A stretch of DNA of 61,351 bases from Alphaproteobacteria bacterium (lineage in GTDB: Bacteria > Pseudomonadota > Alphaproteobacteria > Micavibrionales > UBA2020), in NCBI GenBank assembly GCA_030682495.1, contig JAUXOC010000047.1:1-61351 (forward strand), given 5' to 3'. The notes beneath the pieces were generated by a model. It did no database searches. It saw only the letters and a program-made list of their open reading frames with translations, and was not told the origin of the DNA. Position numbers and translations under genes: made by a program. Each line of letters begins with the position of its first letter. The stretch's first letter is position 1. Positions 1 through 61,351 of the stretch are shown here, piece after piece.

Positions 1-10
1 TAATTTAGGT

Positions 11-167
11 AATTATCCCGTTGAAGCACATGTTCACCCTTTCGTCATACCGGCGAAAGCCGGTATCCAGCCCAAGGCCGAAAGGCCTTGATCTATAAAT
101 GGCGCTGCGCGCACTGGATACCGGCCTGCGCCGGTATGACGGAGCGCATGCTTCAAGGGGATAATCG
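11..167. repeat. REP-like compound palindrome
   Basis: Two arms (about 11-70 and 114-167) are inverted copies of each other. Each arm contains its own hairpin built on ATACCGGC...GCCGGTAT and ends in TATCCAG or its complement. A third small hairpin, CAAGGCC-gaaa-GGCCTTG, lies between them at 73-90. This nested layout is that of REP/BIME-type intergenic repeats, which are often multicopy and sometimes mobilised by RAYT transposases. No transposase is encoded here and only one copy lies in the window. Confidence 0.7.
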
Positions 168-186
168 CCAAAATTTATAGCAAGAA

Positions 187-217
187 AAAGCCCCGCTTTC
201 CTGCGGGGCTTTTTTTG
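187..217. terminator. Bidirectional rho-independent terminator
   Basis: Stem AAAGCCCCGC / GCGGGGCTTT with a 6-nt loop. A T run follows on the plus strand, and TTTTTC follows on the minus strand. It sits 10 bp past the stop of the last ankyrin-array gene and probably ends that minus-strand transcript. Confidence 0.85.
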
Positions 218-226
218 TCTGCAGCC

Positions 227-742
227 TCAGCGGCGAGGTACAGTACGCTGGCGCAATTCGGCCTGCCATGCGCGGTCACGGGCAGCTTCACGCGCGTCGA
301 TCACGTCGCAAAAAAGACTGTGAATATCTTCCTTTTTTATAGAACTGCCGGCGAGCTGACGGCAGGTGGTTTCGTAGGCTTCAGGATCGGCGCCATGGGC
401 AATCAGCGTCTGGGCGATCCTGAGATATTCCTGCGGGGATGCGAAATCATTCACCGCAAGGCCGATCAAGGCACGGTCAAAATAATCCTGCGCTTCTTGC
501 GCAGGCACCACGCCGACCAGCGCATCGATCACATCGACATGCCCGTATTCGGCGGCATCGACGATGATTTCAAGGTCAATCCGCGCAGGCTTGCCCAGCG
601 CCGCAACAATGTCGCGCACCGGCGTTTCGCGGCAGCGTTCGCGCACCGCCATTTTCAAATCTTCGTTGAGCGCCGCGGGGCTGAGCCCGGCCAGCACGGC
701 GGTGCGGAAATCTTCTATGCTCATAAAATCACGGTTTGGCAT
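227..742 (-). CDS. Ankyrin-like alpha-solenoid protein (array gene 8)
   Basis: 171 aa, no signal peptide or membrane segment, so probably cytoplasmic. Ankyrin-like helix pairs are visible, including a degenerate LIAHGADPEAYE near residues 113-124, but the repeats are poor. The start is well supported: AGGAGG lies about 6 nt before the ATG. It is the last gene of the minus-strand array and is followed by the terminator at 187-217. It is the shortest member and lacks the C-terminal module seen in five of its neighbours. Function unknown; a protein-protein interaction role is inferred from the fold only. Confidence 0.7.
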   Translation of the reverse strand: MPNRDFMSIEDFRTAVLAGLSPAALNEDLKMAVRERCRETPVRDIVAALGKPARIDLEIIVDAAEYGHVDVIDALVGVVPAQEAQDYFDRALIGLAVNDFASPQEYLRIAQTLIAHGADPEAYETTCRQLAGSSIKKEDIHSLFCDVIDAREAARDRAWQAELRQRTVPRR

Positions 743-792
743 GGATAGCCTCCTTTTTCTTCGTTCATGAAAGGGGAACTGTGCGGCGCGGA

Positions 793-1440
793 TCAGCGCT
801 GCGGCGGACGCGGGGGTGCGCTGTTTTTGTCTTGCGGCCCGTGGCCGTTTTTACCTTGCGGCCCGTGGTCGTCTTTATCTTGCGGCCTATGGCCGCTGTC
901 ATTTCGTGCCAGATAGGCCTGATACAGACGCAGGCAGGATTTTTCGGCCGGATGCTCTTGCTGCTCGGCAGCGGTCAGCAGTTCCTGCACCACGGCCTGT
1001 GCATCTTTGGCCGCAGCCAGCAGATGTGCGACCATGGCCGCATCGCTGCGCGCAGCCGCCGTACGCAGCGCTTTGTAGTCTTGGCGCGAGACGTCTGCGC
1101 CGTGATCGATCAACAGCGCGGCCGCTGCATGATGCCGCTGCGTGACCGCGCGGATCAGCGCATCGCCGTCTTTGGCGTTTACATCCACGCCGCCGTGGCG
1201 GAACAGAAGGTTCAGCATATCCACATGCCCGCCATTGGCCGCCCAGCGTACGGCGAAATGATCGCCCGAGGCAATATTGACTTTTTTCTCGCTGAGCAAA
1301 AACTCGGCGCGCCACATTTTACCCACCGTCACGGCGTAATGAAAATCTTCTTCCAGCTCGCGGCCTTCGCGGCCGGGCAGCCATGCCATGCGCCAGAATT
1401 TATCGCCCAGCGTGGGTTTATAGGGATTCTTCTTGCTCAT
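793..1440 (-). CDS. Ankyrin repeat protein with octapeptide-repeat tail (array gene 7)
   Basis: 215 aa. Ankyrin repeats occupy about residues 65-150 (for example AANGGHVDMLNLLFRHGGVD and LLIDHGADVSRQD). The C-terminus has three copies of an 8-residue unit, HGPQ(D/G)K(D/N)(D/G/S), followed by a Pro/Arg-rich end. Its ATG overlaps the previous gene's stop by 4 bp (1437-1440), with GGAGG about 7 nt upstream, so the two are translationally coupled. No signal peptide. It lacks the shared C-terminal module; the hydrophilic tail replaces it. Partner and function unknown. Confidence 0.75.
   Translation of the reverse strand: MSKKNPYKPTLGDKFWRMAWLPGREGRELEEDFHYAVTVGKMWRAEFLLSEKKVNIASGDHFAVRWAANGGHVDMLNLLFRHGGVDVNAKDGDALIRAVTQRHHAAAALLIDHGADVSRQDYKALRTAAARSDAAMVAHLLAAAKDAQAVVQELLTAAEQQEHPAEKSCLRLYQAYLARNDSGHRPQDKDDHGPQGKNGHGPQDKNSAPPRPPQR
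829..903. repeat. 24-bp tandem repeat inside ankyrin gene
   Basis: Three in-frame 24-bp units begin at about 832, 856 and 880 (each starts TTGCGGCC on the plus strand). They encode the HGPQxKxx octapeptides of the minus-strand gene at 793-1440. The period is a multiple of three, so copy number could vary without a frameshift. Confidence 0.85.
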
Positions 1441-2516
1441 GGCGCGCCCTCCGGTCCCTTGGGTTTGGGCGGCTTGTTTTCCTTGGGCGGCAGGTGCAGG
1501 CGCGGCCAGCGGGATTGCAGGTCTTCGATGTCCTGCGCAATATCACGCCCCCGCGTCAGGTTGCGCCACGCGCCTTCGGCCTGTGCCTGATCGTGCGTAT
1601 CAAGCGCGCGGAAGACTTTTTCTGCTTCGTCAAAACGGCGGCCCCAGATGCGTTCATCGAACAGCGTGGCATAATCGCCCAGCGCCGCCAGAATGCCCGC
1701 GGGCGTTGCGCCGCTTTGTGACGGCTTCAGGAAATCCGCCGCTGTCATGCCGGACAGCAGGTCTTGCGTCAGCAAGAGCCGCACCATTCCTGCCTTGGCG
1801 GCCAGATGCAGGCCGGTTTCATCGTCGCCCGCGCGCAAATCAGCCGCTGAGATACCGCGCGGCGTACGCTGCATCAGCTTTTTCTGGCTGGCGCGCTGCA
1901 CGTTTTTGGCGGTGGCATGTAATTCGGTATAAACGTCAAAACTGTTTTGCTGGCGTGCCAGCTTGAAGGCTTCGGCATTGGCGGCAAAAAGATCGGCGCC
2001 GCTTTCGGCCAGCAGTGGCAGCAAATCCGGCTTGCCCAAAACAACAGCCAAGGTCACCGGACGGTCGTTGCGCGTATTGAGATCAACATCGCCGAGATCA
2101 AGCAGATAGGGCAGCATCGACGCCGCATAGTCCGACACAATCGCGGCCTTGATGATAAAAGCATCGTCGCGGTCGCGCGGGGTCATGCGCGTATTTTCAA
2201 ACCATCGGTCACCGCCCGTCGCGCTGCCATCAAACAGCGGCGTCACAAAATCATGGCTATACCAAAAATCCAGCCAGTCAAACTGCTCGCGCAGGCGTTT
2301 GGATGTGCCGTTGGGCGCGCGCGCATCATGCGCCAGCGCCATCAGCATCGGCAGCTGGCTGCCCGCTTCGGCGGCTTCGGCGGCGGCAAAGGCTGCTGCA
2401 TCTTGCCCCAGATAAACTTTTTCGCCCAGCGCAGCGGCATCCAGCCGCGCATCACGCCCGCTGCTTTGCCGCGGCTTGTCTCCGGCGGCGTTAAAATCTT
2501 TGCGGTGGTCGTCCAT
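1437..2516 (-). CDS. Ankyrin-like protein with shared C-terminal module (array gene 6)
   Basis: 359 aa. The N-terminal two thirds are alpha-solenoid with weak ankyrin signatures (LLPLLAESGADLFAANAEAF, about residues 165-184). From about residue 233 comes the module shared with four other array proteins: ETGLHLAAKAG, AADFL, then a helix pair ending LFDERIWGRR. The end is a Lys/Pro-rich tail. It starts 3 bp after the preceding gene's stop and overlaps the next gene by 4 bp, so it belongs to one operon with both. Function unknown. Confidence 0.75.
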   Translation of the reverse strand: MDDHRKDFNAAGDKPRQSSGRDARLDAAALGEKVYLGQDAAAFAAAEAAEAGSQLPMLMALAHDARAPNGTSKRLREQFDWLDFWYSHDFVTPLFDGSATGGDRWFENTRMTPRDRDDAFIIKAAIVSDYAASMLPYLLDLGDVDLNTRNDRPVTLAVVLGKPDLLPLLAESGADLFAANAEAFKLARQQNSFDVYTELHATAKNVQRASQKKLMQRTPRGISAADLRAGDDETGLHLAAKAGMVRLLLTQDLLSGMTAADFLKPSQSGATPAGILAALGDYATLFDERIWGRRFDEAEKVFRALDTHDQAQAEGAWRNLTRGRDIAQDIEDLQSRWPRLHLPPKENKPPKPKGPEGAP

Positions 2517-2519
2517 GGA

Positions 2520-3485
2520 TCAGAACCCCGGCACAGAGGGTCTGGCGCCGCCGGATGCAGGCGGCGGGGGCGGAAAATCAGACGGCGGCGGAGCCGCATC
2601 AGATGGCGGCACAGCCGCATCAGATGGCGGCACAGCCGCTGCATCGCGCGCGGCTTTTTGCGCGGCGATATGTTTTTCAAGCACGGTCACGGTGGCATCT
2701 GCACCGTTCTGGCGCGCCCATTTAAGCGCAAGGCCGCCGTCTTCGGCAACCGGCATGCCTTTCTGGATCAAAAATTCAAGCACGCGCACATGGCCGAAAG
2801 CAGCGGCCACATCGAGCATCAGGCCGTTTCTGGCATGCATATCGCCACCGGCTGCCAGAAGCGCTTCGACTGCGTTTTTGTGGCCATTGCGGCAGGCCCA
2901 ATAAAGCGCCGCGTTATCGTCATGCCCCACATCAGCGCCCGACATGGAAAGCAGGCGCACGATATGTTCGTGTCCTTTGGACGCCGCGATACGCAGCGGC
3001 TCGCCGCCTTTGGCATTTACATCTGCTTTGGCGCGGATGAGATCTTCCATCATACGCATGTTATTCAGACCGGCGGCAATGCGGATTGCCTTGTCTTCCT
3101 GCGCATGCACGTCTGCCCCGTGAGCGATCAGCAGACGCATGGCTTCGCGCTGTCCTGCCGCGATGGAAGCATGCAGCGCAATGCTGTTATCGTCATCCGC
3201 CGCAGCGCCTTGGCGCAGCAGAATTTTCATCACGCTGATTTGCCCTGCCGTCGCGGCCGCGCGCATGGGTGCCGAAGCCTGACAGCGCGCATTGGCGCCC
3301 GAGGCCAGCAGAAAAGAAACCGAGGTATCAAGCCCGTGTGTGCAGCCGTAGATCAGCGCTTTCTCAACGCTGCCCGCGCGCAGAACCATGCCCGCCTTGC
3401 GCAGTCCATCGCGCGCGCCGTTGAAGCTGCGCGTCAGGAAATTCTTTTTTTTCTTTTCATCGTCGGACGGGTCGTGTTCGGCCAT
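2520..3485 (-). CDS. Ankyrin repeat protein with Pro-rich tail (array gene 5)
   Basis: 321 aa and the best ankyrin protein of the array: about seven consecutive repeats over residues 40-265, with clear motifs such as AMRLLIAHGADVHAQ and HEHIVRLLSMSGADVGHDD. The C-terminal 50 residues are low complexity: VPPSDAA is repeated, followed by a polyproline stretch. The N-terminus is basic (DEKKKKNF). It is first in its own transcription unit: a 135-bp gap upstream carries a promoter-like sequence. It lacks the shared C-terminal module. Cytoplasmic by prediction; partner unknown. Confidence 0.85.
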   Translation of the reverse strand: MAEHDPSDDEKKKKNFLTRSFNGARDGLRKAGMVLRAGSVEKALIYGCTHGLDTSVSFLLASGANARCQASAPMRAAATAGQISVMKILLRQGAAADDDNSIALHASIAAGQREAMRLLIAHGADVHAQEDKAIRIAAGLNNMRMMEDLIRAKADVNAKGGEPLRIAASKGHEHIVRLLSMSGADVGHDDNAALYWACRNGHKNAVEALLAAGGDMHARNGLMLDVAAAFGHVRVLEFLIQKGMPVAEDGGLALKWARQNGADATVTVLEKHIAAQKAARDAAAVPPSDAAVPPSDAAPPPSDFPPPPPASGGARPSVPGF

Positions 3486-3542
3486 GATACCAACAGGGTT
3501 TAAGAGCGCGCGAGCGCGCCAGAATTGTTTTCTTGATGATTA

Positions 3543-3571
3543 ACCCTAGACATAACAGCGCGCGCCGTCAA
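3543..3571 (-). promoter_or_regulatory. Candidate sigma70 promoter for ankyrin genes 2520-227
   Basis: On the minus strand: TTGACG, 17-nt spacer, TAGGGT. It lies about 60 bp upstream of the ATG at 3485, in the only sizeable gap (135 bp) between array genes, so the array probably has at least two transcription units. The -10 element is a weak match. Confidence 0.4.
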
Positions 3572-3620
3572 TAGCGGCGGGCAGAAGCAAGTCTTTGTTT
3601 AGGATGATGTTTTCAAGTTT

Positions 3621-5198
3621 TCAGGGAGCATCGCCGCGCGGGCCGCTTTTGCGGCGCTGCGGCAATCTGATCTCGAGCATTTCTGCCGCATCATGCAGCA
3701 CACGCTGCTGCGCCTCGACATCCAGCGCAGAAAGAAGCGCGGCATGCGCCGTCTGCCGTTCTTGCCGCCAGTCTTCGGGCAGCGCCGCCCAAAGACGGTG
3801 ATATTCGGAAGGTTGCCCGCGCCACAATGCGGGGGTAAAAAGCCAGTCCTGCTGTGCGCCATCGGCGAGGCGGTCAAGCGCCGTATAGCCATGCGCATCT
3901 ATGGCCAGAAAATCTTCGGCGGCGAGCCCGCCTGTGGTTTTTCCCAGCTTCTCGGCCAGATCTTCGGCACGGCCTGCCGCAATCACCGCCATCAAGCCTG
4001 TCGTGCCGCGGCGGCTGTCTGTCTGGCGGAGATTTTGCAGCAAGGCATCTGCATCGGCCAGCGCCGCCGCCGCGCGTTTTTCGTCCATGACCGCAAGGGC
4101 GGCGGTTGACAGCTGCATGTCTTGCAGAATCTGCGCCGCGCTTTCTGTGGGGACGGCTTCTTGTAAAAATTTGGCGGTGCGCAGCGCCCTGCCCTGGTTA
4201 CGGCGTGGGTCGGCACCGGCACGGCTGGCGCGGACAGTCCATTCATCGTTTCCACTGGCAACGGCGGCTTCGAGCAGACTTTGCGCCCCGCCTGATTCAA
4301 TTATGGCGACAAGCGTTTTTTGTACATCGGCGTGTGTTGATTTCTGCATACCTGCAAAAAGAAGCGGCGTCACCACATCAAACAGGTTTCGTTTATCGGC
4401 CGCATCCATGGCGATAAAAGCGTTTTGCCGCAAAATAACCTCGATCATCGCGGCGGATTCTTCGCGGGCGGCGGTAAAGGCGAGCCAGATAACTTCGCGC
4501 TGCATATCATCACCGCGCGCTTCGGCCATGGCCAGCATCATATCGGCGACAGATTGAATGTCGAGCAGGTTTGTTTTATCAGACAGAGCGCGTTTGTCGG
4601 ACAGGCTGCGGCAGATTCTTTCGAGCGATTCGCGGATATCGTCGTCTTTTTCAAGCAGCAGCGCGGTCATCGGCATATTGCCGCGTGATGCGGCATAGGC
4701 AAAGCCCTCGGCACGCGGCGCGCCATGCGCCAGCACCAGCTGCACGCAATCCGTATCGCCGCTATCGATGGCAGCGCGCAGTGGCAGGCTTTTTTTAAAG
4801 GAGGCATCCGCGCCGGCATCCAGCAGTTTTTCCGCCAGAGCCTTGCGCCCCGAACGCAGCGCCGCGAAAAGCGCCACGTTGAGCGTGAGCGGGTCTTGTG
4901 CGGATTTTTGCAGAAAATGATCGACAACCGTATCAAAGCCGTTAAAGGCCGCCAGATACATCGCCGCATTGATACGCCCGTGCTGCTGGTGCAGCACCAG
5001 TGTTTCGAGAAGGCCGGTGCGGAATTTGCCGCCCGGGATATTATCGTTTTCGGCGCGGCGCAGCACTTCGCTGGCATCGTTACTATCGGTATCGGTATCC
5101 GCGCCGCTGTCGATCAGACTGCGAACGCGGGCGAGGTCCCCCTCCAGCGCCGCCCGCAGCAATTGCTGCGCCGGTGTTTGTTTTTGCGGATCGGTCAT
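3621..5198 (-). CDS. Large ankyrin-like protein with shared C-terminal module (array gene 4)
   Basis: 525 aa, the longest array member. Ankyrin repeats at the N-terminus (LARVRSLIDSGADTDTD, AEKLLDAGADASFK, CVQLVLAHGAPRAEG, about residues 15-190) lead into a long helical region. The shared module begins about residue 377 (TTGLMAVIAAG, AEDFL, GYTALDRLA, LFTPALWRG). The end is basic (RLPQRRKSGPR). Its ATG overlaps the stop of the upstream array gene by 4 bp, so the two are coupled. No signal peptide. Function unknown. Confidence 0.75.
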   Translation of the reverse strand: MTDPQKQTPAQQLLRAALEGDLARVRSLIDSGADTDTDSNDASEVLRRAENDNIPGGKFRTGLLETLVLHQQHGRINAAMYLAAFNGFDTVVDHFLQKSAQDPLTLNVALFAALRSGRKALAEKLLDAGADASFKKSLPLRAAIDSGDTDCVQLVLAHGAPRAEGFAYAASRGNMPMTALLLEKDDDIRESLERICRSLSDKRALSDKTNLLDIQSVADMMLAMAEARGDDMQREVIWLAFTAAREESAAMIEVILRQNAFIAMDAADKRNLFDVVTPLLFAGMQKSTHADVQKTLVAIIESGGAQSLLEAAVASGNDEWTVRASRAGADPRRNQGRALRTAKFLQEAVPTESAAQILQDMQLSTAALAVMDEKRAAAALADADALLQNLRQTDSRRGTTGLMAVIAAGRAEDLAEKLGKTTGGLAAEDFLAIDAHGYTALDRLADGAQQDWLFTPALWRGQPSEYHRLWAALPEDWRQERQTAHAALLSALDVEAQQRVLHDAAEMLEIRLPQRRKSGPRGDAP

Positions 5199-6250
5199 CG
5201 TTTGGGTGTCCGGCGGGCAAGCTGGAAAGATTCGGGCGGCGCAAGATCGTCCAGCTCACGGCGATGCATATCCGCCGTAAACGCCGCGAGATCCGCTGCC
5301 GCTTCCGCGCGGAAATCGGCCAGCGCGCTGTGTAATTTGGCCGCTTCCTGCGGCGCACGATACCAGACGGCAGCATCGAACAAGGCCGCCATATTCCCCT
5401 GTGCTGCCAGCACGTCAAAAGCACGCAGCCCCTTGCTGTCGGGCGTCAGAAAATCATCCGCCCCAAGCGTCTGCGCCGTATCGCCCTGCGCCGCGCGGCG
5501 TATGTCGTCCCACTGCCCTGCACGCACGGCCAGTTGCAGGCGCGTAAAAAGATGTCCGTTTTCATCGGCCACTTTTTCGCGCAGCGCCGCGATATTTGCA
5601 GGCGCACCACCAGCATCTTTATACAGCGTGCCTGCCGCTTCGTTGTCCTGCGCGACCAGATCACGGTAAACGCCCAGCGCGATGGCTGCTTTTTCCGCAG
5701 GCAATTCACCACGCCGCCCATATTGCGCCGCGATGACGGCAGGATGATAAAGCCCCGCCCCTTTTTCGTAGAGGTAATGCATGGCGGCGGGCTGACCGCT
5801 GTAGAGCGCGACAAAAAAACCGCTGTTGCCCGCGCGCACATCGGCGCCGGCGGCAGCCAGCACAACCAGCGCGTCCAGACGGCCTTTTGCGGCGGCAGTA
5901 ATGGCGGCATCATCCGTCTGGGCAGCAGCGTCCTTGACCAGAACGCGCAGCACACCTTCGGCCACCGCCGTATAATGCAGGGCGAGGCGCTTGACCGTCT
6001 CTGCCAATGTTTCGGAATCCAGTTTAAAGCCGCGCTCAAAAAGGGTTTCAACGATATCGGTTTGTCCTGCATTCGCGGCACTGTGAAAAACCTCTGTCAC
6101 AAAAGGATGCGGCGGGAGCGGATGTTCCGGCTCCTGCCCGAGACGGTGACGCAGGGTTTCCCATTTCGCCGTGCGGGCATCGGATTTAAGTGCAAACCAG
6201 TATTGCCAGAGCGCGTCCGCCGGTTTGACGTTTTGAACGGGATCTGTCAT
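5195..6250 (-). CDS. Ankyrin-like protein with shared C-terminal module (array gene 3)
   Basis: 351 aa, alpha-solenoid. Degenerate ankyrin units include HSAANAGQTDIVETLFERGF (about residues 56-75) and ALVVLAAAGADVRAGN. The shared module is near residues 233-300 (RLQLAVRAGQW, ADDFL, FDVLAAQGNMAALF, VWYR). It ends in a short basic tail, FQLARRTPKR, almost the same as the end of the gene at 7637 (FTLTRRPKR). Spacing is 14 bp from the upstream gene and a 4-bp overlap with the next, so it is in an operon. Confidence 0.75.
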   Translation of the reverse strand: MTDPVQNVKPADALWQYWFALKSDARTAKWETLRHRLGQEPEHPLPPHPFVTEVFHSAANAGQTDIVETLFERGFKLDSETLAETVKRLALHYTAVAEGVLRVLVKDAAAQTDDAAITAAAKGRLDALVVLAAAGADVRAGNSGFFVALYSGQPAAMHYLYEKGAGLYHPAVIAAQYGRRGELPAEKAAIALGVYRDLVAQDNEAAGTLYKDAGGAPANIAALREKVADENGHLFTRLQLAVRAGQWDDIRRAAQGDTAQTLGADDFLTPDSKGLRAFDVLAAQGNMAALFDAAVWYRAPQEAAKLHSALADFRAEAAADLAAFTADMHRRELDDLAPPESFQLARRTPKR

Positions 6251-6264
6251 GGCGCAGGGGTCTT

Positions 6265-7548
6265 TCAGCGGGCGCGCGGGCGCAGGCGTAGTTGCGGCTG
6301 AAAATCTTCGGCCAGATTGAGCAAGCTATAATGGTCGATCTGCGCGGCGATGGCGCCCATGTCGATCCATTTTTTACGGTCATCGCTGAGTTTTTGTTCC
6401 AGCACCGCCATGACATCGACATCACGCCGCCCCCAGTAGGTTGGCGAGAGCAAAGCCGTTGCATCGCCACGGTCAATCGCAAGGGTCAGGATGCTTTCGC
6501 CGCGCTTGTTCTCGGCAAAAATATCATCAATCGAAAGATCGTCGCTGGCGGCGAGGTTCTTCATCAGCTGCGGAATGCGCCGCGCCTTGGCGGCCAGTTG
6601 CAGGCCATTGTCGCCTTCATCGGTGGCGTTTTGCCGCAGGTCTTGTAGACGAAAATCCGTTCCGAACAGCGTATCGAAAACATGTGCATGGCGCGCGGTA
6701 TAGGCTTCTTTGCGGGTATCGAACCAGTCGCGCCATTTATCGGCGCGCACGGGATCATCTTTTTCCTCGTAGGCCTTGACCAGAAACCGCTGCGCCTCTT
6801 CTTTCATTGAAAAAGGGTCGGCGCCCGCATCGGCCAGCCTTTCCATCAACTCGGGATATTCCTTGCCTTCCGGCAAACGGTAGGCGACGAGCGTCATCAG
6901 CAAATCAAGCGACTTGATATCTCTGCTTTCGTGGCAGCTGTCTATGACTTGGCCGAGAAGCGCCAGATATTCGGATTTTTTCTCATCATCACTAAAATGC
7001 ACGGCGCGGTCTTCGAGAAGCATCAGCAGAATGATACCGCCATGCCCGCGTATATCCGCGCCCGTCGAAAGCATCGCGGACAGGCTGTCGTGCTGGTCGT
7101 TTGTGGCCGCCGTCAATATCATATTGGCGAAGCGCTGTTCTGGCTGCGCATCCCTGGCGGCAACCGCGCGCGCGACGTCGATAATCTTATCCGCGGGCGC
7201 ATTTCTGACGACGACGGCGCCGCATTCATCGGCGGCGATGCCTGCCGCTGTGCAATTTTCAGCCAGCAGCGCGGCGGTTTGCACATGGCCCTGCCGTGCG
7301 GCAGAAGAAAGATAGGAGATATAGGCAGTCGGCGTAATGTTTTCACCCGCATCGGCCAGCAGCCGCGTCACCAGTGCGGCGTGGTCGCCTGCAGCGACAA
7401 GCCCGCCGATCAGCTCGAAGCGAAAGTCTTCGTCGAGCGTATTGTCACCCAAGAGGAGTTCAACCCGCGCCGCATCGTTTTCGACCACGGCCTGCCGCAG
7501 ATCGTTTTGCAGGCGCGCCTGCGCGCTTGTCTCTTTTTCTGCCGTCAT
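6265..7548 (-). CDS. Ankyrin-like protein with shared C-terminal module (array gene 2)
   Basis: 427 aa, alpha-solenoid. Ankyrin-like units include AARQGHVQTAALLAE and SAMLSTGADIRGHGG. The shared module starts about residue 318 (DNGLQLAAKARR, IDDIF, GESILTLAIDRGDATAL, YWGRRD). The C-terminus is LRLRPRAR. Its own candidate promoter lies upstream at 7587-7615, and it is separated from the preceding array gene by 88 bp. Probably cytoplasmic; function unknown. Confidence 0.75.
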   Translation of the reverse strand: MTAEKETSAQARLQNDLRQAVVENDAARVELLLGDNTLDEDFRFELIGGLVAAGDHAALVTRLLADAGENITPTAYISYLSSAARQGHVQTAALLAENCTAAGIAADECGAVVVRNAPADKIIDVARAVAARDAQPEQRFANMILTAATNDQHDSLSAMLSTGADIRGHGGIILLMLLEDRAVHFSDDEKKSEYLALLGQVIDSCHESRDIKSLDLLMTLVAYRLPEGKEYPELMERLADAGADPFSMKEEAQRFLVKAYEEKDDPVRADKWRDWFDTRKEAYTARHAHVFDTLFGTDFRLQDLRQNATDEGDNGLQLAAKARRIPQLMKNLAASDDLSIDDIFAENKRGESILTLAIDRGDATALLSPTYWGRRDVDVMAVLEQKLSDDRKKWIDMGAIAAQIDHYSLLNLAEDFQPQLRLRPRAR

Positions 7549-7586
7549 GCCGGTTGTCTCTTTGATTCTAAAAAGAAATATGGACT

Positions 7587-7615
7587 ATCCTAGAGGCCTG
7601 CGCGCTTTATGTCAA
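7587..7615 (-). promoter_or_regulatory. Candidate promoter for array gene 2
   Basis: Minus strand: TTGACA, 17-nt spacer, TAGGAT, about 38 bp before the ATG at 7548. The segment around the -35, ATTGACATAAAG, is identical to that of the array's first promoter at 8920-8947, which suggests duplication of promoter and gene together. Confidence 0.5.
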
Positions 7616-7636
7616 TCAAGGATTCCCGCTTTAAAA

Positions 7637-8884
7637 TCAGCGCTTTGGCCTGCGCGTCAGCGTAAAACCTTCTGCCGGCACGGCCGCATCGAGGGTCAGG
7701 CGCTCTGCCGTGCGCAGGCAGGCGGCGCGCGCGGCATCGTCCCAAACGGCGGTGGGCAGCAAATCCAGCGCCGCCGCCAGCTTTTCGACCTGAGCCGTCC
7801 AGTCTTCCGGTTTGAAAAAATCTGCCCAGACGCCGCGGCGCACCAGCACATCGACAGCTGTTTCACCGTCTGTGTTTTTTTGTGCAAGGCCGCCTGCGGT
7901 AAAACTGTTTTTCGGCAGGCGGTGCAGCAGGTGATGTTCCGCCGCGTAATGCAGGCCGGTACAGCCCAGCGCCGCCTGTACGCCGCCAAGCTGCGCAGCA
8001 CCCAAGTCATCCGCCAGCGTACCCCGATCGTTTAGCGGCGCGGCGCAATGCGCTGTCAGCAGACGTAGGTGATGCGCCGCGGTTTCTTCTGCGGCTTTTG
8101 CCAGTCGCTGTGCAAGCGCATCGCCGCCCGCTGCGGCCCGCGCGATATCCTGTGCTTTTTGCGGGTGCGCGCCGGCACGCACCAGAAGCTCCAGCAGCGC
8201 ACCATCGTCAGCATCCGTATGTGGCGCGGCGCGCTTGAGCGCAGCCTCACCGAAAGCTCCCGCATCGGCACCCGCGCCCAAAAGATACACTGCCATGGGC
8301 GTTTGTGCGCGTTCGCAGGCCAGCAGCAAGGCTTTGTCAAGGTCGGGCGGGCGCAATGAATTTGCCCCGTGGCAAGCTTCGGTTAACCAGGCAAGTGCGG
8401 GCATATTGTCACCCAGAACCGCGGCATACAGATATCCGGATGCGGAGGCGCCCATATGCGGAAATATTTTTTGCACTGCCGTGACCGGCGCATGTTCAAG
8501 TGCGGTTTTGAAAAGATTTTTATAAATGTCGGCTGCTGCCGCTGCCGGCCTTGCATCGATTTGCGCGCAAAGGAAAGACCATACATCGCCGTGCGATTGC
8601 CGCAGCGCCTCTGCGGCAGTGTGGCGCAGGGTCTTTGTATCAATATGCTGCGGGTAAAGCGTGCTGATCCATTTTGCGAGCGGCAGGTTCTTTGCGGCAC
8701 AGGCGCCCGTAAAAACCGCCCTGATCGCGGCGGCGCGCGCCTGTTCCGGCCGCTTGTGTTCTTGCCACAGCGATTCCAGCGGCGCCGTATCGCCGCGCGC
8801 GCAAGCCGCCGACAACGCCGCCCAGGGCAACGCGGCGACATCAAAAACGGGCCGGTGATCGGCGGGGCGGCTGGTCTGGCGCAA
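7637..8884 (-). CDS. Ankyrin-like protein with shared C-terminal module (array gene 1)
   Basis: 415 aa starting with TTG, preceded by AGGAAG at suitable spacing and by a good promoter 36-63 bp upstream. Ankyrin-like units are degenerate (MAVYLLGAGADAGAFGEAAL; LLELLVRAGAHPQKAQD). The shared module is near residues 295-355 (CTGLHYAAEHH, GGLAQKN, GETAVDVLVRRG, FFKPEDW). It ends FTLTRRPKR. This is the first gene of the eight-gene minus-strand array. No export signal; function unknown. Confidence 0.75.
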   Translation of the reverse strand: MRQTSRPADHRPVFDVAALPWAALSAACARGDTAPLESLWQEHKRPEQARAAAIRAVFTGACAAKNLPLAKWISTLYPQHIDTKTLRHTAAEALRQSHGDVWSFLCAQIDARPAAAAADIYKNLFKTALEHAPVTAVQKIFPHMGASASGYLYAAVLGDNMPALAWLTEACHGANSLRPPDLDKALLLACERAQTPMAVYLLGAGADAGAFGEAALKRAAPHTDADDGALLELLVRAGAHPQKAQDIARAAAGGDALAQRLAKAAEETAAHHLRLLTAHCAAPLNDRGTLADDLGAAQLGGVQAALGCTGLHYAAEHHLLHRLPKNSFTAGGLAQKNTDGETAVDVLVRRGVWADFFKPEDWTAQVEKLAAALDLLPTAVWDDAARAACLRTAERLTLDAAVPAEGFTLTRRPKR

Positions 8885-8919
8885 GCGGTCTTCCTTATGT
8901 AGCGGCAGTAGATAACGGC

Positions 8920-8947
8920 ATTAAAGCGGGTTTTGTCTTTATGTCAA
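8920..8947 (-). promoter_or_regulatory. Promoter of the ankyrin array
   Basis: Minus strand: TTGACA, 16-nt spacer, TTTAAT. The predicted start of transcription is near 8913, giving a leader of about 29 nt to the TTG start at 8884. It is the best sigma70-type match in this part of the window. Confidence 0.6.
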
Positions 8948-9091
8948 TGAGCTTTGCGGGCTTTGCGCTATATGCCTGATGAATTTGGCTTTCTTTTACG
9001 CATCGCCGCCTTTTGGGATTTAAAAGCCGCCGCGCGCAGGGTACAATCGGCCTCTGTTTTCCACCCTCTTCTGCCGCGGAGCTTTAACATC

Positions 9092-9310
9092 ATGCAAAAA
9101 TCCGAAATCACCCGCCTTCAGCAATATCTGCAGGAAAAATTCGGCAACCGCGACATTCGGCTGTCGCCACGCAAGGAAGCCGGCGACTCTGCCGAGGTTC
9201 TGATGGGCGACGAGTTCATCGGCGTCATCTACCGCGACGAAGATGAAGGGGACGTTTCCTACGACTTCAACATGGCCATCCTCGAAATGGATCTGCCCCC
9301 CGCAGCCTGA
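9092..9310 (+). CDS. DUF3126 family protein
   Basis: 72 aa from the ATG at 9092. A longer in-frame extension back to 8954 is unlikely because it runs through the divergent promoter region. The sequence (IRLSPRKEAGDSAEVLMGDE, FIGVIYRDEDEGDVSYDFNM, AILEMDLP) matches the small cytoplasmic DUF3126 family found in alphaproteobacteria. No function is established for the family. The next gene starts 14 bp downstream. Confidence 0.85.
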   Translation: MQKSEITRLQQYLQEKFGNRDIRLSPRKEAGDSAEVLMGDEFIGVIYRDEDEGDVSYDFNMAILEMDLPPAA

Positions 9311-9324
9311 GCGAGCGCAAGCGC

Positions 9325-10509
9325 ATGCAAGAAAACGAAAAAAGATCTGCCCGCGAGATATTTGCCGACATCCCCTTCCCTTTGAAGATCGTCGTCGTCG
9401 TCGGCAGCATCTTTATCGTCTTCGTGATTTGTTATGTGACTTACCTGACGACTATCTACGAGCCCAAGAAAGAGCGTGCGCGCATTATTGCGATTTCAGG
9501 ATCTCCTGTTTACGCAGGGCTTCTTGACCCCTCTGTGGCATCGAACGGAACCAACAGGATCATGGCTTATACCAGCGTAAGCCTTCTCGCCAACGGATCC
9601 TTTGGTACCGAGGTTATGCTTTCTCAAGGGCAAACAAACTGCATGCACTGGACACCCCTTACAAGCAAGATGGAACTTCGGCCCGATACCCTGATCGGTC
9701 CCGATCTGCTGACCCCTGTTGCTCATGGGGCGTGGCGCGCCGAAACACCCTCGCTGGTCTATGACCCCGCTGATGCCGGCCGCGAGTGGAAGCTTTTTGC
9801 CTATCGTTACTTCTGGAGCGGCAGCGCTCCGCTTGCCCGCCTTTACAGCGTGATTGTCATGCGCTACGCGAGCAACCCTCTCGATGCGGACTGGTCGCGC
9901 GAGCAGTGGATTCTATCGGCAAATGATAAAGCACCGCCGGAGCCCTATGCCAACCTGACCGCTACCAAGTTAAACCCGCTACATCCTGATCTTCTCGATG
10001 TTTATTTTTACGCCCGCCCAAGCGTCGTTAACGTTGATAATGTGCTCGTCATGTCGCTCTCTGCCTTTGTGCAAGGCAAAGACTCCCCTGACCGCATCAT
10101 CTTGCTTGCCTCCACCGACCATGCCCGCAGCTGGCGCTATCTCGGCACGGCATTAAGAGAGAGAGACCTTGCCGGCATGGGGGCATTTACACGCCTTACC
10201 GGCGGTAGTTTGTTTATGAAAGACAAAACCATGTACCTCTCCGCGATGTTGGGGACCGAAGACAGTGACGCTGTCGGCGCGCATATTTTGGAGTTCGAGA
10301 ATGCCTCTACGGCCAGCTTGCGCCGCGATGCACGAAACGGGAGCGTAGCGATACTCAACTACCTTCCCACACAGAAAACCCCCCCTTCCCGTCTTGGGGG
10401 TGGCGCACTTGCTTACAACGATGATTGCCCAAGAAAAACGTTCATGTCCGAATCATTGACGGGACAGCGCCACGACATCTTTGTGCACCCCGTCTCCCCG
10501 GTAAACTAG
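9325..10509 (+). CDS. Membrane-anchored protein, possibly beta-propeller-like
   Basis: 394 aa. One N-terminal transmembrane segment lies at about residues 20-43 after a short charged cytoplasmic end, so the rest (about 350 aa) should face the periplasm. That part is rich in beta-strand-like Trp/Tyr/Ser patterns. Phrases such as ILLASTDHARSWRYLGTAL resemble the repeated S-x-D-x-G-x-T/S-W blades of sialidase or BNR-type propellers, but only one convincing unit is visible, so the fold is a guess. Codon use looks less GC-rich than in neighbours. No catalytic motif recognised. Confidence 0.6.
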   Translation: MQENEKRSAREIFADIPFPLKIVVVVGSIFIVFVICYVTYLTTIYEPKKERARIIAISGSPVYAGLLDPSVASNGTNRIMAYTSVSLLANGSFGTEVMLSQGQTNCMHWTPLTSKMELRPDTLIGPDLLTPVAHGAWRAETPSLVYDPADAGREWKLFAYRYFWSGSAPLARLYSVIVMRYASNPLDADWSREQWILSANDKAPPEPYANLTATKLNPLHPDLLDVYFYARPSVVNVDNVLVMSLSAFVQGKDSPDRIILLASTDHARSWRYLGTALRERDLAGMGAFTRLTGGSLFMKDKTMYLSAMLGTEDSDAVGAHILEFENASTASLRRDARNGSVAILNYLPTQKTPPSRLGGGALAYNDDCPRKTFMSESLTGQRHDIFVHPVSPVN

Positions 10510-10640
10510 AGAACTCTTTCGGCCTTTAAACAATAATTGCTTTTTTATGTGCCTGTTGTTTTCCTCTCTGGCAGTCATGCGGCATCTTTGTTAAGATGTC
10601 TGACCGCACATAAAGCCGACATATACGGGAGAAAACGCCG

Positions 10641-11258
10641 ATGGCATCGTTGTATTTCAAATTCGCCGCCATGAATTCGGGTAAGTCGACGCAGCTTTTG
10701 CAGGCGCATTACAATTATTTCGAGCGCGGGATGAACCCCATGGCGCTGACGGCAAAGCTCGACGACCGTTTCGGTGACGGCAAGATCACCGCGCGCATCG
10801 GCCTTGACCTGCATGCCGAGACTTTCGGTACGGATACCGATGTTCTGGCGCTGGTGCAAAAAGCGCACGAAGACAAAAAAGTCGATTGCGTTTTGATAGA
10901 CGAGGCGCAATTTCTCACATCGGATCAAGTCATCGCCTGCACCAAAATTGTCGATGATCTGGGCATTCCTGTCATGTGCTACGGGCTTAAAACCGATTTC
11001 ATGGGCAAGCTTTTCCCCGGCTCTGAAGCGCTTTTGCGTTTTGCCGATAACCTGGAAGAGATTAAAACCATCTGCTGGTGCGGACGCAAGGCGACGCATA
11101 CGGCGCGTGTCACGTCCAAAGGCGATGTGGTACGCGAAGGCGCGCAGGTCGCCATTGGCGGCAACGACATGTATGTATCGCTGTGCCGCAAGCATTTCCT
11201 GCGCGGAGAGCCCGCGGCGCAAAAAGCCGCCGATGGCAAAGACAAGGCCGCCGCATAA
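10641..11258 (+). CDS. tdk: Thymidine kinase (type II)
   Basis: 205 aa. Phosphorylates thymidine to dTMP with ATP in the salvage pathway. The P-loop MNSGKST is at residues 11-17. The IDEAQFL motif at 86-92 carries the catalytic Glu88. Zinc-binding cysteines are expected from CWCG near 139 and the later CRKH. Length and motifs are normal for the bacterial type II enzyme. The stop codon is followed immediately by the ATG of the CYTH gene, so the two are probably cotranscribed. Extra Ala/Lys-rich residues form the C-terminus. Confidence 0.95.
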   Translation: MASLYFKFAAMNSGKSTQLLQAHYNYFERGMNPMALTAKLDDRFGDGKITARIGLDLHAETFGTDTDVLALVQKAHEDKKVDCVLIDEAQFLTSDQVIACTKIVDDLGIPVMCYGLKTDFMGKLFPGSEALLRFADNLEEIKTICWCGRKATHTARVTSKGDVVREGAQVAIGGNDMYVSLCRKHFLRGEPAAQKAADGKDKAAA

Positions 11259-11741
11259 ATGGCTGTCGAGATTGAACGCAAATTTCTGGTGACAAACGAC
11301 AGTTGGCGCGAAAATGCCGAAGACTGCACGCGCTATGTGCAGGGCTATCTATCGCGCGAACCGGAGCGCACTGTCCGCGTACGCATCGCCGGCGAAAAAG
11401 CTTTTCTGACCATCAAAGGCAAGCCGCCGGAAGACGCACCGCTTGAAACGCCGGAATTCGAATACGCCATTCCCAAAGCGGATGCGGAGGCGATGCTGAA
11501 AATCTGCCTGCCGGGCGTCATCGACAAAACCAGATACCGCATCCCGCATGAAGGTAAGGTTTTCGAAGTGGACGAATTTGCCGGTGACAATGCCGGACTG
11601 GTCGTTGCCGAAATCGAGCTGACGCATAGCGCGGAGAGTTTTGCGCGCCCCGCATGGCTGGGTGCGGAAGTCACCGAAGACCACCGCTATAAAAACGCCA
11701 GCCTGTCTGTCACGCCCTATGGCCGTTGGCCGAAGCCTTAA
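11259..11741 (+). CDS. CYTH domain protein (triphosphatase-like)
   Basis: 160 aa. The signature EIERKFLV at residues 4-11 plus the alternating Arg/Lys/Glu strands (TVRVRIAG, FLTIKGK, EFEYAIPK, RYRIPHEGK, EVDEFAGD, VVAEIELTH) define the CYTH triphosphate tunnel fold. Single-domain bacterial members hydrolyse inorganic triphosphate or related compounds in a metal-dependent way; the substrate cannot be told from sequence. It starts directly after the tdk stop. Confidence 0.9.
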   Translation: MAVEIERKFLVTNDSWRENAEDCTRYVQGYLSREPERTVRVRIAGEKAFLTIKGKPPEDAPLETPEFEYAIPKADAEAMLKICLPGVIDKTRYRIPHEGKVFEVDEFAGDNAGLVVAEIELTHSAESFARPAWLGAEVTEDHRYKNASLSVTPYGRWPKP

Positions 11742-11799
11742 ACCTGCCTATTTTTAACATATTGTTTACGTCCGGCCGCTATACTGTCTTCAGGACAAC

Positions 11800-12678
11800 G
11801 TGGCACGGGACGGCATGGAGCAGGTAAATACCGTTATAGAACAATGGCATGAAAGAATCGGCCCTTTGCAGCAGAAGGCCGTCGAAAGCCGCGGCGCCTA
11901 TCTGGCCATCACAGCCAAGCTCGATGCCCTTAAAACTCCCGTACCCGAAGACGGCCTTGCAGCGCGCGCAGGCGGCTATTTGCGCAAGGCTTTTGACTTC
12001 GCCATTCGTGCGCCGGTACTTTTGTATAATCAGGATCTGGCGCAGCTGAGCCTGCAGCGGGATCAGTCCATCCTCGACCGCTTTATCACCGATACGGTGT
12101 CACATCTGGCGGGCGAGATTGCCCCTGCCGTCAAAGAAGCAGCACCTGCGGAAGCCGCAAGAATCGAAGCACTCGAAAAAGCGCTCGACAGTGGCGTGAA
12201 AGCGCGCAGCGCGGCAGGCGTGGCGGCTATTTCTTGCGCGCAGGCTTCGGGCAGTTTGCAATGGGCAAATAATAAATACTATTTCAATGCACTGCAGCGC
12301 AGCCAAAACAGCGAGCGTGATTTGCGCCAAGCAGAGACAGCCCTCGGTGCTTTTAATGCCGCGCTGGAAGCGGCGGACATAAAAGGCTCCCACTTTGATA
12401 ATGTCGCCGATGTTACTTTTTCCAAATTCGGTCCGGAATACAGCCGCAGCAACAGTGAAAAATTCACGGACGCGCGCGTCCGGCTGGAAGCACAAACCGG
12501 CAGCCTAACGGCACAGATTGATCGCGTGAAGGCAGAACTTCTGGACAGCCTGCACGCCGCCGCCGGTACGCTCGGCATCCGGACAAAAGCATTTGAAAGC
12601 CTGATTACTGCCGCACACCAACGCATCAAACCGCCACAGGCCGCCCTCGGCGGCGCTCCGCCCAAGGCAGATTTTTAG
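11800..12678 (+). CDS. Helical protein of unknown function
   Basis: 292 aa from GTG (AGGA about 4 nt upstream); an in-frame ATG at 11815 is an equally possible start. The protein is mostly helical and Ala/Gln/Glu-rich, with likely coiled-coil stretches (residues 20-45, 125-150, 230-260). It has no signal peptide and no recognisable domain. It ends 33 bp from the convergent gyrB stop. It may be lineage-specific. Confidence 0.55.
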   Translation: MARDGMEQVNTVIEQWHERIGPLQQKAVESRGAYLAITAKLDALKTPVPEDGLAARAGGYLRKAFDFAIRAPVLLYNQDLAQLSLQRDQSILDRFITDTVSHLAGEIAPAVKEAAPAEAARIEALEKALDSGVKARSAAGVAAISCAQASGSLQWANNKYYFNALQRSQNSERDLRQAETALGAFNAALEAADIKGSHFDNVADVTFSKFGPEYSRSNSEKFTDARVRLEAQTGSLTAQIDRVKAELLDSLHAAAGTLGIRTKAFESLITAAHQRIKPPQAALGGAPPKADF

Positions 12679-12711
12679 GCTTATTTTGCTAATCGCAACA
12701 GAGCCGCTTTC

Positions 12712-15186
<2,475 letters not shown>

Positions 15187-15402
15187 TCATAGCCCTAGCA
15201 AATTTTGCCGGAAAAGGCGATGTCTAATATGCGCGTATTTTTTATAAAAATCAAAGTTTTAGGTATTATTTTTGTCCGAAAACGCATCGCTGCGGCGGCG
15301 GTTTGATTTTGCCTGTTTTATTTGCAGGAATCCGGCATTTTCTTTTTCATAAATGCCGATCAAGGATGAAGGAGACACCGATGAAGCCGTCCTGCGCCGG
15401 CT

Positions 15403-16371
15403 TTATTTAAACGCTGTCACGATCACCAGCAGCAGCGCTGCCGCGACGATTCCCATACCCGCGCGCACATCGGTTTCTTCGCGGTGGCCGACGCTGCGGT
15501 AGACAAGGGCGATCATCACCGGCGCGGTTAAACCAATCGCTGCCTGATAGGACGGGTTTTCGGCATAGGCCATGGCATAGTTTTTAAACACCATATGCGC
15601 GAGCCAGACGAGTGCTGCAGCAAAAGACGCTGCCAGCAGGGGGCGCAGCTGCAACGATGGCGGCGGCGCCACAACCGGCAGCGTCTGCACTAGCGGCGAG
15701 AAACGACGGCGGCGCTGCCACAAAATATAAGGCCCAACCATAACAAGCGCGATGAGCGACTGCACATACATATAGCCCAGCACCACGCCGGAGAAATCAG
15801 CCGCGCCTGCCCCGAAGTCCATGGCGTATTTGTTCAGCACTGTTGTGATTGTGTAGCCGGCAAGGGCGGGCGCCATAAAAACCATGGCGCTGCGCGACAC
15901 TTCGCAGCGGTTGAGACGCATGGCAAAGTACACACAGGACGCAAGCGACAACAGCACGCCCAGCGTCAGCCATGGTCTGGCAAGATATTCAAACAAAAGC
16001 GCCGGACGCACTGCAAACCACAAAAAGAACGCAACCAGCACCGTGACCGGCATCAGGCGCGAGACCATGCCCGCACCGAAACGCGCACTGGCGTTGAAGG
16101 TCCGCACGTCCGAGCTGGTACCGACAGCAACAGTGATCGCCACCACAGCGTAAAATAGCGGATTATCCGGCCAATCGAGCGTATGCACAAAGGGCGTCAT
16201 CAGCGCGACAATCATAATGCGCATCGTAAAGACAAGCAGGTCACCCGGCATGCGCCAGTATTGATTGACCAGATAGAAGCCCGCCGAAAACACCGCGGAT
16301 ATCAGTGAAAACCACGCCCAGCCGCTGCCAGCCATAAAACCGTCGAAGCCAACGCCCGCAAAAATCGTCAC
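15403..16371 (-). CDS. DMT-superfamily (EamA-like) transporter
   Basis: 322 aa with about ten hydrophobic segments in two halves, which fits the EamA/drug-metabolite transporter layout. The C-terminal half carries AENPSYQAAIGLTAPVMIAL, a typical end of the second repeat. Its start overlaps the recF stop by 4 bp (16368-16371), so it is coupled to recF, an unusual neighbour for a transporter. Substrate unknown. Confidence 0.75.
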   Translation of the reverse strand: MTIFAGVGFDGFMAGSGWAWFSLISAVFSAGFYLVNQYWRMPGDLLVFTMRIMIVALMTPFVHTLDWPDNPLFYAVVAITVAVGTSSDVRTFNASARFGAGMVSRLMPVTVLVAFFLWFAVRPALLFEYLARPWLTLGVLLSLASCVYFAMRLNRCEVSRSAMVFMAPALAGYTITTVLNKYAMDFGAGAADFSGVVLGYMYVQSLIALVMVGPYILWQRRRRFSPLVQTLPVVAPPPSLQLRPLLAASFAAALVWLAHMVFKNYAMAYAENPSYQAAIGLTAPVMIALVYRSVGHREETDVRAGMGIVAAALLLVIVTAFK

Positions 16372-17555
16372 AGCCCTGCTACCCCGCGCAAGCTGCGGGG
16401 TCGTTGCACCGCCTGTGCGCTGTCGATATCAAAAACAGCGGCATCGCCGAGCGCATCAAACAAAGCCACATCAGTGCCTGTCAGCCAGACTTGCCCGCCC
16501 AATACCTGCAAGTGCCCGAAAAGCTGCGCACGCCGCGCATCGTCAAGATGGGCCGCAACCTCGTCGAGCAAAAGCAGCGGCACAAAGCCTTTTTCCGCCT
16601 GAATCATGCGTGCATGTCCAAGGACAATCGAAAGAAGCAGGCCTTTTTGTTCACCCGTGGAACACTGATCTGCCGGCATGTCTTTGGCTGCATAACGCAC
16701 AGAGAAATCCGCGCGGTGCGTCCCTGCCGATGTGCGCCCCGCCGCCGCATCGGCGGCACGGTTGCGGCGCAGGTTTTCGGCAAGCTGCTGTTCGGCCTCC
16801 AGCGCCGGAACGGTTTCGAGCGCCAGTGCCACAGGACAGAGCAGCTGCACATTTGGCGCAGGAAAAAGAGACTGCTGCGCGGCCAGCACCGCAAGGTGGT
16901 ACGACAAACGAACGACGAGATGGGCACGTGCCGCCGCGATCGATACCGCGTCACCGGCAATCTGGTTTTCAAGCGTGTCGAGCCAGCGCGGATCGGGTGT
17001 ACGGTTATCGGTAAGCACGCGCATGCGTTCGCGCAGGCTTTTGTCGTAGCGGTTCAGATGCGTGACATGGTCGGGCGCATAGGCGAAGACGAGACGGTCG
17101 AGGAATTTGCGCCGCGCCGCCGCACCTTCAAGAAACAACCTGTCCATTTGCGGCGTCAGCCAGACGGCGGCAACATGCTCGGACAGATGACGCTGCCCTT
17201 TGACCTCTTTGCCATCCAGACGGATAACCCGCCGTGACGCACCCCCGTCGCGGGCACGGTCAAGCCCCGTGCCAAGACGGAGCGGCAGACCTGCCGCGCT
17301 TTCCAGCTCCGCCGCCACCGCCCAGAGGGGAGGGTGCCCAGCCGCCCCTACGGCGCTTCGGCAGGTGAGGTCGTCAAGTTCAGCACCGCGTAGCCCCTTG
17401 CCGGGGGTGAGCAGGCTGACCGCCTCCAGAATATTGGTTTTGCCTGCCCCGTTTGCGCCGGACAACACAATTTGCCGCGCCCCGCCAACGTCGAGTCGCA
17501 GCGCTTCATAGTTACGGAAATTTGTTAGACTGACTTTTTGCAGGCTCAGCGGCAC
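16368..17555 (-). CDS. recF: DNA replication and repair protein RecF
   Basis: 395 aa. SMC-like ATPase that helps load RecA at single-strand gaps. The Walker A GANGAGKT is at residues 33-40. The signature STGEQKGLLLS and the Walker B LLLLDEVAAHLDD are near the C-terminus. The opening (LQKVSLTNFRNYEALRL) is typical of RecF. It overlaps the downstream transporter by 4 bp. The dnaN gene lies upstream on the same strand, separated by two plus-strand genes. Confidence 0.95.
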   Translation of the reverse strand: MPLSLQKVSLTNFRNYEALRLDVGGARQIVLSGANGAGKTNILEAVSLLTPGKGLRGAELDDLTCRSAVGAAGHPPLWAVAAELESAAGLPLRLGTGLDRARDGGASRRVIRLDGKEVKGQRHLSEHVAAVWLTPQMDRLFLEGAAARRKFLDRLVFAYAPDHVTHLNRYDKSLRERMRVLTDNRTPDPRWLDTLENQIAGDAVSIAAARAHLVVRLSYHLAVLAAQQSLFPAPNVQLLCPVALALETVPALEAEQQLAENLRRNRAADAAAGRTSAGTHRADFSVRYAAKDMPADQCSTGEQKGLLLSIVLGHARMIQAEKGFVPLLLLDEVAAHLDDARRAQLFGHLQVLGGQVWLTGTDVALFDALGDAAVFDIDSAQAVQRPRSLRGVAGL

Positions 17556-17655
17556 GTTTTTTGTCCCCTTTTCTATTTATAATGTTTTCAAAGGGAAAAG
17601 CCAATTTGAAAGCTGATTTTGAAATAAAATTTCACATAAATTGCGGGAAATAAAA

Positions 17656-17691
17656 TTAACAATTTATTAAAAATATGAAAACGTATATACT
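17656..17691 (+). promoter_or_regulatory. CtrA-type box over the -35 of a promoter
   Basis: TTAA-N7-TTAA at 17656-17670 is followed 13 bp later by TATATA/TATACT (17684-17691). A -35 spaced 17 nt from that -10 would fall at 17661-17666, inside the box; this is the geometry of promoters activated by CtrA. The region is AT-rich, which raises the chance level. It would drive the gene at 17754. Confidence 0.45.
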
Positions 17692-17753
17692 TCGATGATC
17701 GAATAATCAGGCTTTGCCAGAAACAACGAACGATCTTTGCCGGGAGCAAATTT

Positions 17754-18335
17754 ATGTCCGAAGAAAACAAGAAAATCCCCGTTGGCGACCGTATCCGCGC
17801 CGTGATTGAACCCGCGCTGGACGATCCGCGCCGTGATGAAATCCAGCTTAAAAAGCTCGACGACATCTTTAACGCCGTGGCCACCCGCCTGCCCAAAATC
17901 TTTGAAAACGATTTCGACAAGTTCAATACCGCCGTCGAAACCGAAACGCGCCGCAAGCCTGACAGCCGCAATCCGATGATTATCGACGCCCTGACCTCTC
18001 TCGGCCCCGATGGCGAGCCTCTTTATAACCCGATCAAAAAGCTTGGTCTGCCGATTTCGACGACCTTTACCCAATACGCGGCAACCGATGTAAACAACCT
18101 GCCCGGTTATATCCGCCTGCACGAAGCCGCGCGCGACATGAACGTCGCCCTGAAGCTGATCGGCGTCACAGCCGAAGAAGCGAAGAGCGGCAGCGGCCTT
18201 GGCGGACAAGCTATTTTGATCGTTGACGGCAGCAGAAGCTATGAAGACGGCGCGCTCGAAAACGCCATGCTCTCGCCCCAATTGCCGCCGCGCAAAGTAG
18301 ACTTCGGCAAACGCAGCAACGATTTTGATTTGTAA
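17754..18335 (+). CDS. Hypothetical protein
   Basis: 193 aa, soluble, no signal peptide. A good Shine-Dalgarno (GGGAG) precedes the ATG. The charged N-terminal half (KKIPVGDRIRAVIEPALDD) is followed by a less polar C-terminal half and a short basic end. No family recognised. It stands alone between recF and the DUF6498-like gene, has its own terminator at 18353-18384, and may be controlled by the CtrA-like box upstream. Confidence 0.6.
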   Translation: MSEENKKIPVGDRIRAVIEPALDDPRRDEIQLKKLDDIFNAVATRLPKIFENDFDKFNTAVETETRRKPDSRNPMIIDALTSLGPDGEPLYNPIKKLGLPISTTFTQYAATDVNNLPGYIRLHEAARDMNVALKLIGVTAEEAKSGSGLGGQAILIVDGSRSYEDGALENAMLSPQLPPRKVDFGKRSNDFDL

Positions 18336-18352
18336 GCGCCTTCGCGCAGCTT

Positions 18353-18384
18353 AAAAAGGGCGGCTTTGACAGCCGCCTTTTTTA
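18353..18384 (+). terminator. Rho-independent terminator
   Basis: Stem GGCGGCT / AGCCGCC with a 5-nt loop, flanked by A and T runs, starting 18 bp after the stop of the 193-aa gene. Confidence 0.85.
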
Positions 18385-18399
18385 TTTTATGATCTCCCT

Positions 18400-19029
18400 A
18401 TGTCCATACGCCTGCGCGATGCGCTTTTTATCCTGTTCAATCTTTTCCCGCTGGCGCTTGTCATCGACGGGGCATGGCGGCCTTTTGATGTGATGGCCTT
18501 TTACTGGCTGGAGCTGGTGGCTATCGGTTTTTTCGCACTGGTCGGTCTGCTTGTCGTTTTGATTTATAGTCTCGGCCGTGGGAAACCTGCTGCGGTTCTC
18601 GGTCACGCACTGACCCTGCTTTTCTTTCCCCTTCACTTTGGTTTTTTTCTTGTTATCCTTTGTTTTCCGGTCGGGTCTTTCTTGCCGCCGGACACGCCGC
18701 CCGTCACTCTCAGCGATCCTTTTGTGCCGATGTTTCTGGTGATAGAGAGCATAAATTTTTGGGCGGTCTTGCCTGTCGTCTTTTCGTGGCAGCTTTTTGT
18801 TTTCATCATCGACTATATTCTCCCGCGCCACTTTACGCAGGAACATACGCAGGTTTTGAGCAGTGCCTACAAGAATCTTTTTGTCTTTTTTATCAGCGCT
18901 TTTTTTGGTGTGGTCATCGGCATGCAGACCGGTGCGCTTTTTTGGGGCGCCGTTATCCTTTGCGTCCTTAAGACGCTTATCGCCTATGCCGTATTGAAGA
19001 GCAAACCCGCAGAAAATGCAGCCATATAA
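18400..19029 (+). CDS. Polytopic membrane protein, DUF6498-like
   Basis: 209 aa with five or six hydrophobic segments. The N-terminal pattern (VMAFYWLELVAIGFFALVG) and overall spacing resemble DUF6498 membrane proteins, of unknown function; the family name is from memory. It follows a terminator closely (15 bp), so its promoter must overlap that region or it depends on read-through. It is followed by a terminator shared with the convergent dnaN. Confidence 0.65.
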   Translation: MSIRLRDALFILFNLFPLALVIDGAWRPFDVMAFYWLELVAIGFFALVGLLVVLIYSLGRGKPAAVLGHALTLLFFPLHFGFFLVILCFPVGSFLPPDTPPVTLSDPFVPMFLVIESINFWAVLPVVFSWQLFVFIIDYILPRHFTQEHTQVLSSAYKNLFVFFISAFFGVVIGMQTGALFWGAVILCVLKTLIAYAVLKSKPAENAAI

Positions 19030-19032
19030 TAG

Positions 19033-19063
19033 AAAAAGGGCGACCAAGAAGGCCGCCCTTTTT
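19033..19063. terminator. Bidirectional terminator between DUF6498-like gene and dnaN
   Basis: Stem AAAAAGGGCG / CGCCCTTTTT with an 11-nt loop in the gap between two convergent genes. It can serve both strands. Confidence 0.8.
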
Positions 19064-19087
19064 CAAAAAGTCTATATGTGGGCGTAT

Positions 19088-20209
19088 TTAAACGCGCATC
19101 GGCATCAGCACGTATAGCGAAGACGTATCGCTGGCATCCTGAATAATCGTCGGCGATGCGGGATCAGACAGCGACATGCGGCAGCCGTCACCTTCGATCT
19201 GTTTGGTGACGTCCATCAAGTATGCAGAGTTGAAACCGATTTCCATCGGCCCTGCGTTGAAGTGGATTTCGATTTCTTCGGAAGCCGAGCCGCTGTCAGG
19301 AGAATTTGCCGAGAGCGTCATCGTTTTGCCGCCCAGTGTCAGCTTAACCGCGCGCGATTTTTCGCTCGAGATCGTGGAGACCCGATCAACAGCGCTGCCC
19401 AGCAGGGCGGGGTTCACTTCCAGCACCTTGTCGTTGTTTTTAGGAATGACACGTTCGTAATCGGGGAAGGTGCCATCAATCAGCTTGGTTGTCAGCGTGA
19501 TGTGATCGAAGCTGAATTTCAGCTTGTTATCGGTCAGGCTGATTTCGATGCTATCGCCGGCTTCGTCGATCAGCTTGCGAATTTCATTGATCGCCTTACG
19601 TGGAATAATAACGCCGGGCATATCGCCCGCGCCTTCGGGCAGCGGCATTTCAAAACGCGCGAGACGGTGGCCGTCAGTCGCCACGGCGCGCAAGACTGAT
19701 ACGCCTTCGTTCTCTGCCGCATGCAGGTAAATGCCATTGAGGTAGTAGCGCGTTTCTTCGTTGGAAATTGCAAAGCGCGTACGGTCAATCAGTGTACGAA
19801 GATCAGCCGCAGGCAGTTTGAAGCTATAGGCAAATTTATCGGCACTGCCCATGCGGGGGAAATCTTCGGTCGGCAGGCAGCCAAGACGGAATGTCGATTT
19901 GCCAGCCTTCACCTGCAAAGTCGTGTCGTTCGCGCCGCTGGTAAATTCGATGCTGGAGCCATCGGGCAGTTTGCGCACAATGTCATAGAGCGTATGCGCG
20001 GGCACTGTCGTTGCGCCGGGCTGCGATGCTTTGGCTGAGGTGGATTCGACGATTTCAAGATCCATGTCGGTCGTCGTCAGGGACAGCGTATCGGCATCGG
20101 CCAGCAAAAGCACGTTGGCGAGAATTGGAATGGTGTTGCGGCGCTCGACCACACTATGTACGTGGTTGAGCGAGCGAAGCAGGTCGGCGCGGTCAATGGT
20201 AAATTTCAT
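19088..20209 (-). CDS. dnaN: DNA polymerase III beta sliding clamp
   Basis: 373 aa. Ring-shaped processivity factor of replication. The start at 20209 is chosen because MKFTIDRADLLRSLNHV is the usual beginning; the reading frame extends 13 codons further upstream without support. Family motifs include NTIPILANVLL, RFAISNEETRYYLNGIYLH, ATDGHRLA and the C-terminal YVLMPMRV. dnaA, its usual upstream partner, is not in this window; an amidohydrolase gene lies upstream instead. Confidence 0.97.
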   Translation of the reverse strand: MKFTIDRADLLRSLNHVHSVVERRNTIPILANVLLLADADTLSLTTTDMDLEIVESTSAKASQPGATTVPAHTLYDIVRKLPDGSSIEFTSGANDTTLQVKAGKSTFRLGCLPTEDFPRMGSADKFAYSFKLPAADLRTLIDRTRFAISNEETRYYLNGIYLHAAENEGVSVLRAVATDGHRLARFEMPLPEGAGDMPGVIIPRKAINEIRKLIDEAGDSIEISLTDNKLKFSFDHITLTTKLIDGTFPDYERVIPKNNDKVLEVNPALLGSAVDRVSTISSEKSRAVKLTLGGKTMTLSANSPDSGSASEEIEIHFNAGPMEIGFNSAYLMDVTKQIEGDGCRMSLSDPASPTIIQDASDTSSLYVLMPMRV

Positions 20210-20345
20210 GGCGTCCCGTCCATCGAAAAAAGCTGTTCTGTGATGCACGGATTATATCAACCGCCCCCGCAAAACCCAAGCAAAAGTTAGGTTTTCCGCG
20301 GCCTACGTCCGCAGCTCCCCAGAAAGCGCGATATCGCGATTATGG

Positions 20346-21350
20346 TTATTTAGCGGCGCGGCGAAGGGTCTTTTTAACGGCTGCTTTCCGCTGTGCCGGT
20401 TTGCGCGGCGCCGTTTTTTTGGAAACTGTTTTTTCACGTGCGCGGCGCAGCTGGTAAATCGACGGATCAAGAAGGATCGGCGCCAGCGCCTCGAGGAAAA
20501 TCCGCCCCCATTTCAGCGCATCGCGCTTGGTCGCCACAAGATCTTGCCGGAATTCGACAATGACATACGGAAGCCCGGCATCTTCGGCATGGGTTTTGAT
20601 CGTGTTTTTGGTCAGGTTGGCCTGTTTGAGCGTATAGGGCTCGTTTTCGCCGACGATTATCTTGGGGTTACGTGCCTGCAGCTCTTCGACCAGACGCCGC
20701 GCGATGGTTTCTTCCTTGTTCCACAAAACGCCGATATGCCACGGACGTTTGTACCCGTCCATTTCCGGCGTAAAGCTGTGCAGCGAGACGACCAGCGGGA
20801 CAATGCCTTTTTTGCGGTATCCCTTGATCTGTGCGGCGAGGGCGCGGTGATAGGGCCAGAAAATTTCGTCCAGACGCTGGCGTTTTTCGGCCAGACTGAG
20901 GTTTTTATTCCCCGGCACCTGAATATGGTCGGAGACTTCGCGCATGCATTCCGCGCTGCGCTCTCCGCGATTGACGTCAACGACGATGCGCGAATAGCAG
21001 GCAAAGAACCCTGTGGCATCGAGCTTTTCAGACATATAGCGGCCGATATTTTCGGTGCCCGGGTCCCAGGCAATGTGTTTTTCCAGTGCGGCCTTTGTCA
21101 GGCCGACACCATTTAGAGCCCTGGGCACACGGTTGCTGGCGTGGTCGCAGACCACCAAAATAGGGGCTTTTCCCTTGGCGTTTTCAATGCGGTAAGGTGC
21201 AGGCTCACCCGGTTGCAACAAACGGGCGGGACGCCTTCCAGCCACAGCCTTGACAGGCTTTGCCGCCGGCTTAAGGGGCGGCAGCGGCTTGACCGGCGTT
21301 TTTTTGATTTTTGTCGCGGGCGATTTAGGGGCAGTTTTGCGGGATTTCAT
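20346..21350 (-). CDS. N-formylglutamate amidohydrolase-like protein with basic tails
   Basis: 334 aa. The central domain (about residues 55-290) has the FGase family motifs VVCDHASNRVP, HIAWDPGTENIGRYM, VDVNRG and SLHSFTP; these enzymes cleave N-formylglutamate or similar amides with a metal. Both ends are unusual: about 45 N-terminal and 35 C-terminal residues are rich in Lys, Pro and Ala, resembling nucleic-acid-binding tails. It lies 32 bp after rodA on the same strand, so it may be the last gene of the rod-shape operon. Confidence 0.85.
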   Translation of the reverse strand: MKSRKTAPKSPATKIKKTPVKPLPPLKPAAKPVKAVAGRRPARLLQPGEPAPYRIENAKGKAPILVVCDHASNRVPRALNGVGLTKAALEKHIAWDPGTENIGRYMSEKLDATGFFACYSRIVVDVNRGERSAECMREVSDHIQVPGNKNLSLAEKRQRLDEIFWPYHRALAAQIKGYRKKGIVPLVVSLHSFTPEMDGYKRPWHIGVLWNKEETIARRLVEELQARNPKIIVGENEPYTLKQANLTKNTIKTHAEDAGLPYVIVEFRQDLVATKRDALKWGRIFLEALAPILLDPSIYQLRRAREKTVSKKTAPRKPAQRKAAVKKTLRRAAK

Positions 21351-21382
21351 GATTTCTTTTCGTCACATCGCTTTTATACGTT

Positions 21383-22528
21383 TCACACCATATCCATGCC
21401 GCGGCGGGTGACTTTGACATGCCGGTGCACATGCGCCGACATCAACAGGCCAAAGCCAAACAGAACCGAAAGCATCGATGACCCGCCGTGCGAAATCATC
21501 GGAAGCGGCACGCCCACCACAGGCAGCAAGCCCATGACCATACCGATATTGATAAAAATATAAAGCGAAAAGTTTATGATAATGCCCGTCACCAGCAGCC
21601 GTCCGAACTGGTTCTGACAGTTGAAAGCGATGAAGTAGCCATAGACGATGATCGCGACGAAAAGCCCCATAAGCCCGAGCCCGCCGATAAGACCCCACTC
21701 TTCGGTGAACAGCGTAAAAATAAAGTCGGTTTCTTTTTCGGGTAGAAAGTTGAGGCTGCTTTGCGTGCCCTGCAGGAAACCCTTGCCGGAGACCCCGCCG
21801 GAGCCGAGGGCGATTTTGGACTGAATAATATGATACCCCGCACCGAGAGGATCACTTTCAGGGTCCAGAAACGTCATCACCCGTTTCTTCTGGTAGTCAT
21901 GCAGCAGGTTCCAGGCAATAGGCACAACGGCAATACCGCCGACCAGCACGGCGGCAAATACCCAGTAGCTGACGCCCGCGATAAAGAACATCGCGCCCGC
22001 CACCATGAGGATCATCAGCGCCGTGCCAAGATCAGGCTGGATGACCACCAGCCCGACCGGCAGCAGCACGATCAATAGCGGTGGCAGCAAAAACAGCGGG
22101 TTGCGGATTTCATCGGGTGTCAACCCGTGAAAAAACCGCGCCAGTGCCAGAACCACGGACACTTTTACAATCTCGGACGGCTGAAGCCGCATGAAACCGA
22201 GGTCGATCCAGCGCTGCGCGCCCATACCTATATGTCCCTTAAGCTCGACAAAAACGAGCATGGCAAGACAGAGCCCGTAAAAAACATAAGCAATTCTCAG
22301 CCAAAGGCGAATATCAATCAACGCGACAACCAGCAAACCGCAAAGGCCGACCGCAAAGCGCACGGCATGTGCACCCGCCCAGGTTTCGATTTTGCCGCCC
22401 GCGGCGGAATAGAGGGAGATAAAGCCAATTCCCGCCACCACAACCAGCAGACCGATAAACGGCCAGCTGATCGAAAAAAACTTCTCCGGCAGGGTCAGGT
22501 TGTCGCGGCTGTAATTGCGAAAGGCCAT
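21383..22528 (-). CDS. rodA: Rod-shape glycosyltransferase RodA
   Basis: 381 aa, about ten transmembrane segments. A SEDS-family peptidoglycan polymerase that works with PBP2 in the elongasome. Motifs include GHIGMGAQRWIDLGFMRLQP, SEIVKVSVVLALARFFH, VVIQPDLGTALMIL and GVPLPMISHGGSS. It follows mrdA by 3 bp, the normal PBP2-RodA pairing. Confidence 0.97.
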   Translation of the reverse strand: MAFRNYSRDNLTLPEKFFSISWPFIGLLVVVAGIGFISLYSAAGGKIETWAGAHAVRFAVGLCGLLVVALIDIRLWLRIAYVFYGLCLAMLVFVELKGHIGMGAQRWIDLGFMRLQPSEIVKVSVVLALARFFHGLTPDEIRNPLFLLPPLLIVLLPVGLVVIQPDLGTALMILMVAGAMFFIAGVSYWVFAAVLVGGIAVVPIAWNLLHDYQKKRVMTFLDPESDPLGAGYHIIQSKIALGSGGVSGKGFLQGTQSSLNFLPEKETDFIFTLFTEEWGLIGGLGLMGLFVAIIVYGYFIAFNCQNQFGRLLVTGIIINFSLYIFINIGMVMGLLPVVGVPLPMISHGGSSMLSVLFGFGLLMSAHVHRHVKVTRRGMDMV

Positions 22529-22531
22529 TTT

Positions 22532-24457
22532 TTATCCTTCCCCGCGCTTGCGCGGCGCGGCGGCGGGTTTCTTTTTCTTTTCATTCTCTATCCGGCTTTT
22601 CTCCTGCATCACGGCCTCGATCGCCTCGTCAACCGTATGGATTTTTTGCGGGTCGCGTTTTTGCGTCGCGAGCAGGATGTCGCGCGCCAGCGGAGCCGCA
22701 GCCTTGCTGCCACCCACGCCATGTTCGACCACGACAGAGACAACATAGCGCGGGTTGACGATGGGACCATATCCGACAAAAAGCGCGTGGTGACGCTGGC
22801 GCCACGGCAGGTCTTCGTTTTTGACACCGGCGGCGCGCTGCGCCGCTGTAATCGCGCGCACCTGCGCCGTGCCGGTTTTCCCGCCCATGGAGTAACCGGC
22901 TTCCTGAATGCGCGAGCCGAGCGCAGTGCCGCGCGGTTCGTTCACGACCGCGTTCATGCCGCGGATGACAATCGCCAGATGGTTCGGGTCAAGCCCCAGC
23001 GACGGCCAGTTTTTCAGCTGGCTGCCTTCTTCTTCGATATTGCGCACCAAAAGCGGCTTCACCGCCCGGCCGCCATTCACCAGACGGGCGGTCATGGTTG
23101 CCAGTTGCAGGGGCGTTGCCAAAACATGCCCTTGCCCGATTGCGGTGTTGAGCGTCTCGCCCTGTTGCCAGGCTTCGCGGAAGCGGCGCAGCTTCCATGC
23201 GCGATCCGGTATCAAGCCCGGTCCTTCGTTGGGGATGTCAAAGCCGAGGCGCTCGCCAAAACCGAGACGCCGCGCCATTTTGGCGATGGCATCGACGCCG
23301 ACGCGCTTGCCAACCTCGTAGTAATAGCAGTCGCAGGACTGTGCCATCGCCTGCACCGCATCCATATTGCCGTGCCCGCCCTGTTTCCAGCAGTGAAATT
23401 TATGCGAGCCCAGCATCGTGAATCCCGGACAGAAGACGCGCATGTTCGGGCTGATGCCTGCCTCAAGAGCGGCGAGCGCCGTCACCATTTTAAATGTCGA
23501 GCCGGGTGGATATTGCCCCGACACGGCTTTGTTGGTCAGCGGGTGTGTGTCGTCGGCCAAAAGTTCTTCCCAGACGTCAGCAGGGATGCCGCGGCTGAAC
23601 AGGTTGGGGTCAAAGCCGGGGTGCGAGCAGAGTGCATAAACTTCGCCGTTGTGCGCGTTCATGACAACGGCAGAGGCGCTGCGGTGCCGCGCCAGCATTT
23701 CCTGACACTGCATTTGCAGGTCGGCGTCCAGTGTGAGCGTCAGCCGATGACCGGACTTGGCATCCCTGCGCGCCAGCTCCCGTATCTCGCGCCCGACGAC
23801 GTTGACTTCGGCTTGTACCTGACCTGCAGTGCCGCGCAGCGTTTCATCAAAGCTTTTTTCGACGCCGTTCTTGCCGATGCGAAATCCCGGCAGCGTCATG
23901 ATCGGATCGTCTGTCAGTTCGGCTTTGCTGACACGGCTGACATAGCCGATGATATGCGACGTCGCCGCGCCGAAGGGATAGGATCTGATTTCGCCTTCGT
24001 CAATCGAAACACCGGGCAGGTCTGGCAGGTTCAGCTCTACCTGCGCCATGTCATCCCATGTCAGGTTTTCCTTGACCAAAAGCGGTGTGAAGCGGCGGTG
24101 ACGGCTCATCTGCACCAGCACTTCCTGTTTGTCTTCTTCCGTCACAGGGATGAGGCGCGACAGCTTGTCGAGCGTCTGCTCTACGCTGTCCGTCTGTTCG
24201 GGGATGATAAAAGCGCGAAAATTTTGCGTATTGATGGCGAGCGGGACGCCGAAGCGGTCCATGATTTCGCCGCGCCCCGCCGGTATCAGCCGCAGGCTGA
24301 TACGGTTGCGGTCAGACAGCATCTGGAACTTTTCCTGCTCGACAACCTGCAACCAGCCGAGCCGTCCTGCCAGAACAGCGAACAGAGCGGCCTGCCCCGC
24401 GCCGATCAGCAGCGCGCGGCGGGAAAATTCTTTGTATCTTTCCATGTCGCGGTTCAT
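22532..24457 (-). CDS. mrdA: Penicillin-binding protein 2
   Basis: 641 aa from the ATG at 24457 (MNRDMERYKEFSRRALLIG). The longer frame from 24571 would overlap mreD and is rejected. A bitopic transpeptidase crosslinking lateral-wall peptidoglycan with RodA. An N-terminal membrane anchor is followed by the pedestal domain. Catalytic motifs are STFK in QYPPGSTFKMV, SCD in QSCDCYYYEVG and KTG in MGGKTGTAQV. The C-terminus is Lys/Pro/Ala-rich. Confidence 0.97.
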   Translation of the reverse strand: MNRDMERYKEFSRRALLIGAGQAALFAVLAGRLGWLQVVEQEKFQMLSDRNRISLRLIPAGRGEIMDRFGVPLAINTQNFRAFIIPEQTDSVEQTLDKLSRLIPVTEEDKQEVLVQMSRHRRFTPLLVKENLTWDDMAQVELNLPDLPGVSIDEGEIRSYPFGAATSHIIGYVSRVSKAELTDDPIMTLPGFRIGKNGVEKSFDETLRGTAGQVQAEVNVVGREIRELARRDAKSGHRLTLTLDADLQMQCQEMLARHRSASAVVMNAHNGEVYALCSHPGFDPNLFSRGIPADVWEELLADDTHPLTNKAVSGQYPPGSTFKMVTALAALEAGISPNMRVFCPGFTMLGSHKFHCWKQGGHGNMDAVQAMAQSCDCYYYEVGKRVGVDAIAKMARRLGFGERLGFDIPNEGPGLIPDRAWKLRRFREAWQQGETLNTAIGQGHVLATPLQLATMTARLVNGGRAVKPLLVRNIEEEGSQLKNWPSLGLDPNHLAIVIRGMNAVVNEPRGTALGSRIQEAGYSMGGKTGTAQVRAITAAQRAAGVKNEDLPWRQRHHALFVGYGPIVNPRYVVSVVVEHGVGGSKAAAPLARDILLATQKRDPQKIHTVDEAIEAVMQEKSRIENEKKKKPAAAPRKRGEG

Positions 24458-24479
24458 GGCGGCTATCTTAGACGCGTTT

Positions 24480-25025
24480 TCACTTGCCCGCCAGAGAAGA
24501 CCGCGCCGCCACCCAGCGCCCGAAAGCAGACAGGGCAGGGGCAGCCACAGGAAAAAGCGCACAGGTGACAAGTACGCTCATGACCTGCGGCCGGATGGCC
24601 ATGGCATGGCCACTGAAGATCGAATACATCAGCCACTGCAGAGCACCTGTGCAGGCGGCGACCAGCGCCAGCCCTGCCCAGATTACGCGGAAGGGCTGGC
24701 CCAACATAAATTTGCGTTGACGGAAAGTAACCCACTGCACCAGCACAAGCGGCAGGGCGTTCATCCCCGGCGGAAATCCGGCCATCAGGTCCAGCGCGAT
24801 ACCGATCGAAAAAGTGAGGAAGTAGCCGAAAACGCCGGGCCAGAGAATCGTCCAGTAAAAAACCGCCATAAGTACAAAGGCGGGACGCACTTCGGAAAAA
24901 TGGGCGCCCGGTAGAGGAAAGGTGCTGGCGATCAGCAAAACAAAAATAACGAGAAACGTCAGGCCGAGGCGGGCGGCGGCGGTGACCAAAAGGCCTTTCC
25001 AGCCATCTTGCGTGCGCAAAGCCAT
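24480..25025 (-). CDS. mreD: Rod-shape protein MreD
   Basis: 181 aa, five or six membrane segments. Motifs RPAFVLMAVFYWTILWPGVF and IGIALDLMAGFPPGMNALPL are characteristic (the DLMxGxPxGxxAL pattern). Part of the elongasome with MreC, PBP2 and RodA. Gaps of 17 bp from mreC and 22 bp to mrdA fit one operon. Confidence 0.93.
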   Translation of the reverse strand: MALRTQDGWKGLLVTAAARLGLTFLVIFVLLIASTFPLPGAHFSEVRPAFVLMAVFYWTILWPGVFGYFLTFSIGIALDLMAGFPPGMNALPLVLVQWVTFRQRKFMLGQPFRVIWAGLALVAACTGALQWLMYSIFSGHAMAIRPQVMSVLVTCALFPVAAPALSAFGRWVAARSSLAGK

Positions 25026-25042
25026 GGCTTATATCCAGAAAA

Positions 25043-25918
25043 TCAAGGTGATGGTGCCGATTGCAGCGCACCGGTCGCCAGTGCCGGATCAACGGAGGTG
25101 TTGATAACCTGCACATAGGTCACTTTTTCGATGACGGTCAGCGGGCGCACAAGGACGCCCTGCGGGCCGATATCGACGATAGTGCCGATCGGAATATCGG
25201 GCGGCAGCTGGCCGCCGTCGCCGGAGGTGACGATACGCTGGCCAACGCTCAGGCCGCTGTCAATCGGCAGGCGTTCAAGACGTAAAAGATCGGTGTTGCG
25301 GCCCGCAAGAATGGCGCGGGTGCGGGTATCTTGCACCATCACGGGAATGCGGGAGTTCAAGTCGGTAATCAGCAGCACACGCGATGACTGGCTGCCGGCT
25401 TCGACAACGCGGCCAATCAGCCCGTGACCGGACATGACAGCATTGCCCTTGGTAACATTATGGCCGGAGCCGACCGGCAACAGCACGCTTTTCACAAACG
25501 CGCCGCCAGGATCGGAGATAATACGCGCGGTGACAAAAACGAGAGCGGGATCTGCCTTGACGTTGAGCAGTTCGCGGAACGACTGATTTTCGGCCTGAAG
25601 TTTCAGCGCCGCCTCGTACCATCGTTGCAGTTTGGCGTTGTCTTCGCTCAAACGGATGTTCTCGGCTTTCAGCTCGCGCATGGTGCGGATGCCGCCAACG
25701 GAATCGCCGACAGTTGCAAAAGGTTTGGAAACCGCAGACATAACCGGTGCCATGAAGTCGGTCATTGCCACACGCAGGCGTTCAACCGGCAGGCTATCGA
25801 TCTTGTAGAAAATCATGAGGGTGAGCGAAAACAGGATCAGCGCCGCCGGTGTCAGGCGGAGGGCCAGACTACGGATTGTCATGGCTTGAAATGTATCTTT
25901 GCGGCTTCTCCGGGTCAC
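25043..25918 (-). CDS. mreC: Rod-shape protein MreC
   Basis: 291 aa from GTG with GGGAGA upstream; an ATG at 25882 is a possible alternative. It has a short basic cytoplasmic end, one membrane helix (about residues 21-40), a coiled coil (about 78-118) and the two beta-barrel domains seen in MreC (TARIISDPGGAF, VMSGHGLIGRVVEAG, SSRVLLITDLNSRIPVMVQ, GDGGQLPPDIPIG). A periplasmic scaffold linking MreB to the wall synthases. Confidence 0.95.
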   Translation of the reverse strand: MTRRSRKDTFQAMTIRSLALRLTPAALILFSLTLMIFYKIDSLPVERLRVAMTDFMAPVMSAVSKPFATVGDSVGGIRTMRELKAENIRLSEDNAKLQRWYEAALKLQAENQSFRELLNVKADPALVFVTARIISDPGGAFVKSVLLPVGSGHNVTKGNAVMSGHGLIGRVVEAGSQSSRVLLITDLNSRIPVMVQDTRTRAILAGRNTDLLRLERLPIDSGLSVGQRIVTSGDGGQLPPDIPIGTIVDIGPQGVLVRPLTVIEKVTYVQVINTSVDPALATGALQSAPSP

Positions 25919-26098
25919 CGGACAGCTTCTCCCCTGGCTGAACGTCTCTCTGTTCCCAATTATAACAGTGATTTATTAATAAAGGCAAAAGGACTTTTGC
26001 CCAAACCTCTGAAAACGATACCGTTTATCGCCGCACGGGTCTGCGGGCTGCACACCATACGCCGGTATGGCCGTTCCATTCCGTCCCTGCGGGGCGGA

Positions 26099-27157
<1,059 letters not shown>

Positions 27158-27207
27158 TTATTTTTCCCGCTCCCCAAAGGCTGCGAGAAACATCAGCTAA
27201 AAACAGA

Positions 27208-27345
27208 TTACTGTTTCGCCTTCATGCGCGGGTTTTCTTTGTTGATGACATAGAGGCGCATTTTGCCCTTGCCATCGCGACGACGGACAACCTTGTTGTT
27301 TTTGTCGCGGCTTTTCAGCGATTTAAGAGAAGATGTCTTTTTCAT
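27208..27345 (-). CDS. rpmJ: 50S ribosomal protein bL36, zinc-free type
   Basis: 45 aa read directly from the minus strand. It begins [20 protein letters not shown] and ends [11 protein letters not shown]. It matches bL36 of the C-minus class (YkgO-like), which lacks the zinc-ligand Cys/His residues of the C-plus form; no Cys or His is present. Located 68 bp upstream of mreB on the same strand. Its probable promoter is at 27398-27426. Confidence 0.9.
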
Positions 27346-27397
27346 GTTGCGAATCCAATTCGGTCTCGTTAGCGGTTGTCTTTAAATAAGGCTTCGC

Positions 27398-27426
27398 AAC
27401 CTACTGATATTTTTAATTTTGGTCAA
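27398..27426 (-). promoter_or_regulatory. Candidate promoter of rpmJ
   Basis: Minus strand: TTGACC, 17-nt spacer, TAGGTT, about 55 bp before the bL36 ATG. The -10 shares the TAGGnT form seen at two ankyrin-array promoters in this window. The remaining intergenic stretch, 27427-27656, holds a minus-strand TATAAT at 27565-27570 without a good -35, and a CAGGAT / ATCCTG inverted repeat near 27470-27500. I see no gene in it. Confidence 0.45.
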
Positions 27427-27656
27427 TCATTATCTGACAAACAATTGCCTTAACTTCGGCGCTGGCGGGCGGCAGGATGCACTGGTTTTTCGTATCCTGA
27501 TTCTTCGCGTTTTGCTGCGCTGCGTTTCTGGTAAAGAGACTCGGTAGTGGTTGTCCGATAAATTATTATAACATAGTTGCGCGGCAACAATGTTAGCTTG
27601 AATTAAAATTATATTTTTCCGCTTGCAAACATAATTTTAAATTTATGAAAAAATAT

Positions 27657-27686
27657 TTGCTTTTTTGAACGCCCGAATGTTATAAC
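27657..27686 (+). promoter_or_regulatory. Candidate promoter for small RNA
   Basis: TTGCTT (27657-27662), 18-nt spacer, TATAAC (27681-27686). Predicted transcription start near 27692. Confidence 0.5.
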
Positions 27687-27691
27687 ACTCT

Positions 27692-27861
27692 TGCTTAGAT
27701 GCAGGGAGCCGGGGGGTTTCTATCCACATAAAAACAATAATAATCAATACAGGCCCACCTTAAGCACAAAAAATCCGGCCCGCATCACCCTTCCTTGTGA
27801 AGGATCAAACTTAAAAACAAAAAAACAACCCCGCTTACCGGCTTCCGGAAGCGGGGTTTTT
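27692..27861 (+). ncRNA. Candidate small RNA, about 170 nt
   Basis: No convincing reading frame, but a plus-strand promoter upstream and a strong intrinsic terminator at the end delimit a 170-nt unit. Internal pairing is possible: GGG-a-GCCGG (27704-27712) with CCGGCCC (27775-27781), and a CCTTC / GAAGG hairpin (27789-27803). Size and structure are compatible with a 6S-like or regulatory RNA, but no diagnostic motif of 6S, SRP RNA, RNase P or tmRNA was recognised. The terminator may instead serve only the converging acyltransferase gene. Confidence 0.4.
27827..27861. terminator. Strong terminator, usable on both strands
   Basis: Stem AACCCCGCTT / AAGCGGGGTT with an inner CCGG/CCGG pairing in the loop. 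A T run follows on plus, and GTTTTTTT follows on minus. It lies 85 bp past the stop of the minus-strand acyltransferase and at the end of the candidate small RNA. Confidence 0.85.
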
Positions 27862-27945
27862 ATTTTCCATACTGCTTGCTGTAACCTGCGTCCTGAAACC
27901 TGCGTATAGGCTTTCGCCGGAGAGCATCCTTCCCCTGCGGCGTTT

Positions 27946-29067
27946 TTACGCCCCCTTGGGTGCAGCGCGGACCGCCAGCCGGTCTTTCATGTCCAGAAAC
28001 GGCTTTTCGAGGGCAAAGTGAAGCGCGGTTGCGGCAAGAAGGCTGATGCAGAGATACGCCGCGCTGTAGACCCAGAAGGCCCCCGCGCCCCAGATCGACC
28101 ATAAATAGAGCACTGCTGGCGCCAGCGGGAAATGTACCAGATAAAAGCTGTATGAAATGCGCGACAGGTAGCGCGCTGCCCCGTTGTCCAGCAAGCGGTT
28201 GCTATAGCCTGCCACAACCGAGAAAACGAGAAGCGCCATGCAGGCTGCCACAAGCAGCGGCTGCAGCAGCGCGTCAAACAGGCCAACCGTGTGCATCATC
28301 TCGTGCGAGGCCATCAAAAGAGTCATCCCTGCCAACCCCGCATAAAACACGTTTCTGGCCTGAGCCGGTAACAGCGCGCCTTTTCTTTCACGCCAGAAAG
28401 CAATCGCAACACCCAGCAGCAGGGTTTCCCAGTTCGCGTGGAACGGTGCGCGTACATTTTCAAAAAAGGCGGCATAGTTTTGCGGATCTGCGACAAGGAA
28501 AGAAAGCAGCCGCAGCGCGCCGCCGACTGCGATCAAACCGACAACCCAGAAAATCAGACGGCGCGGAGCCATTTCTTTGCTGCCGCCCGCCAGAAACAAG
28601 ATCAGGAAGGGCGCGACGATATAGAATTTTTCTTCGACACCCAGCGACCAGAAAACAACGTTGATATTTGCGGGCAGGTAGTCCTGCAGAAAAATCAGGT
28701 GATAAAAGACGCGCCAGGACAGGTCTTCCGCCGGCACGACATAGAACGGAAAGGCACCGAGGACGCAGAGCGCCAGCACCCCAACATAAGCAGGCACGAT
28801 GCGCAGAAACCGCTTCTGTGCATAGGTTTTCCAGTCGTGCCGGTGTGTACGCAGCAAAGAGACGGTGATGAGATAACCGGAGAGAACAAAGAAAAGATCA
28901 ACCCCGATCCAGCCGTTCAGCATAAGGTTCCAGAGCGGTGATTGCGCCGGTTCTTTTCCCTGCATTTCAAGAAAGAAATAGGCATTGTGCCGCAGAAACA
29001 CGAGTAGAATCGCCAGCGCGCGCAACCCCTCCAGCCCCGGCAGTCTCTGCGCCGGAAGATATGTCAT
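27946..29067 (-). CDS. Acyltransferase family 3 (OafA/YrhL-like) membrane protein
   Basis: 373 aa from the ATG at 29067, which overlaps the upstream gene's stop by 4 bp; the longer frame to 29118 is disfavoured. About ten membrane segments. The signature LEGLRALAILLVFLRHNAYF near the N-terminus carries the conserved Arg and His of O-acyltransferases, and NGWIGVDLFFVLSGYLIT is the second family motif. Such enzymes acylate surface polysaccharides or lipids; the acceptor is unknown. Confidence 0.9.
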   Translation of the reverse strand: MTYLPAQRLPGLEGLRALAILLVFLRHNAYFFLEMQGKEPAQSPLWNLMLNGWIGVDLFFVLSGYLITVSLLRTHRHDWKTYAQKRFLRIVPAYVGVLALCVLGAFPFYVVPAEDLSWRVFYHLIFLQDYLPANINVVFWSLGVEEKFYIVAPFLILFLAGGSKEMAPRRLIFWVVGLIAVGGALRLLSFLVADPQNYAAFFENVRAPFHANWETLLLGVAIAFWRERKGALLPAQARNVFYAGLAGMTLLMASHEMMHTVGLFDALLQPLLVAACMALLVFSVVAGYSNRLLDNGAARYLSRISYSFYLVHFPLAPAVLYLWSIWGAGAFWVYSAAYLCISLLAATALHFALEKPFLDMKDRLAVRAAPKGA

Positions 29068-30146
29068 GCGCCGCCGACGTTCATGACAGAACGGTTTTTG
29101 GGGTTTCGTGCCTTCCATATCTTCGCGTCAACCACGTAATGGTGAAAGTTCACCGCCTGAAAAGTCATGATGTACAGAAGGGTTAAAAGCTCCTTGTCCT
29201 CGCCAAAAGCCCAGCTATAGCCATAGATCATACTGCTATAGACCGCCGTTGCCGCCAGAAGGCAGAAGGCAAAATAAGTGAGAACGCGCCCGGCCGTACG
29301 CTGGCTGAGATAGGCCATCACGCCCTTCGGGCTTTGCGCGGGGTTTTTAAAGCGGTTCGTATTATAAAGCCAGACGAAAAGGACATATTGGGCGTTGTGC
29401 CAGATGTTTGCGACAAGCCAGCCGATGTTGAGACTATCAATTGCGATATAGCCCACATAAAAAGCGCAAAGATGCGAGATTATAAAAAAAGTGCGCGCCA
29501 GAGAGAGCCGGGATTGCTGCCAGGCTATAGCGCAGGTCAGCAGCCAAAGACCCGCCGACACGGCCGCGACGGCCCCTGCCAGCTGCACAACCACCAGCGG
29601 CACCGCAGGCATCCATATCTCATGGAAAAGAAACTCATCCCAACCTTGGTGACAGCGGTACAGCACGCCCCAGACGGGTACCGACCAGATCACAAGGTTA
29701 TTGACCCATTTTTCTTCCTGCACGTAAGGCGAAGGTTTTTCCTGCTTGCGCAGATAGAACGTCGCAATCCCGTATGATTGCCGGACGTAGTGATACCACT
29801 GCCAGAAGAAATAAATTGTAATAACCGTCCACACGCCCACACCAGCGGCCAGACCGCCAACTGCGGCAAGGATGATGAACGGCAAGTAGTAAATGAGAAA
29901 ACGGTTTTCGCGCCGGTCTTCTTTCGTCCCCGCCAATTTGGTGAAAGTCGAGATCACATGGTGATAGCCCAGAAGCCACAAATCGGCGAGCATCACATAA
30001 AGAAACAAATCCGGACGCACGAGAACAAAGAGCCCCGAGACCACCGCCAGTGCCAATACACCAAAAATAAACGTCAGGTCGTACGACGGTGAAAGCAGCC
30101 ACCCGCCCTGATACCGCCTGGATATTGCAGCCGCCGTAGTCGACAT
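29064..30146 (-). CDS. Polytopic membrane protein with His-rich motifs
   Basis: 360 aa with about nine membrane segments. Histidine-containing motifs near helix ends (LLGYHHVISTFT, FFWQWYHYVRQSYG, NIWHNAQYV, NFHHYVVDAKIWK) suggest a metal- or cofactor-binding membrane enzyme rather than a simple transporter. The closing FHHYVxDxxIWK recurs in a family of uncharacterised bacterial membrane proteins. Coupled (4-bp overlap) to the downstream acyltransferase, so a joint role in envelope modification is plausible. Function not known. Confidence 0.65.
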   Translation of the reverse strand: MSTTAAAISRRYQGGWLLSPSYDLTFIFGVLALAVVSGLFVLVRPDLFLYVMLADLWLLGYHHVISTFTKLAGTKEDRRENRFLIYYLPFIILAAVGGLAAGVGVWTVITIYFFWQWYHYVRQSYGIATFYLRKQEKPSPYVQEEKWVNNLVIWSVPVWGVLYRCHQGWDEFLFHEIWMPAVPLVVVQLAGAVAAVSAGLWLLTCAIAWQQSRLSLARTFFIISHLCAFYVGYIAIDSLNIGWLVANIWHNAQYVLFVWLYNTNRFKNPAQSPKGVMAYLSQRTAGRVLTYFAFCLLAATAVYSSMIYGYSWAFGEDKELLTLLYIMTFQAVNFHHYVVDAKIWKARNPKNRSVMNVGGA

Positions 30147-30270
30147 TGCCCTGATTCCCTTTAAAATCGTCTTCCGTCGGGGCGCGCCGCTGGATGCGCC
30201 CTCTTATAAATTATATAACAGGACGCAAGAAAATGTCCTGAAAATAAACAGCCGCGCCTTGTTAAAAACA

Positions 30271-30305
30271 AAAAAGCCGCAAGAGTTTTCCCCCTGCGGC
30301 TTTTT
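30271..30305. terminator. Rho-independent terminator
   Basis: Stem AAAAAGCCGCA / TGCGGCTTTTT, with T or A runs on both sides so usable on either strand. Positioned 17 bp past the stop of the minus-strand EF-hand gene. Confidence 0.8.
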
Positions 30306-30321
30306 CGTCGTATTCAGAAAA

Positions 30322-30606
30322 TCAGCAGCGCTGGGTGACGGGTTGTGCCGCAAACTCTTCAAATGACAGGCTGCCGTCTCCGTCAAGATCAACGGGCGCG
30401 AAAACTTCACGCTCTTCTTCGGCCGTAATCCCGCCGAGCGGTCTTTGCAGGGAAAATTCGCGCAAAGACAGCTTGCCGTCCTTATCTGTGTCCAGCGCGG
30501 AAAATTTTTCCGCCTTCTCCTCCGGTGTGGATAAACAGGCCTGAGCCGGTGCGGTATAAAACACCAACACCAAGCCCGCCGCCAGGAAAATACGCATGCA
30601 CATCAT
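30322..30606 (-). CDS. Exported EF-hand calcium-binding protein
   Basis: About 94 aa from the ATG at 30606; GTG at 30612 and ATGs at 30603 and 30597 are alternatives. A signal peptide ends at PAQA before Cys-Leu-Ser; the -3 to -1 residues do not fit a strong lipobox, so secretion by signal peptidase I is more likely. Two EF-hand loops are clear: DTDKDGKLSLREF and DLDGDGSLSFEEF, with Asp at positions 1, 3 and 5 and Glu at 12. It starts next to the stop of the GMP reductase gene (30609) and is probably cotranscribed. Likely a periplasmic calcium sensor or buffer. Confidence 0.8.
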   Translation of the reverse strand: MMCMRIFLAAGLVLVFYTAPAQACLSTPEEKAEKFSALDTDKDGKLSLREFSLQRPLGGITAEEEREVFAPVDLDGDGSLSFEEFAAQPVTQRC

Positions 30607-30608
30607 CG

Positions 30609-31616
30609 TCACTTCTTAATCACAAAAGTTGCGCGTTTGGAGAATTCTTTCAGCCGCGATGCGCCGACATAGGTACAAGCGCTGCGCAGACCGCCCAGAA
30701 TTTCCTGCACGGTATGGGCAACGTCGCCTTTATAGTCGATGCGCACAACGCGGCCTTCGGAGGCGCGGTGTTTCGCCATGCCGCCGGCGTATTTGTTCAT
30801 CGCAACCTCGGACGACATGCCGTAGTATTCGATCTGGTTGTCGTTTTCGGCCAGCGCCGCCAGCTGCTCTTCGTTCAACGTTTCGGTATGACCGGCAAAC
30901 ATGCCGCCGAGCATCACAAAATCGGCACCCGCCGCAAAGGCCTTGGACACATCGCCCGGCATTTTGCAGCCGCCATCGGCACAGATAAAGCCGGAGAGTC
31001 CGTGCGCCGCGTCCGCGCATTCAATAATTGCCGAGATTTGCGGATAGCCAATGCCCGTCATGGCGCGGGTCATGCAAGCGGAGCCGGGACCGATACCGAC
31101 CTTAACGATATCTGCGCCTGCCAAGATCAGTGCCTCGGTCATATCCGGCGTGGCAACGTTGCCGGCCATAATAACCTTGCCCGGATGATGGTCGCGCACA
31201 CGTTTGATGAAGTCGAGGAAATATTCCGTATAGCCATTTGCGACATCGAGGCAGATTTTATTGATCGAATTGCTGCCCAGCGTGTTCATGACATTGTCGA
31301 TTTTGGTGATGTCATCAATGCCAAAGGTCACAAATGAAAACGCGCCTGAAATATCCGCCGCTTTCATGTCTTCCAGCGGGATATGCTTGTGAAGCGCGGT
31401 AAAAATATCATATTCCGCAAGCGCGGCAGCCATTTTGAGCGTGCCCACCGTATCCATATTGGCGGCAATGACCGGCACACCGGTCACTTCAACACCCGCA
31501 TGCGGCATTCTGAAGGTGCGGCTGACATCAACCTCGGCGCGGGATTTGAGGCGCGAGCGTTTGGGGCGGATAAGGACATCGTCGAAATCAAGCTTCGGTT
31601 CGGCTTCAATTCTCAT
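30609..31616 (-). CDS. guaC: GMP reductase
   Basis: 335 aa from the ATG at 31616, preceded by GGAGA; upstream in-frame codons to 31763 have no support. Reduces GMP to IMP with NADPH in purine interconversion. It has the IMPDH/GMPR barrel with the catalytic-loop motif GIGPGSACMTRAMTGIGYPQ and no CBS insert, which favours GMP reductase over IMP dehydrogenase. Other motifs: DFDDVLIRPKRS, MDTVGT, ADGGCK and YYGMSSEVAMNKYAGG. Confidence 0.9.
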   Translation of the reverse strand: MRIEAEPKLDFDDVLIRPKRSRLKSRAEVDVSRTFRMPHAGVEVTGVPVIAANMDTVGTLKMAAALAEYDIFTALHKHIPLEDMKAADISGAFSFVTFGIDDITKIDNVMNTLGSNSINKICLDVANGYTEYFLDFIKRVRDHHPGKVIMAGNVATPDMTEALILAGADIVKVGIGPGSACMTRAMTGIGYPQISAIIECADAAHGLSGFICADGGCKMPGDVSKAFAAGADFVMLGGMFAGHTETLNEEQLAALAENDNQIEYYGMSSEVAMNKYAGGMAKHRASEGRVVRIDYKGDVAHTVQEILGGLRSACTYVGASRLKEFSKRATFVIKK

Positions 31617-31832
31617 AGCGGCTATTTCTCCAGTAAAAGGGCGCACGAAAAACCCGTTCGGCTTTTGGCCTTGCGGATACGGTGAAACCTCGTACCTGGC
31701 ATGCAAGCATGCGGATGTCTGGGGGTTTCGACTATGAGTAGACGGTTTTGGCGGGTTTTGCAAGCGTCTGAAATCCGTGCGCGATTACAGACACTTCAGC
31801 GTGCGGCGTCGACATTTATGCGAATCCGCCGG

Positions 31833-33143
31833 TTATTTTCCGATGCAAAAATCGCGGAAAATCTTGTCGAGCAGCTCTTCGACATGGACACGCCCTGTGA
31901 TGCGCCCCAGGGCCCGCAGTGCCATGCGCAGATCTTCGGCTGCCAGTTCCGGCAAGGTGGCCGCCGCCGCGCGCGCCAGATGTTCCCGTGCTTCCTCGAG
32001 CGCTGCACGGTGGCGTTCACGTGTGAGCATCGGCGCGCCGCCGCTGCTGCCCAAAAGGGCGGCCAGCCGTGCGGTGAGCGCCGTCAAAAATTCTTCCATC
32101 CCCGCGCCGGTTTTAACCGACAGCGGGTAGCCTTGCAGGGGCAGCCGCGCGCCCAAGTCTGTTTTGGACAGTACGGTGATTGTTTTTTCATCGACCAGTG
32201 CCAGCGTTGCGCCATCGGGTTTTTCCTGTGTAGCATCGAACAGCGCGATTTTAAGATCGGCATCGCGCGCACGGGCTTGGGCGCGGCGGATACCTTCGGC
32301 TTCGATTGTCTGGTCTGTTTCGCGCAGGCCTGCGGTATCGGCCAAAATGGCCGGATAGCCGCCAAGATCGAGGTGCACTTCGATGACATCGCGCGTTGTG
32401 CCGGCTTCTTCGGACACAATGGCGGCATCGCGCGCGGCGAGGGCATTCAAGAGCGATGATTTGCCCGCATTGGGTGCGCCGATAATCGCAACCATGATGC
32501 CGCTTCGCAGACGTTCGCCGCGGCGATTGTCGTCCAGATGTGCCGAAATTTCTGCGCGCAATTCTTCGATTTTTGGTGCGATGGCGTTCGACAGGCCTTG
32601 CGGCAGGTCGTCTTCGGGGAATTCGATATCAGCTTCCTGATGCGCAAGAACGCCGGAGAGGTGATCTGTCCAACCTTGATAGAGCGCACCAAGCGCGCCG
32701 CCCAGCTGGCCAAGGGCTTGCAGACGCTGCGCCTCGGTTTCTGCATCGATCAAATCGGCAATGGCTTCGGCTTCGGTCAGGTCCAGCTTGCCGTTTTCAA
32801 AGGCGCGGCGCGTAAATTCGCCCGGCTCGGCCATACGAAAACCATCCATACGGCCAAGCACAGCCAAGAGCGATTCAATCACCGAGCGGCCACCATGTAC
32901 GTGGTATTCGGCAATATCTTCGCCCGTAAAGCTGGCGGGCGCGGCAAAATAAATCGCCAGCGCACGGTCAATCTGCGCACCGGAGGCGGGATCGGCAATC
33001 GTCACATAATAAGCATGGCGCGGACGCGGGTTTTTTTTGCCGCACAGGACATCAAGACTTTGCCGCGCACCTGCGCCGGAGACGCGGATGACGGCAACGC
33101 CGGCACGCAGAGAGCCGGAGGCAAGCGCGAAGATCGTGTTCAC
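31833..33143 (-). CDS. mnmE: tRNA modification GTPase MnmE
   Basis: 436 aa from a GTG at 33143 (V/M-NTIFALASGSLRAGVAVIRV), 4 nt after the ferredoxin stop. The frame stays open to an ATG at 33218, but that start lacks a ribosome site and would overlap the ferredoxin gene by 71 bp. With MnmG it installs the (carboxymethyl)aminomethyl group on U34 of some tRNAs. G-domain motifs: GAPNAGKSS, GTTRD, DTAG, SKTD. The essential C-terminal FCIGK is present. Confidence 0.95.
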   Translation of the reverse strand: MNTIFALASGSLRAGVAVIRVSGAGARQSLDVLCGKKNPRPRHAYYVTIADPASGAQIDRALAIYFAAPASFTGEDIAEYHVHGGRSVIESLLAVLGRMDGFRMAEPGEFTRRAFENGKLDLTEAEAIADLIDAETEAQRLQALGQLGGALGALYQGWTDHLSGVLAHQEADIEFPEDDLPQGLSNAIAPKIEELRAEISAHLDDNRRGERLRSGIMVAIIGAPNAGKSSLLNALAARDAAIVSEEAGTTRDVIEVHLDLGGYPAILADTAGLRETDQTIEAEGIRRAQARARDADLKIALFDATQEKPDGATLALVDEKTITVLSKTDLGARLPLQGYPLSVKTGAGMEEFLTALTARLAALLGSSGGAPMLTRERHRAALEEAREHLARAAAATLPELAAEDLRMALRALGRITGRVHVEELLDKIFRDFCIGK

Positions 33144-33147
33144 GGCT

Positions 33148-33549
33148 TCAGCCGCATGCGGCACCGTCGTCGCATGTCCTGCCGGTTTTTTGTTCTGCGC
33201 GCAGTTCTTTTTGGTCATTTGTCAAAAGCAGGCGTTCGACAATTTCGCCATGCATCAGATGTTTGTCTGTAATTTCGTCGATGTCTTCGCGTGAGGCATA
33301 GGTGTACCAGACGCCTTCGGGGTAAATGACCATGACCGCGCCCAGTTCGCAGCGGTCAAGACAGCCTGCCATATTCACGCGCGCGCCATCGATTTTAAGT
33401 TCACTGACGCGGGATTTGAGGTAGTTACGCAGATCCACGCCGCCCTTTTCTTTGCAGCAGCCGCGCGGATGACCCGCAGGCCGTTCGTTGCCGCAGCAAA
33501 AAATATGGCGCTTGAAGTAGGGTTTTTGGTCAAGGCTGTCGTTGTGCAT
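33148..33549 (-). CDS. Thioredoxin-like [2Fe-2S] ferredoxin
   Basis: 133 aa. Cluster-ligand pattern of the Azotobacter/Clostridium type 2Fe-2S ferredoxins: [18 protein letters not shown] at the start, then [20 protein letters not shown] and EGVWY. The C-terminal 40 residues are polar and end with two more Cys. It lies directly upstream of mnmE and is probably cotranscribed with it. Redox partner unknown. Confidence 0.88.
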
Positions 33550-33602
33550 GGCGAAATCCTCTGTCTTTCGCTAAACTAGGGCATGATGTTGAGGGCGACA
33601 AG

Positions 33603-35684
33603 ATGAATTTGCTCGGCAGTGCGGCAAGCCCCTATCTGCGCCAGCACAAAGACAACCCCGTGCACTGGATGCTCTGGGGGGAGGCGGCTTTTGCCCGCGC
33701 CCGCAGCGAAAACAAACCGGTTTTGCTATCCATCGGCTATGCCGCCTGTCACTGGTGCCATGTCATGGCGCACGAAAGCTTTGAAGACCCCGCGACTGCA
33801 GACCTGATGAACGCCGATTTTGTGAACATCAAGGTTGACCGTGAAGAGCTGCCGGATGTGGATGCGCTCTACCAGAACGCGCTGGCGATGATGGGGCAGC
33901 AGGGCGGCTGGCCGCTGACGATTTTTCTGACCCCTGCGGGCGAGGCTTTTTGGGGCGGCACTTATTTTCCGCCGCACGCGCGGCACGGCTTGCCCGCCTT
34001 CCGCGAGGTTTTGCGCGGCGTTGCAGACTCCTTTGCGCACGAGCCGGATAAAATCCTGCACAACTGCCGCAGTATCGCCCGCGCACTGGAAGCTATTTAC
34101 AAACCGGATACGGGTGCGCTGCCGCTGCCCGCGCAGAGCACACAAATCGGCGATGCGCTTTTACAATATTACGACCCGCTATATGGCGGCATGGGCGGTG
34201 CAGAAGGGCCGAAATTTCCTTGTCTGCCGGCCATTGCGCTTTTGTGGGCCTGTCATATCCGCAGCGATCTCGACAAATACAAAGCGGCGGTCGTGCATAG
34301 CTTGACGTCGATGTGTCAGGGCGGAATTTACGACCATATCGGTGGTGGATTTTACCGTTACACCGTCGATGGCGCGTGGGAAATCCCGCATTTCGAAAAA
34401 ATGCTGACAGACAACGCACTATTTATTGCCGTTTTATCGGAAGTTTACCGCGATACACAAAACCCGCTCTTCGCGGCACGTCTGGCGCAAACCATCGACT
34501 GGCTGCTGCGCGAAATGGCTGTGACCGAAGACAATTTGACGGCTTTTGCCAGCAGCCTGGACGCAGACAGTCTGGACACAGCCAGCGGCAGCAAGGAAGA
34601 GGGCGCGTTTTATATCTGGCGCGCAGGAGATGTCATGGGCGTCCTCGGCAACGATGCCGAAAATTTCTGCGCGGCCTATGACGTTACACGCTTTGGCAAC
34701 TGGCCGGGGCGGCCGGGATTTAGCATTCCAAACCGCCTGCACCAGACAGCGTGGCAGGGAGACGAAGAAGAAAAACGGCTTGGTGCGCTTTGCCGCAAAC
34801 TGCGGTTCGAGCGTGCACGGCGCGAACCGCCTGCGCGCGATAACAAAGTTGTTTGCAGTGCGAATGCGCTGCTGATCGAGGCGCTTTGCAAAGCGGCTTT
34901 CGTGTTTGATCGTGATGACTGGCGCGCGGCGGCGGTTTCTGCCTATCAATATCTCAAAAAGTTTTTGCATCAAAAAGACGGCACATGGCTGCGCAGCCGC
35001 TGTGACGGTTTGGCAGGGTCTGCGGCACGGCTGGACGATTACGCGCATCTTTGCGCGGCGGCCGTTGCGCTTTATGAGGTGACGCAAGAAGATGTCTATT
35101 TGCAGGACGCCACTACCACTGCAAAGACCGCTATTGAAATCTTTGGTGCGCAAGATGGCGGGTTTTATATGAGCCCGCCGGAGGAAGTTTTTTTGCCGCA
35201 GCGGCCGCGACATGCAGACGATAACGCGCTGCCATCCGGCAATGCGGTTTTTGTCCGCGCCCTGACGCGGCTGGGCAATCTGACCGGCGCAGCGGTATGG
35301 CACGAAACCGCGCACAAAACCGCCAGTGTCTTTGCGGGCGGGGCGCTACAGAACCTGTTTCCACGCGCCGCGCTCATCGAGTCCGCATTGGATCTGGCGC
35401 AGCCGCTCAGCATCGTCATAACGGGGGACGCCGCCAGCCGCACGCCCTTTATGGACGTTCTACGCGGCCTGTCTTTGCCGGCTGCCACAGTTCTGTGCAT
35501 AGACGATGCGTCGGGATTGCCAGCGGAACATCCCGCTTACGGTAAAAAAACCGATGCACCCGCCGCCGCGTGGATTTGCAGCGGTACGCGCTGTCTTGCC
35601 CCCGTTACCTCTCCACAAACGTTTCGGGAAATGCTGCGCGCGGAGAGGCGTAGTACCCAGAGACCGCCCGCAAACGACGAATAA
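33603..35684 (+). CDS. Thioredoxin-domain protein of the DUF255 (YyaL) family
   Basis: 693 aa. The N-terminal DUF255 thioredoxin-like domain has [13 protein letters not shown] and the CHWC pair (Cys49, Cys52) in [17 protein letters not shown]; a long alpha/alpha-barrel domain like those of glycan epimerases or hydrolases follows ([38 protein letters not shown]). Full length for the family (about 650-720 aa). Function in bacteria is not established. Divergent from the ferredoxin-mnmE unit. Confidence 0.92.
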
Positions 35685-35697
35685 GACGCGGCCGCGC

Positions 35698-35725
35698 TTG
35701 ACGCTCCGGCTCAAACAGGTAGTCT
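35698..35725 (+). promoter_or_regulatory. Candidate promoter for dienelactone hydrolase gene
   Basis: TTGACG, 16-nt spacer, TAGTCT; about 40 bp upstream of the ATG at 35765. The -10 is weak but resembles other TAGnnT elements in the window. Confidence 0.35.
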
Positions 35726-35764
35726 GTAGGGCGGTATAAAACTGGCCGGAACAGGGGGCATAGT

Positions 35765-36466
35765 ATGACAAAAACCATCACCATTCAGGCGCATGACGGC
35801 GGGGCTTTTTCGGCCTATGTCGCCGCGCCGGCAGGTACGGGGCCTTTTCCGGCTGTTGTCGTTATTCAGGAAATTTTTGGCGTTAACGATGTGATGCGCG
35901 CCATCTGCGATGGTCTGGCCAAAGACGGATATATCGCCGTTTGCCCCGATCTGTTCTGGCGGCAGGAACCGGATATCCAGCTTACCGACCGCAGCGAAGC
36001 GGAATGGAAACGCGCCTTTGAACTTTTCGGCGGTTTTGATGTCGATCTGGGTGTTGAAGACCTCAAGTCCACGCTTGCGGCAGCCCGCACCCTTGATGGC
36101 GCCAGCGGCAAGGTTGGCAGCATCGGCTATTGCCTCGGCGGCAAGCTGGCCTATCTGCTGGCCACGCGGTCGGATTCCGACGCGAATGTCAGCTATTACG
36201 GCGTCGGCCTGGATGAACTGTTGGGCGAGGCTGGCAATATCCGCAGCCCCCTATTGATGCACATCGCCGAGAAGGACAAATTTGTGCCGCCCGAGGCGCA
36301 AAAGAAAATTGTGGACGCCCTGCTGAACAAGCCGCATGTAACACTGCATGTTTATCAAGGCGTCGATCATGCTTTTGCCCGCATCGGCGGGGAACATTAC
36401 GACGGCGCGATGGCCGAAACTGCCAACGACCGGACGCGCAAACACCTGAAGGCGCATCTCGGCTGA
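35765..36466 (+). CDS. Dienelactone hydrolase family protein
   Basis: 233 aa, alpha/beta hydrolase. The catalytic residues align exactly with classical dienelactone hydrolase numbering: Cys123 in GYCLGG, Asp171 in EKDKF and His202 in DHAF. The classical enzyme opens dienelactones in chlorocatechol degradation, but no other catabolic gene is nearby, so the natural substrate here is open. Followed 29 bp later by the zinc-ribbon membrane protein gene. Confidence 0.9.
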   Translation: MTKTITIQAHDGGAFSAYVAAPAGTGPFPAVVVIQEIFGVNDVMRAICDGLAKDGYIAVCPDLFWRQEPDIQLTDRSEAEWKRAFELFGGFDVDLGVEDLKSTLAAARTLDGASGKVGSIGYCLGGKLAYLLATRSDSDANVSYYGVGLDELLGEAGNIRSPLLMHIAEKDKFVPPEAQKKIVDALLNKPHVTLHVYQGVDHAFARIGGEHYDGAMAETANDRTRKHLKAHLG

Positions 36467-36495
36467 TTTTTTCACTCTGACTATATGGTCCCGTC

Positions 36496-38121
36496 ATGTC
36501 GCGTCTTGAACAGCTGCCCCCAGAACCTGCCGAAGAACATTTCCTGATCCCCCTGAAGGGGACGAAAGAACTTGCCCTTATGCTGGACGGCAACGGCGTG
36601 AAAGCCGATCAGGTGCGGCTGGTCAAGCACGACACGCAGGTTCATGTGGTGCATGCGCAGATGCTGATCGAGATGAAGCCCGATATGACGACCAGCCAGC
36701 GCAGCGGCAACCAGCCGGTCGGAAAGACCTTACCGACCAAAGAAGCCGTCATGGCCGATGCCGTCGCACGGGCGATCGTGCTTGCGAACGATGCAAACGT
36801 GCACGCCGAAATCGGCGAGTTTCTGGACAAAAAACCCGGCAGAAGCTTTGGCGAGAAGCCTTTCCGCTTCAAGCTGGCCGCCGCGCACGAACAGTACAGC
36901 GTTGTCGATAAATGCCTCAAATGCAATGGCGCCACGACAAACCCCTGCAAGACCTGTAACGCCAGTGGTAGCGCGCCTTGTACCGGCTGCGTTGGTAACG
37001 GGTTTACGCAGTGCCCTGTCTGCTATGCCACAGGACAGCAGCAGCGTGCGGATGGGTCACGCATGCCCTGCACAAAGTGCAGCGGCACAGGGCGCAGCAT
37101 GTGCATGACCTGTCAGGGACAGAAATTCCTGCGCTGTGCCGTTTGTGCCGGACAGGGGCGCACCAGCTGTACCGAGTGCGACCGCACCGGTTTCTGGACG
37201 CATATTTTTGATGCGCACTGGCACGTTGAAGCGACTTTCGAGCTGGAGCGGAAAATGACGCTGCCCGAGGTGATAGAGGTTGTCGAGCTGCTGGGCGTAC
37301 AGAAAACAGCCACCGAAGGACATGCGGAGATTTTACGGTTGGTGCCGGAGGTTGTGACCGACAAACTCATTCTGCCCTACGCCGGGCTTTTGCCTGTGGC
37401 GCAAGTTGAATTTTCCGTTATCGGCAAGACCCACCCCGCCGTGCTTGCCGGACTGCACGGCAGAATTATCGAGATCGAACCGCTGCTGGATACCTATATC
37501 AAGCCCGGGGTCAGTGCGCTGGTAAAACTATCGAAAGGGCCGATGGCTGCCGCAGCGCTGGTTGCAAGCGCCTGCCGCTTTAAGCTGGTGCGACAGGTCC
37601 TTGCGGGTCTGACACATCACAGCAAGGGGCATGTGTACCAGAAACTGAAAAACGAGTACCCGCTGGTGGTGACCGAAAAATTCGCCAAGGCGACGATCCG
37701 CTATGCCGACCTTGCGCTGCTGGCGCTGGCCGAGGGCCCGCGCTGGAGAGGGCTTGCTGTTGGTGCTGTAGCTGCCGCTGCGGCATATGCTGCCTACTTT
37801 ACGACACCAGCGCGCGAAGCGGTGCGCGGCATGATGATTGGTCAGCGGCTGGAGCAGCATTTGCTGGCGGTAGACGTCCTTATCTGGGCGCTGGGCTGTG
37901 GCATGGCTGTGATTGCCGTCAAAATTTTCGCCGCCAAGGCGCTGAAAAAAATTCTGCCGCAAACCGTACAGGTCAAAGAACACGGGCTGCCAGCGGCCGG
38001 ACGGCAAGGCTGGATTGGCATGCCGATCACGCTGGTGCTTTGGCTCGTTTTTGCCTTCTTCAGCCAGCCGCGCGCCGAATGGCTCACGTCAGCCTTGCAA
38101 AAGATAGGGATTAACCTGTAA
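36496..38121 (+). CDS. Membrane protein with DnaJ-type zinc-ribbon array
   Basis: 541 aa. Residues 140-230 hold eight CxxC motifs (CLKC, CKTC, CTGC, CPVC, CTKC, CMTC, CAVC, CTEC) in the CxxCxGxG style of the DnaJ cysteine-rich domain, which normally has four; there is no J domain. The N-terminal 135 residues are unrecognised. Three hydrophobic segments lie at about 417-436, 456-483 and 505-525, so the C-terminus is in the inner membrane and the zinc array is probably cytoplasmic. The stop overlaps the next gene's ATG by 1 bp, so the pair is translationally coupled. Function unknown. Confidence 0.7.
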   Translation: MSRLEQLPPEPAEEHFLIPLKGTKELALMLDGNGVKADQVRLVKHDTQVHVVHAQMLIEMKPDMTTSQRSGNQPVGKTLPTKEAVMADAVARAIVLANDANVHAEIGEFLDKKPGRSFGEKPFRFKLAAAHEQYSVVDKCLKCNGATTNPCKTCNASGSAPCTGCVGNGFTQCPVCYATGQQQRADGSRMPCTKCSGTGRSMCMTCQGQKFLRCAVCAGQGRTSCTECDRTGFWTHIFDAHWHVEATFELERKMTLPEVIEVVELLGVQKTATEGHAEILRLVPEVVTDKLILPYAGLLPVAQVEFSVIGKTHPAVLAGLHGRIIEIEPLLDTYIKPGVSALVKLSKGPMAAAALVASACRFKLVRQVLAGLTHHSKGHVYQKLKNEYPLVVTEKFAKATIRYADLALLALAEGPRWRGLAVGAVAAAAAYAAYFTTPAREAVRGMMIGQRLEQHLLAVDVLIWALGCGMAVIAVKIFAAKALKKILPQTVQVKEHGLPAAGRQGWIGMPITLVLWLVFAFFSQPRAEWLTSALQKIGINL

Positions 38122-39437
38122 TGCAAGCCTTGGTGCGGCTGCGCCGTTTCGTTTCTTGTGTTGTTATCTGCGCGGCGCTGAGCGGCTGTACCGGCATTTC
38201 GCGCGGCATCGCCGAAGCCGTTTTAGACCGCAAAGTCGAAGATACCCGTCAATGCCAGATGCAGGGCCCGAAATTCACCGGTCTGCGGCAAAGCCTTGCG
38301 CAGCATAGTGACGGCACTATCGGGGCGACGAAAGTTCTGATGGTACATGGCATCAGCCATCATACCACCGGCTATTCAAACCGTTTCCGTGACCGTCTTG
38401 TTGCGGCCTTAGATCTTGATATCGTCGATCCCGAAGTTAAAACCATTCAACTGGTTGCGCCGGATCTCGCTAAGGAAGCCGACGGCAGCGAGCCTGACCT
38501 TGGTACGCTGCGCGTCACCCGCCATGCCAGCCGCGACGGCAAACGCAGCTTGCTGTTTTACGAACTAACGTGGTCGGCGATTACGGAGAAGGAAAAAAAG
38601 CTTATTCTTTACGATACCGCCAATACCGAAGGGCTGGGCCGCAGCGGCATCAACCACACGCTCAAGGGCTTTATGAACGCAACCGTACCTGACTTGTTGA
38701 TTTACATGGGCAGTGGCCATGCCAAGATCACTGCGGCCGTGCGCGAATCTGTCTGCTGGATGTTCTCGAACGACTGGCGCGGCCTACCATCGCAAGAGGG
38801 GCGTCATGCCTGTCATGACTGGCAGAAAACAGATCTCGCTTCCATCGCGCTGGATGATTATTTTTTTGTAACGCATAGTCTGGGCAGCCGCATCACGCTT
38901 GATACGCTGCAATCTTTCGCCACAGATAGCGGCAGCGCCCTTGCAGGTAGCCGTCTGGAGAGCATCCGCGGTATCGTGCGGCAAAAAGATTTCACTGTCT
39001 TTATGCTGGCCAACCAGCTGCCTCTGTTACAGATGGGGCGCGCGGAAGCGAAGGTCACGGGACAGTACCACGCCTATTGCACAGCGAGCGGGGAGCGGCA
39101 GCAGGAGCGCATTTTGCGCCGCCTGAATATCGTCGCTCTCAGCGATCCCAACGATATTTTGTCTTATCCGGTGCAGGACGACTTCGCGCAGCAGCATATC
39201 GACAGCCGCGTTTGCCCGCGTTTGGCAAATGTCAGCATTAACGTTGCGCAGCAGCGCGATATTCTGGGTGCGGCAAGCTTTGCTGACCCGCTGACGGCGC
39301 ATAACGGCTATCTGGAAGATCCGCGCGTGATTTCGCTGATTACCGATGGCACGGGCGATACCGAAAGCGCAGGCCCCGCACAGGGGAAATGTCAGTGGCA
39401 GGAAGTGCGCCGCACACACCGCACAGACAACAGATAG
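38121..39437 (+). CDS. Lipoprotein with alpha/beta-hydrolase features
   Basis: 438 aa. The signal peptide ends in a clear lipobox, LSGC (Cys near residue 23), so the protein is lipid-anchored. Hydrolase hallmarks: VLMVHGISHHTTGYS (oxyanion strand, about 73-87) and THSLGS near 250, with Ser as probable nucleophile. The remaining triad residues are not certain; DPND near 346 and HNGY near 393 are candidates. Probably an esterase or lipase of the envelope. Coupled to the zinc-ribbon membrane protein upstream and followed by a terminator. Confidence 0.7.
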   Translation: MQALVRLRRFVSCVVICAALSGCTGISRGIAEAVLDRKVEDTRQCQMQGPKFTGLRQSLAQHSDGTIGATKVLMVHGISHHTTGYSNRFRDRLVAALDLDIVDPEVKTIQLVAPDLAKEADGSEPDLGTLRVTRHASRDGKRSLLFYELTWSAITEKEKKLILYDTANTEGLGRSGINHTLKGFMNATVPDLLIYMGSGHAKITAAVRESVCWMFSNDWRGLPSQEGRHACHDWQKTDLASIALDDYFFVTHSLGSRITLDTLQSFATDSGSALAGSRLESIRGIVRQKDFTVFMLANQLPLLQMGRAEAKVTGQYHAYCTASGERQQERILRRLNIVALSDPNDILSYPVQDDFAQQHIDSRVCPRLANVSINVAQQRDILGAASFADPLTAHNGYLEDPRVISLITDGTGDTESAGPAQGKCQWQEVRRTHRTDNR

Positions 39438-39460
39438 CCCCCCAATACGCGATCAAAAAT

Positions 39461-39490
39461 AAAAAGGCGCCTTGTAAAGGGCGCCTTTTT
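39461..39490. terminator. Bidirectional terminator between lipoprotein gene and rho
   Basis: Stem AAAAAGGCGCC / GGCGCCTTTTT, 8-nt loop, between convergent genes. Confidence 0.85.
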
Positions 39491-39510
39491 ATTCGGATAA
39501 CGTGATTCTT

Positions 39511-40968
<1,458 letters not shown>

Positions 40969-41149
40969 TGGAATACTCTTTCGTTGAATTTAGTCTGGTT
41001 GGTCTGGTCTCTATCTGGAAGCCCGGGAGAAGATGGAGAGGGGATGACAGAAAAGATTGTGCCGAATGCACAAAAGTCACGCCGGAAAGTGTCCGATATA
41101 TCTGGAGAATATCAAAAGACGGAAAAGTCCTTCTTCGGCGGATGTAGGT

Positions 41150-41178
41150 AATTTATCAAAATTCCATATGATTGTCAA
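41150..41178 (-). promoter_or_regulatory. rho: Candidate rho promoter
   Basis: Minus strand: TTGACA, 17-nt spacer, TAAATT. Predicted transcript start near 41143, about 175 nt before the rho ATG. Confidence 0.55.
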
Positions 41179-41225
41179 ACAGGTATAAGACGTGCCTCCG
41201 TAGAGTCTGAAACACCATCTTTCTA

Positions 41226-41254
41226 TTGACATAATAATAAATATGGGGGATATT
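41226..41254 (+). promoter_or_regulatory. Candidate permease promoter
   Basis: TTGACA, 17-nt spacer, GATATT. Predicted start of transcription near 41261. This places the upstream ATG at 41243 inside the promoter and supports the ATG at 41291. Confidence 0.55.
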
Positions 41255-41290
41255 TTTCCCGGATATCCCAACATTTGGATTTTTACCGCC

Positions 41291-42475
41291 ATGCTGAAGC
41301 AATTTTTCAAAGATTTCGCCGACAACGCGCGTTTTTATAGCCCCATAAGTGACGGCTCAAAAAAGGGAGTCACACTGGATCAAGCCTGTAGTGTGCCAAT
41401 TCTTGCCAGCCCCCAGAACACGTTTGCTCTTAGGGCCCCTAAGATAACGGCTCTGGTATTAATGCTAGCAGGAGGCGTGGCGATTCTTTTGACGTTCTGG
41501 CTCGGCTCGCGCTACCCGGGCCTGCTACAAAAAGCACAGGGGCTGTCCACCTACGAATCTCCTTCATTTATCTATACCAGCGTCCTGATGAAAATAGCCG
41601 ATAATGCTGGTTTTTGGGAGAAAACACTCGCGACCTTCGTCAATTGGTGCTGGTCAATGCGTATTGGCATGACATTCGGACTTACTTTCGGCGCGTTACT
41701 CCATACCTACCTCCGTTATTTCCCGCTGCGCACCTCGAACAGCATTTACCTCAACACCCTCAAAGGCATTATTCTGGGCGCACCTGCCGGCGTTTGCGTT
41801 AATTGTGCCGTTCCCGTTGCCTGCGGCATAACACGTGGGCGCAGCAAAGTCGAACTGGCGCTTGGCTTCATGCTGGGTTCTCCGAGCCTCAATGTCATCG
41901 TCGTTGCCATGATCCTCTCGGCTTTCCCGTGGCAGTTCGCTGCGGTGCATTTCTCCTTGATCGCGGTGGTTCTCCTGATCATCTTACCCCTGCTGGTCAA
42001 ATACATACATGGAACCGCACCAGCGCCTTCGGCAGCCATTTACGACTTGGCATTACCTGATCGCCCGACGGCGCAGGAGGTGCTGAAAACCTACGGACTC
42101 AACCTTTGGAAACTTTTCCGTACCGCAGTGCCAATGATGCTGGTTGCTGCGATCTTCAGCGCGCTCGCCGTGCAGTTCATCCCGTTCGACAGAATATTTG
42201 CCGATGCCGGGTTCTTCACGATTGCCCTTGTCTCCTTCATTACAACTTTACTTCCTGCACCGATCGCTATGGAGGTGATGGTCGCTCACCACCTTTACTC
42301 TACGAAGGTTGCGGCACCCTTTGTGATGGTTTTCCTGTCAACTCTGGGCAGCTACAGCATCCTGCCTATGATTTACCTCTGGCGTGAAGTGTCTAGAAAA
42401 ATTGCCGTTGCCCTGTATCTTGCCTTTGCCACTCTCGGGATTGTGGCGGCCTACATCGTGATGTGGCTTTTATAG
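41291..42475 (+). CDS. Permease of the ArsP/DUF318 type
   Basis: 394 aa from the ATG at 41291, chosen because the promoter above covers the ATG at 41243. About eight to ten membrane segments. The central motif GAPAGVCVNCAVPVACGITR, followed by GFMLGSPSLNVIVV, matches the permease family that includes ArsP, with the paired cysteines that bind soft metals or thiol ligands in related proteins. It interrupts the usual rho-hemJ neighbourhood on the opposite strand and is less GC-rich than the flanking genes, consistent with insertion. Substrate unknown. Confidence 0.75.
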   Translation: MLKQFFKDFADNARFYSPISDGSKKGVTLDQACSVPILASPQNTFALRAPKITALVLMLAGGVAILLTFWLGSRYPGLLQKAQGLSTYESPSFIYTSVLMKIADNAGFWEKTLATFVNWCWSMRIGMTFGLTFGALLHTYLRYFPLRTSNSIYLNTLKGIILGAPAGVCVNCAVPVACGITRGRSKVELALGFMLGSPSLNVIVVAMILSAFPWQFAAVHFSLIAVVLLIILPLLVKYIHGTAPAPSAAIYDLALPDRPTAQEVLKTYGLNLWKLFRTAVPMMLVAAIFSALAVQFIPFDRIFADAGFFTIALVSFITTLLPAPIAMEVMVAHHLYSTKVAAPFVMVFLSTLGSYSILPMIYLWREVSRKIAVALYLAFATLGIVAAYIVMWLL

Positions 42476-42521
42476 TTCTTTCTACGCGATATGCAGGACT
42501 TGGGCGTACAGCCCTGAAACC

Positions 42522-42971
42522 CTAGAACGGCTTGACGACCGCCAGAATGACAATGGCGATCATCAGCAGTGTCGGTACTTCGTTTATTTTCCGGTAAAAT
42601 TTATGTGATTTTTTGTTTTCATCGCGCAAGAAGACTTTGCGCGTATAGGCCAGATAGCCATGAAATCCGCTCATCAGCACGACAAGCAGCAGTTTGGCAT
42701 GCATCCAGCCCTGCCCCGTCATCAGGCCGATGTTTGAATGCAGCAGCAAAAGACCAAAAACCCATGTGGCGATCATAGCGGGGTTCATAATGATCTTGAG
42801 CAGTTTACGCTCCATAATTTTCAGCGTCTCCGATAGCTCCGAGCCTTTTTCGGCTTCGGCGTGATAGACAAAAAGACGCGGCAGATAAAAAATGCCCGCC
42901 ATCCACGAAATCAGCGCGATCAAATGCAGAGCCTTAAACCAGAGATAATATGTGGCGACGAAATCTTGCAT
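42522..42971 (-). CDS. hemJ: Protoporphyrinogen IX oxidase HemJ
   Basis: 149 aa, four membrane helices. Oxidises protoporphyrinogen IX to protoporphyrin IX, the step before ferrochelatase. Typical HemJ features: an N-terminal WFKALHLIALISWMAGIFYL with the conserved His, and the C-terminal RKINEVPTLLMIAIVILAVV with the family's RxxNExPxxxxI pattern. Placed 21 bp downstream of hemH. Confidence 0.95.
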   Translation of the reverse strand: MQDFVATYYLWFKALHLIALISWMAGIFYLPRLFVYHAEAEKGSELSETLKIMERKLLKIIMNPAMIATWVFGLLLLHSNIGLMTGQGWMHAKLLLVVLMSGFHGYLAYTRKVFLRDENKKSHKFYRKINEVPTLLMIAIVILAVVKPF

Positions 42972-42992
42972 AACATTTGACCTTTTCTTTTG

Positions 42993-44018
42993 TTAAAGCG
43001 CGCAGCCACAGCGTTTGAAACTTGCCGGGCAGACGCGTTGCCACTCAGTGCCCGCCAGACGGTCTTCGACCAAGACGGCGAGACCTGCGATAAAATCCGG
43101 ATGTGTTGCCACGGTTGGTACGCGCGCAAAATAGGGGACGCCTTTTTCATGCGCATATTCGCGGTATTCTTCTTCGATCTCGACCAGTGTTTCGACGTGC
43201 TCGTTCACAAAGGCATGCGGATAGACAAGAACACCGACACCGTCTGCGGCGGCCTTGTCGAGAGCTTCTTCTGTTGAAGGGCCGATCCATTTCAGCGGAC
43301 CGACGCGGCTTTGATAGCAGATTTGCCAGTCAAGGCCCTCGATAGCAAGCGCATCGACAATCTTCTGTGCTGTCTGTTCGCATTGATGTTGATACGGATC
43401 GCCGCCCGCAACGATTTTTTCAGGCAGGCCGTGCGCCGAAAAAAGCACGCGGGTTTTTACCGGCGCCTCGGCCAGTTTTTGCCTAATCAGCTCGGCGGAG
43501 GCCGATATAAACCCTGCCTGATACGGATAGCAGCAAATTTTATCGGTCGGCGTATCAAGTCCTGCGGCTTTTGTTTCGCGCTGCCAGTTTTGAATGGACG
43601 AGAAACTGGTGGTGGTTGAAAACTGCGGATACAGCGGCAAGAGAACCACCCGCGCGGCGCCGAAATCTTTGACGGCGCGCACAACCTCTGGCGACATCGG
43701 ATGCCAATATCGCATCGTTACAAAAACCTTGAGCGCCGGCCATGATTTCTGCAAAAACGTTTCCAGCGCCGCTGCCTGCGCGCGGGTGTTGTCGAGCAAC
43801 GGAGATTTGCCGCCCAGCGCCGCATAGGATGTTTTGGCTGCACCGCGCCCGCGGCTGAGCGAAATCCATTTTGCCAGTAACCAGCGGATCGGCAGCGGTG
43901 CGCCGATAATGTTTTTATCCATGAAAAAATTGAACAGGAAAGGTTTGATATCGGCTTCCTGCAGCGGGCCGCCAAGGTTCATCAGCACAACGGCTATTTT
44001 CTGGTTTTTGTCGGTCAT
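42993..44018 (-). CDS. hemH: Ferrochelatase
   Basis: 341 aa. Inserts ferrous iron into protoporphyrin IX. Motifs: VLMNLGGPLQ at the start, LFSAHGLPEKIV with the metal-binding His, GPLKWIGPSTEEAL, and HAFVNEHVETLVEIEEEYRE with the catalytic Glu. Usual length. The C-terminus ends in a Cys-rich CPASFKRCGCAL, a possible remnant of the iron-sulfur-binding tail found in some ferrochelatases. Confidence 0.97.
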   Translation of the reverse strand: MTDKNQKIAVVLMNLGGPLQEADIKPFLFNFFMDKNIIGAPLPIRWLLAKWISLSRGRGAAKTSYAALGGKSPLLDNTRAQAAALETFLQKSWPALKVFVTMRYWHPMSPEVVRAVKDFGAARVVLLPLYPQFSTTTSFSSIQNWQRETKAAGLDTPTDKICCYPYQAGFISASAELIRQKLAEAPVKTRVLFSAHGLPEKIVAGGDPYQHQCEQTAQKIVDALAIEGLDWQICYQSRVGPLKWIGPSTEEALDKAAADGVGVLVYPHAFVNEHVETLVEIEEEYREYAHEKGVPYFARVPTVATHPDFIAGLAVLVEDRLAGTEWQRVCPASFKRCGCAL

Positions 44019-44046
44019 GAGAAGGCTCCGTTAAAATATGGCCCCT

Positions 44047-45105
44047 TCATATGGCGCGTTTATATTGGCGAACAAGGGATATCAAAGCCGCGACATGCTC
44101 TGGCGGTGTTTCTTTGATGACCCCGTGGCCGAGATTGAAGATAAAAGGCCTGCCCGACGCGGCATCCATGATACGCGTAACAGCGCGCTGCATATCTTCA
44201 CCGCCTGTCAAAAGCAGTTGCGGATCAAGATTGCCCTGCAAGCAAATATTTTTAGGCATCGCTGAAATATCCGCTTGCGGGTCGAGGCCGAGAGCGGAAA
44301 TACCCGTCTGCCCTGCATAATCTGCATAGTGCCGTCCCGCCTGACGGGGAAAGCCGATGATGGGTACATCCGGATAGACCGCCTTGATAGCCGATACGAT
44401 GCGCGCGGTTGGCGCGATGATGCGGTCATGGAAATATTCGTCCGGCACAAGGGCAGCCCAGCTGTCGAATATCTGTACCGTATCCGCGCCATGCTTTATT
44501 TGCGAAATCAGATAATCCGCGGTGACGTCGGCCAGTTTGAGAAGAAATGTTTTGAAGCCCTGAGGATCGGCCGCGGCCGTTTCTGTCGCGCGCTCGAATT
44601 TTCCGCCGCCGCGGCCATGCAGCATATAACAAGCCACCGTCCATGGCGCGCCGGCAAAACCGATCAACGTCTTTTCGGGCGGAAGCTGTTCTTTGAGGCG
44701 TGACAGCGTTTCGTAAACCGGCGCAAGTTTCTGCTCGAAACCTGAAATGTCGAGCAGATCGAAGTCTGCGAGCGTTTCCAGCGGTGGCAAAATCGGTCCT
44801 TCGCCTTCGACAAAATCGAGACCTTGGCCAAGTGCATGCGGAATAACCAGAATATCTGAAAACAAAATAGCTGCATCCAGATCAAAACGACGAAGGGGCT
44901 GCAGCGTGATTTCAACGGCCATAGAGGGGTTATAGCATAGCTTGAGAAATGACCCCGCCTCGGCACGCAGAGCACGGTATTCGGGCAGATAACGACCCGC
45001 CTGACGCATCAGCCAGATAGGCGTGTACTGTGTGACCTGCCCGCGTAAAGCCTGAAGCATCGGTTTTTCTGAGGATAGATTATTCATAGATACCATTGTC
45101 TGCAT
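44047..45105 (-). CDS. hemE: Uroporphyrinogen decarboxylase
   Basis: 352 aa; in-frame ATGs at 45096 and 45087 are alternative starts. Converts uroporphyrinogen III to coproporphyrinogen III. Signature YTPIWLMRQAGRYLPEYRAL near the N-terminus, AILFSDILVIPHALG with the catalytic Asp, and GFPRQAGRHY. First of the hemE-hemH-hemJ run. Its upstream gap is the candidate replication origin, as in Caulobacter, where oriC abuts hemE. Confidence 0.97.
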   Translation of the reverse strand: MQTMVSMNNLSSEKPMLQALRGQVTQYTPIWLMRQAGRYLPEYRALRAEAGSFLKLCYNPSMAVEITLQPLRRFDLDAAILFSDILVIPHALGQGLDFVEGEGPILPPLETLADFDLLDISGFEQKLAPVYETLSRLKEQLPPEKTLIGFAGAPWTVACYMLHGRGGGKFERATETAAADPQGFKTFLLKLADVTADYLISQIKHGADTVQIFDSWAALVPDEYFHDRIIAPTARIVSAIKAVYPDVPIIGFPRQAGRHYADYAGQTGISALGLDPQADISAMPKNICLQGNLDPQLLLTGGEDMQRAVTRIMDAASGRPFIFNLGHGVIKETPPEHVAALISLVRQYKRAI

Positions 45106-45612
45106 GCTTCTTTATAAGCCATGCCGGAAAGACATCCAATATAAAGAAAAGATATATAAGAAGGTTGTAGAAGCAGTAGGCCTGCGGATTATGGGGATAA
45201 AAACGTTTCAAAGCTTTTGCCCACAGCCCTGCCGCACTTTAGAGAGGGTCACTGTATATAAAACGCGGGAAAAAATGAATTTAGGTTTTTGAATCAAGGT
45301 TATTTTATGCTGTGGAATATGGGGATAAAATGTGATTCCGTGAAATAGACTTATCCCCGCTTTTCTATTCCGGAGTCCCTGCGGGGATGCATGGACTCAT
45401 CATTCAGGTGTTTATCCCCTGCCGGTAGCATGCGCAGGTTTCACGGCAAACCATCCGCAAACTTATACAGCCTATGTCCACAAACCATATTGTGGGGCGG
45501 CTCTCTTGCAGGACAGATTGTACTTGATCGAGCGTTCCGGCTTTTCTTCGCGGCGGAATGCCGATAGGATAATGTCTGTGCTGAAAAACATCTTGGATCG
45601 GGGCAAGGGTTG
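45106..45612. other. oriC: Candidate chromosomal replication origin (oriC)
   Basis: 507-bp non-coding gap next to hemE. Near-DnaA-box 9-mers: TTATCCCCA (minus, 45192-45200 and 45320-45328), TTATCCCCG (45351-45359), TTATCCCCT (45412-45420), plus weaker TTGCCCACA (45217-45225) and ATGTCCACA (45474-45482). An AT-rich stretch at about 45250-45330 could be the unwinding element. Four GANTC sites lie within 108 bp (45291, 45334, 45373, 45394). A GAGTCC / GGACTC inverted repeat spans 45373-45398. No perfect TTATCCACA is present. Confidence 0.7.
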
Positions 45613-46221
45613 ATGAGCGAAGACTGGCAAAAAATGGATATAGAGCGCGCTGCGCGCATTCTGTCTGAAGTTAATCCGGCGTTGGAGCCGGTACCCTTTA
45701 GCATGGAAACCACAACGATCCGCAGCCAGCGCCTGCCGTTTTACCGCGAGTATGATTTTTTAGAGCTGACGGATCTTTCCGCCGTTCCGGCGGCGCGTAA
45801 ATACGTCATCTACAAACCGGGTGACGTGAATGTCATCAACTGGACAAACGAGGCCATATACAACACGAACGAAAAAGCGCCGATCAGCCTTGATGCGCGC
45901 AGCGTTCTTGCCTACGTCAAATTCTTTTTCGGGTACGTGCGCGGCCGTCACGGGCGTTTTTTAATTATCGAGACAATTGACGATATTCGCTGGCAGATCG
46001 AACCGCCGCTGCAAGGGCGCAAGGTTATGCAGCAGATGCTGGAGCCTGTCACCCTGCTGGAACAGGAAGAAGACGGCACGTTTATTCTCGAAGCCTTTAT
46101 GGTCTTCAAAGATTCTTTGTTCAAGACGCGCGTCAACGTCAAGACGGACGGACTTGTCAGTCTGTCCGACGAAGAACTTAAAATCGAAGGCATGCCTGTC
46201 CTTCAGGATTACGCGGCGTGA
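45613..46221 (+). CDS. Hypothetical protein beside the origin
   Basis: 202 aa from the ATG at 45613; the codon before it is a TTG in frame. Soluble, no signal peptide, mixed alpha/beta pattern (LPFYREYDFLELTDL, KYVIYKPGDVNVINWTNEAI, GRHGRFLIIETIDDI). No family recognised. It occupies the place where many alphaproteobacteria carry the DUF299 kinase-phosphatase gene to the right of oriC, but it does not resemble that protein. One base separates it from the next gene, so the two are cotranscribed. Confidence 0.65.
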   Translation: MSEDWQKMDIERAARILSEVNPALEPVPFSMETTTIRSQRLPFYREYDFLELTDLSAVPAARKYVIYKPGDVNVINWTNEAIYNTNEKAPISLDARSVLAYVKFFFGYVRGRHGRFLIIETIDDIRWQIEPPLQGRKVMQQMLEPVTLLEQEEDGTFILEAFMVFKDSLFKTRVNVKTDGLVSLSDEELKIEGMPVLQDYAA

Positions 46222-46222
46222 G

Positions 46223-47290
46223 ATGACGCCTGTGCCGCTGCCCTTTTTCGATCCCCCCGCCGCGCGGGAAGCCAAACCGTCTTTTGATTTGTTGCCGCCG
46301 GAAATGCGGCAGAAAATTGAGGCCCGTCTGTCGGGCGAAATTATTTCAGGCGAGGTGGTTTACGGTAGTCTGTCTTCTTCGGCGGGATATGTTTTGACTT
46401 TTGATAGCGGCCTCAAAGTCTTCGCCAAAGGTAGCCACCCCGACGAAATGTCGCATGGCACGCTGCATATCCGGCAAGAAATCCGTGCCTATGAGTACGT
46501 GCCCGTTTTAAAAGAGACCTCGCCGCGACTTTACAGCTGGGTTAGTGACAACAACGAGGACGGCTGGACGCTGGGTCTTTGGTCATTTATTGCACAGGAT
46601 GATTCAGCGGATTTCGCGCAGCGCGTTTCCGGCGTGATGGCGCTTGTGGCACAGGTTCATGGCGCGGCCGTGCCCGAAGGCATCGTTCCTGACGCGCGGG
46701 CGCACAACTATATCGGTGCTTTTCTGGCAGATGAAAAAAAATGGCGCCGCATCGAAGCTGAAGCAAGCATTCGCGCAAAGTTTTTGAATCTCTTTGAAGA
46801 CCCCGCCGCGGCGCAGGCCTGGCTTGGGCGAAACATCGCCGCGCTGATCGCGCTGCAAGCAGATGCCGCGGTGCGCGTTTTTACGCAGGGGCTGATTCAC
46901 GGCGATCTGCGCACGGATAATATTTTATTTGACAAAGACCGCAGCTGGTTGGTGGATTGGCCAAATGCTTGCATGGGTCCGCGTACCTTTGATCTGGTTA
47001 TGCTCTTCACACACCTTGAATCCACCGGGTTTGGTGCGGCGGAAAATTTTCTCCCTTTATATGATGCAGCGGCTGGCACGCGTTTTGCGACGTCGGAGAT
47101 AGATGAGATCGCAACCATGGCCGGTAGTATGGCCGGATATTTCGCCGATCAAGCTTACCGCGGTGTGCCAGAGAAGTTGCCGCGGCTGCGCTGGATGCAA
47201 AAATCGTTGCTATGCGCGCAGTTACAGCTGTTGGCGCGGCTTGGGCGAATCGAATCACCCCCCCGCTTTTCGGGGCAGCGCGATATTTGA
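46223..47290 (+). CDS. Aminoglycoside phosphotransferase-family kinase
   Basis: 355 aa from the ATG at 46223; the frame is open further upstream but that overlaps the preceding gene. Protein-kinase-like fold of the APH/choline-kinase family: catalytic HGDLRTDN (His226, Asp228, Asn233) and metal-binding DWP (Asp245). Such kinases phosphorylate small molecules or proteins; antibiotic resistance cannot be inferred. The 5' end sits 1 bp after the 202-aa gene, suggesting joint function. Confidence 0.85.
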   Translation: MTPVPLPFFDPPAAREAKPSFDLLPPEMRQKIEARLSGEIISGEVVYGSLSSSAGYVLTFDSGLKVFAKGSHPDEMSHGTLHIRQEIRAYEYVPVLKETSPRLYSWVSDNNEDGWTLGLWSFIAQDDSADFAQRVSGVMALVAQVHGAAVPEGIVPDARAHNYIGAFLADEKKWRRIEAEASIRAKFLNLFEDPAAAQAWLGRNIAALIALQADAAVRVFTQGLIHGDLRTDNILFDKDRSWLVDWPNACMGPRTFDLVMLFTHLESTGFGAAENFLPLYDAAAGTRFATSEIDEIATMAGSMAGYFADQAYRGVPEKLPRLRWMQKSLLCAQLQLLARLGRIESPPRFSGQRDI

Positions 47291-47497
47291 CGCACGGTTA
47301 TTTGAACTGTTGTTCAGTGCAGCATGGCAAAAAATGCCCATATAATTACATAACTATAATACTTTACTGCTTTTTTACCCTGAAAAACCGGATGTTAACC
47401 ACCCCTGCGCCATGATGAAGGTGCTAAGGGGAAAAAGCTGCCTGCTTTTGAGCAACAAGGGATCGGATCAAGACAGATACCAGAATATTGCGACAAG

Positions 47498-47539
47498 GGC
47501 TCGGAACGAGCCGTAACGACAAAAGGCTCGGAACGAGCC
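47498..47539 (+). repeat. Twin identical hairpins in intergenic gap
   Basis: The perfect inverted repeat GGCTCGGAACGAGCC occurs at 47498-47512 and again at 47525-47539 (27-bp period). Each would form a GGCTCG/CGAGCC stem with a GAA loop. They sit about 85 bp before the ATG at 47622, in the 331-bp gap 47291-47621, which otherwise has TATAAT-like hexamers at 47341 and 47355 without clear -35 partners and no gene. They could be RNA structures in a leader or paired protein sites on DNA. Confidence 0.75.
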
Positions 47540-47621
47540 GCACCGGTATCTAAGAGCCACGATAGGCTGACACGACCGCAAAACTTTGACTTCAGACGCA
47601 GGCAAGGGAAAAGGTGTGTAT

Positions 47622-48665
47622 ATGGCAAACGAAGTAGACAAAGACGGCGAGATCACATTGCCGAGACCCGACAAGCGGCGTTTCCGCGATACAACGGGCA
47701 GGCTGCGTCAGGGTAAAGAAAAGCACCTTTCGCACCGCGCCAGCCTCGACTGGCGTCTCGACCAGCGCAGCGTGTGTGATGTGGCAAGCGCTCCCGCCGA
47801 CGTCGTGTCGATCGAAGAACTCAAAGCCATTCTGATGCAAAGCCGTACGGCAGAAACCCTGCTGACCGGACCACAAGCCGAAGCGCTGCATGTTGTCTAT
47901 GATGCGCAAATTCCGGCATCGCAATTTTATCCGCCGGCGAAAGACCGCGATGCGACGATCACACTGAACCCGTACCGGCCGAAAGGCGATCTGCTGAACC
48001 TGCTGGCGCGTGAACTGCGCCGCAACTGGCAGCATTTCCACGGCGCACTGGTCAACCCGATGGATTTTGAGCCGGACGAGGCCATTCTCGTGAACCGTGC
48101 GCAGCAGGCGGATGTCTTGATGGTCTCCATCAAGATCGGCTGGGAGCTGAAGCTGGGCGGCGTCAGTGAAGCGTGGGATTATCTGGTCGGATCACCGATG
48201 TCCGATGTCAGCCGTACGTTCGAGATCAAGGCGCAGACAGATTTCCGCAGCCTGAACAATGGCGAAGCGGCACGCGCGGCCTACGACAAGTTTTTTGAAG
48301 ACAGCCGCACCAAGATCCACGACAAACGCATCATTCACCAGATGCTGCTGGACGAAGCGGGCTATATGAAGTCACAAAAAGAGCGTAGCCGCGTGTCGAT
48401 GGAGCTGTTCAAGCGTCTGGGCGAAATGCCGCACGGCAAAAACTATCTGTCGATGAAGGCCGTGCGTACGCCGATGGATACCTGCTACGCAACGGTTGAA
48501 GACCGCTCCAACGCGAACTTCTTGTGGTTTATCAAATTCGAACGCAGCTTTCAGGAGAAAGAACAACAGATGATACGCGAGTCTGTAAAGCTGTCTGCAG
48601 AGGTGGTCGATTTTACCCGCTTTGCGCATACGTCGCGTCGATCCGGCGCGGATCAGCAGGTATAA
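47622..48665 (+). CDS. Degenerate metallopeptidase-like protein A
   Basis: 347 aa from the ATG at 47622, with AAGG upstream. By eye it aligns with the HELRH protein at 59832: LLARELRRNWQ (Arg130-Glu131-Leu-Arg-Arg134) stands where that protein has LVHELRHLWQ, so both zinc-binding His are Arg here, and Gln162 replaces the downstream Glu. The N-terminal 60 residues are charged. Tandem with a second paralogue 5 bp downstream. Probably a non-catalytic member kept for binding or regulation. The family resembles DUF6782 'putative metallopeptidase' (name from memory). Confidence 0.65.
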   Translation: MANEVDKDGEITLPRPDKRRFRDTTGRLRQGKEKHLSHRASLDWRLDQRSVCDVASAPADVVSIEELKAILMQSRTAETLLTGPQAEALHVVYDAQIPASQFYPPAKDRDATITLNPYRPKGDLLNLLARELRRNWQHFHGALVNPMDFEPDEAILVNRAQQADVLMVSIKIGWELKLGGVSEAWDYLVGSPMSDVSRTFEIKAQTDFRSLNNGEAARAAYDKFFEDSRTKIHDKRIIHQMLLDEAGYMKSQKERSRVSMELFKRLGEMPHGKNYLSMKAVRTPMDTCYATVEDRSNANFLWFIKFERSFQEKEQQMIRESVKLSAEVVDFTRFAHTSRRSGADQQV

Positions 48666-48670
48666 TCTGC

Positions 48671-49582
48671 ATGAAGGACGTTGCAGGCACAGCGCGGATT
48701 ACCTTCCCGCTGTCTGTTGCGGTTGATGCGGCCGGCTTCGAGTCTTCGCCCTTTTCCGATTTTGCTCGAAACAACGCGGCGCGGCATTTTTTTGCGGCGC
48801 TGTGTACGCTTGTCTCGGTGACAGAGAAAAGCCCCGCGGGCCGCGCGCTTATACGCGCTGCGCTTATTCGTGATGTATCTATCGGGCTTGATCCTCTGCT
48901 GGAGCCGCAGACCAGTTTTTACTATCCGCTCCACAAGCGCCTCGATCTCGGCTATCAACCCGAAGCGGTGCAAAACTCTCAAAAGGGCGTCAGCCAGTAT
49001 CTCTCCAGCTTTACCGGTGGCCTGCGCCGCGCCTGGCAGCAGGGACGTGCACTGGCGCCCGACACAGGGCTCAAGCCCGAAGACTTCCTGCGCTATTGCC
49101 GCGCCTTCGAGGCAGATGTCACAGCGATCACGCACATGGTCGCATGGGAGCTGCGCGGCGCAGGCCCGTGTTTTTTCTGGCGGCATCTATTGGCGGGGCC
49201 GGATGCGGATGTTGCTGCCGCTTTTTCTCGCACCGCCAGCGCCCATCCGCGTCACCAGTTTGATGGTACGGCGCTGCGCGCGGCCTTTCTACAGTGGTTT
49301 CAGGTCGCCGAACGCGTGGATGCGAGCGATCATCTGGCGCTGGAAATGATGGACATGGCGCTGCTGGCGCCGCGGCTGACGGGAGCGGGTATTGGTGGAC
49401 GACCGCTCGATCATCGCCAGTTATGCTTGCTCGGCGCGCTGCCGCAGGGCGGGAATTACCTGACCGGCATGCGGTTCCGCGGGCCACAGATGCGGCGCGG
49501 CTGCGATCCGTTTAACCGCACCCATCTGCGTCATATCCAACGCGATATCGAGTATCTATCTGAAAACCAAGAAAGTTATTGA
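48671..49582 (+). CDS. Degenerate metallopeptidase-like protein B
   Basis: 303 aa. Paralogue of the gene just upstream. Shared landmarks in the same order are SFYYPLHKRLDLG, GGLRRAWQ, FEADV, WEL, LPQGGNYLTG. The HExxH position reads Gly-Gly-Leu-Arg-Arg (116-120), so both His and the catalytic Glu are lost, while the downstream Glu147 is kept. Starts 5 bp after protein A, so it is in the same operon. No signal peptide. Likely inactive as a peptidase. Confidence 0.65.
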   Translation: MKDVAGTARITFPLSVAVDAAGFESSPFSDFARNNAARHFFAALCTLVSVTEKSPAGRALIRAALIRDVSIGLDPLLEPQTSFYYPLHKRLDLGYQPEAVQNSQKGVSQYLSSFTGGLRRAWQQGRALAPDTGLKPEDFLRYCRAFEADVTAITHMVAWELRGAGPCFFWRHLLAGPDADVAAAFSRTASAHPRHQFDGTALRAAFLQWFQVAERVDASDHLALEMMDMALLAPRLTGAGIGGRPLDHRQLCLLGALPQGGNYLTGMRFRGPQMRRGCDPFNRTHLRHIQRDIEYLSENQESY

Positions 49583-49588
49583 TATCTT

Positions 49589-49632
49589 TTGACATATCAG
49601 GGGAATCGCCGTATCGTTAACACATCGTTAAC
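49589..49632 (+). promoter_or_regulatory. Promoter with CtrA-type box over the -10
   Basis: TTGACA (49589-49594), 17-nt spacer, TATCGT (49612-49617). TTAA-N7-TTAAC at 49617-49632 overlaps the -10 and start point, and a GAATC methylation site lies at 49604. In this arrangement a CtrA-like regulator would repress rather than activate. It precedes the 61-aa gene at 49657. Confidence 0.5.
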
Positions 49633-49656
49633 AATTCAGCATTCAGGGGTTTCGTC

Positions 49657-49842
49657 ATGGCGAACGACAACACGTTTCAGCAATCCAAACTCAAATCCGC
49701 TTTTCAGGGCGTTGCCGGCGGTCTTTATGCAGCGATTGGCGAGAACCCGAACATGGGCATCCAAACAGCCGGCTATGTTTATGACCGCGTAAAGTTGGCC
49801 AAAGATCAGGTTGTCCAAGGTTTCAAAACGAAATTCGCCTGA
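49657..49842 (+). CDS. Small protein of unknown function
   Basis: 61 aa. Sequence elements: FQQSKLKSAFQGVAGGLYAA, TAGYVYDRVKLAKDQVVQGF. No signal peptide; an amphipathic, weakly hydrophobic middle could associate with membranes. It has its own promoter and a CtrA-type box, and a long run of in-frame biased codons, so it is likely real despite its size. No family recognised. Confidence 0.6.
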   Translation: MANDNTFQQSKLKSAFQGVAGGLYAAIGENPNMGIQTAGYVYDRVKLAKDQVVQGFKTKFA

Positions 49843-49906
49843 CCAAGGCAGGCTGGCAACAAAATGCCCGCCGTAAAACTTCTTTGTAAAGTAAGTCGGA
49901 GCCCGC

Positions 49907-50599
49907 CTATTTGACCATGTCAAGCAGGTGGGCTTCGCCTCTTTTGGCGAGCCATTCACGTGTGAGCTGCATGGCGTTTTCGCGGTCGCGGCGGTTCAGG
50001 CGACTGAAGACAGAGTCGCGGTCACGGCGCGCCGCATTTTTTTCTTCGCCGTCTGGATAGTTTATCAGCGAGAGCTGTAGCCACATGAGTGCTTTGATAG
50101 AATCCTGATGGGTACCGCTGCCGCTAAAGCTCATGACGCCGAGGTGGTGTTGCGACAGTGGGCGACCTTTTTCGGCGGATTCCGAAAGCAGCGTGTAGGC
50201 CTTTTTAGGATCCTTCTCGACCCCTTGGCCAAGGTTATACATGATCCCGAGAATCTCTTTTGCTGCCGTGTGGCCGCCATTCGATAGCAGCTCGAGATGT
50301 GGCAGCGCTCGCTCGTACTGTCCTTCTTTATAGAGTTTGAGCACGGCTTCGTAGGTGAGGGCAACGGGTCTTCCTGTCTTGTCTTCCGCGGCCGCCTCTT
50401 CGATCATCTCTTCCTGTGTTTTTTCATTCAACAGGAGCCCTTTCCCGATGCTGTCATACTCCGAGACATCCGGCACGGTATCTGTGCGGCTGCCGATTTC
50501 GAAAACGGAATCCTGCGCCTGCACAGGGCTGACGGTTGCGGTTGCGGAGAGCAGGGCGAGTGCGGAGACAGCGGCAAGGGGTATAAGGTGGCGGTTCAT
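49907..50599 (-). CDS. Exported Sel1-repeat protein
   Basis: 230 aa with an N-terminal signal peptide ending VQAQD (cleavage near residue 29), so periplasmic. Sel1-like repeats over about residues 95-175: LLSNGGHTAAKEILGIMYNL, GQGVEKDPKKAYTLLSESAE, KGRPLSQHHLGVMSFSGSGT. Such repeats mediate protein contacts. It stands alone on the minus strand between plus genes. Function unknown. Confidence 0.8.
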   Translation of the reverse strand: MNRHLIPLAAVSALALLSATATVSPVQAQDSVFEIGSRTDTVPDVSEYDSIGKGLLLNEKTQEEMIEEAAAEDKTGRPVALTYEAVLKLYKEGQYERALPHLELLSNGGHTAAKEILGIMYNLGQGVEKDPKKAYTLLSESAEKGRPLSQHHLGVMSFSGSGTHQDSIKALMWLQLSLINYPDGEEKNAARRDRDSVFSRLNRRDRENAMQLTREWLAKRGEAHLLDMVK

Positions 50600-50682
50600 G
50601 GCGGCAAAAATCCTTGTTCAAGACTTCTTTAATTATAGGGCTTTTCCGTTAAAAAACAAAATATAGCCCAGCGGGAGCACCC

Positions 50683-51636
50683 TCAATCCGCCGGTTTGCG
50701 CAGAACCAGCGCCCGCCAGTCACCTATTTCTATTTTGTCGACCAGCACAAGGCCAAGGGCGGTATGGGCGGCGGTGACGTCCTGTTCCTGGCGGGCGAGC
50801 AAGCCGGAGAGGACGCAGAAGCCGCCGGGCAACAAAACACTGTTCAGATCGCCTGCCATATCGATCAAAGGACCCGCCAGGATATTGGCGCCGATCAGGT
50901 CATAGGGTGCGTTTTGTCTGGCCAGCGGGGCGGCATAGCCGTCGCCTGCCTGCATAGAAATAAGGTCTGCTGCGCCGTTCATGGCGGCATGCCGTTCGGT
51001 AACGATAATCGATTCAGGATCGATATCGACAGCGGTCACGCGGATACCGGGCCAGATTTTGGCCATGCCGATCGCCAGAATGCCAGAGCCGCAGCCCATA
51101 TCGAGGCCATTTTTAAAGCTGTTTTTCTCTTCCGCCAGACGGTCAAATGCCATGAGACAGCCTTTGGTGGTTTCATGTTCACCGCTGCCGAAGGCGGTGG
51201 CCGCGTCTATGCAGAGCGGCACCAGATTGTCCGGCTTTTCGCCTTCGTAGTGGGAGCCGTAGATAAAGAAACGTCCGGCAGTGACGGGCGGGAAGTTGTC
51301 GTGCACATGGCGCAGCCAGTCTTTTTCCGGCAGTTTTTCGGCCTGCAGTGTCACACCGGCTGCTGTATGTGCAAAGCCGCCCTCTGCCGCTGCGGCTTGG
51401 ATTTGGGCGCGGATCATATCCAGATCAGGCGCACCGTAGGTTGTCAGGCTGACTGTCCAGCGGTCGCCGTCTGTGGCTTCTTCGTTACGTAAGAATACGG
51501 AAAGACCCAGCTCTTCCAGCGCAACGCCAATTTTCTCGGCAATGTCCCCACTGATCTGATGTTCGAAGGCGAAGGTCACCTTGTAGAGCAGATGCGGTAC
51601 GATATTGTCGTAGTCGACGAGCGGATGGTTGGGCAT
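50683..51636 (-). CDS. prmA: Ribosomal protein L11 methyltransferase
   Basis: 317 aa from the ATG at 51636, preceded by GGGGGA; the longer TTG start at 51669 is rejected. Class I SAM methyltransferase that methylates ribosomal protein bL11. SAM-binding LDMGCGSGILAIGMAKIW, substrate motif FGSGEHETTK and ANILAGPL (the N-I/V-L-A-x-P-L catalytic motif) are all present. Confidence 0.93.
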   Translation of the reverse strand: MPNHPLVDYDNIVPHLLYKVTFAFEHQISGDIAEKIGVALEELGLSVFLRNEEATDGDRWTVSLTTYGAPDLDMIRAQIQAAAAEGGFAHTAAGVTLQAEKLPEKDWLRHVHDNFPPVTAGRFFIYGSHYEGEKPDNLVPLCIDAATAFGSGEHETTKGCLMAFDRLAEEKNSFKNGLDMGCGSGILAIGMAKIWPGIRVTAVDIDPESIIVTERHAAMNGAADLISMQAGDGYAAPLARQNAPYDLIGANILAGPLIDMAGDLNSVLLPGGFCVLSGLLARQEQDVTAAHTALGLVLVDKIEIGDWRALVLRKPAD

Positions 51637-51738
51637 GGTTATTTCCCCCGTAAGGCTTTCTTGCGGCAATCATTCTTGATATTGGCGGCTTTGTCCATCA
51701 TATTGTTTATTCAATGTATCTGATTTAACGGGGTTTTT

Positions 51739-52881
51739 ATGCAGCACAACGTGGTTATCGCCGGATACGTCCGCACGCCTTTTCACTTTGCCGGCAAGGG
51801 TGACCTTGCAGGGGTACGGCCGGATGACCTGGCCGCACTGGCGGTGCGCGCGCTGGTGAAAAAAACCGGCGTCAATGCGCGGGAGATCGAAGATCTAATC
51901 CTCGGCTGCGCCTTCCCCGAAGGCGAACAGGGTTTTAACGTCGCACGCATCGTGGCAAATATCGCGGAGCTGCCTTTGTCTGTCGCAGGCGTCACCGTTA
52001 ACCGTTTCTGCGGATCGTCCATGCAAGCCATTCACATTGCGGCAGGCGCTATCCAGATGGGCGCAGGCCATGCGTTTATTTGTGGCGGTGTCGAGAGCAT
52101 GTCGCGTATCCCTATGGGCGGCTTTAACCCGCTGCCCAACCCCGCGCTGGCCGAGACGTTTCCACAGGCCTATATCGGCATGGGGGAGACGGCGGAAAAT
52201 CTGGCGCGTAAATATGCGATCAGCCGCCAGCGTCAGGAAGAATTTGCCCTGTCATCGCAGCAAAAAGCCGCCGCCGCGCGCGCCGCTGGCAAATTGAAAG
52301 ATGAAATCACGTCGATCACAACGCCGGAAGGTCTGGTTGTCAGCGAAGACGGCTGCATCCGCGGTGAAACAACTGCGGAAGGCCTTGCCGGACTGAAGCC
52401 TGCTTTTGATGCCGAGGGCAGCGTCACCGCCGGTACAGCATCGCCGCTGACCGACGGCGCGGTTGCCACGCTGATTACCACCGAAGAATTTGCCAAGGCA
52501 AACGGCCTTCAGATCATGGCGCGTGTGCGCAGCATCGCCGTGTCGGGCTGTGCGCCGGAGATCATGGGCATTGGCCCCGTCGATGCTTCGCGCAAAGCCC
52601 TATCGCGGGCTGGCCTGACGATCAGCGATATCGATATCATCGAGTTGAATGAAGCCTTCGCCGCGCAGGCGCTGGCTGTTTTGCAGGAACTGGGCGCGGA
52701 CGAAGCCAAGGTGAACCTGGATGGCGGCGCGATTGCGCTCGGCCACCCGCTTGGCGCATCGGGCGGGCGTATCACTGGCAAGGCCGCCAGCCTTTTGCAG
52801 CGTGAAGGCAAAAAACTTGCCCTCGCCACCATGTGCATCGGCGGCGGTCAGGGCATTGCGACCATTCTTGAAGCGGTCTGA
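51739..52881 (+). CDS. Thiolase (acetyl-CoA acyltransferase)
   Basis: 380 aa. Cleaves or condenses acyl-CoA thioesters. Catalytic residues are in place: Cys91 in NRFCGSS, His336 in GHPLGASG, Cys366 in MCIGGGQG. Both degradative (FadA-like) and biosynthetic thiolases share these; with no beta-oxidation partner next door the direction cannot be set. The next gene starts 5 bp later. Confidence 0.93.
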   Translation: MQHNVVIAGYVRTPFHFAGKGDLAGVRPDDLAALAVRALVKKTGVNAREIEDLILGCAFPEGEQGFNVARIVANIAELPLSVAGVTVNRFCGSSMQAIHIAAGAIQMGAGHAFICGGVESMSRIPMGGFNPLPNPALAETFPQAYIGMGETAENLARKYAISRQRQEEFALSSQQKAAAARAAGKLKDEITSITTPEGLVVSEDGCIRGETTAEGLAGLKPAFDAEGSVTAGTASPLTDGAVATLITTEEFAKANGLQIMARVRSIAVSGCAPEIMGIGPVDASRKALSRAGLTISDIDIIELNEAFAAQALAVLQELGADEAKVNLDGGAIALGHPLGASGGRITGKAASLLQREGKKLALATMCIGGGQGIATILEAV

Positions 52882-52886
52882 TCGTG

Positions 52887-53900
52887 ATGGCGGATCTCTC
52901 GAAGCTGCCCAAAGTTGATTTGCACATCCACCTCGAAGGGTCGATCACACCGGCGATGGTGCGCAAACTGGCGCATAAAAACGCTCTGGATATACCCGAA
53001 GGCCTTTTTGATGCCAGCGGTGAAAATTTCCACTGGCCGGACGATGGTACGGCGGCGGGGGCGCTCAAAGGCTTCGTCGAAGCCTACGACAAGGCGACAT
53101 CGGTGATGCGCGGTGCGGAAGATTTTGAAGCTGTCACATATGACTACCTTGTGCGCAGCGCCGCCGAGGGCTGCATTTATGCCGAGCCGATTATCTCTGC
53201 CGAGCACGGGGCGATGGCGGGGCTGACCTATCCCGAAATGATGGCGGCGATCACCGCAGGATACGAACGTGCAAAGGCCGAGACAGGGATCGAGGCGCGG
53301 TTTATCGCGACCTGTGTACGCCATTACGGCGCGGCGGCGGCGATACACGTGGCCGAGCTGACCCGCGACAACCCGTACCCGCTGGTCACGGCATTCGGTA
53401 TGGCGGGCGATGAAAATGCCGGCACAGTCGCCGATTTTAAACCCGCATACGATATTGCCGCCCTGCCATACCGCAACGCACATGCGGGGGAGGCCGCAGG
53501 GCCAGACAGCATCCGCGCCGCGCGCGATCTGCTGGGTGTGCGGCGTTTCGGCCATATGGTGCGCGCGATTGAAGATGCCGCGCTGATGCAGGAGCAACTG
53601 GAAATCAACGCCGTGCCGGAAGTTTGCGTCTCCAGCAACCTGTGTCTGAAAGTTTATCCGGATTACGCATCACACCCCTTGCGTAAATTTTTCGATGCGG
53701 GATTAAAAGTCACCCTCGGCAGCGACGATCCGACTTTCTTCGGCACGTCCATCGGCCGCGAGTACCAAATCGCCCACGACCACTTCGGCTTTACCGAAGC
53801 CGAGCTGCTGCAAATTTCCCGCAATGCGATTGAGGAAGCGTTTTGTGATGCTGAAACCCGTACACGCCTCTTGCAGCGGATCGGCAATTATTCCCGTTAA
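52887..53900 (+). CDS. Adenosine/adenine deaminase
   Basis: 337 aa from the ATG at 52887; a GTG at 52884 is in frame. Zinc amidohydrolase that removes the 6-amino group of adenosine or adenine. HxH (His13, His15) in VDLHIHLEGS, HAGE (His199, Glu202), RFGHM, and Ser-Asp-Asp-Pro near 279-282. The SDDPTFFG motif fits adenine deaminase-type members better than classical adenosine deaminase, so the substrate is left open. Follows the thiolase gene in the same transcript. Confidence 0.88.
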   Translation: MADLSKLPKVDLHIHLEGSITPAMVRKLAHKNALDIPEGLFDASGENFHWPDDGTAAGALKGFVEAYDKATSVMRGAEDFEAVTYDYLVRSAAEGCIYAEPIISAEHGAMAGLTYPEMMAAITAGYERAKAETGIEARFIATCVRHYGAAAAIHVAELTRDNPYPLVTAFGMAGDENAGTVADFKPAYDIAALPYRNAHAGEAAGPDSIRAARDLLGVRRFGHMVRAIEDAALMQEQLEINAVPEVCVSSNLCLKVYPDYASHPLRKFFDAGLKVTLGSDDPTFFGTSIGREYQIAHDHFGFTEAELLQISRNAIEEAFCDAETRTRLLQRIGNYSR

Positions 53901-53972
53901 GCTGACGGTCTATGCATGTTTAAAGATGATTAAGAGCTGTAAGCCCAAAATACCCAACATTCCTTATCAAAA

Positions 53973-54623
53973 TTAGTCAACTCTCGAAGGGCAGCCGTGA
54001 ACAGCTACGAGGTCGTGAAAGCGCTCTTCCTGGTAAGTTTTATGTTTCGCGAGGGTTTCTTGGAAAAAGTATGGCGTTATTTGCAAAGAGTTCCAAATAC
54101 AAAAGCTGCAGTAAAACAGGACAACAAGAAGCCCTATATAGTTTAGTGGGCTACCTGCTTTTTTCTTATAGAGAGCAAACAGAACGAAAAGAGTTACGAT
54201 AGCAACAGGCGCTGCGACAACCGCGGCTATGGTGTCGTAGTAGTCGGCAGTCATATAAAATTTGTTGTATGGGTAGTAGGCAGCATAGGCCTCGATCGGG
54301 AAAGTTCTGTCAAAAATCTTTTTAACGAAATCGCCTATAAAATATATTGAGCCGGCGGCAAGTGAGTAGCCAAAGCCAAGACATAGCCGCATCATTACAG
54401 CAGGCCTATATCTTACGCATGGGTCTTTGCTCTTCAGGTTTTTATATTCCAAAAGCAAGGCAGTGATAAAAAATAGAACGCTGCAAAATGACAGACCGGT
54501 GAAAAGCGCAGCAAGCCCACCGCTTGCAGGCATACTGCAACTGGCGTACGAAGATTTTGCAGTGAAGAGCAATGCAAAAAAGCTAATCGCAAAAATATAG
54601 ATGCTCTTCTGCACAGATAACAT
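53973..54623 (-). CDS. AT-rich orphan membrane protein
   Basis: 216 aa with an N-terminal signal-like segment and about four further membrane segments. Cys-rich for its size. Codon use is clearly more AT-rich than the neighbours, which suggests recent acquisition. No family recognised. Minus strand, between the deaminase and a small Ala-rich gene. Confidence 0.6.
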   Translation of the reverse strand: MLSVQKSIYIFAISFFALLFTAKSSYASCSMPASGGLAALFTGLSFCSVLFFITALLLEYKNLKSKDPCVRYRPAVMMRLCLGFGYSLAAGSIYFIGDFVKKIFDRTFPIEAYAAYYPYNKFYMTADYYDTIAAVVAAPVAIVTLFVLFALYKKKAGSPLNYIGLLVVLFYCSFCIWNSLQITPYFFQETLAKHKTYQEERFHDLVAVHGCPSRVD

Positions 54624-54661
54624 TGAACAACGCCTGGCAGTTTATAAAGGGGTATAGAAAA

Positions 54662-55090
54662 TCACACACCACGCTTCTGCACAGGGGCTTGCGGGGTGAT
54701 GGTTTTTTCGACGGCTTTGACGAGCTCGGAGCCGCGGGCGGGGTCGAGGGCGACGATGTCGGCGCTGGCGCCTTTGAAAGCGCGCAGGGCGGCGAAATGT
54801 TCGGCGCTGCGCAGGTTGATTTTGAGGTCGGGCGTGGCGTCTGCGCCGGTATCTATGGTGCGGCGGCGCGCGGTGAATTCGGCTTCGCGTGATTTCAGTT
54901 TTTCGGCGGCGGCATAAAACGCATTGAGCGCGGCGCCGGTCTGGTCGCGGCTGATTTCGGGCTGGCTGCCGACGATTTCGCGGTGCAGGCGCGTGACCTC
55001 GCTGGCGGCGGCAAAGCTGCTGCCCAGCTTGCCTGTGAGCGCGGCCAGCGGCGTTGTTGTTTGCGGCTCTTTTTCCTGTATCTCTGTCAT
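54662..55090 (-). CDS. Hypothetical Ala-rich protein
   Basis: 142 aa, soluble, predicted helical (SSFAAASEVTRLHREIVGSQ, ALNAFYAAAEKLKSREAEF). High GC codon use like the core genes. No signal peptide and no known domain. Faces away from mnmG across a 171-bp gap. Confidence 0.5.
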   Translation of the reverse strand: MTEIQEKEPQTTTPLAALTGKLGSSFAAASEVTRLHREIVGSQPEISRDQTGAALNAFYAAAEKLKSREAEFTARRRTIDTGADATPDLKINLRSAEHFAALRAFKGASADIVALDPARGSELVKAVEKTITPQAPVQKRGV

Positions 55091-55209
55091 GATATAAGGC
55101 TCTTGTCCTTTACGCGGATTTCCGCTACTTATTTTCCCTAAAAGGCCAACCTTTATTCTTAAGCCCAGTATAGCGCATCTTGCGGCTGTTTATGAACAAT
55201 CGTTTGGCT

Positions 55210-55239
55210 TACAATCTTGCCGATTTGTGAAAGATTGTA
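55210..55239. repeat. Inverted repeat upstream of mnmG
   Basis: TACAATCTT (55210-55218) and AAGATTGTA (55231-55239) are perfect inverted arms separated by 12 nt, 22 bp before the mnmG ATG. It could be a dimeric repressor site or a leader hairpin occluding the ribosome site. Confidence 0.7.
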
Positions 55240-55261
55240 TTAACCCTATCAAGTGATTGAT

Positions 55262-57142
55262 ATGTCAACGAAATTTGATGTTATTGTGATTGGTGGCGGG
55301 CATGCGGGCTGCGAAGCGGCCGCAGCATCGGCGCGTATGGGCGCAAAGACCCTGCTGCTGACCCATCGAATCGATACCATTGGCGCGATGTCGTGCAATC
55401 CGGCGATTGGCGGGCTTGGCAAAGGGCATCTGGTGCGCGAAATTGACGCGCTGGACGGCGTGATGGGACGCATCATTGACAAGGCAGGTATCCAGTTCCG
55501 CATGCTGAACGCCAGCAAAGGCCCCGCCGTGCGCGGCCCGCGCGCGCAAGCTGACCGCAAGCTGTACCGTGAAAATATGCTCGCGCTGCTGCAGGATTAC
55601 CCAAATCTGACGATCATCGGTGAAGGTGCCGAGGATATTCTGCGTGATGCAGAGGGCAATATCAGCGGCGTTGTTTCGTCTGTGGGTACGGCTTATGCCT
55701 GCGCGGCTTTGGTGGTCACCACGGGGACGTTTTTGCGGGGCATTATTCACCGCGGCACCAGCCAGCACGAAGCCGGACGGATTGGCGAGAAGCCGTCGGT
55801 CGGACTTGCCCTTGCGCTTGAAAAACTGAACCTGCCGCTGGGCCGTTTGAAAACGGGGACGCCCGCACGGCTGGATGGCCGGACGATCAACTGGGCGGTC
55901 TGCGAAGAACAGCCGGGCGATACGCCGCCGCAGCCCTTTTCTTTTATGACAAAAGAAGTCACCGTGCCGCAGATCAGCTGCTATATCACCTATACCAACG
56001 ATAAAACGCATGAGGTCATTAAAAACAACCTGCATGTCGCGCCGATGTATTCGGGGCAGATTAAATCTTCCGGCCCGCGCTATTGCCCGTCGATTGAAGA
56101 CAAGGTTGTGCGCTTTGCCGACAAAGAACGTCACCAGATCTTCCTTGAGCCGGAGGGGCTGGACGATCATACCGTCTATCCCAACGGCATTTCGACATCC
56201 TTGCCCGCCGATGTGCAGGACGCGATGATCCGCACCATTCCGGGGCTGGAGAATGTGACGATCATCGAGCCGGGCTACGCCATCGAATACGATTATATCG
56301 ACCCCCGCGCGCTCAAGCGCACGCTGGAGGTGCAATCAGTCGCAGGCCTGTTTATGGCGGGTCAAATCAACGGCACCACAGGCTACGAAGAGGCTGGCGC
56401 ACAGGGGCTTATGGCCGGTATCAACGCTGCGCTGGTTGCGGCAGGACGCGCCGAAGAATTCACGCTCGACCGTGCTGACGGTTATATCGGTGTGATGATC
56501 GACGATCTTGTGACGCAGGGCGTGACGGAGCCTTACCGCATGTTTACCAGCCGCGCCGAATACCGTTTGCTGCTGCGTGCCGACAATACCGACCAGCGTC
56601 TGACACCCCTCGGCCTGTCAATTGGCTGCGTCGGAGACGACCGCGCTGCTGTCTTTGGTATGAAGCAGGAAAAACTGGAGCGCGCCCGCGCGCTGGTATT
56701 CAGCCTGCAAGCCCTGCCCATCGAGCTGGAGCGGCGCGGCTTTAAAGTCAATCAGGACGGCGTGAAACGCACCGCCCACGATCTGATGCGCTATCCGGAT
56801 ATTTCGTTTGCCACCTTGGCGGAAATCTGGCCGGAGCTGGCGCAGATCGATGCAGACATTGCCGAACAGATCGAAATCGATGCGCGTTATGCAGGTTATA
56901 TCCAGCGGCAGGAAGCAGACATTCAGGCTTTCCGCCGTGATGAAAACCTGACGCTGCCCAAAGATCTGGATTACGCCGGTGTCGGCAGCCTGTCGAATGA
57001 AATGCAGCTGAAGCTGCGCCAGCATGCGCCGGATACGCTGGGCGCGGCAGCGCGCATCCCCGGGGTAACGCCGGCGGCGCTTGTTGCCCTGCTGCGTCAT
57101 GTAAAACGCCGTGACCGCAGCGAGGAGCGCGACGTTGCCTGA
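55262..57142 (+). CDS. mnmG: tRNA modification enzyme MnmG (GidA)
   Basis: 626 aa from the ATG at 55262 (a GTG at 55253 is in frame). FAD enzyme acting with MnmE on U34 of tRNA. FAD-binding [21 protein letters not shown]-type motif near the N-terminus, [20 protein letters not shown], and the C-terminal [10 protein letters not shown]. The gene overlaps rsmG by 8 bp. In this window mnmE lies on the other side of the origin. Confidence 0.97.
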
Positions 57143-57761
57143 AGAAACGCTCGACAAAATTTTCCAGCGTCACGGTTTTCATGTTTCACGTGAAACACTG
57201 GAAGCGCTTGGCCTTTATCAAACGCTCCTGCTGAAATGGCAAAAGGCAATCAATCTGGTGGGCCCTGCCACGCTGGATGCGGTGGCGGAGCGCCATTTTT
57301 TCGACTCCGCCCAGCTGCTGCGCTTTATGCCGGACGTAAATGTGCGGCTGGTGGATATGGGCTCCGGTGCCGGATTTCCCGGCCTTGTCCTGTCGCTTTT
57401 GGGTGTGGCTGAAGTCCACCTGATCGAATCCGATGTGCGTAAGGCGACTTTTCTGCGCGAAGTTTCACGTGAAACAAAGGCCGCCGCACAGGTGCACGAT
57501 ACGCGCGTTGAAGACATACAGCTGCCCAAAATTGACGTCTTTACCGCCCGCGCCCTCGCCCCGCTCAAGGACCTGCTGTCGTATATGCACAGACTTTCTA
57601 CGCCCGAGCATGCCGCCTATGGCCTGTTTATGAAGGGTATGCAATATCAGGACGAGCTGGAAAAGGCTGCAAAACAGTGGTCTTTTGACGTGGAGCTGTA
57701 CCCCAGTATGACAGATTTGGCCAGTAAAGTAATTAAAATCAATAACTTAAGTAAAAAATAA
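57135..57761 (+). CDS. rsmG: 16S rRNA m7G527 methyltransferase RsmG (GidB)
   Basis: 208 aa from a TTG at 57135, chosen for the GAGGAG 7 nt upstream; a GTG at 57111 is the longer alternative. SAM-binding [18 protein letters not shown] and [13 protein letters not shown]. Two parS sites fall inside the gene and are translated as HVSRET and EVSRET, so part of the protein sequence is fixed by DNA function. Downstream are parA and parB. Confidence 0.95.
57182..57197. promoter_or_regulatory. parS: parS site 1
   Basis: TGTTTCACGTGAAACA, a perfect 16-bp palindrome matching the widely conserved ParB-binding centromere. It lies within the 5' part of rsmG. Confidence 0.95.
57461..57476. promoter_or_regulatory. 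parS: parS site 2
   Basis: AGTTTCACGTGAAACA: identical to site 1 except the first base, so the 14-bp core is intact. Also within rsmG. Confidence 0.9.
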
Positions 57762-57776
57762 GGCGCTTTTTGCCAT

Positions 57777-57792
57777 TGTTTCACGTGAAACA
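57777..57792. promoter_or_regulatory. parS: parS site 3
   Basis: Perfect TGTTTCACGTGAAACA between rsmG and parA, about 65 bp before the parA ATG, where ParB binding could also control parAB expression. Confidence 0.95.
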
Positions 57793-57855
57793 GTGCAAGC
57801 CCGCGAAACATAATTTGCCTTGATCGTAGGGCAGGATTCGCGCTATTTACTGTGC

Positions 57856-58752
57856 ATGACCCAGCCTTCAGACACATATTTTCCGGCAGCAGAGACGGCA
57901 GCGGACGGTGCGCCTACCTCCCCCCGCCTGTCTTATCCGCGCTATATCAGCATTTCCAACCAAAAAGGCGGTGTCGGCAAGACCACCACCGCCGTTAATC
58001 TCGCAACCGCTCTCGCTGCCGTCGGCAAGCAGGTTTTGCTGGTAGATCTTGATCCGCAGGGCAATGCCTCGACCGGCCTTGGTATCGACCGTGCCGACCG
58101 CGATTGCGGCTCCTACGAGCTTCTGTTCGGTGAGGCCACCGCAGATGACGCTGCCGCACCGACCAAAGTACCGGGGCTTTATTGCATTCCCTCGTCCATG
58201 CACCTCTCGGGCGCCGAGATCGAGCTGATTGACACCGAAAACCGCGAGTTTCGCCTCCGTGATGGCCTGCGCGCCGCTACGCGCCGCTATGACTATGTGA
58301 TTTTCGACTGCCCCCCTGCACTGAACCTGCTGACGCTGAACGCTCTGGCGGCCTCTGACGGCGTGCTCGTGCCCCTGCAGTGCGAGTTTTACGCTCTCGA
58401 AGGCCTCAGCCATCTTGTAAACACCATCGAGCGGGTGCGGGATGCTTTTAACGACCGTCTGGAGCTGCTCGGTATCGTTTTAACGATGTATGACAAACGC
58501 AACAATCTGTCAAATCAGGTTGCTGACAATGTGCGCGAGTTTTTTGGCGATAAGGTCTACGACACCGTCATTCCGCGCAACGTGCGTATCTCCGAAGCGC
58601 CGTCCTTTGGTTTGCCCGCAATTGTCTATGACATGGCCTGCACGGGCTCTCAGGCCTATATCCACCTTGCCCGCGAAATGTTGAAACGTGAAAAAGCCGC
58701 GCGCGATGTCGCGCTCAAGGCGATGGCCACGGCCGAAGGAGTCTCCGCATGA
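57856..58752 (+). CDS. parA: Chromosome partitioning ATPase ParA
   Basis: 298 aa from the ATG at 57856 (an upstream in-frame TTG lacks support). Deviant Walker A KGGVGKTT at residues 37-44, VDLDPQGNASTGLG, and DCPPALNLLTLNAL. Moves ParB-bound origins along the nucleoid. The first 28 residues form a flexible N-terminal extension. Overlaps parB by 4 bp. Confidence 0.97.
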   Translation: MTQPSDTYFPAAETAADGAPTSPRLSYPRYISISNQKGGVGKTTTAVNLATALAAVGKQVLLVDLDPQGNASTGLGIDRADRDCGSYELLFGEATADDAAAPTKVPGLYCIPSSMHLSGAEIELIDTENREFRLRDGLRAATRRYDYVIFDCPPALNLLTLNALAASDGVLVPLQCEFYALEGLSHLVNTIERVRDAFNDRLELLGIVLTMYDKRNNLSNQVADNVREFFGDKVYDTVIPRNVRISEAPSFGLPAIVYDMACTGSQAYIHLAREMLKREKAARDVALKAMATAEGVSA

Positions 58753-59753
58753 ACACCGACCCGAAAAAGCGTGGCCTTGGCCGCGGGCTTGATGCCCTGT
58801 TCCGCGACGTGAAAAAAGAAGAAGCAGCCTTTCAGAAAAAAGAAACCGCTGCACCTGCCGCACCGGTAAAATCCCCCGCAGCACAAACACAGGCAGCGCC
58901 TGTGCGCCGTGCAGAAGAAATGCTGAAACCTGCCGAAGCGAATACACCTGCCGCCCCGCCCCGCCGCTTGCCGGTGGATCGCCTGAAGCCGGGCAGATAC
59001 CAGCCGCGCACACATTTCGACGAAGCCGCCTTGGCGCAACTGGCAGATTCGATTGCAGCGCATGGCGTTTTGCAGCCGCTGCTGGTGCGCCCCGTCGATG
59101 GCATGATGTATGAAATTATCGCCGGCGAACGCCGCTGGCGCGCCGCGCAAAAAGCGCGTGTGCATGATGTGCCTGTCGTTATCCGTGACCTTGATGATAA
59201 ACAGGCGATGGAAATCGCGCTGATCGAAAACCTCCAGCGCGAAGACCTGTCGGCGATTGAAGAAGCCGAAGGCTACGAACGTCTGATGCAGGAATTTGGC
59301 CATACGCAGGATATGCTGTCGCAGCAGCTGGGCAAAAGCCGCAGCCATGTTGCCAATACGATGCGCCTTTTGAAGCTGCCTGCCACGGTGCGCAAGATGG
59401 TGCAAACCGGCGCGCTCAGCGCAGGCCACGCCCGCAATCTTGTCGGCCTGAAAGAAGCTGAACAGATGGCGGCCGCCATCGTCAAGCGCGGCCTGAGTGT
59501 GCGCCAGACCGAAAAAATGGTGCAGCAACTGGAAGCCGGCGACAAGAAAAAGCCTGCCGGATTCAAAGCCAAAGGCTTCGCGCAAAAAGACGTCGATATT
59601 CTGGCGCTGGAACAAAAAATGTCCACGCTGCTCGGCACCAAAGTCATCATTGATGGCGAGGGCGCATCGGGCAAGCTGATGATTGAATATAAAAACCTTG
59701 ACCAGCTGGATGATTATATCGCCCGCCTGTCGCGCGCACCGCAAAAATACTAA
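58749..59753 (+). CDS. parB: Chromosome partitioning protein ParB
   Basis: 334 aa. CTP-dependent clamp that loads at parS. Motifs: [21 protein letters not shown] (CTP-binding), [19 protein letters not shown], and the helix-turn-helix [21 protein letters not shown]-terminal dimer domain follows. The N-terminus ([20 protein letters not shown]) carries the conserved ParA-stimulating LGRGL segment; an Ala/Pro/Gln linker follows. Confidence 0.97.
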
Positions 59754-59831
59754 CCGCTGCGAAAATACCGACAGTTAGCCTCTGCTGCGCCGCAAGGTTG
59801 ACTCGTGCCGTGCGCACGTTAAACTTTCAAC

Positions 59832-60839
59832 ATGGAAAAAATCAAAACACTTTGGCAGCGCTTGACGTGGGCCATCACGCCCCCTGCGCGCAAGACTGCG
59901 CAACGGGCGGCTGTTTTTGATGTACTCAAAGATATCCCTGAAACCGCCGCGCTGCTGGATCTTGCCGCCGCCAAAGGTGTTTCGATTGATTTTGACAAGA
60001 GTCTGATCGGCAAAAAAACGTCCGGCGTTTTTACGCGCAGCACGCTACCGGGCAAAACGTGTATCAAATTGAAACCGGGACGCGCCGCCGGCGAAACCGC
60101 GGCGACACTGGTGCATGAACTGCGCCATTTGTGGCAGGCAGAGGTGCTGGGGCTTGATGGCGCCAAAGATTTGCGCGGCGAATATATTGACCCTGCGACC
60201 AAAATTCTCGTCACGCGCATCAAAGAAGCGGACGCCTTTGCCTTCACGCATTATATCGCCAGCCGTGTAGAGCGCATGAACCGCGACCTTGCCGAACTGG
60301 GCGATATGCTGATGACGATCAAAGGCGATGCGCCGAAATTATCACTGACAGACGAAGACCGCGCCCGCATCGATGCGCACTTCCGCGAAAAGCATAAGGA
60401 CATGCAGCAGCAGGACGTAGATATTATTCGCAGCCGGTTTCTGGCAGAGCTTGCCGATCTTGACGGCTATGACCGCCGCGCGCTGCGCAAATATCATGCG
60501 CTCTATACCCATCCAGATTTTGAAACAAAGAAAAAACCGCCCGAAGATGCGGTGTTTCAGCTATCAAACCTGCGCCGCATCCTACGCGCGGGCGTCGGGC
60601 AGGATGCGCCGGACTATATGGCCGATCTGGACGATGCGGCACTGGCAGCCAAAATTCTGGCGCCTATCGCGGCCGATGTAAAAAACGCGGCGGGTCTGAT
60701 AACCGCTTTTGAAAAGGCCGCGGCCGATAGCCGCCTGTCGCCGGAAGAAATGCTCAAAGCAAAGCAGGACATACATAAGGCCGTGAAAGATGTCACGGCG
60801 CAGCTGCGCAAAAAACAGCTGCTGAAATCAACGCTCTAG
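59832..60839 (+). CDS. HExxH metallopeptidase-like protein
   Basis: 335 aa, no signal peptide, so cytoplasmic by prediction. The zinc motif HELRH is at residues 95-99 in TLVHELRHLWQAE, and Glu132 in KEADAFAF is a plausible third ligand. The C-terminal half is helical. It looks like an intact member of the family whose degenerate paralogues lie at 47622 and 48671 (DUF6782-like; name from memory). Located 78 bp after parB on the same strand. Substrate unknown. Confidence 0.75.
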   Translation: MEKIKTLWQRLTWAITPPARKTAQRAAVFDVLKDIPETAALLDLAAAKGVSIDFDKSLIGKKTSGVFTRSTLPGKTCIKLKPGRAAGETAATLVHELRHLWQAEVLGLDGAKDLRGEYIDPATKILVTRIKEADAFAFTHYIASRVERMNRDLAELGDMLMTIKGDAPKLSLTDEDRARIDAHFREKHKDMQQQDVDIIRSRFLAELADLDGYDRRALRKYHALYTHPDFETKKKPPEDAVFQLSNLRRILRAGVGQDAPDYMADLDDAALAAKILAPIAADVKNAAGLITAFEKAAADSRLSPEEMLKAKQDIHKAVKDVTAQLRKKQLLKSTL

Positions 60840-60942
60840 TAGGCGTGTCCAGAGCGAGGCTGGGTATCCTTGCCCAATAATATCTATTTGAGCGCCGAAG
60901 AGTAGAGAATGTTCTTTTTGGCGCGTTCGTTGCAGACTTGGA

Positions 60943-61152
60943 TCATCTCTTTGCCGTCAGGTCCGTTTGAACCTTCAGCGCATAGGCGAGACACTCATCC
61001 TTGCTTGAGAACAGCTTGCTTTCGTTGACGGTAAAGCCGCCCGGAAGTTTTGTTCCGACGGGAACGAGGTGGTCGCCCTCTGAATCACATGCCGCGAGAG
61101 AAAGAAAGAAGGCTAGAGCCAGAAAGGAAACTTTCTTTTTAAGGTCGGTCAT
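60943..61152 (-). CDS. Small lipoprotein, possibly frameshifted
   Basis: 69 aa as read. A signal peptide with the lipobox LAAC (Cys near residue 22) marks a lipoprotein. The mature part has two further Cys-containing segments in neighbouring frames: in the frame shifted by +2 the sequence continues past the stop as AEGSNGPDGKEMIQVCNERA and on to a stop at 60884, with protein-like composition. The annotated stop may therefore be premature. Between parB-side genes and holA; function unknown. Confidence 0.55.
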   Translation of the reverse strand: MTDLKKKVSFLALAFFLSLAACDSEGDHLVPVGTKLPGGFTVNESKLFSSKDECLAYALKVQTDLTAKR

Positions 61153-61192
61153 GTGAGGCCTCCGTTGGGTCTAGAAAGTGCTGTAAGTAAAA

Positions 61193-61351
61193 TCAAGCGC
61201 GGCGGCGCAGAGCGCGGGCGGCGGTTTGTGTGAGTGACAAGATCGCGCGACCGCAGAGGATGCCAGGGTCGGATCCGGTTTGTTTGCATTTTGCTTCGAC
61301 GGACATCAAAAGCGTCAGTGCTTGCTGTAATTGCTCCGCACCCCAGCCGGT
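61193..61351 (-). CDS. holA: DNA polymerase III delta subunit, 3' end only
   Basis: Last 52 codons of a minus-strand gene that runs off the window. The end reads TGWGAEQLQQALTLLMSVEA, a Cys-Lys-Gln-Thr-Gly stretch, then ILCGRAILSLTQTAARALRR. This fits the helical C-terminal collar of HolA (EQLxxALxxLLxxE.xCKTTG pattern), the clamp-loader subunit that opens the sliding clamp. Call made on a short fragment and on its place next to parB, common in alphaproteobacteria. Confidence 0.75.
   Translation of the reverse strand, partial: TGWGAEQLQQALTLLMSVEAKCKQTGSDPGILCGRAILSLTQTAARALRRRA

Follow-up and report, generated by a model that had tools for sequence, protein, structure and literature searches.

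Does the gap at positions 45106-45612 of the window (the whole stretch of DNA analysed, 61,351 nucleotides) hold the origin of replication of its chromosome? An earlier note, made from the sequence alone, had read it as a probable oriC, and this reading is borne out: with a probability of about 0.94, chromosome replication in a Micavibrionales (Alphaproteobacteria) genome starts in this gap, at an origin in hemE-type position. The assignment is strongly supported by features observed directly, namely a cluster of sequence elements of the DnaA-box type, rare in the rest of the genome, a basal unwinding system (BUS) module, conservation throughout the order and, in relatives, a GC-skew switch at the corresponding gap. 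The locus is almost certainly a well-formed case of a known origin type, in a Micavibrio-like relative of the predatory bacterium, and it locates the start of replication in an order with many uncultured, Micavibrio-like members. What is modestly new is the class-wide use of boxes with a C at position 7 (C-type) and the order-conserved neighbour coding for a 202-aa protein; the origin is otherwise ordinary. Literature searches found no DnaA binding or initiation experiments in this organism, no paper joining Micavibrio with oriC or "DnaA box" with TTATCCCCA, and, for TTATCCCC together with DnaA, only unrelated human-gene papers.

DnaA boxes and unwinding module beside hemE

The gap is bounded on the left by hemE (uroporphyrinogen decarboxylase, 44047-45105, - strand; PF01208, E 2e-113; TIGR01464, 367 bits against a cut-off of 303), which starts at 45105 and confirms the boundary originally proposed, and on the right by the divergent 202-aa gene (45613-46221, + strand). 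The GC content of the gap is 0.456, compared to 0.564 across the window, and the AT-rich segment previously noticed is found in its central part, at 45256-45310 (74% AT over 45256-45305).

The four near-DnaA boxes described in both orientations are real. TTATCCCC occurs at 45193 and 45321 on the - strand and at 45351 and 45412 on the + strand; read as 9-mers, the four sites are, in order, TTATCCCCA, TTATCCCCA, TTATCCCCG and TTATCCCCT, so that the final base is variable too. Predicted box 1 (45192-45200, -), the one proximal to the trios described below, corresponds to a position that is mostly C-type order-wide; box 2 (45320-45328, -) is identified by sequence and alignment. Box 3 (45351-45359, +), inverted relative to box 2 and 30 bp from it, is kept in 17/17 family rows, 10 of them C-type and 7 A-type, while box 4 (45412-45420, +) is found again only in the two congeners. 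The hexamer TCCCCA, known as W-box, is contained in the two - strand sites, at 45192 and 45320, whereas the final A is replaced by G in box 3 and by T in box 4.

The weaker boxes are also present, and four are listed here. TAATCCGCA (box 1b, 45183-45191, -), supported by sequence and alignment, lies in tandem with box 1. The same arrangement joins TATTCCACA (box 2b, 45311-45319, -) to box 2; several relatives have TTATCCACA or CTATCCACA in place of TATTCCACA. On the + strand, TTGCCCACA (45217-45225) corresponds to a TT...CACA-type sequence in many relatives, and ATGTCCACA (predicted box 5, 45474-45482) to TTATCCACA or TTGTCCACA in many of them. Most aligned gaps share the inverted pair of boxes at a distance of about 30 bp, together with a + strand box about 123 bp further on.

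Such a density of sites is not a general property of the genome, as it should have been if the motif were equally dense everywhere: TTATCCCC is found 63 times in 2,520,700 bp (0.012 expected per 507 bp), i.e. four times within the 507 bp of the gap and 59 times in the other 2.52 Mb. The Poisson probability of four or more sites in 507 bp is about 8e-10, or about 4e-6 once multiplied by the number of genome windows. Outside the gap the window contains a single further TTATCCCC, and the mean over 100 shuffles of the window is 0.94. When 507-bp slices were moved along the window by 100-bp steps, DnaA-like 9-mers peaked over the gap and just to its left.

Only one other close pair of TTATCCCC sites was observed genome-wide, inverted, 74 bp apart and placed in the interval that separates a porin-like gene from the next one (contig C86, 6472-6553, corresponding to L032:2473-2554). 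On another contig (C89:31000-35000, L033), where the surrounding translation looks repetitive, 2.3 kb contain four equally oriented TTATCCAC sites.

The clearest feature of the gap, absent from the earlier note, is a complete module for unwinding on the - strand. Between 45200 and 45162, in the direction of that strand, it consists of the tandem boxes TTATCCCCA and TAATCCGCA, a GGC spacer and the trios CTA-CTG-CTT-CTA-CAA-CCT (CTACTGCTTCTA, 45162-45179), followed toward hemE by an AT-rich tract (45139-45161), the putative unwinding side, whose TATATA-rich position is kept in relatives. None of 1000 sequences obtained from the gap by Markov shuffling reached the combined score of boxes, spacer and trios. 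A pattern for the module, built as an order consensus, had a single match in the 2.52 Mb genome, at the gap, with no mismatches (two were allowed); the pattern was informed by the gap sequence itself, and the evidence is therefore its uniqueness, not the match.

In published basal unwinding systems, tandem DnaA boxes are followed by a short spacer and by DnaA-trios (PMC8287927). The module contains the elements by which such systems are recognized, i.e. DnaA boxes, a spacer no longer than 16 bp and at least three trios with A in the middle (T on the strand of the boxes). As in Bacillus subtilis and the relatives predicted to share its system, trios of the 3'-GAT-5' type and an AT-rich side are present, and the 12 bp that separate the trios from the first box fall within the published peak of 10-13 bp (PMC8287927); unlike in B. 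subtilis, the outer box is the C-type TTATCCCC and not TTATCCACA. Modules of this kind are found beside hemE in many Micavibrionales, with CTACTACTA at the trios in relatives: examples are TTATCCCCG-tgacgcacagccc-CTACTACTATCTACAACC (L198) and TTATCCCCA-tgactcatgccac-CTACTACTCTCTACTACC (L188). A simple trio scan of 40 class-level hemE gaps revealed CTACTA tracts in only two, which limits the support for the module, as defined here, to the order. Within Alphaproteobacteria, it represents an unwinding module readable beside hemE in all its parts, boxes, spacer and trios.

From this arrangement we infer DnaA binding and an opening site within 45106-45612. DnaA-ATP would first fill the box array, made of the tandem pairs 1/1b and 2/2b on the - strand and, on the + strand, of boxes 3 and 5. 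The majority of these boxes are weak, W-type variants, and their occupancy would hence require high DnaA-ATP and cooperativity. A DnaA filament could then grow from the tandem pair at 45183-45200, over the GGC spacer, onto the single-stranded trios at 45162-45179, and open the AT-rich tract at 45139-45161 toward hemE, leading to helicase loading.

The C at position 7 of the boxes

The earlier note had explained the consistent replacement of A by C at position 7 with a lineage-specific shift in DnaA sequence preference. All four of the strongest sites in the gap are C-type, and TTATCCCC is found 63 times genome-wide versus 24 for a reversed control, as such a shift would predict; it is nevertheless very unlikely, since TTATCCACA is enriched too (22 versus 3) and is kept at other places of the genome, the region upstream of dnaA included. 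The recognition helix of the encoded DnaA, GGRDHTT, is the one found in E. coli and B. subtilis, and domain IV around it matches the E. coli structure 1J1V. In addition, TTATCCAC and TTATCCCC interchange at aligned sites among relatives: the two congeners and other relatives carry TTATCCAC at some of them, and the two congeners have TTATCCACG at their leftmost box.

C-type boxes are moreover spread class-wide. The 600 bp beside hemE were analyzed in 40 Alphaproteobacteria of a class sample, drawn from the better hemE matches; in several of them, simple criteria for boxes and trios revealed little. We counted 29 TTATCCCC sites in 22 genomes and 26 TTATCCAC sites in 17, whereas a control stretch located 650-1250 bp away contained one and none, respectively. 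Standard recognition helix, exchange of A and C among relatives and class-wide occurrence together led us to reject a DnaA specificity restricted to this lineage. Within the order, an informal count by eye of the outer boxes next to the trios, 37 of which were legible, gave about 29 of the C-type and 3 of the A-type; a count of 15 C and 7 A, obtained by automatic choice of the trio-proximal box, was excluded as evidence because that choice mixes outer and inner boxes.

The same change characterizes the W-boxes (TCCCCA) of Caulobacter, which bind DnaA very weakly (PMC4285127, PMC4468827); a known site of this kind also argues against a new preference. By analogy, the C-type boxes are likely to be weak sites tuned for cooperative loading. 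A wider reading, to which we would give slightly less than an even chance, is that C-type TTATCCCC is a class-wide, position-conserved part of hemE-type origins, selected to be weak beside the trios, so that firing would occur only at high DnaA-ATP. If so, the Caulobacter W-boxes would exemplify a rule valid for Alphaproteobacteria in general, and the C at position 7 would turn from an apparent oddity into a class-wide pattern, testable in Caulobacter and Micavibrio.

The C-type boxes are DnaA sites by prediction and occupy specific positions, such as the trio-proximal one; they might accordingly be bound by another alphaproteobacterial origin-binding protein and not by DnaA at all, an idea made barely credible by their exchange with TTATCCAC at aligned positions and by their match to a published weak DnaA site (PMC4285127).

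GC skew at the hemE gap and at dnaA

GC skew was evaluated around the orthologous gap in related genomes. In G033, which is complete and in a single contig, skew changes from -0.075 at 2580-2600 kb to +0.049 at 2600-2620 kb; hemE is located at 2601.6 kb, and the origin gap lies just to its left, at the switch. A switch at the gap is also seen in G021 (from -0.023 to +0.078) and in G028 (from -0.114 to +0.010), and a weaker change in the same direction in G015, G004, G005 and the window itself. In two family-level relatives, G003 (analyzed from 20 samples) and G013 (over the whole contig), the gap coincides with no clear switch.

Along the window, the skew at third coding positions takes, from left to right, the values -0.06, -0.09, +0.04 and +0.10, and the cumulative skew, calculated by simple 2-kb steps, has its minimum near 32 kb and not at 45 kb. 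The genome is a draft of 109 contigs, of which the window is one whole contig (C12), so that its own minimum cannot be placed exactly. The expected skew switch at the gap is seen in G033, G021 and G028, only roughly in the window itself, and not in G003 and G013.

In the three relatives with a clear switch, dnaA is found far from it, at 654, 262 and 359 kb, respectively, inside regions of uniform skew. The origin is hence at hemE in these genomes, an origin at dnaA being ruled out by their skew, and for the species under study the same position follows by orthology.

DnaA doubles as a transcription factor. That the boxes merely mark a DnaA-regulated divergent promoter of hemE and the 202-aa gene, with the origin elsewhere, for example at dnaA, where an exact TTATCCACA and two TTWTNCACA sites lie upstream within about 135 bp, is very improbable. 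It is opposed by the skew of the three relatives, which switches at the hemE gap and is uniform around dnaA, by the uniformly negative skew of the dnaA contig of this genome and by the trio module, an unwinding feature superfluous for a promoter. The sites upstream of dnaA (L001:702-844) are compatible with a possible autoregulation.

Lineage, neighbouring genes and cell-cycle signals

The loci carrying the 202-aa gene mostly belong to genomes named Micavibrio sp. or to MAGs named Alphaproteobacteria bacterium, and the nearest ones are from Micavibrio sp. UBA2020 and UBA8982. NCBI places the genus Micavibrio in Bdellovibrionota, but the titles of most related records read Alphaproteobacteria; in GTDB the order is named Micavibrionales. 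Of 61 related loci, 55 have hemE divergent from the 202-aa gene, across a gap of 326-618 bp, and the gene thus forms the right boundary across the order; the remaining 6 have no hemE within the stretch examined, and some of these stretches end near the 202-aa gene.

The likeness to Caulobacter and Rickettsia pointed out at first stands for hemE and fails for the other neighbour. As in the Cori of Caulobacter crescentus and the Rickettsia prowazekii ori (hemE/COG1806), the region is intergenic at hemE and includes several DnaA boxes and an AT-rich part (PMC1914354), and the weak TCCCCA sites of Cori are found here as well (PMC4285127). Unlike in both, the gene on the right is the 202-aa gene and not COG1806/DUF299, in agreement with the earlier note. 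At least 14 relatives have a DUF299 gene (PF03618) 3-6 kb beyond the right end of the gap (about 4 kb away in G028), and in them the 202-aa gene consequently sits between the origin and DUF299; in this genome DUF299 is on another contig (C61). DUF299 appears to have moved away in this family. Such a neighbour is no strict requirement, as the predicted Wolbachia ori lacks it (PMC1914354). Wolbachia and Ehrlichia origins (hemE/COG1253) similarly retain the hemE boundary with a changed neighbour (PMC1914354), although their right-hand gene is a different one and CtrA and IHF sites are predicted in most of their strains.

In contrast to the Caulobacter and Rickettsia origins, consensus searches of the gap found no TTAA-N7-TTAA CtrA site, no IHF consensus and no TGATCCACA G-box; CtrA sites vary among predicted hemE-type origins too (PMC1914354). 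GANTC, a possible CcrM methylation site, is depleted in the window (81 versus about 232 expected), yet four copies lie in the gap. Among them, GATTC at 45334-45338 is kept in 9/17 family rows, and GAGTC at 45373-45377 occurs as GAGTC or GAATC in 16/17; another copy starts at 45394. The genome encodes GcrA and a RAMA-domain (CcrM-type) protein, whose family was matched, among 14 control genomes, only in Caulobacter. Methylation of the GANTC sites of the array by this enzyme would probably help to tie firing to the cell cycle; we infer such a control of the origin.

The 202-aa protein has no match in Pfam or NCBIfam. Its AlphaFold model, a confident one (pLDDT 90.6, pTM 0.86), gave no PDB match at E <= 0.001 by Foldseek (best 0.056), and the best VIA-align hit, with a Z of 5.1 over 51 residues, perhaps reflects merely a common arrangement. 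A distant homologue (34% over part of the sequence) was found outside the Micavibrio group, on a Cognatazoarcus halotolerans contig (L199) with no hemE in the stretch examined. An APH-like kinase gene (46223-47290) adjoins the 202-aa gene in the window and is found near it in only 15 related loci.
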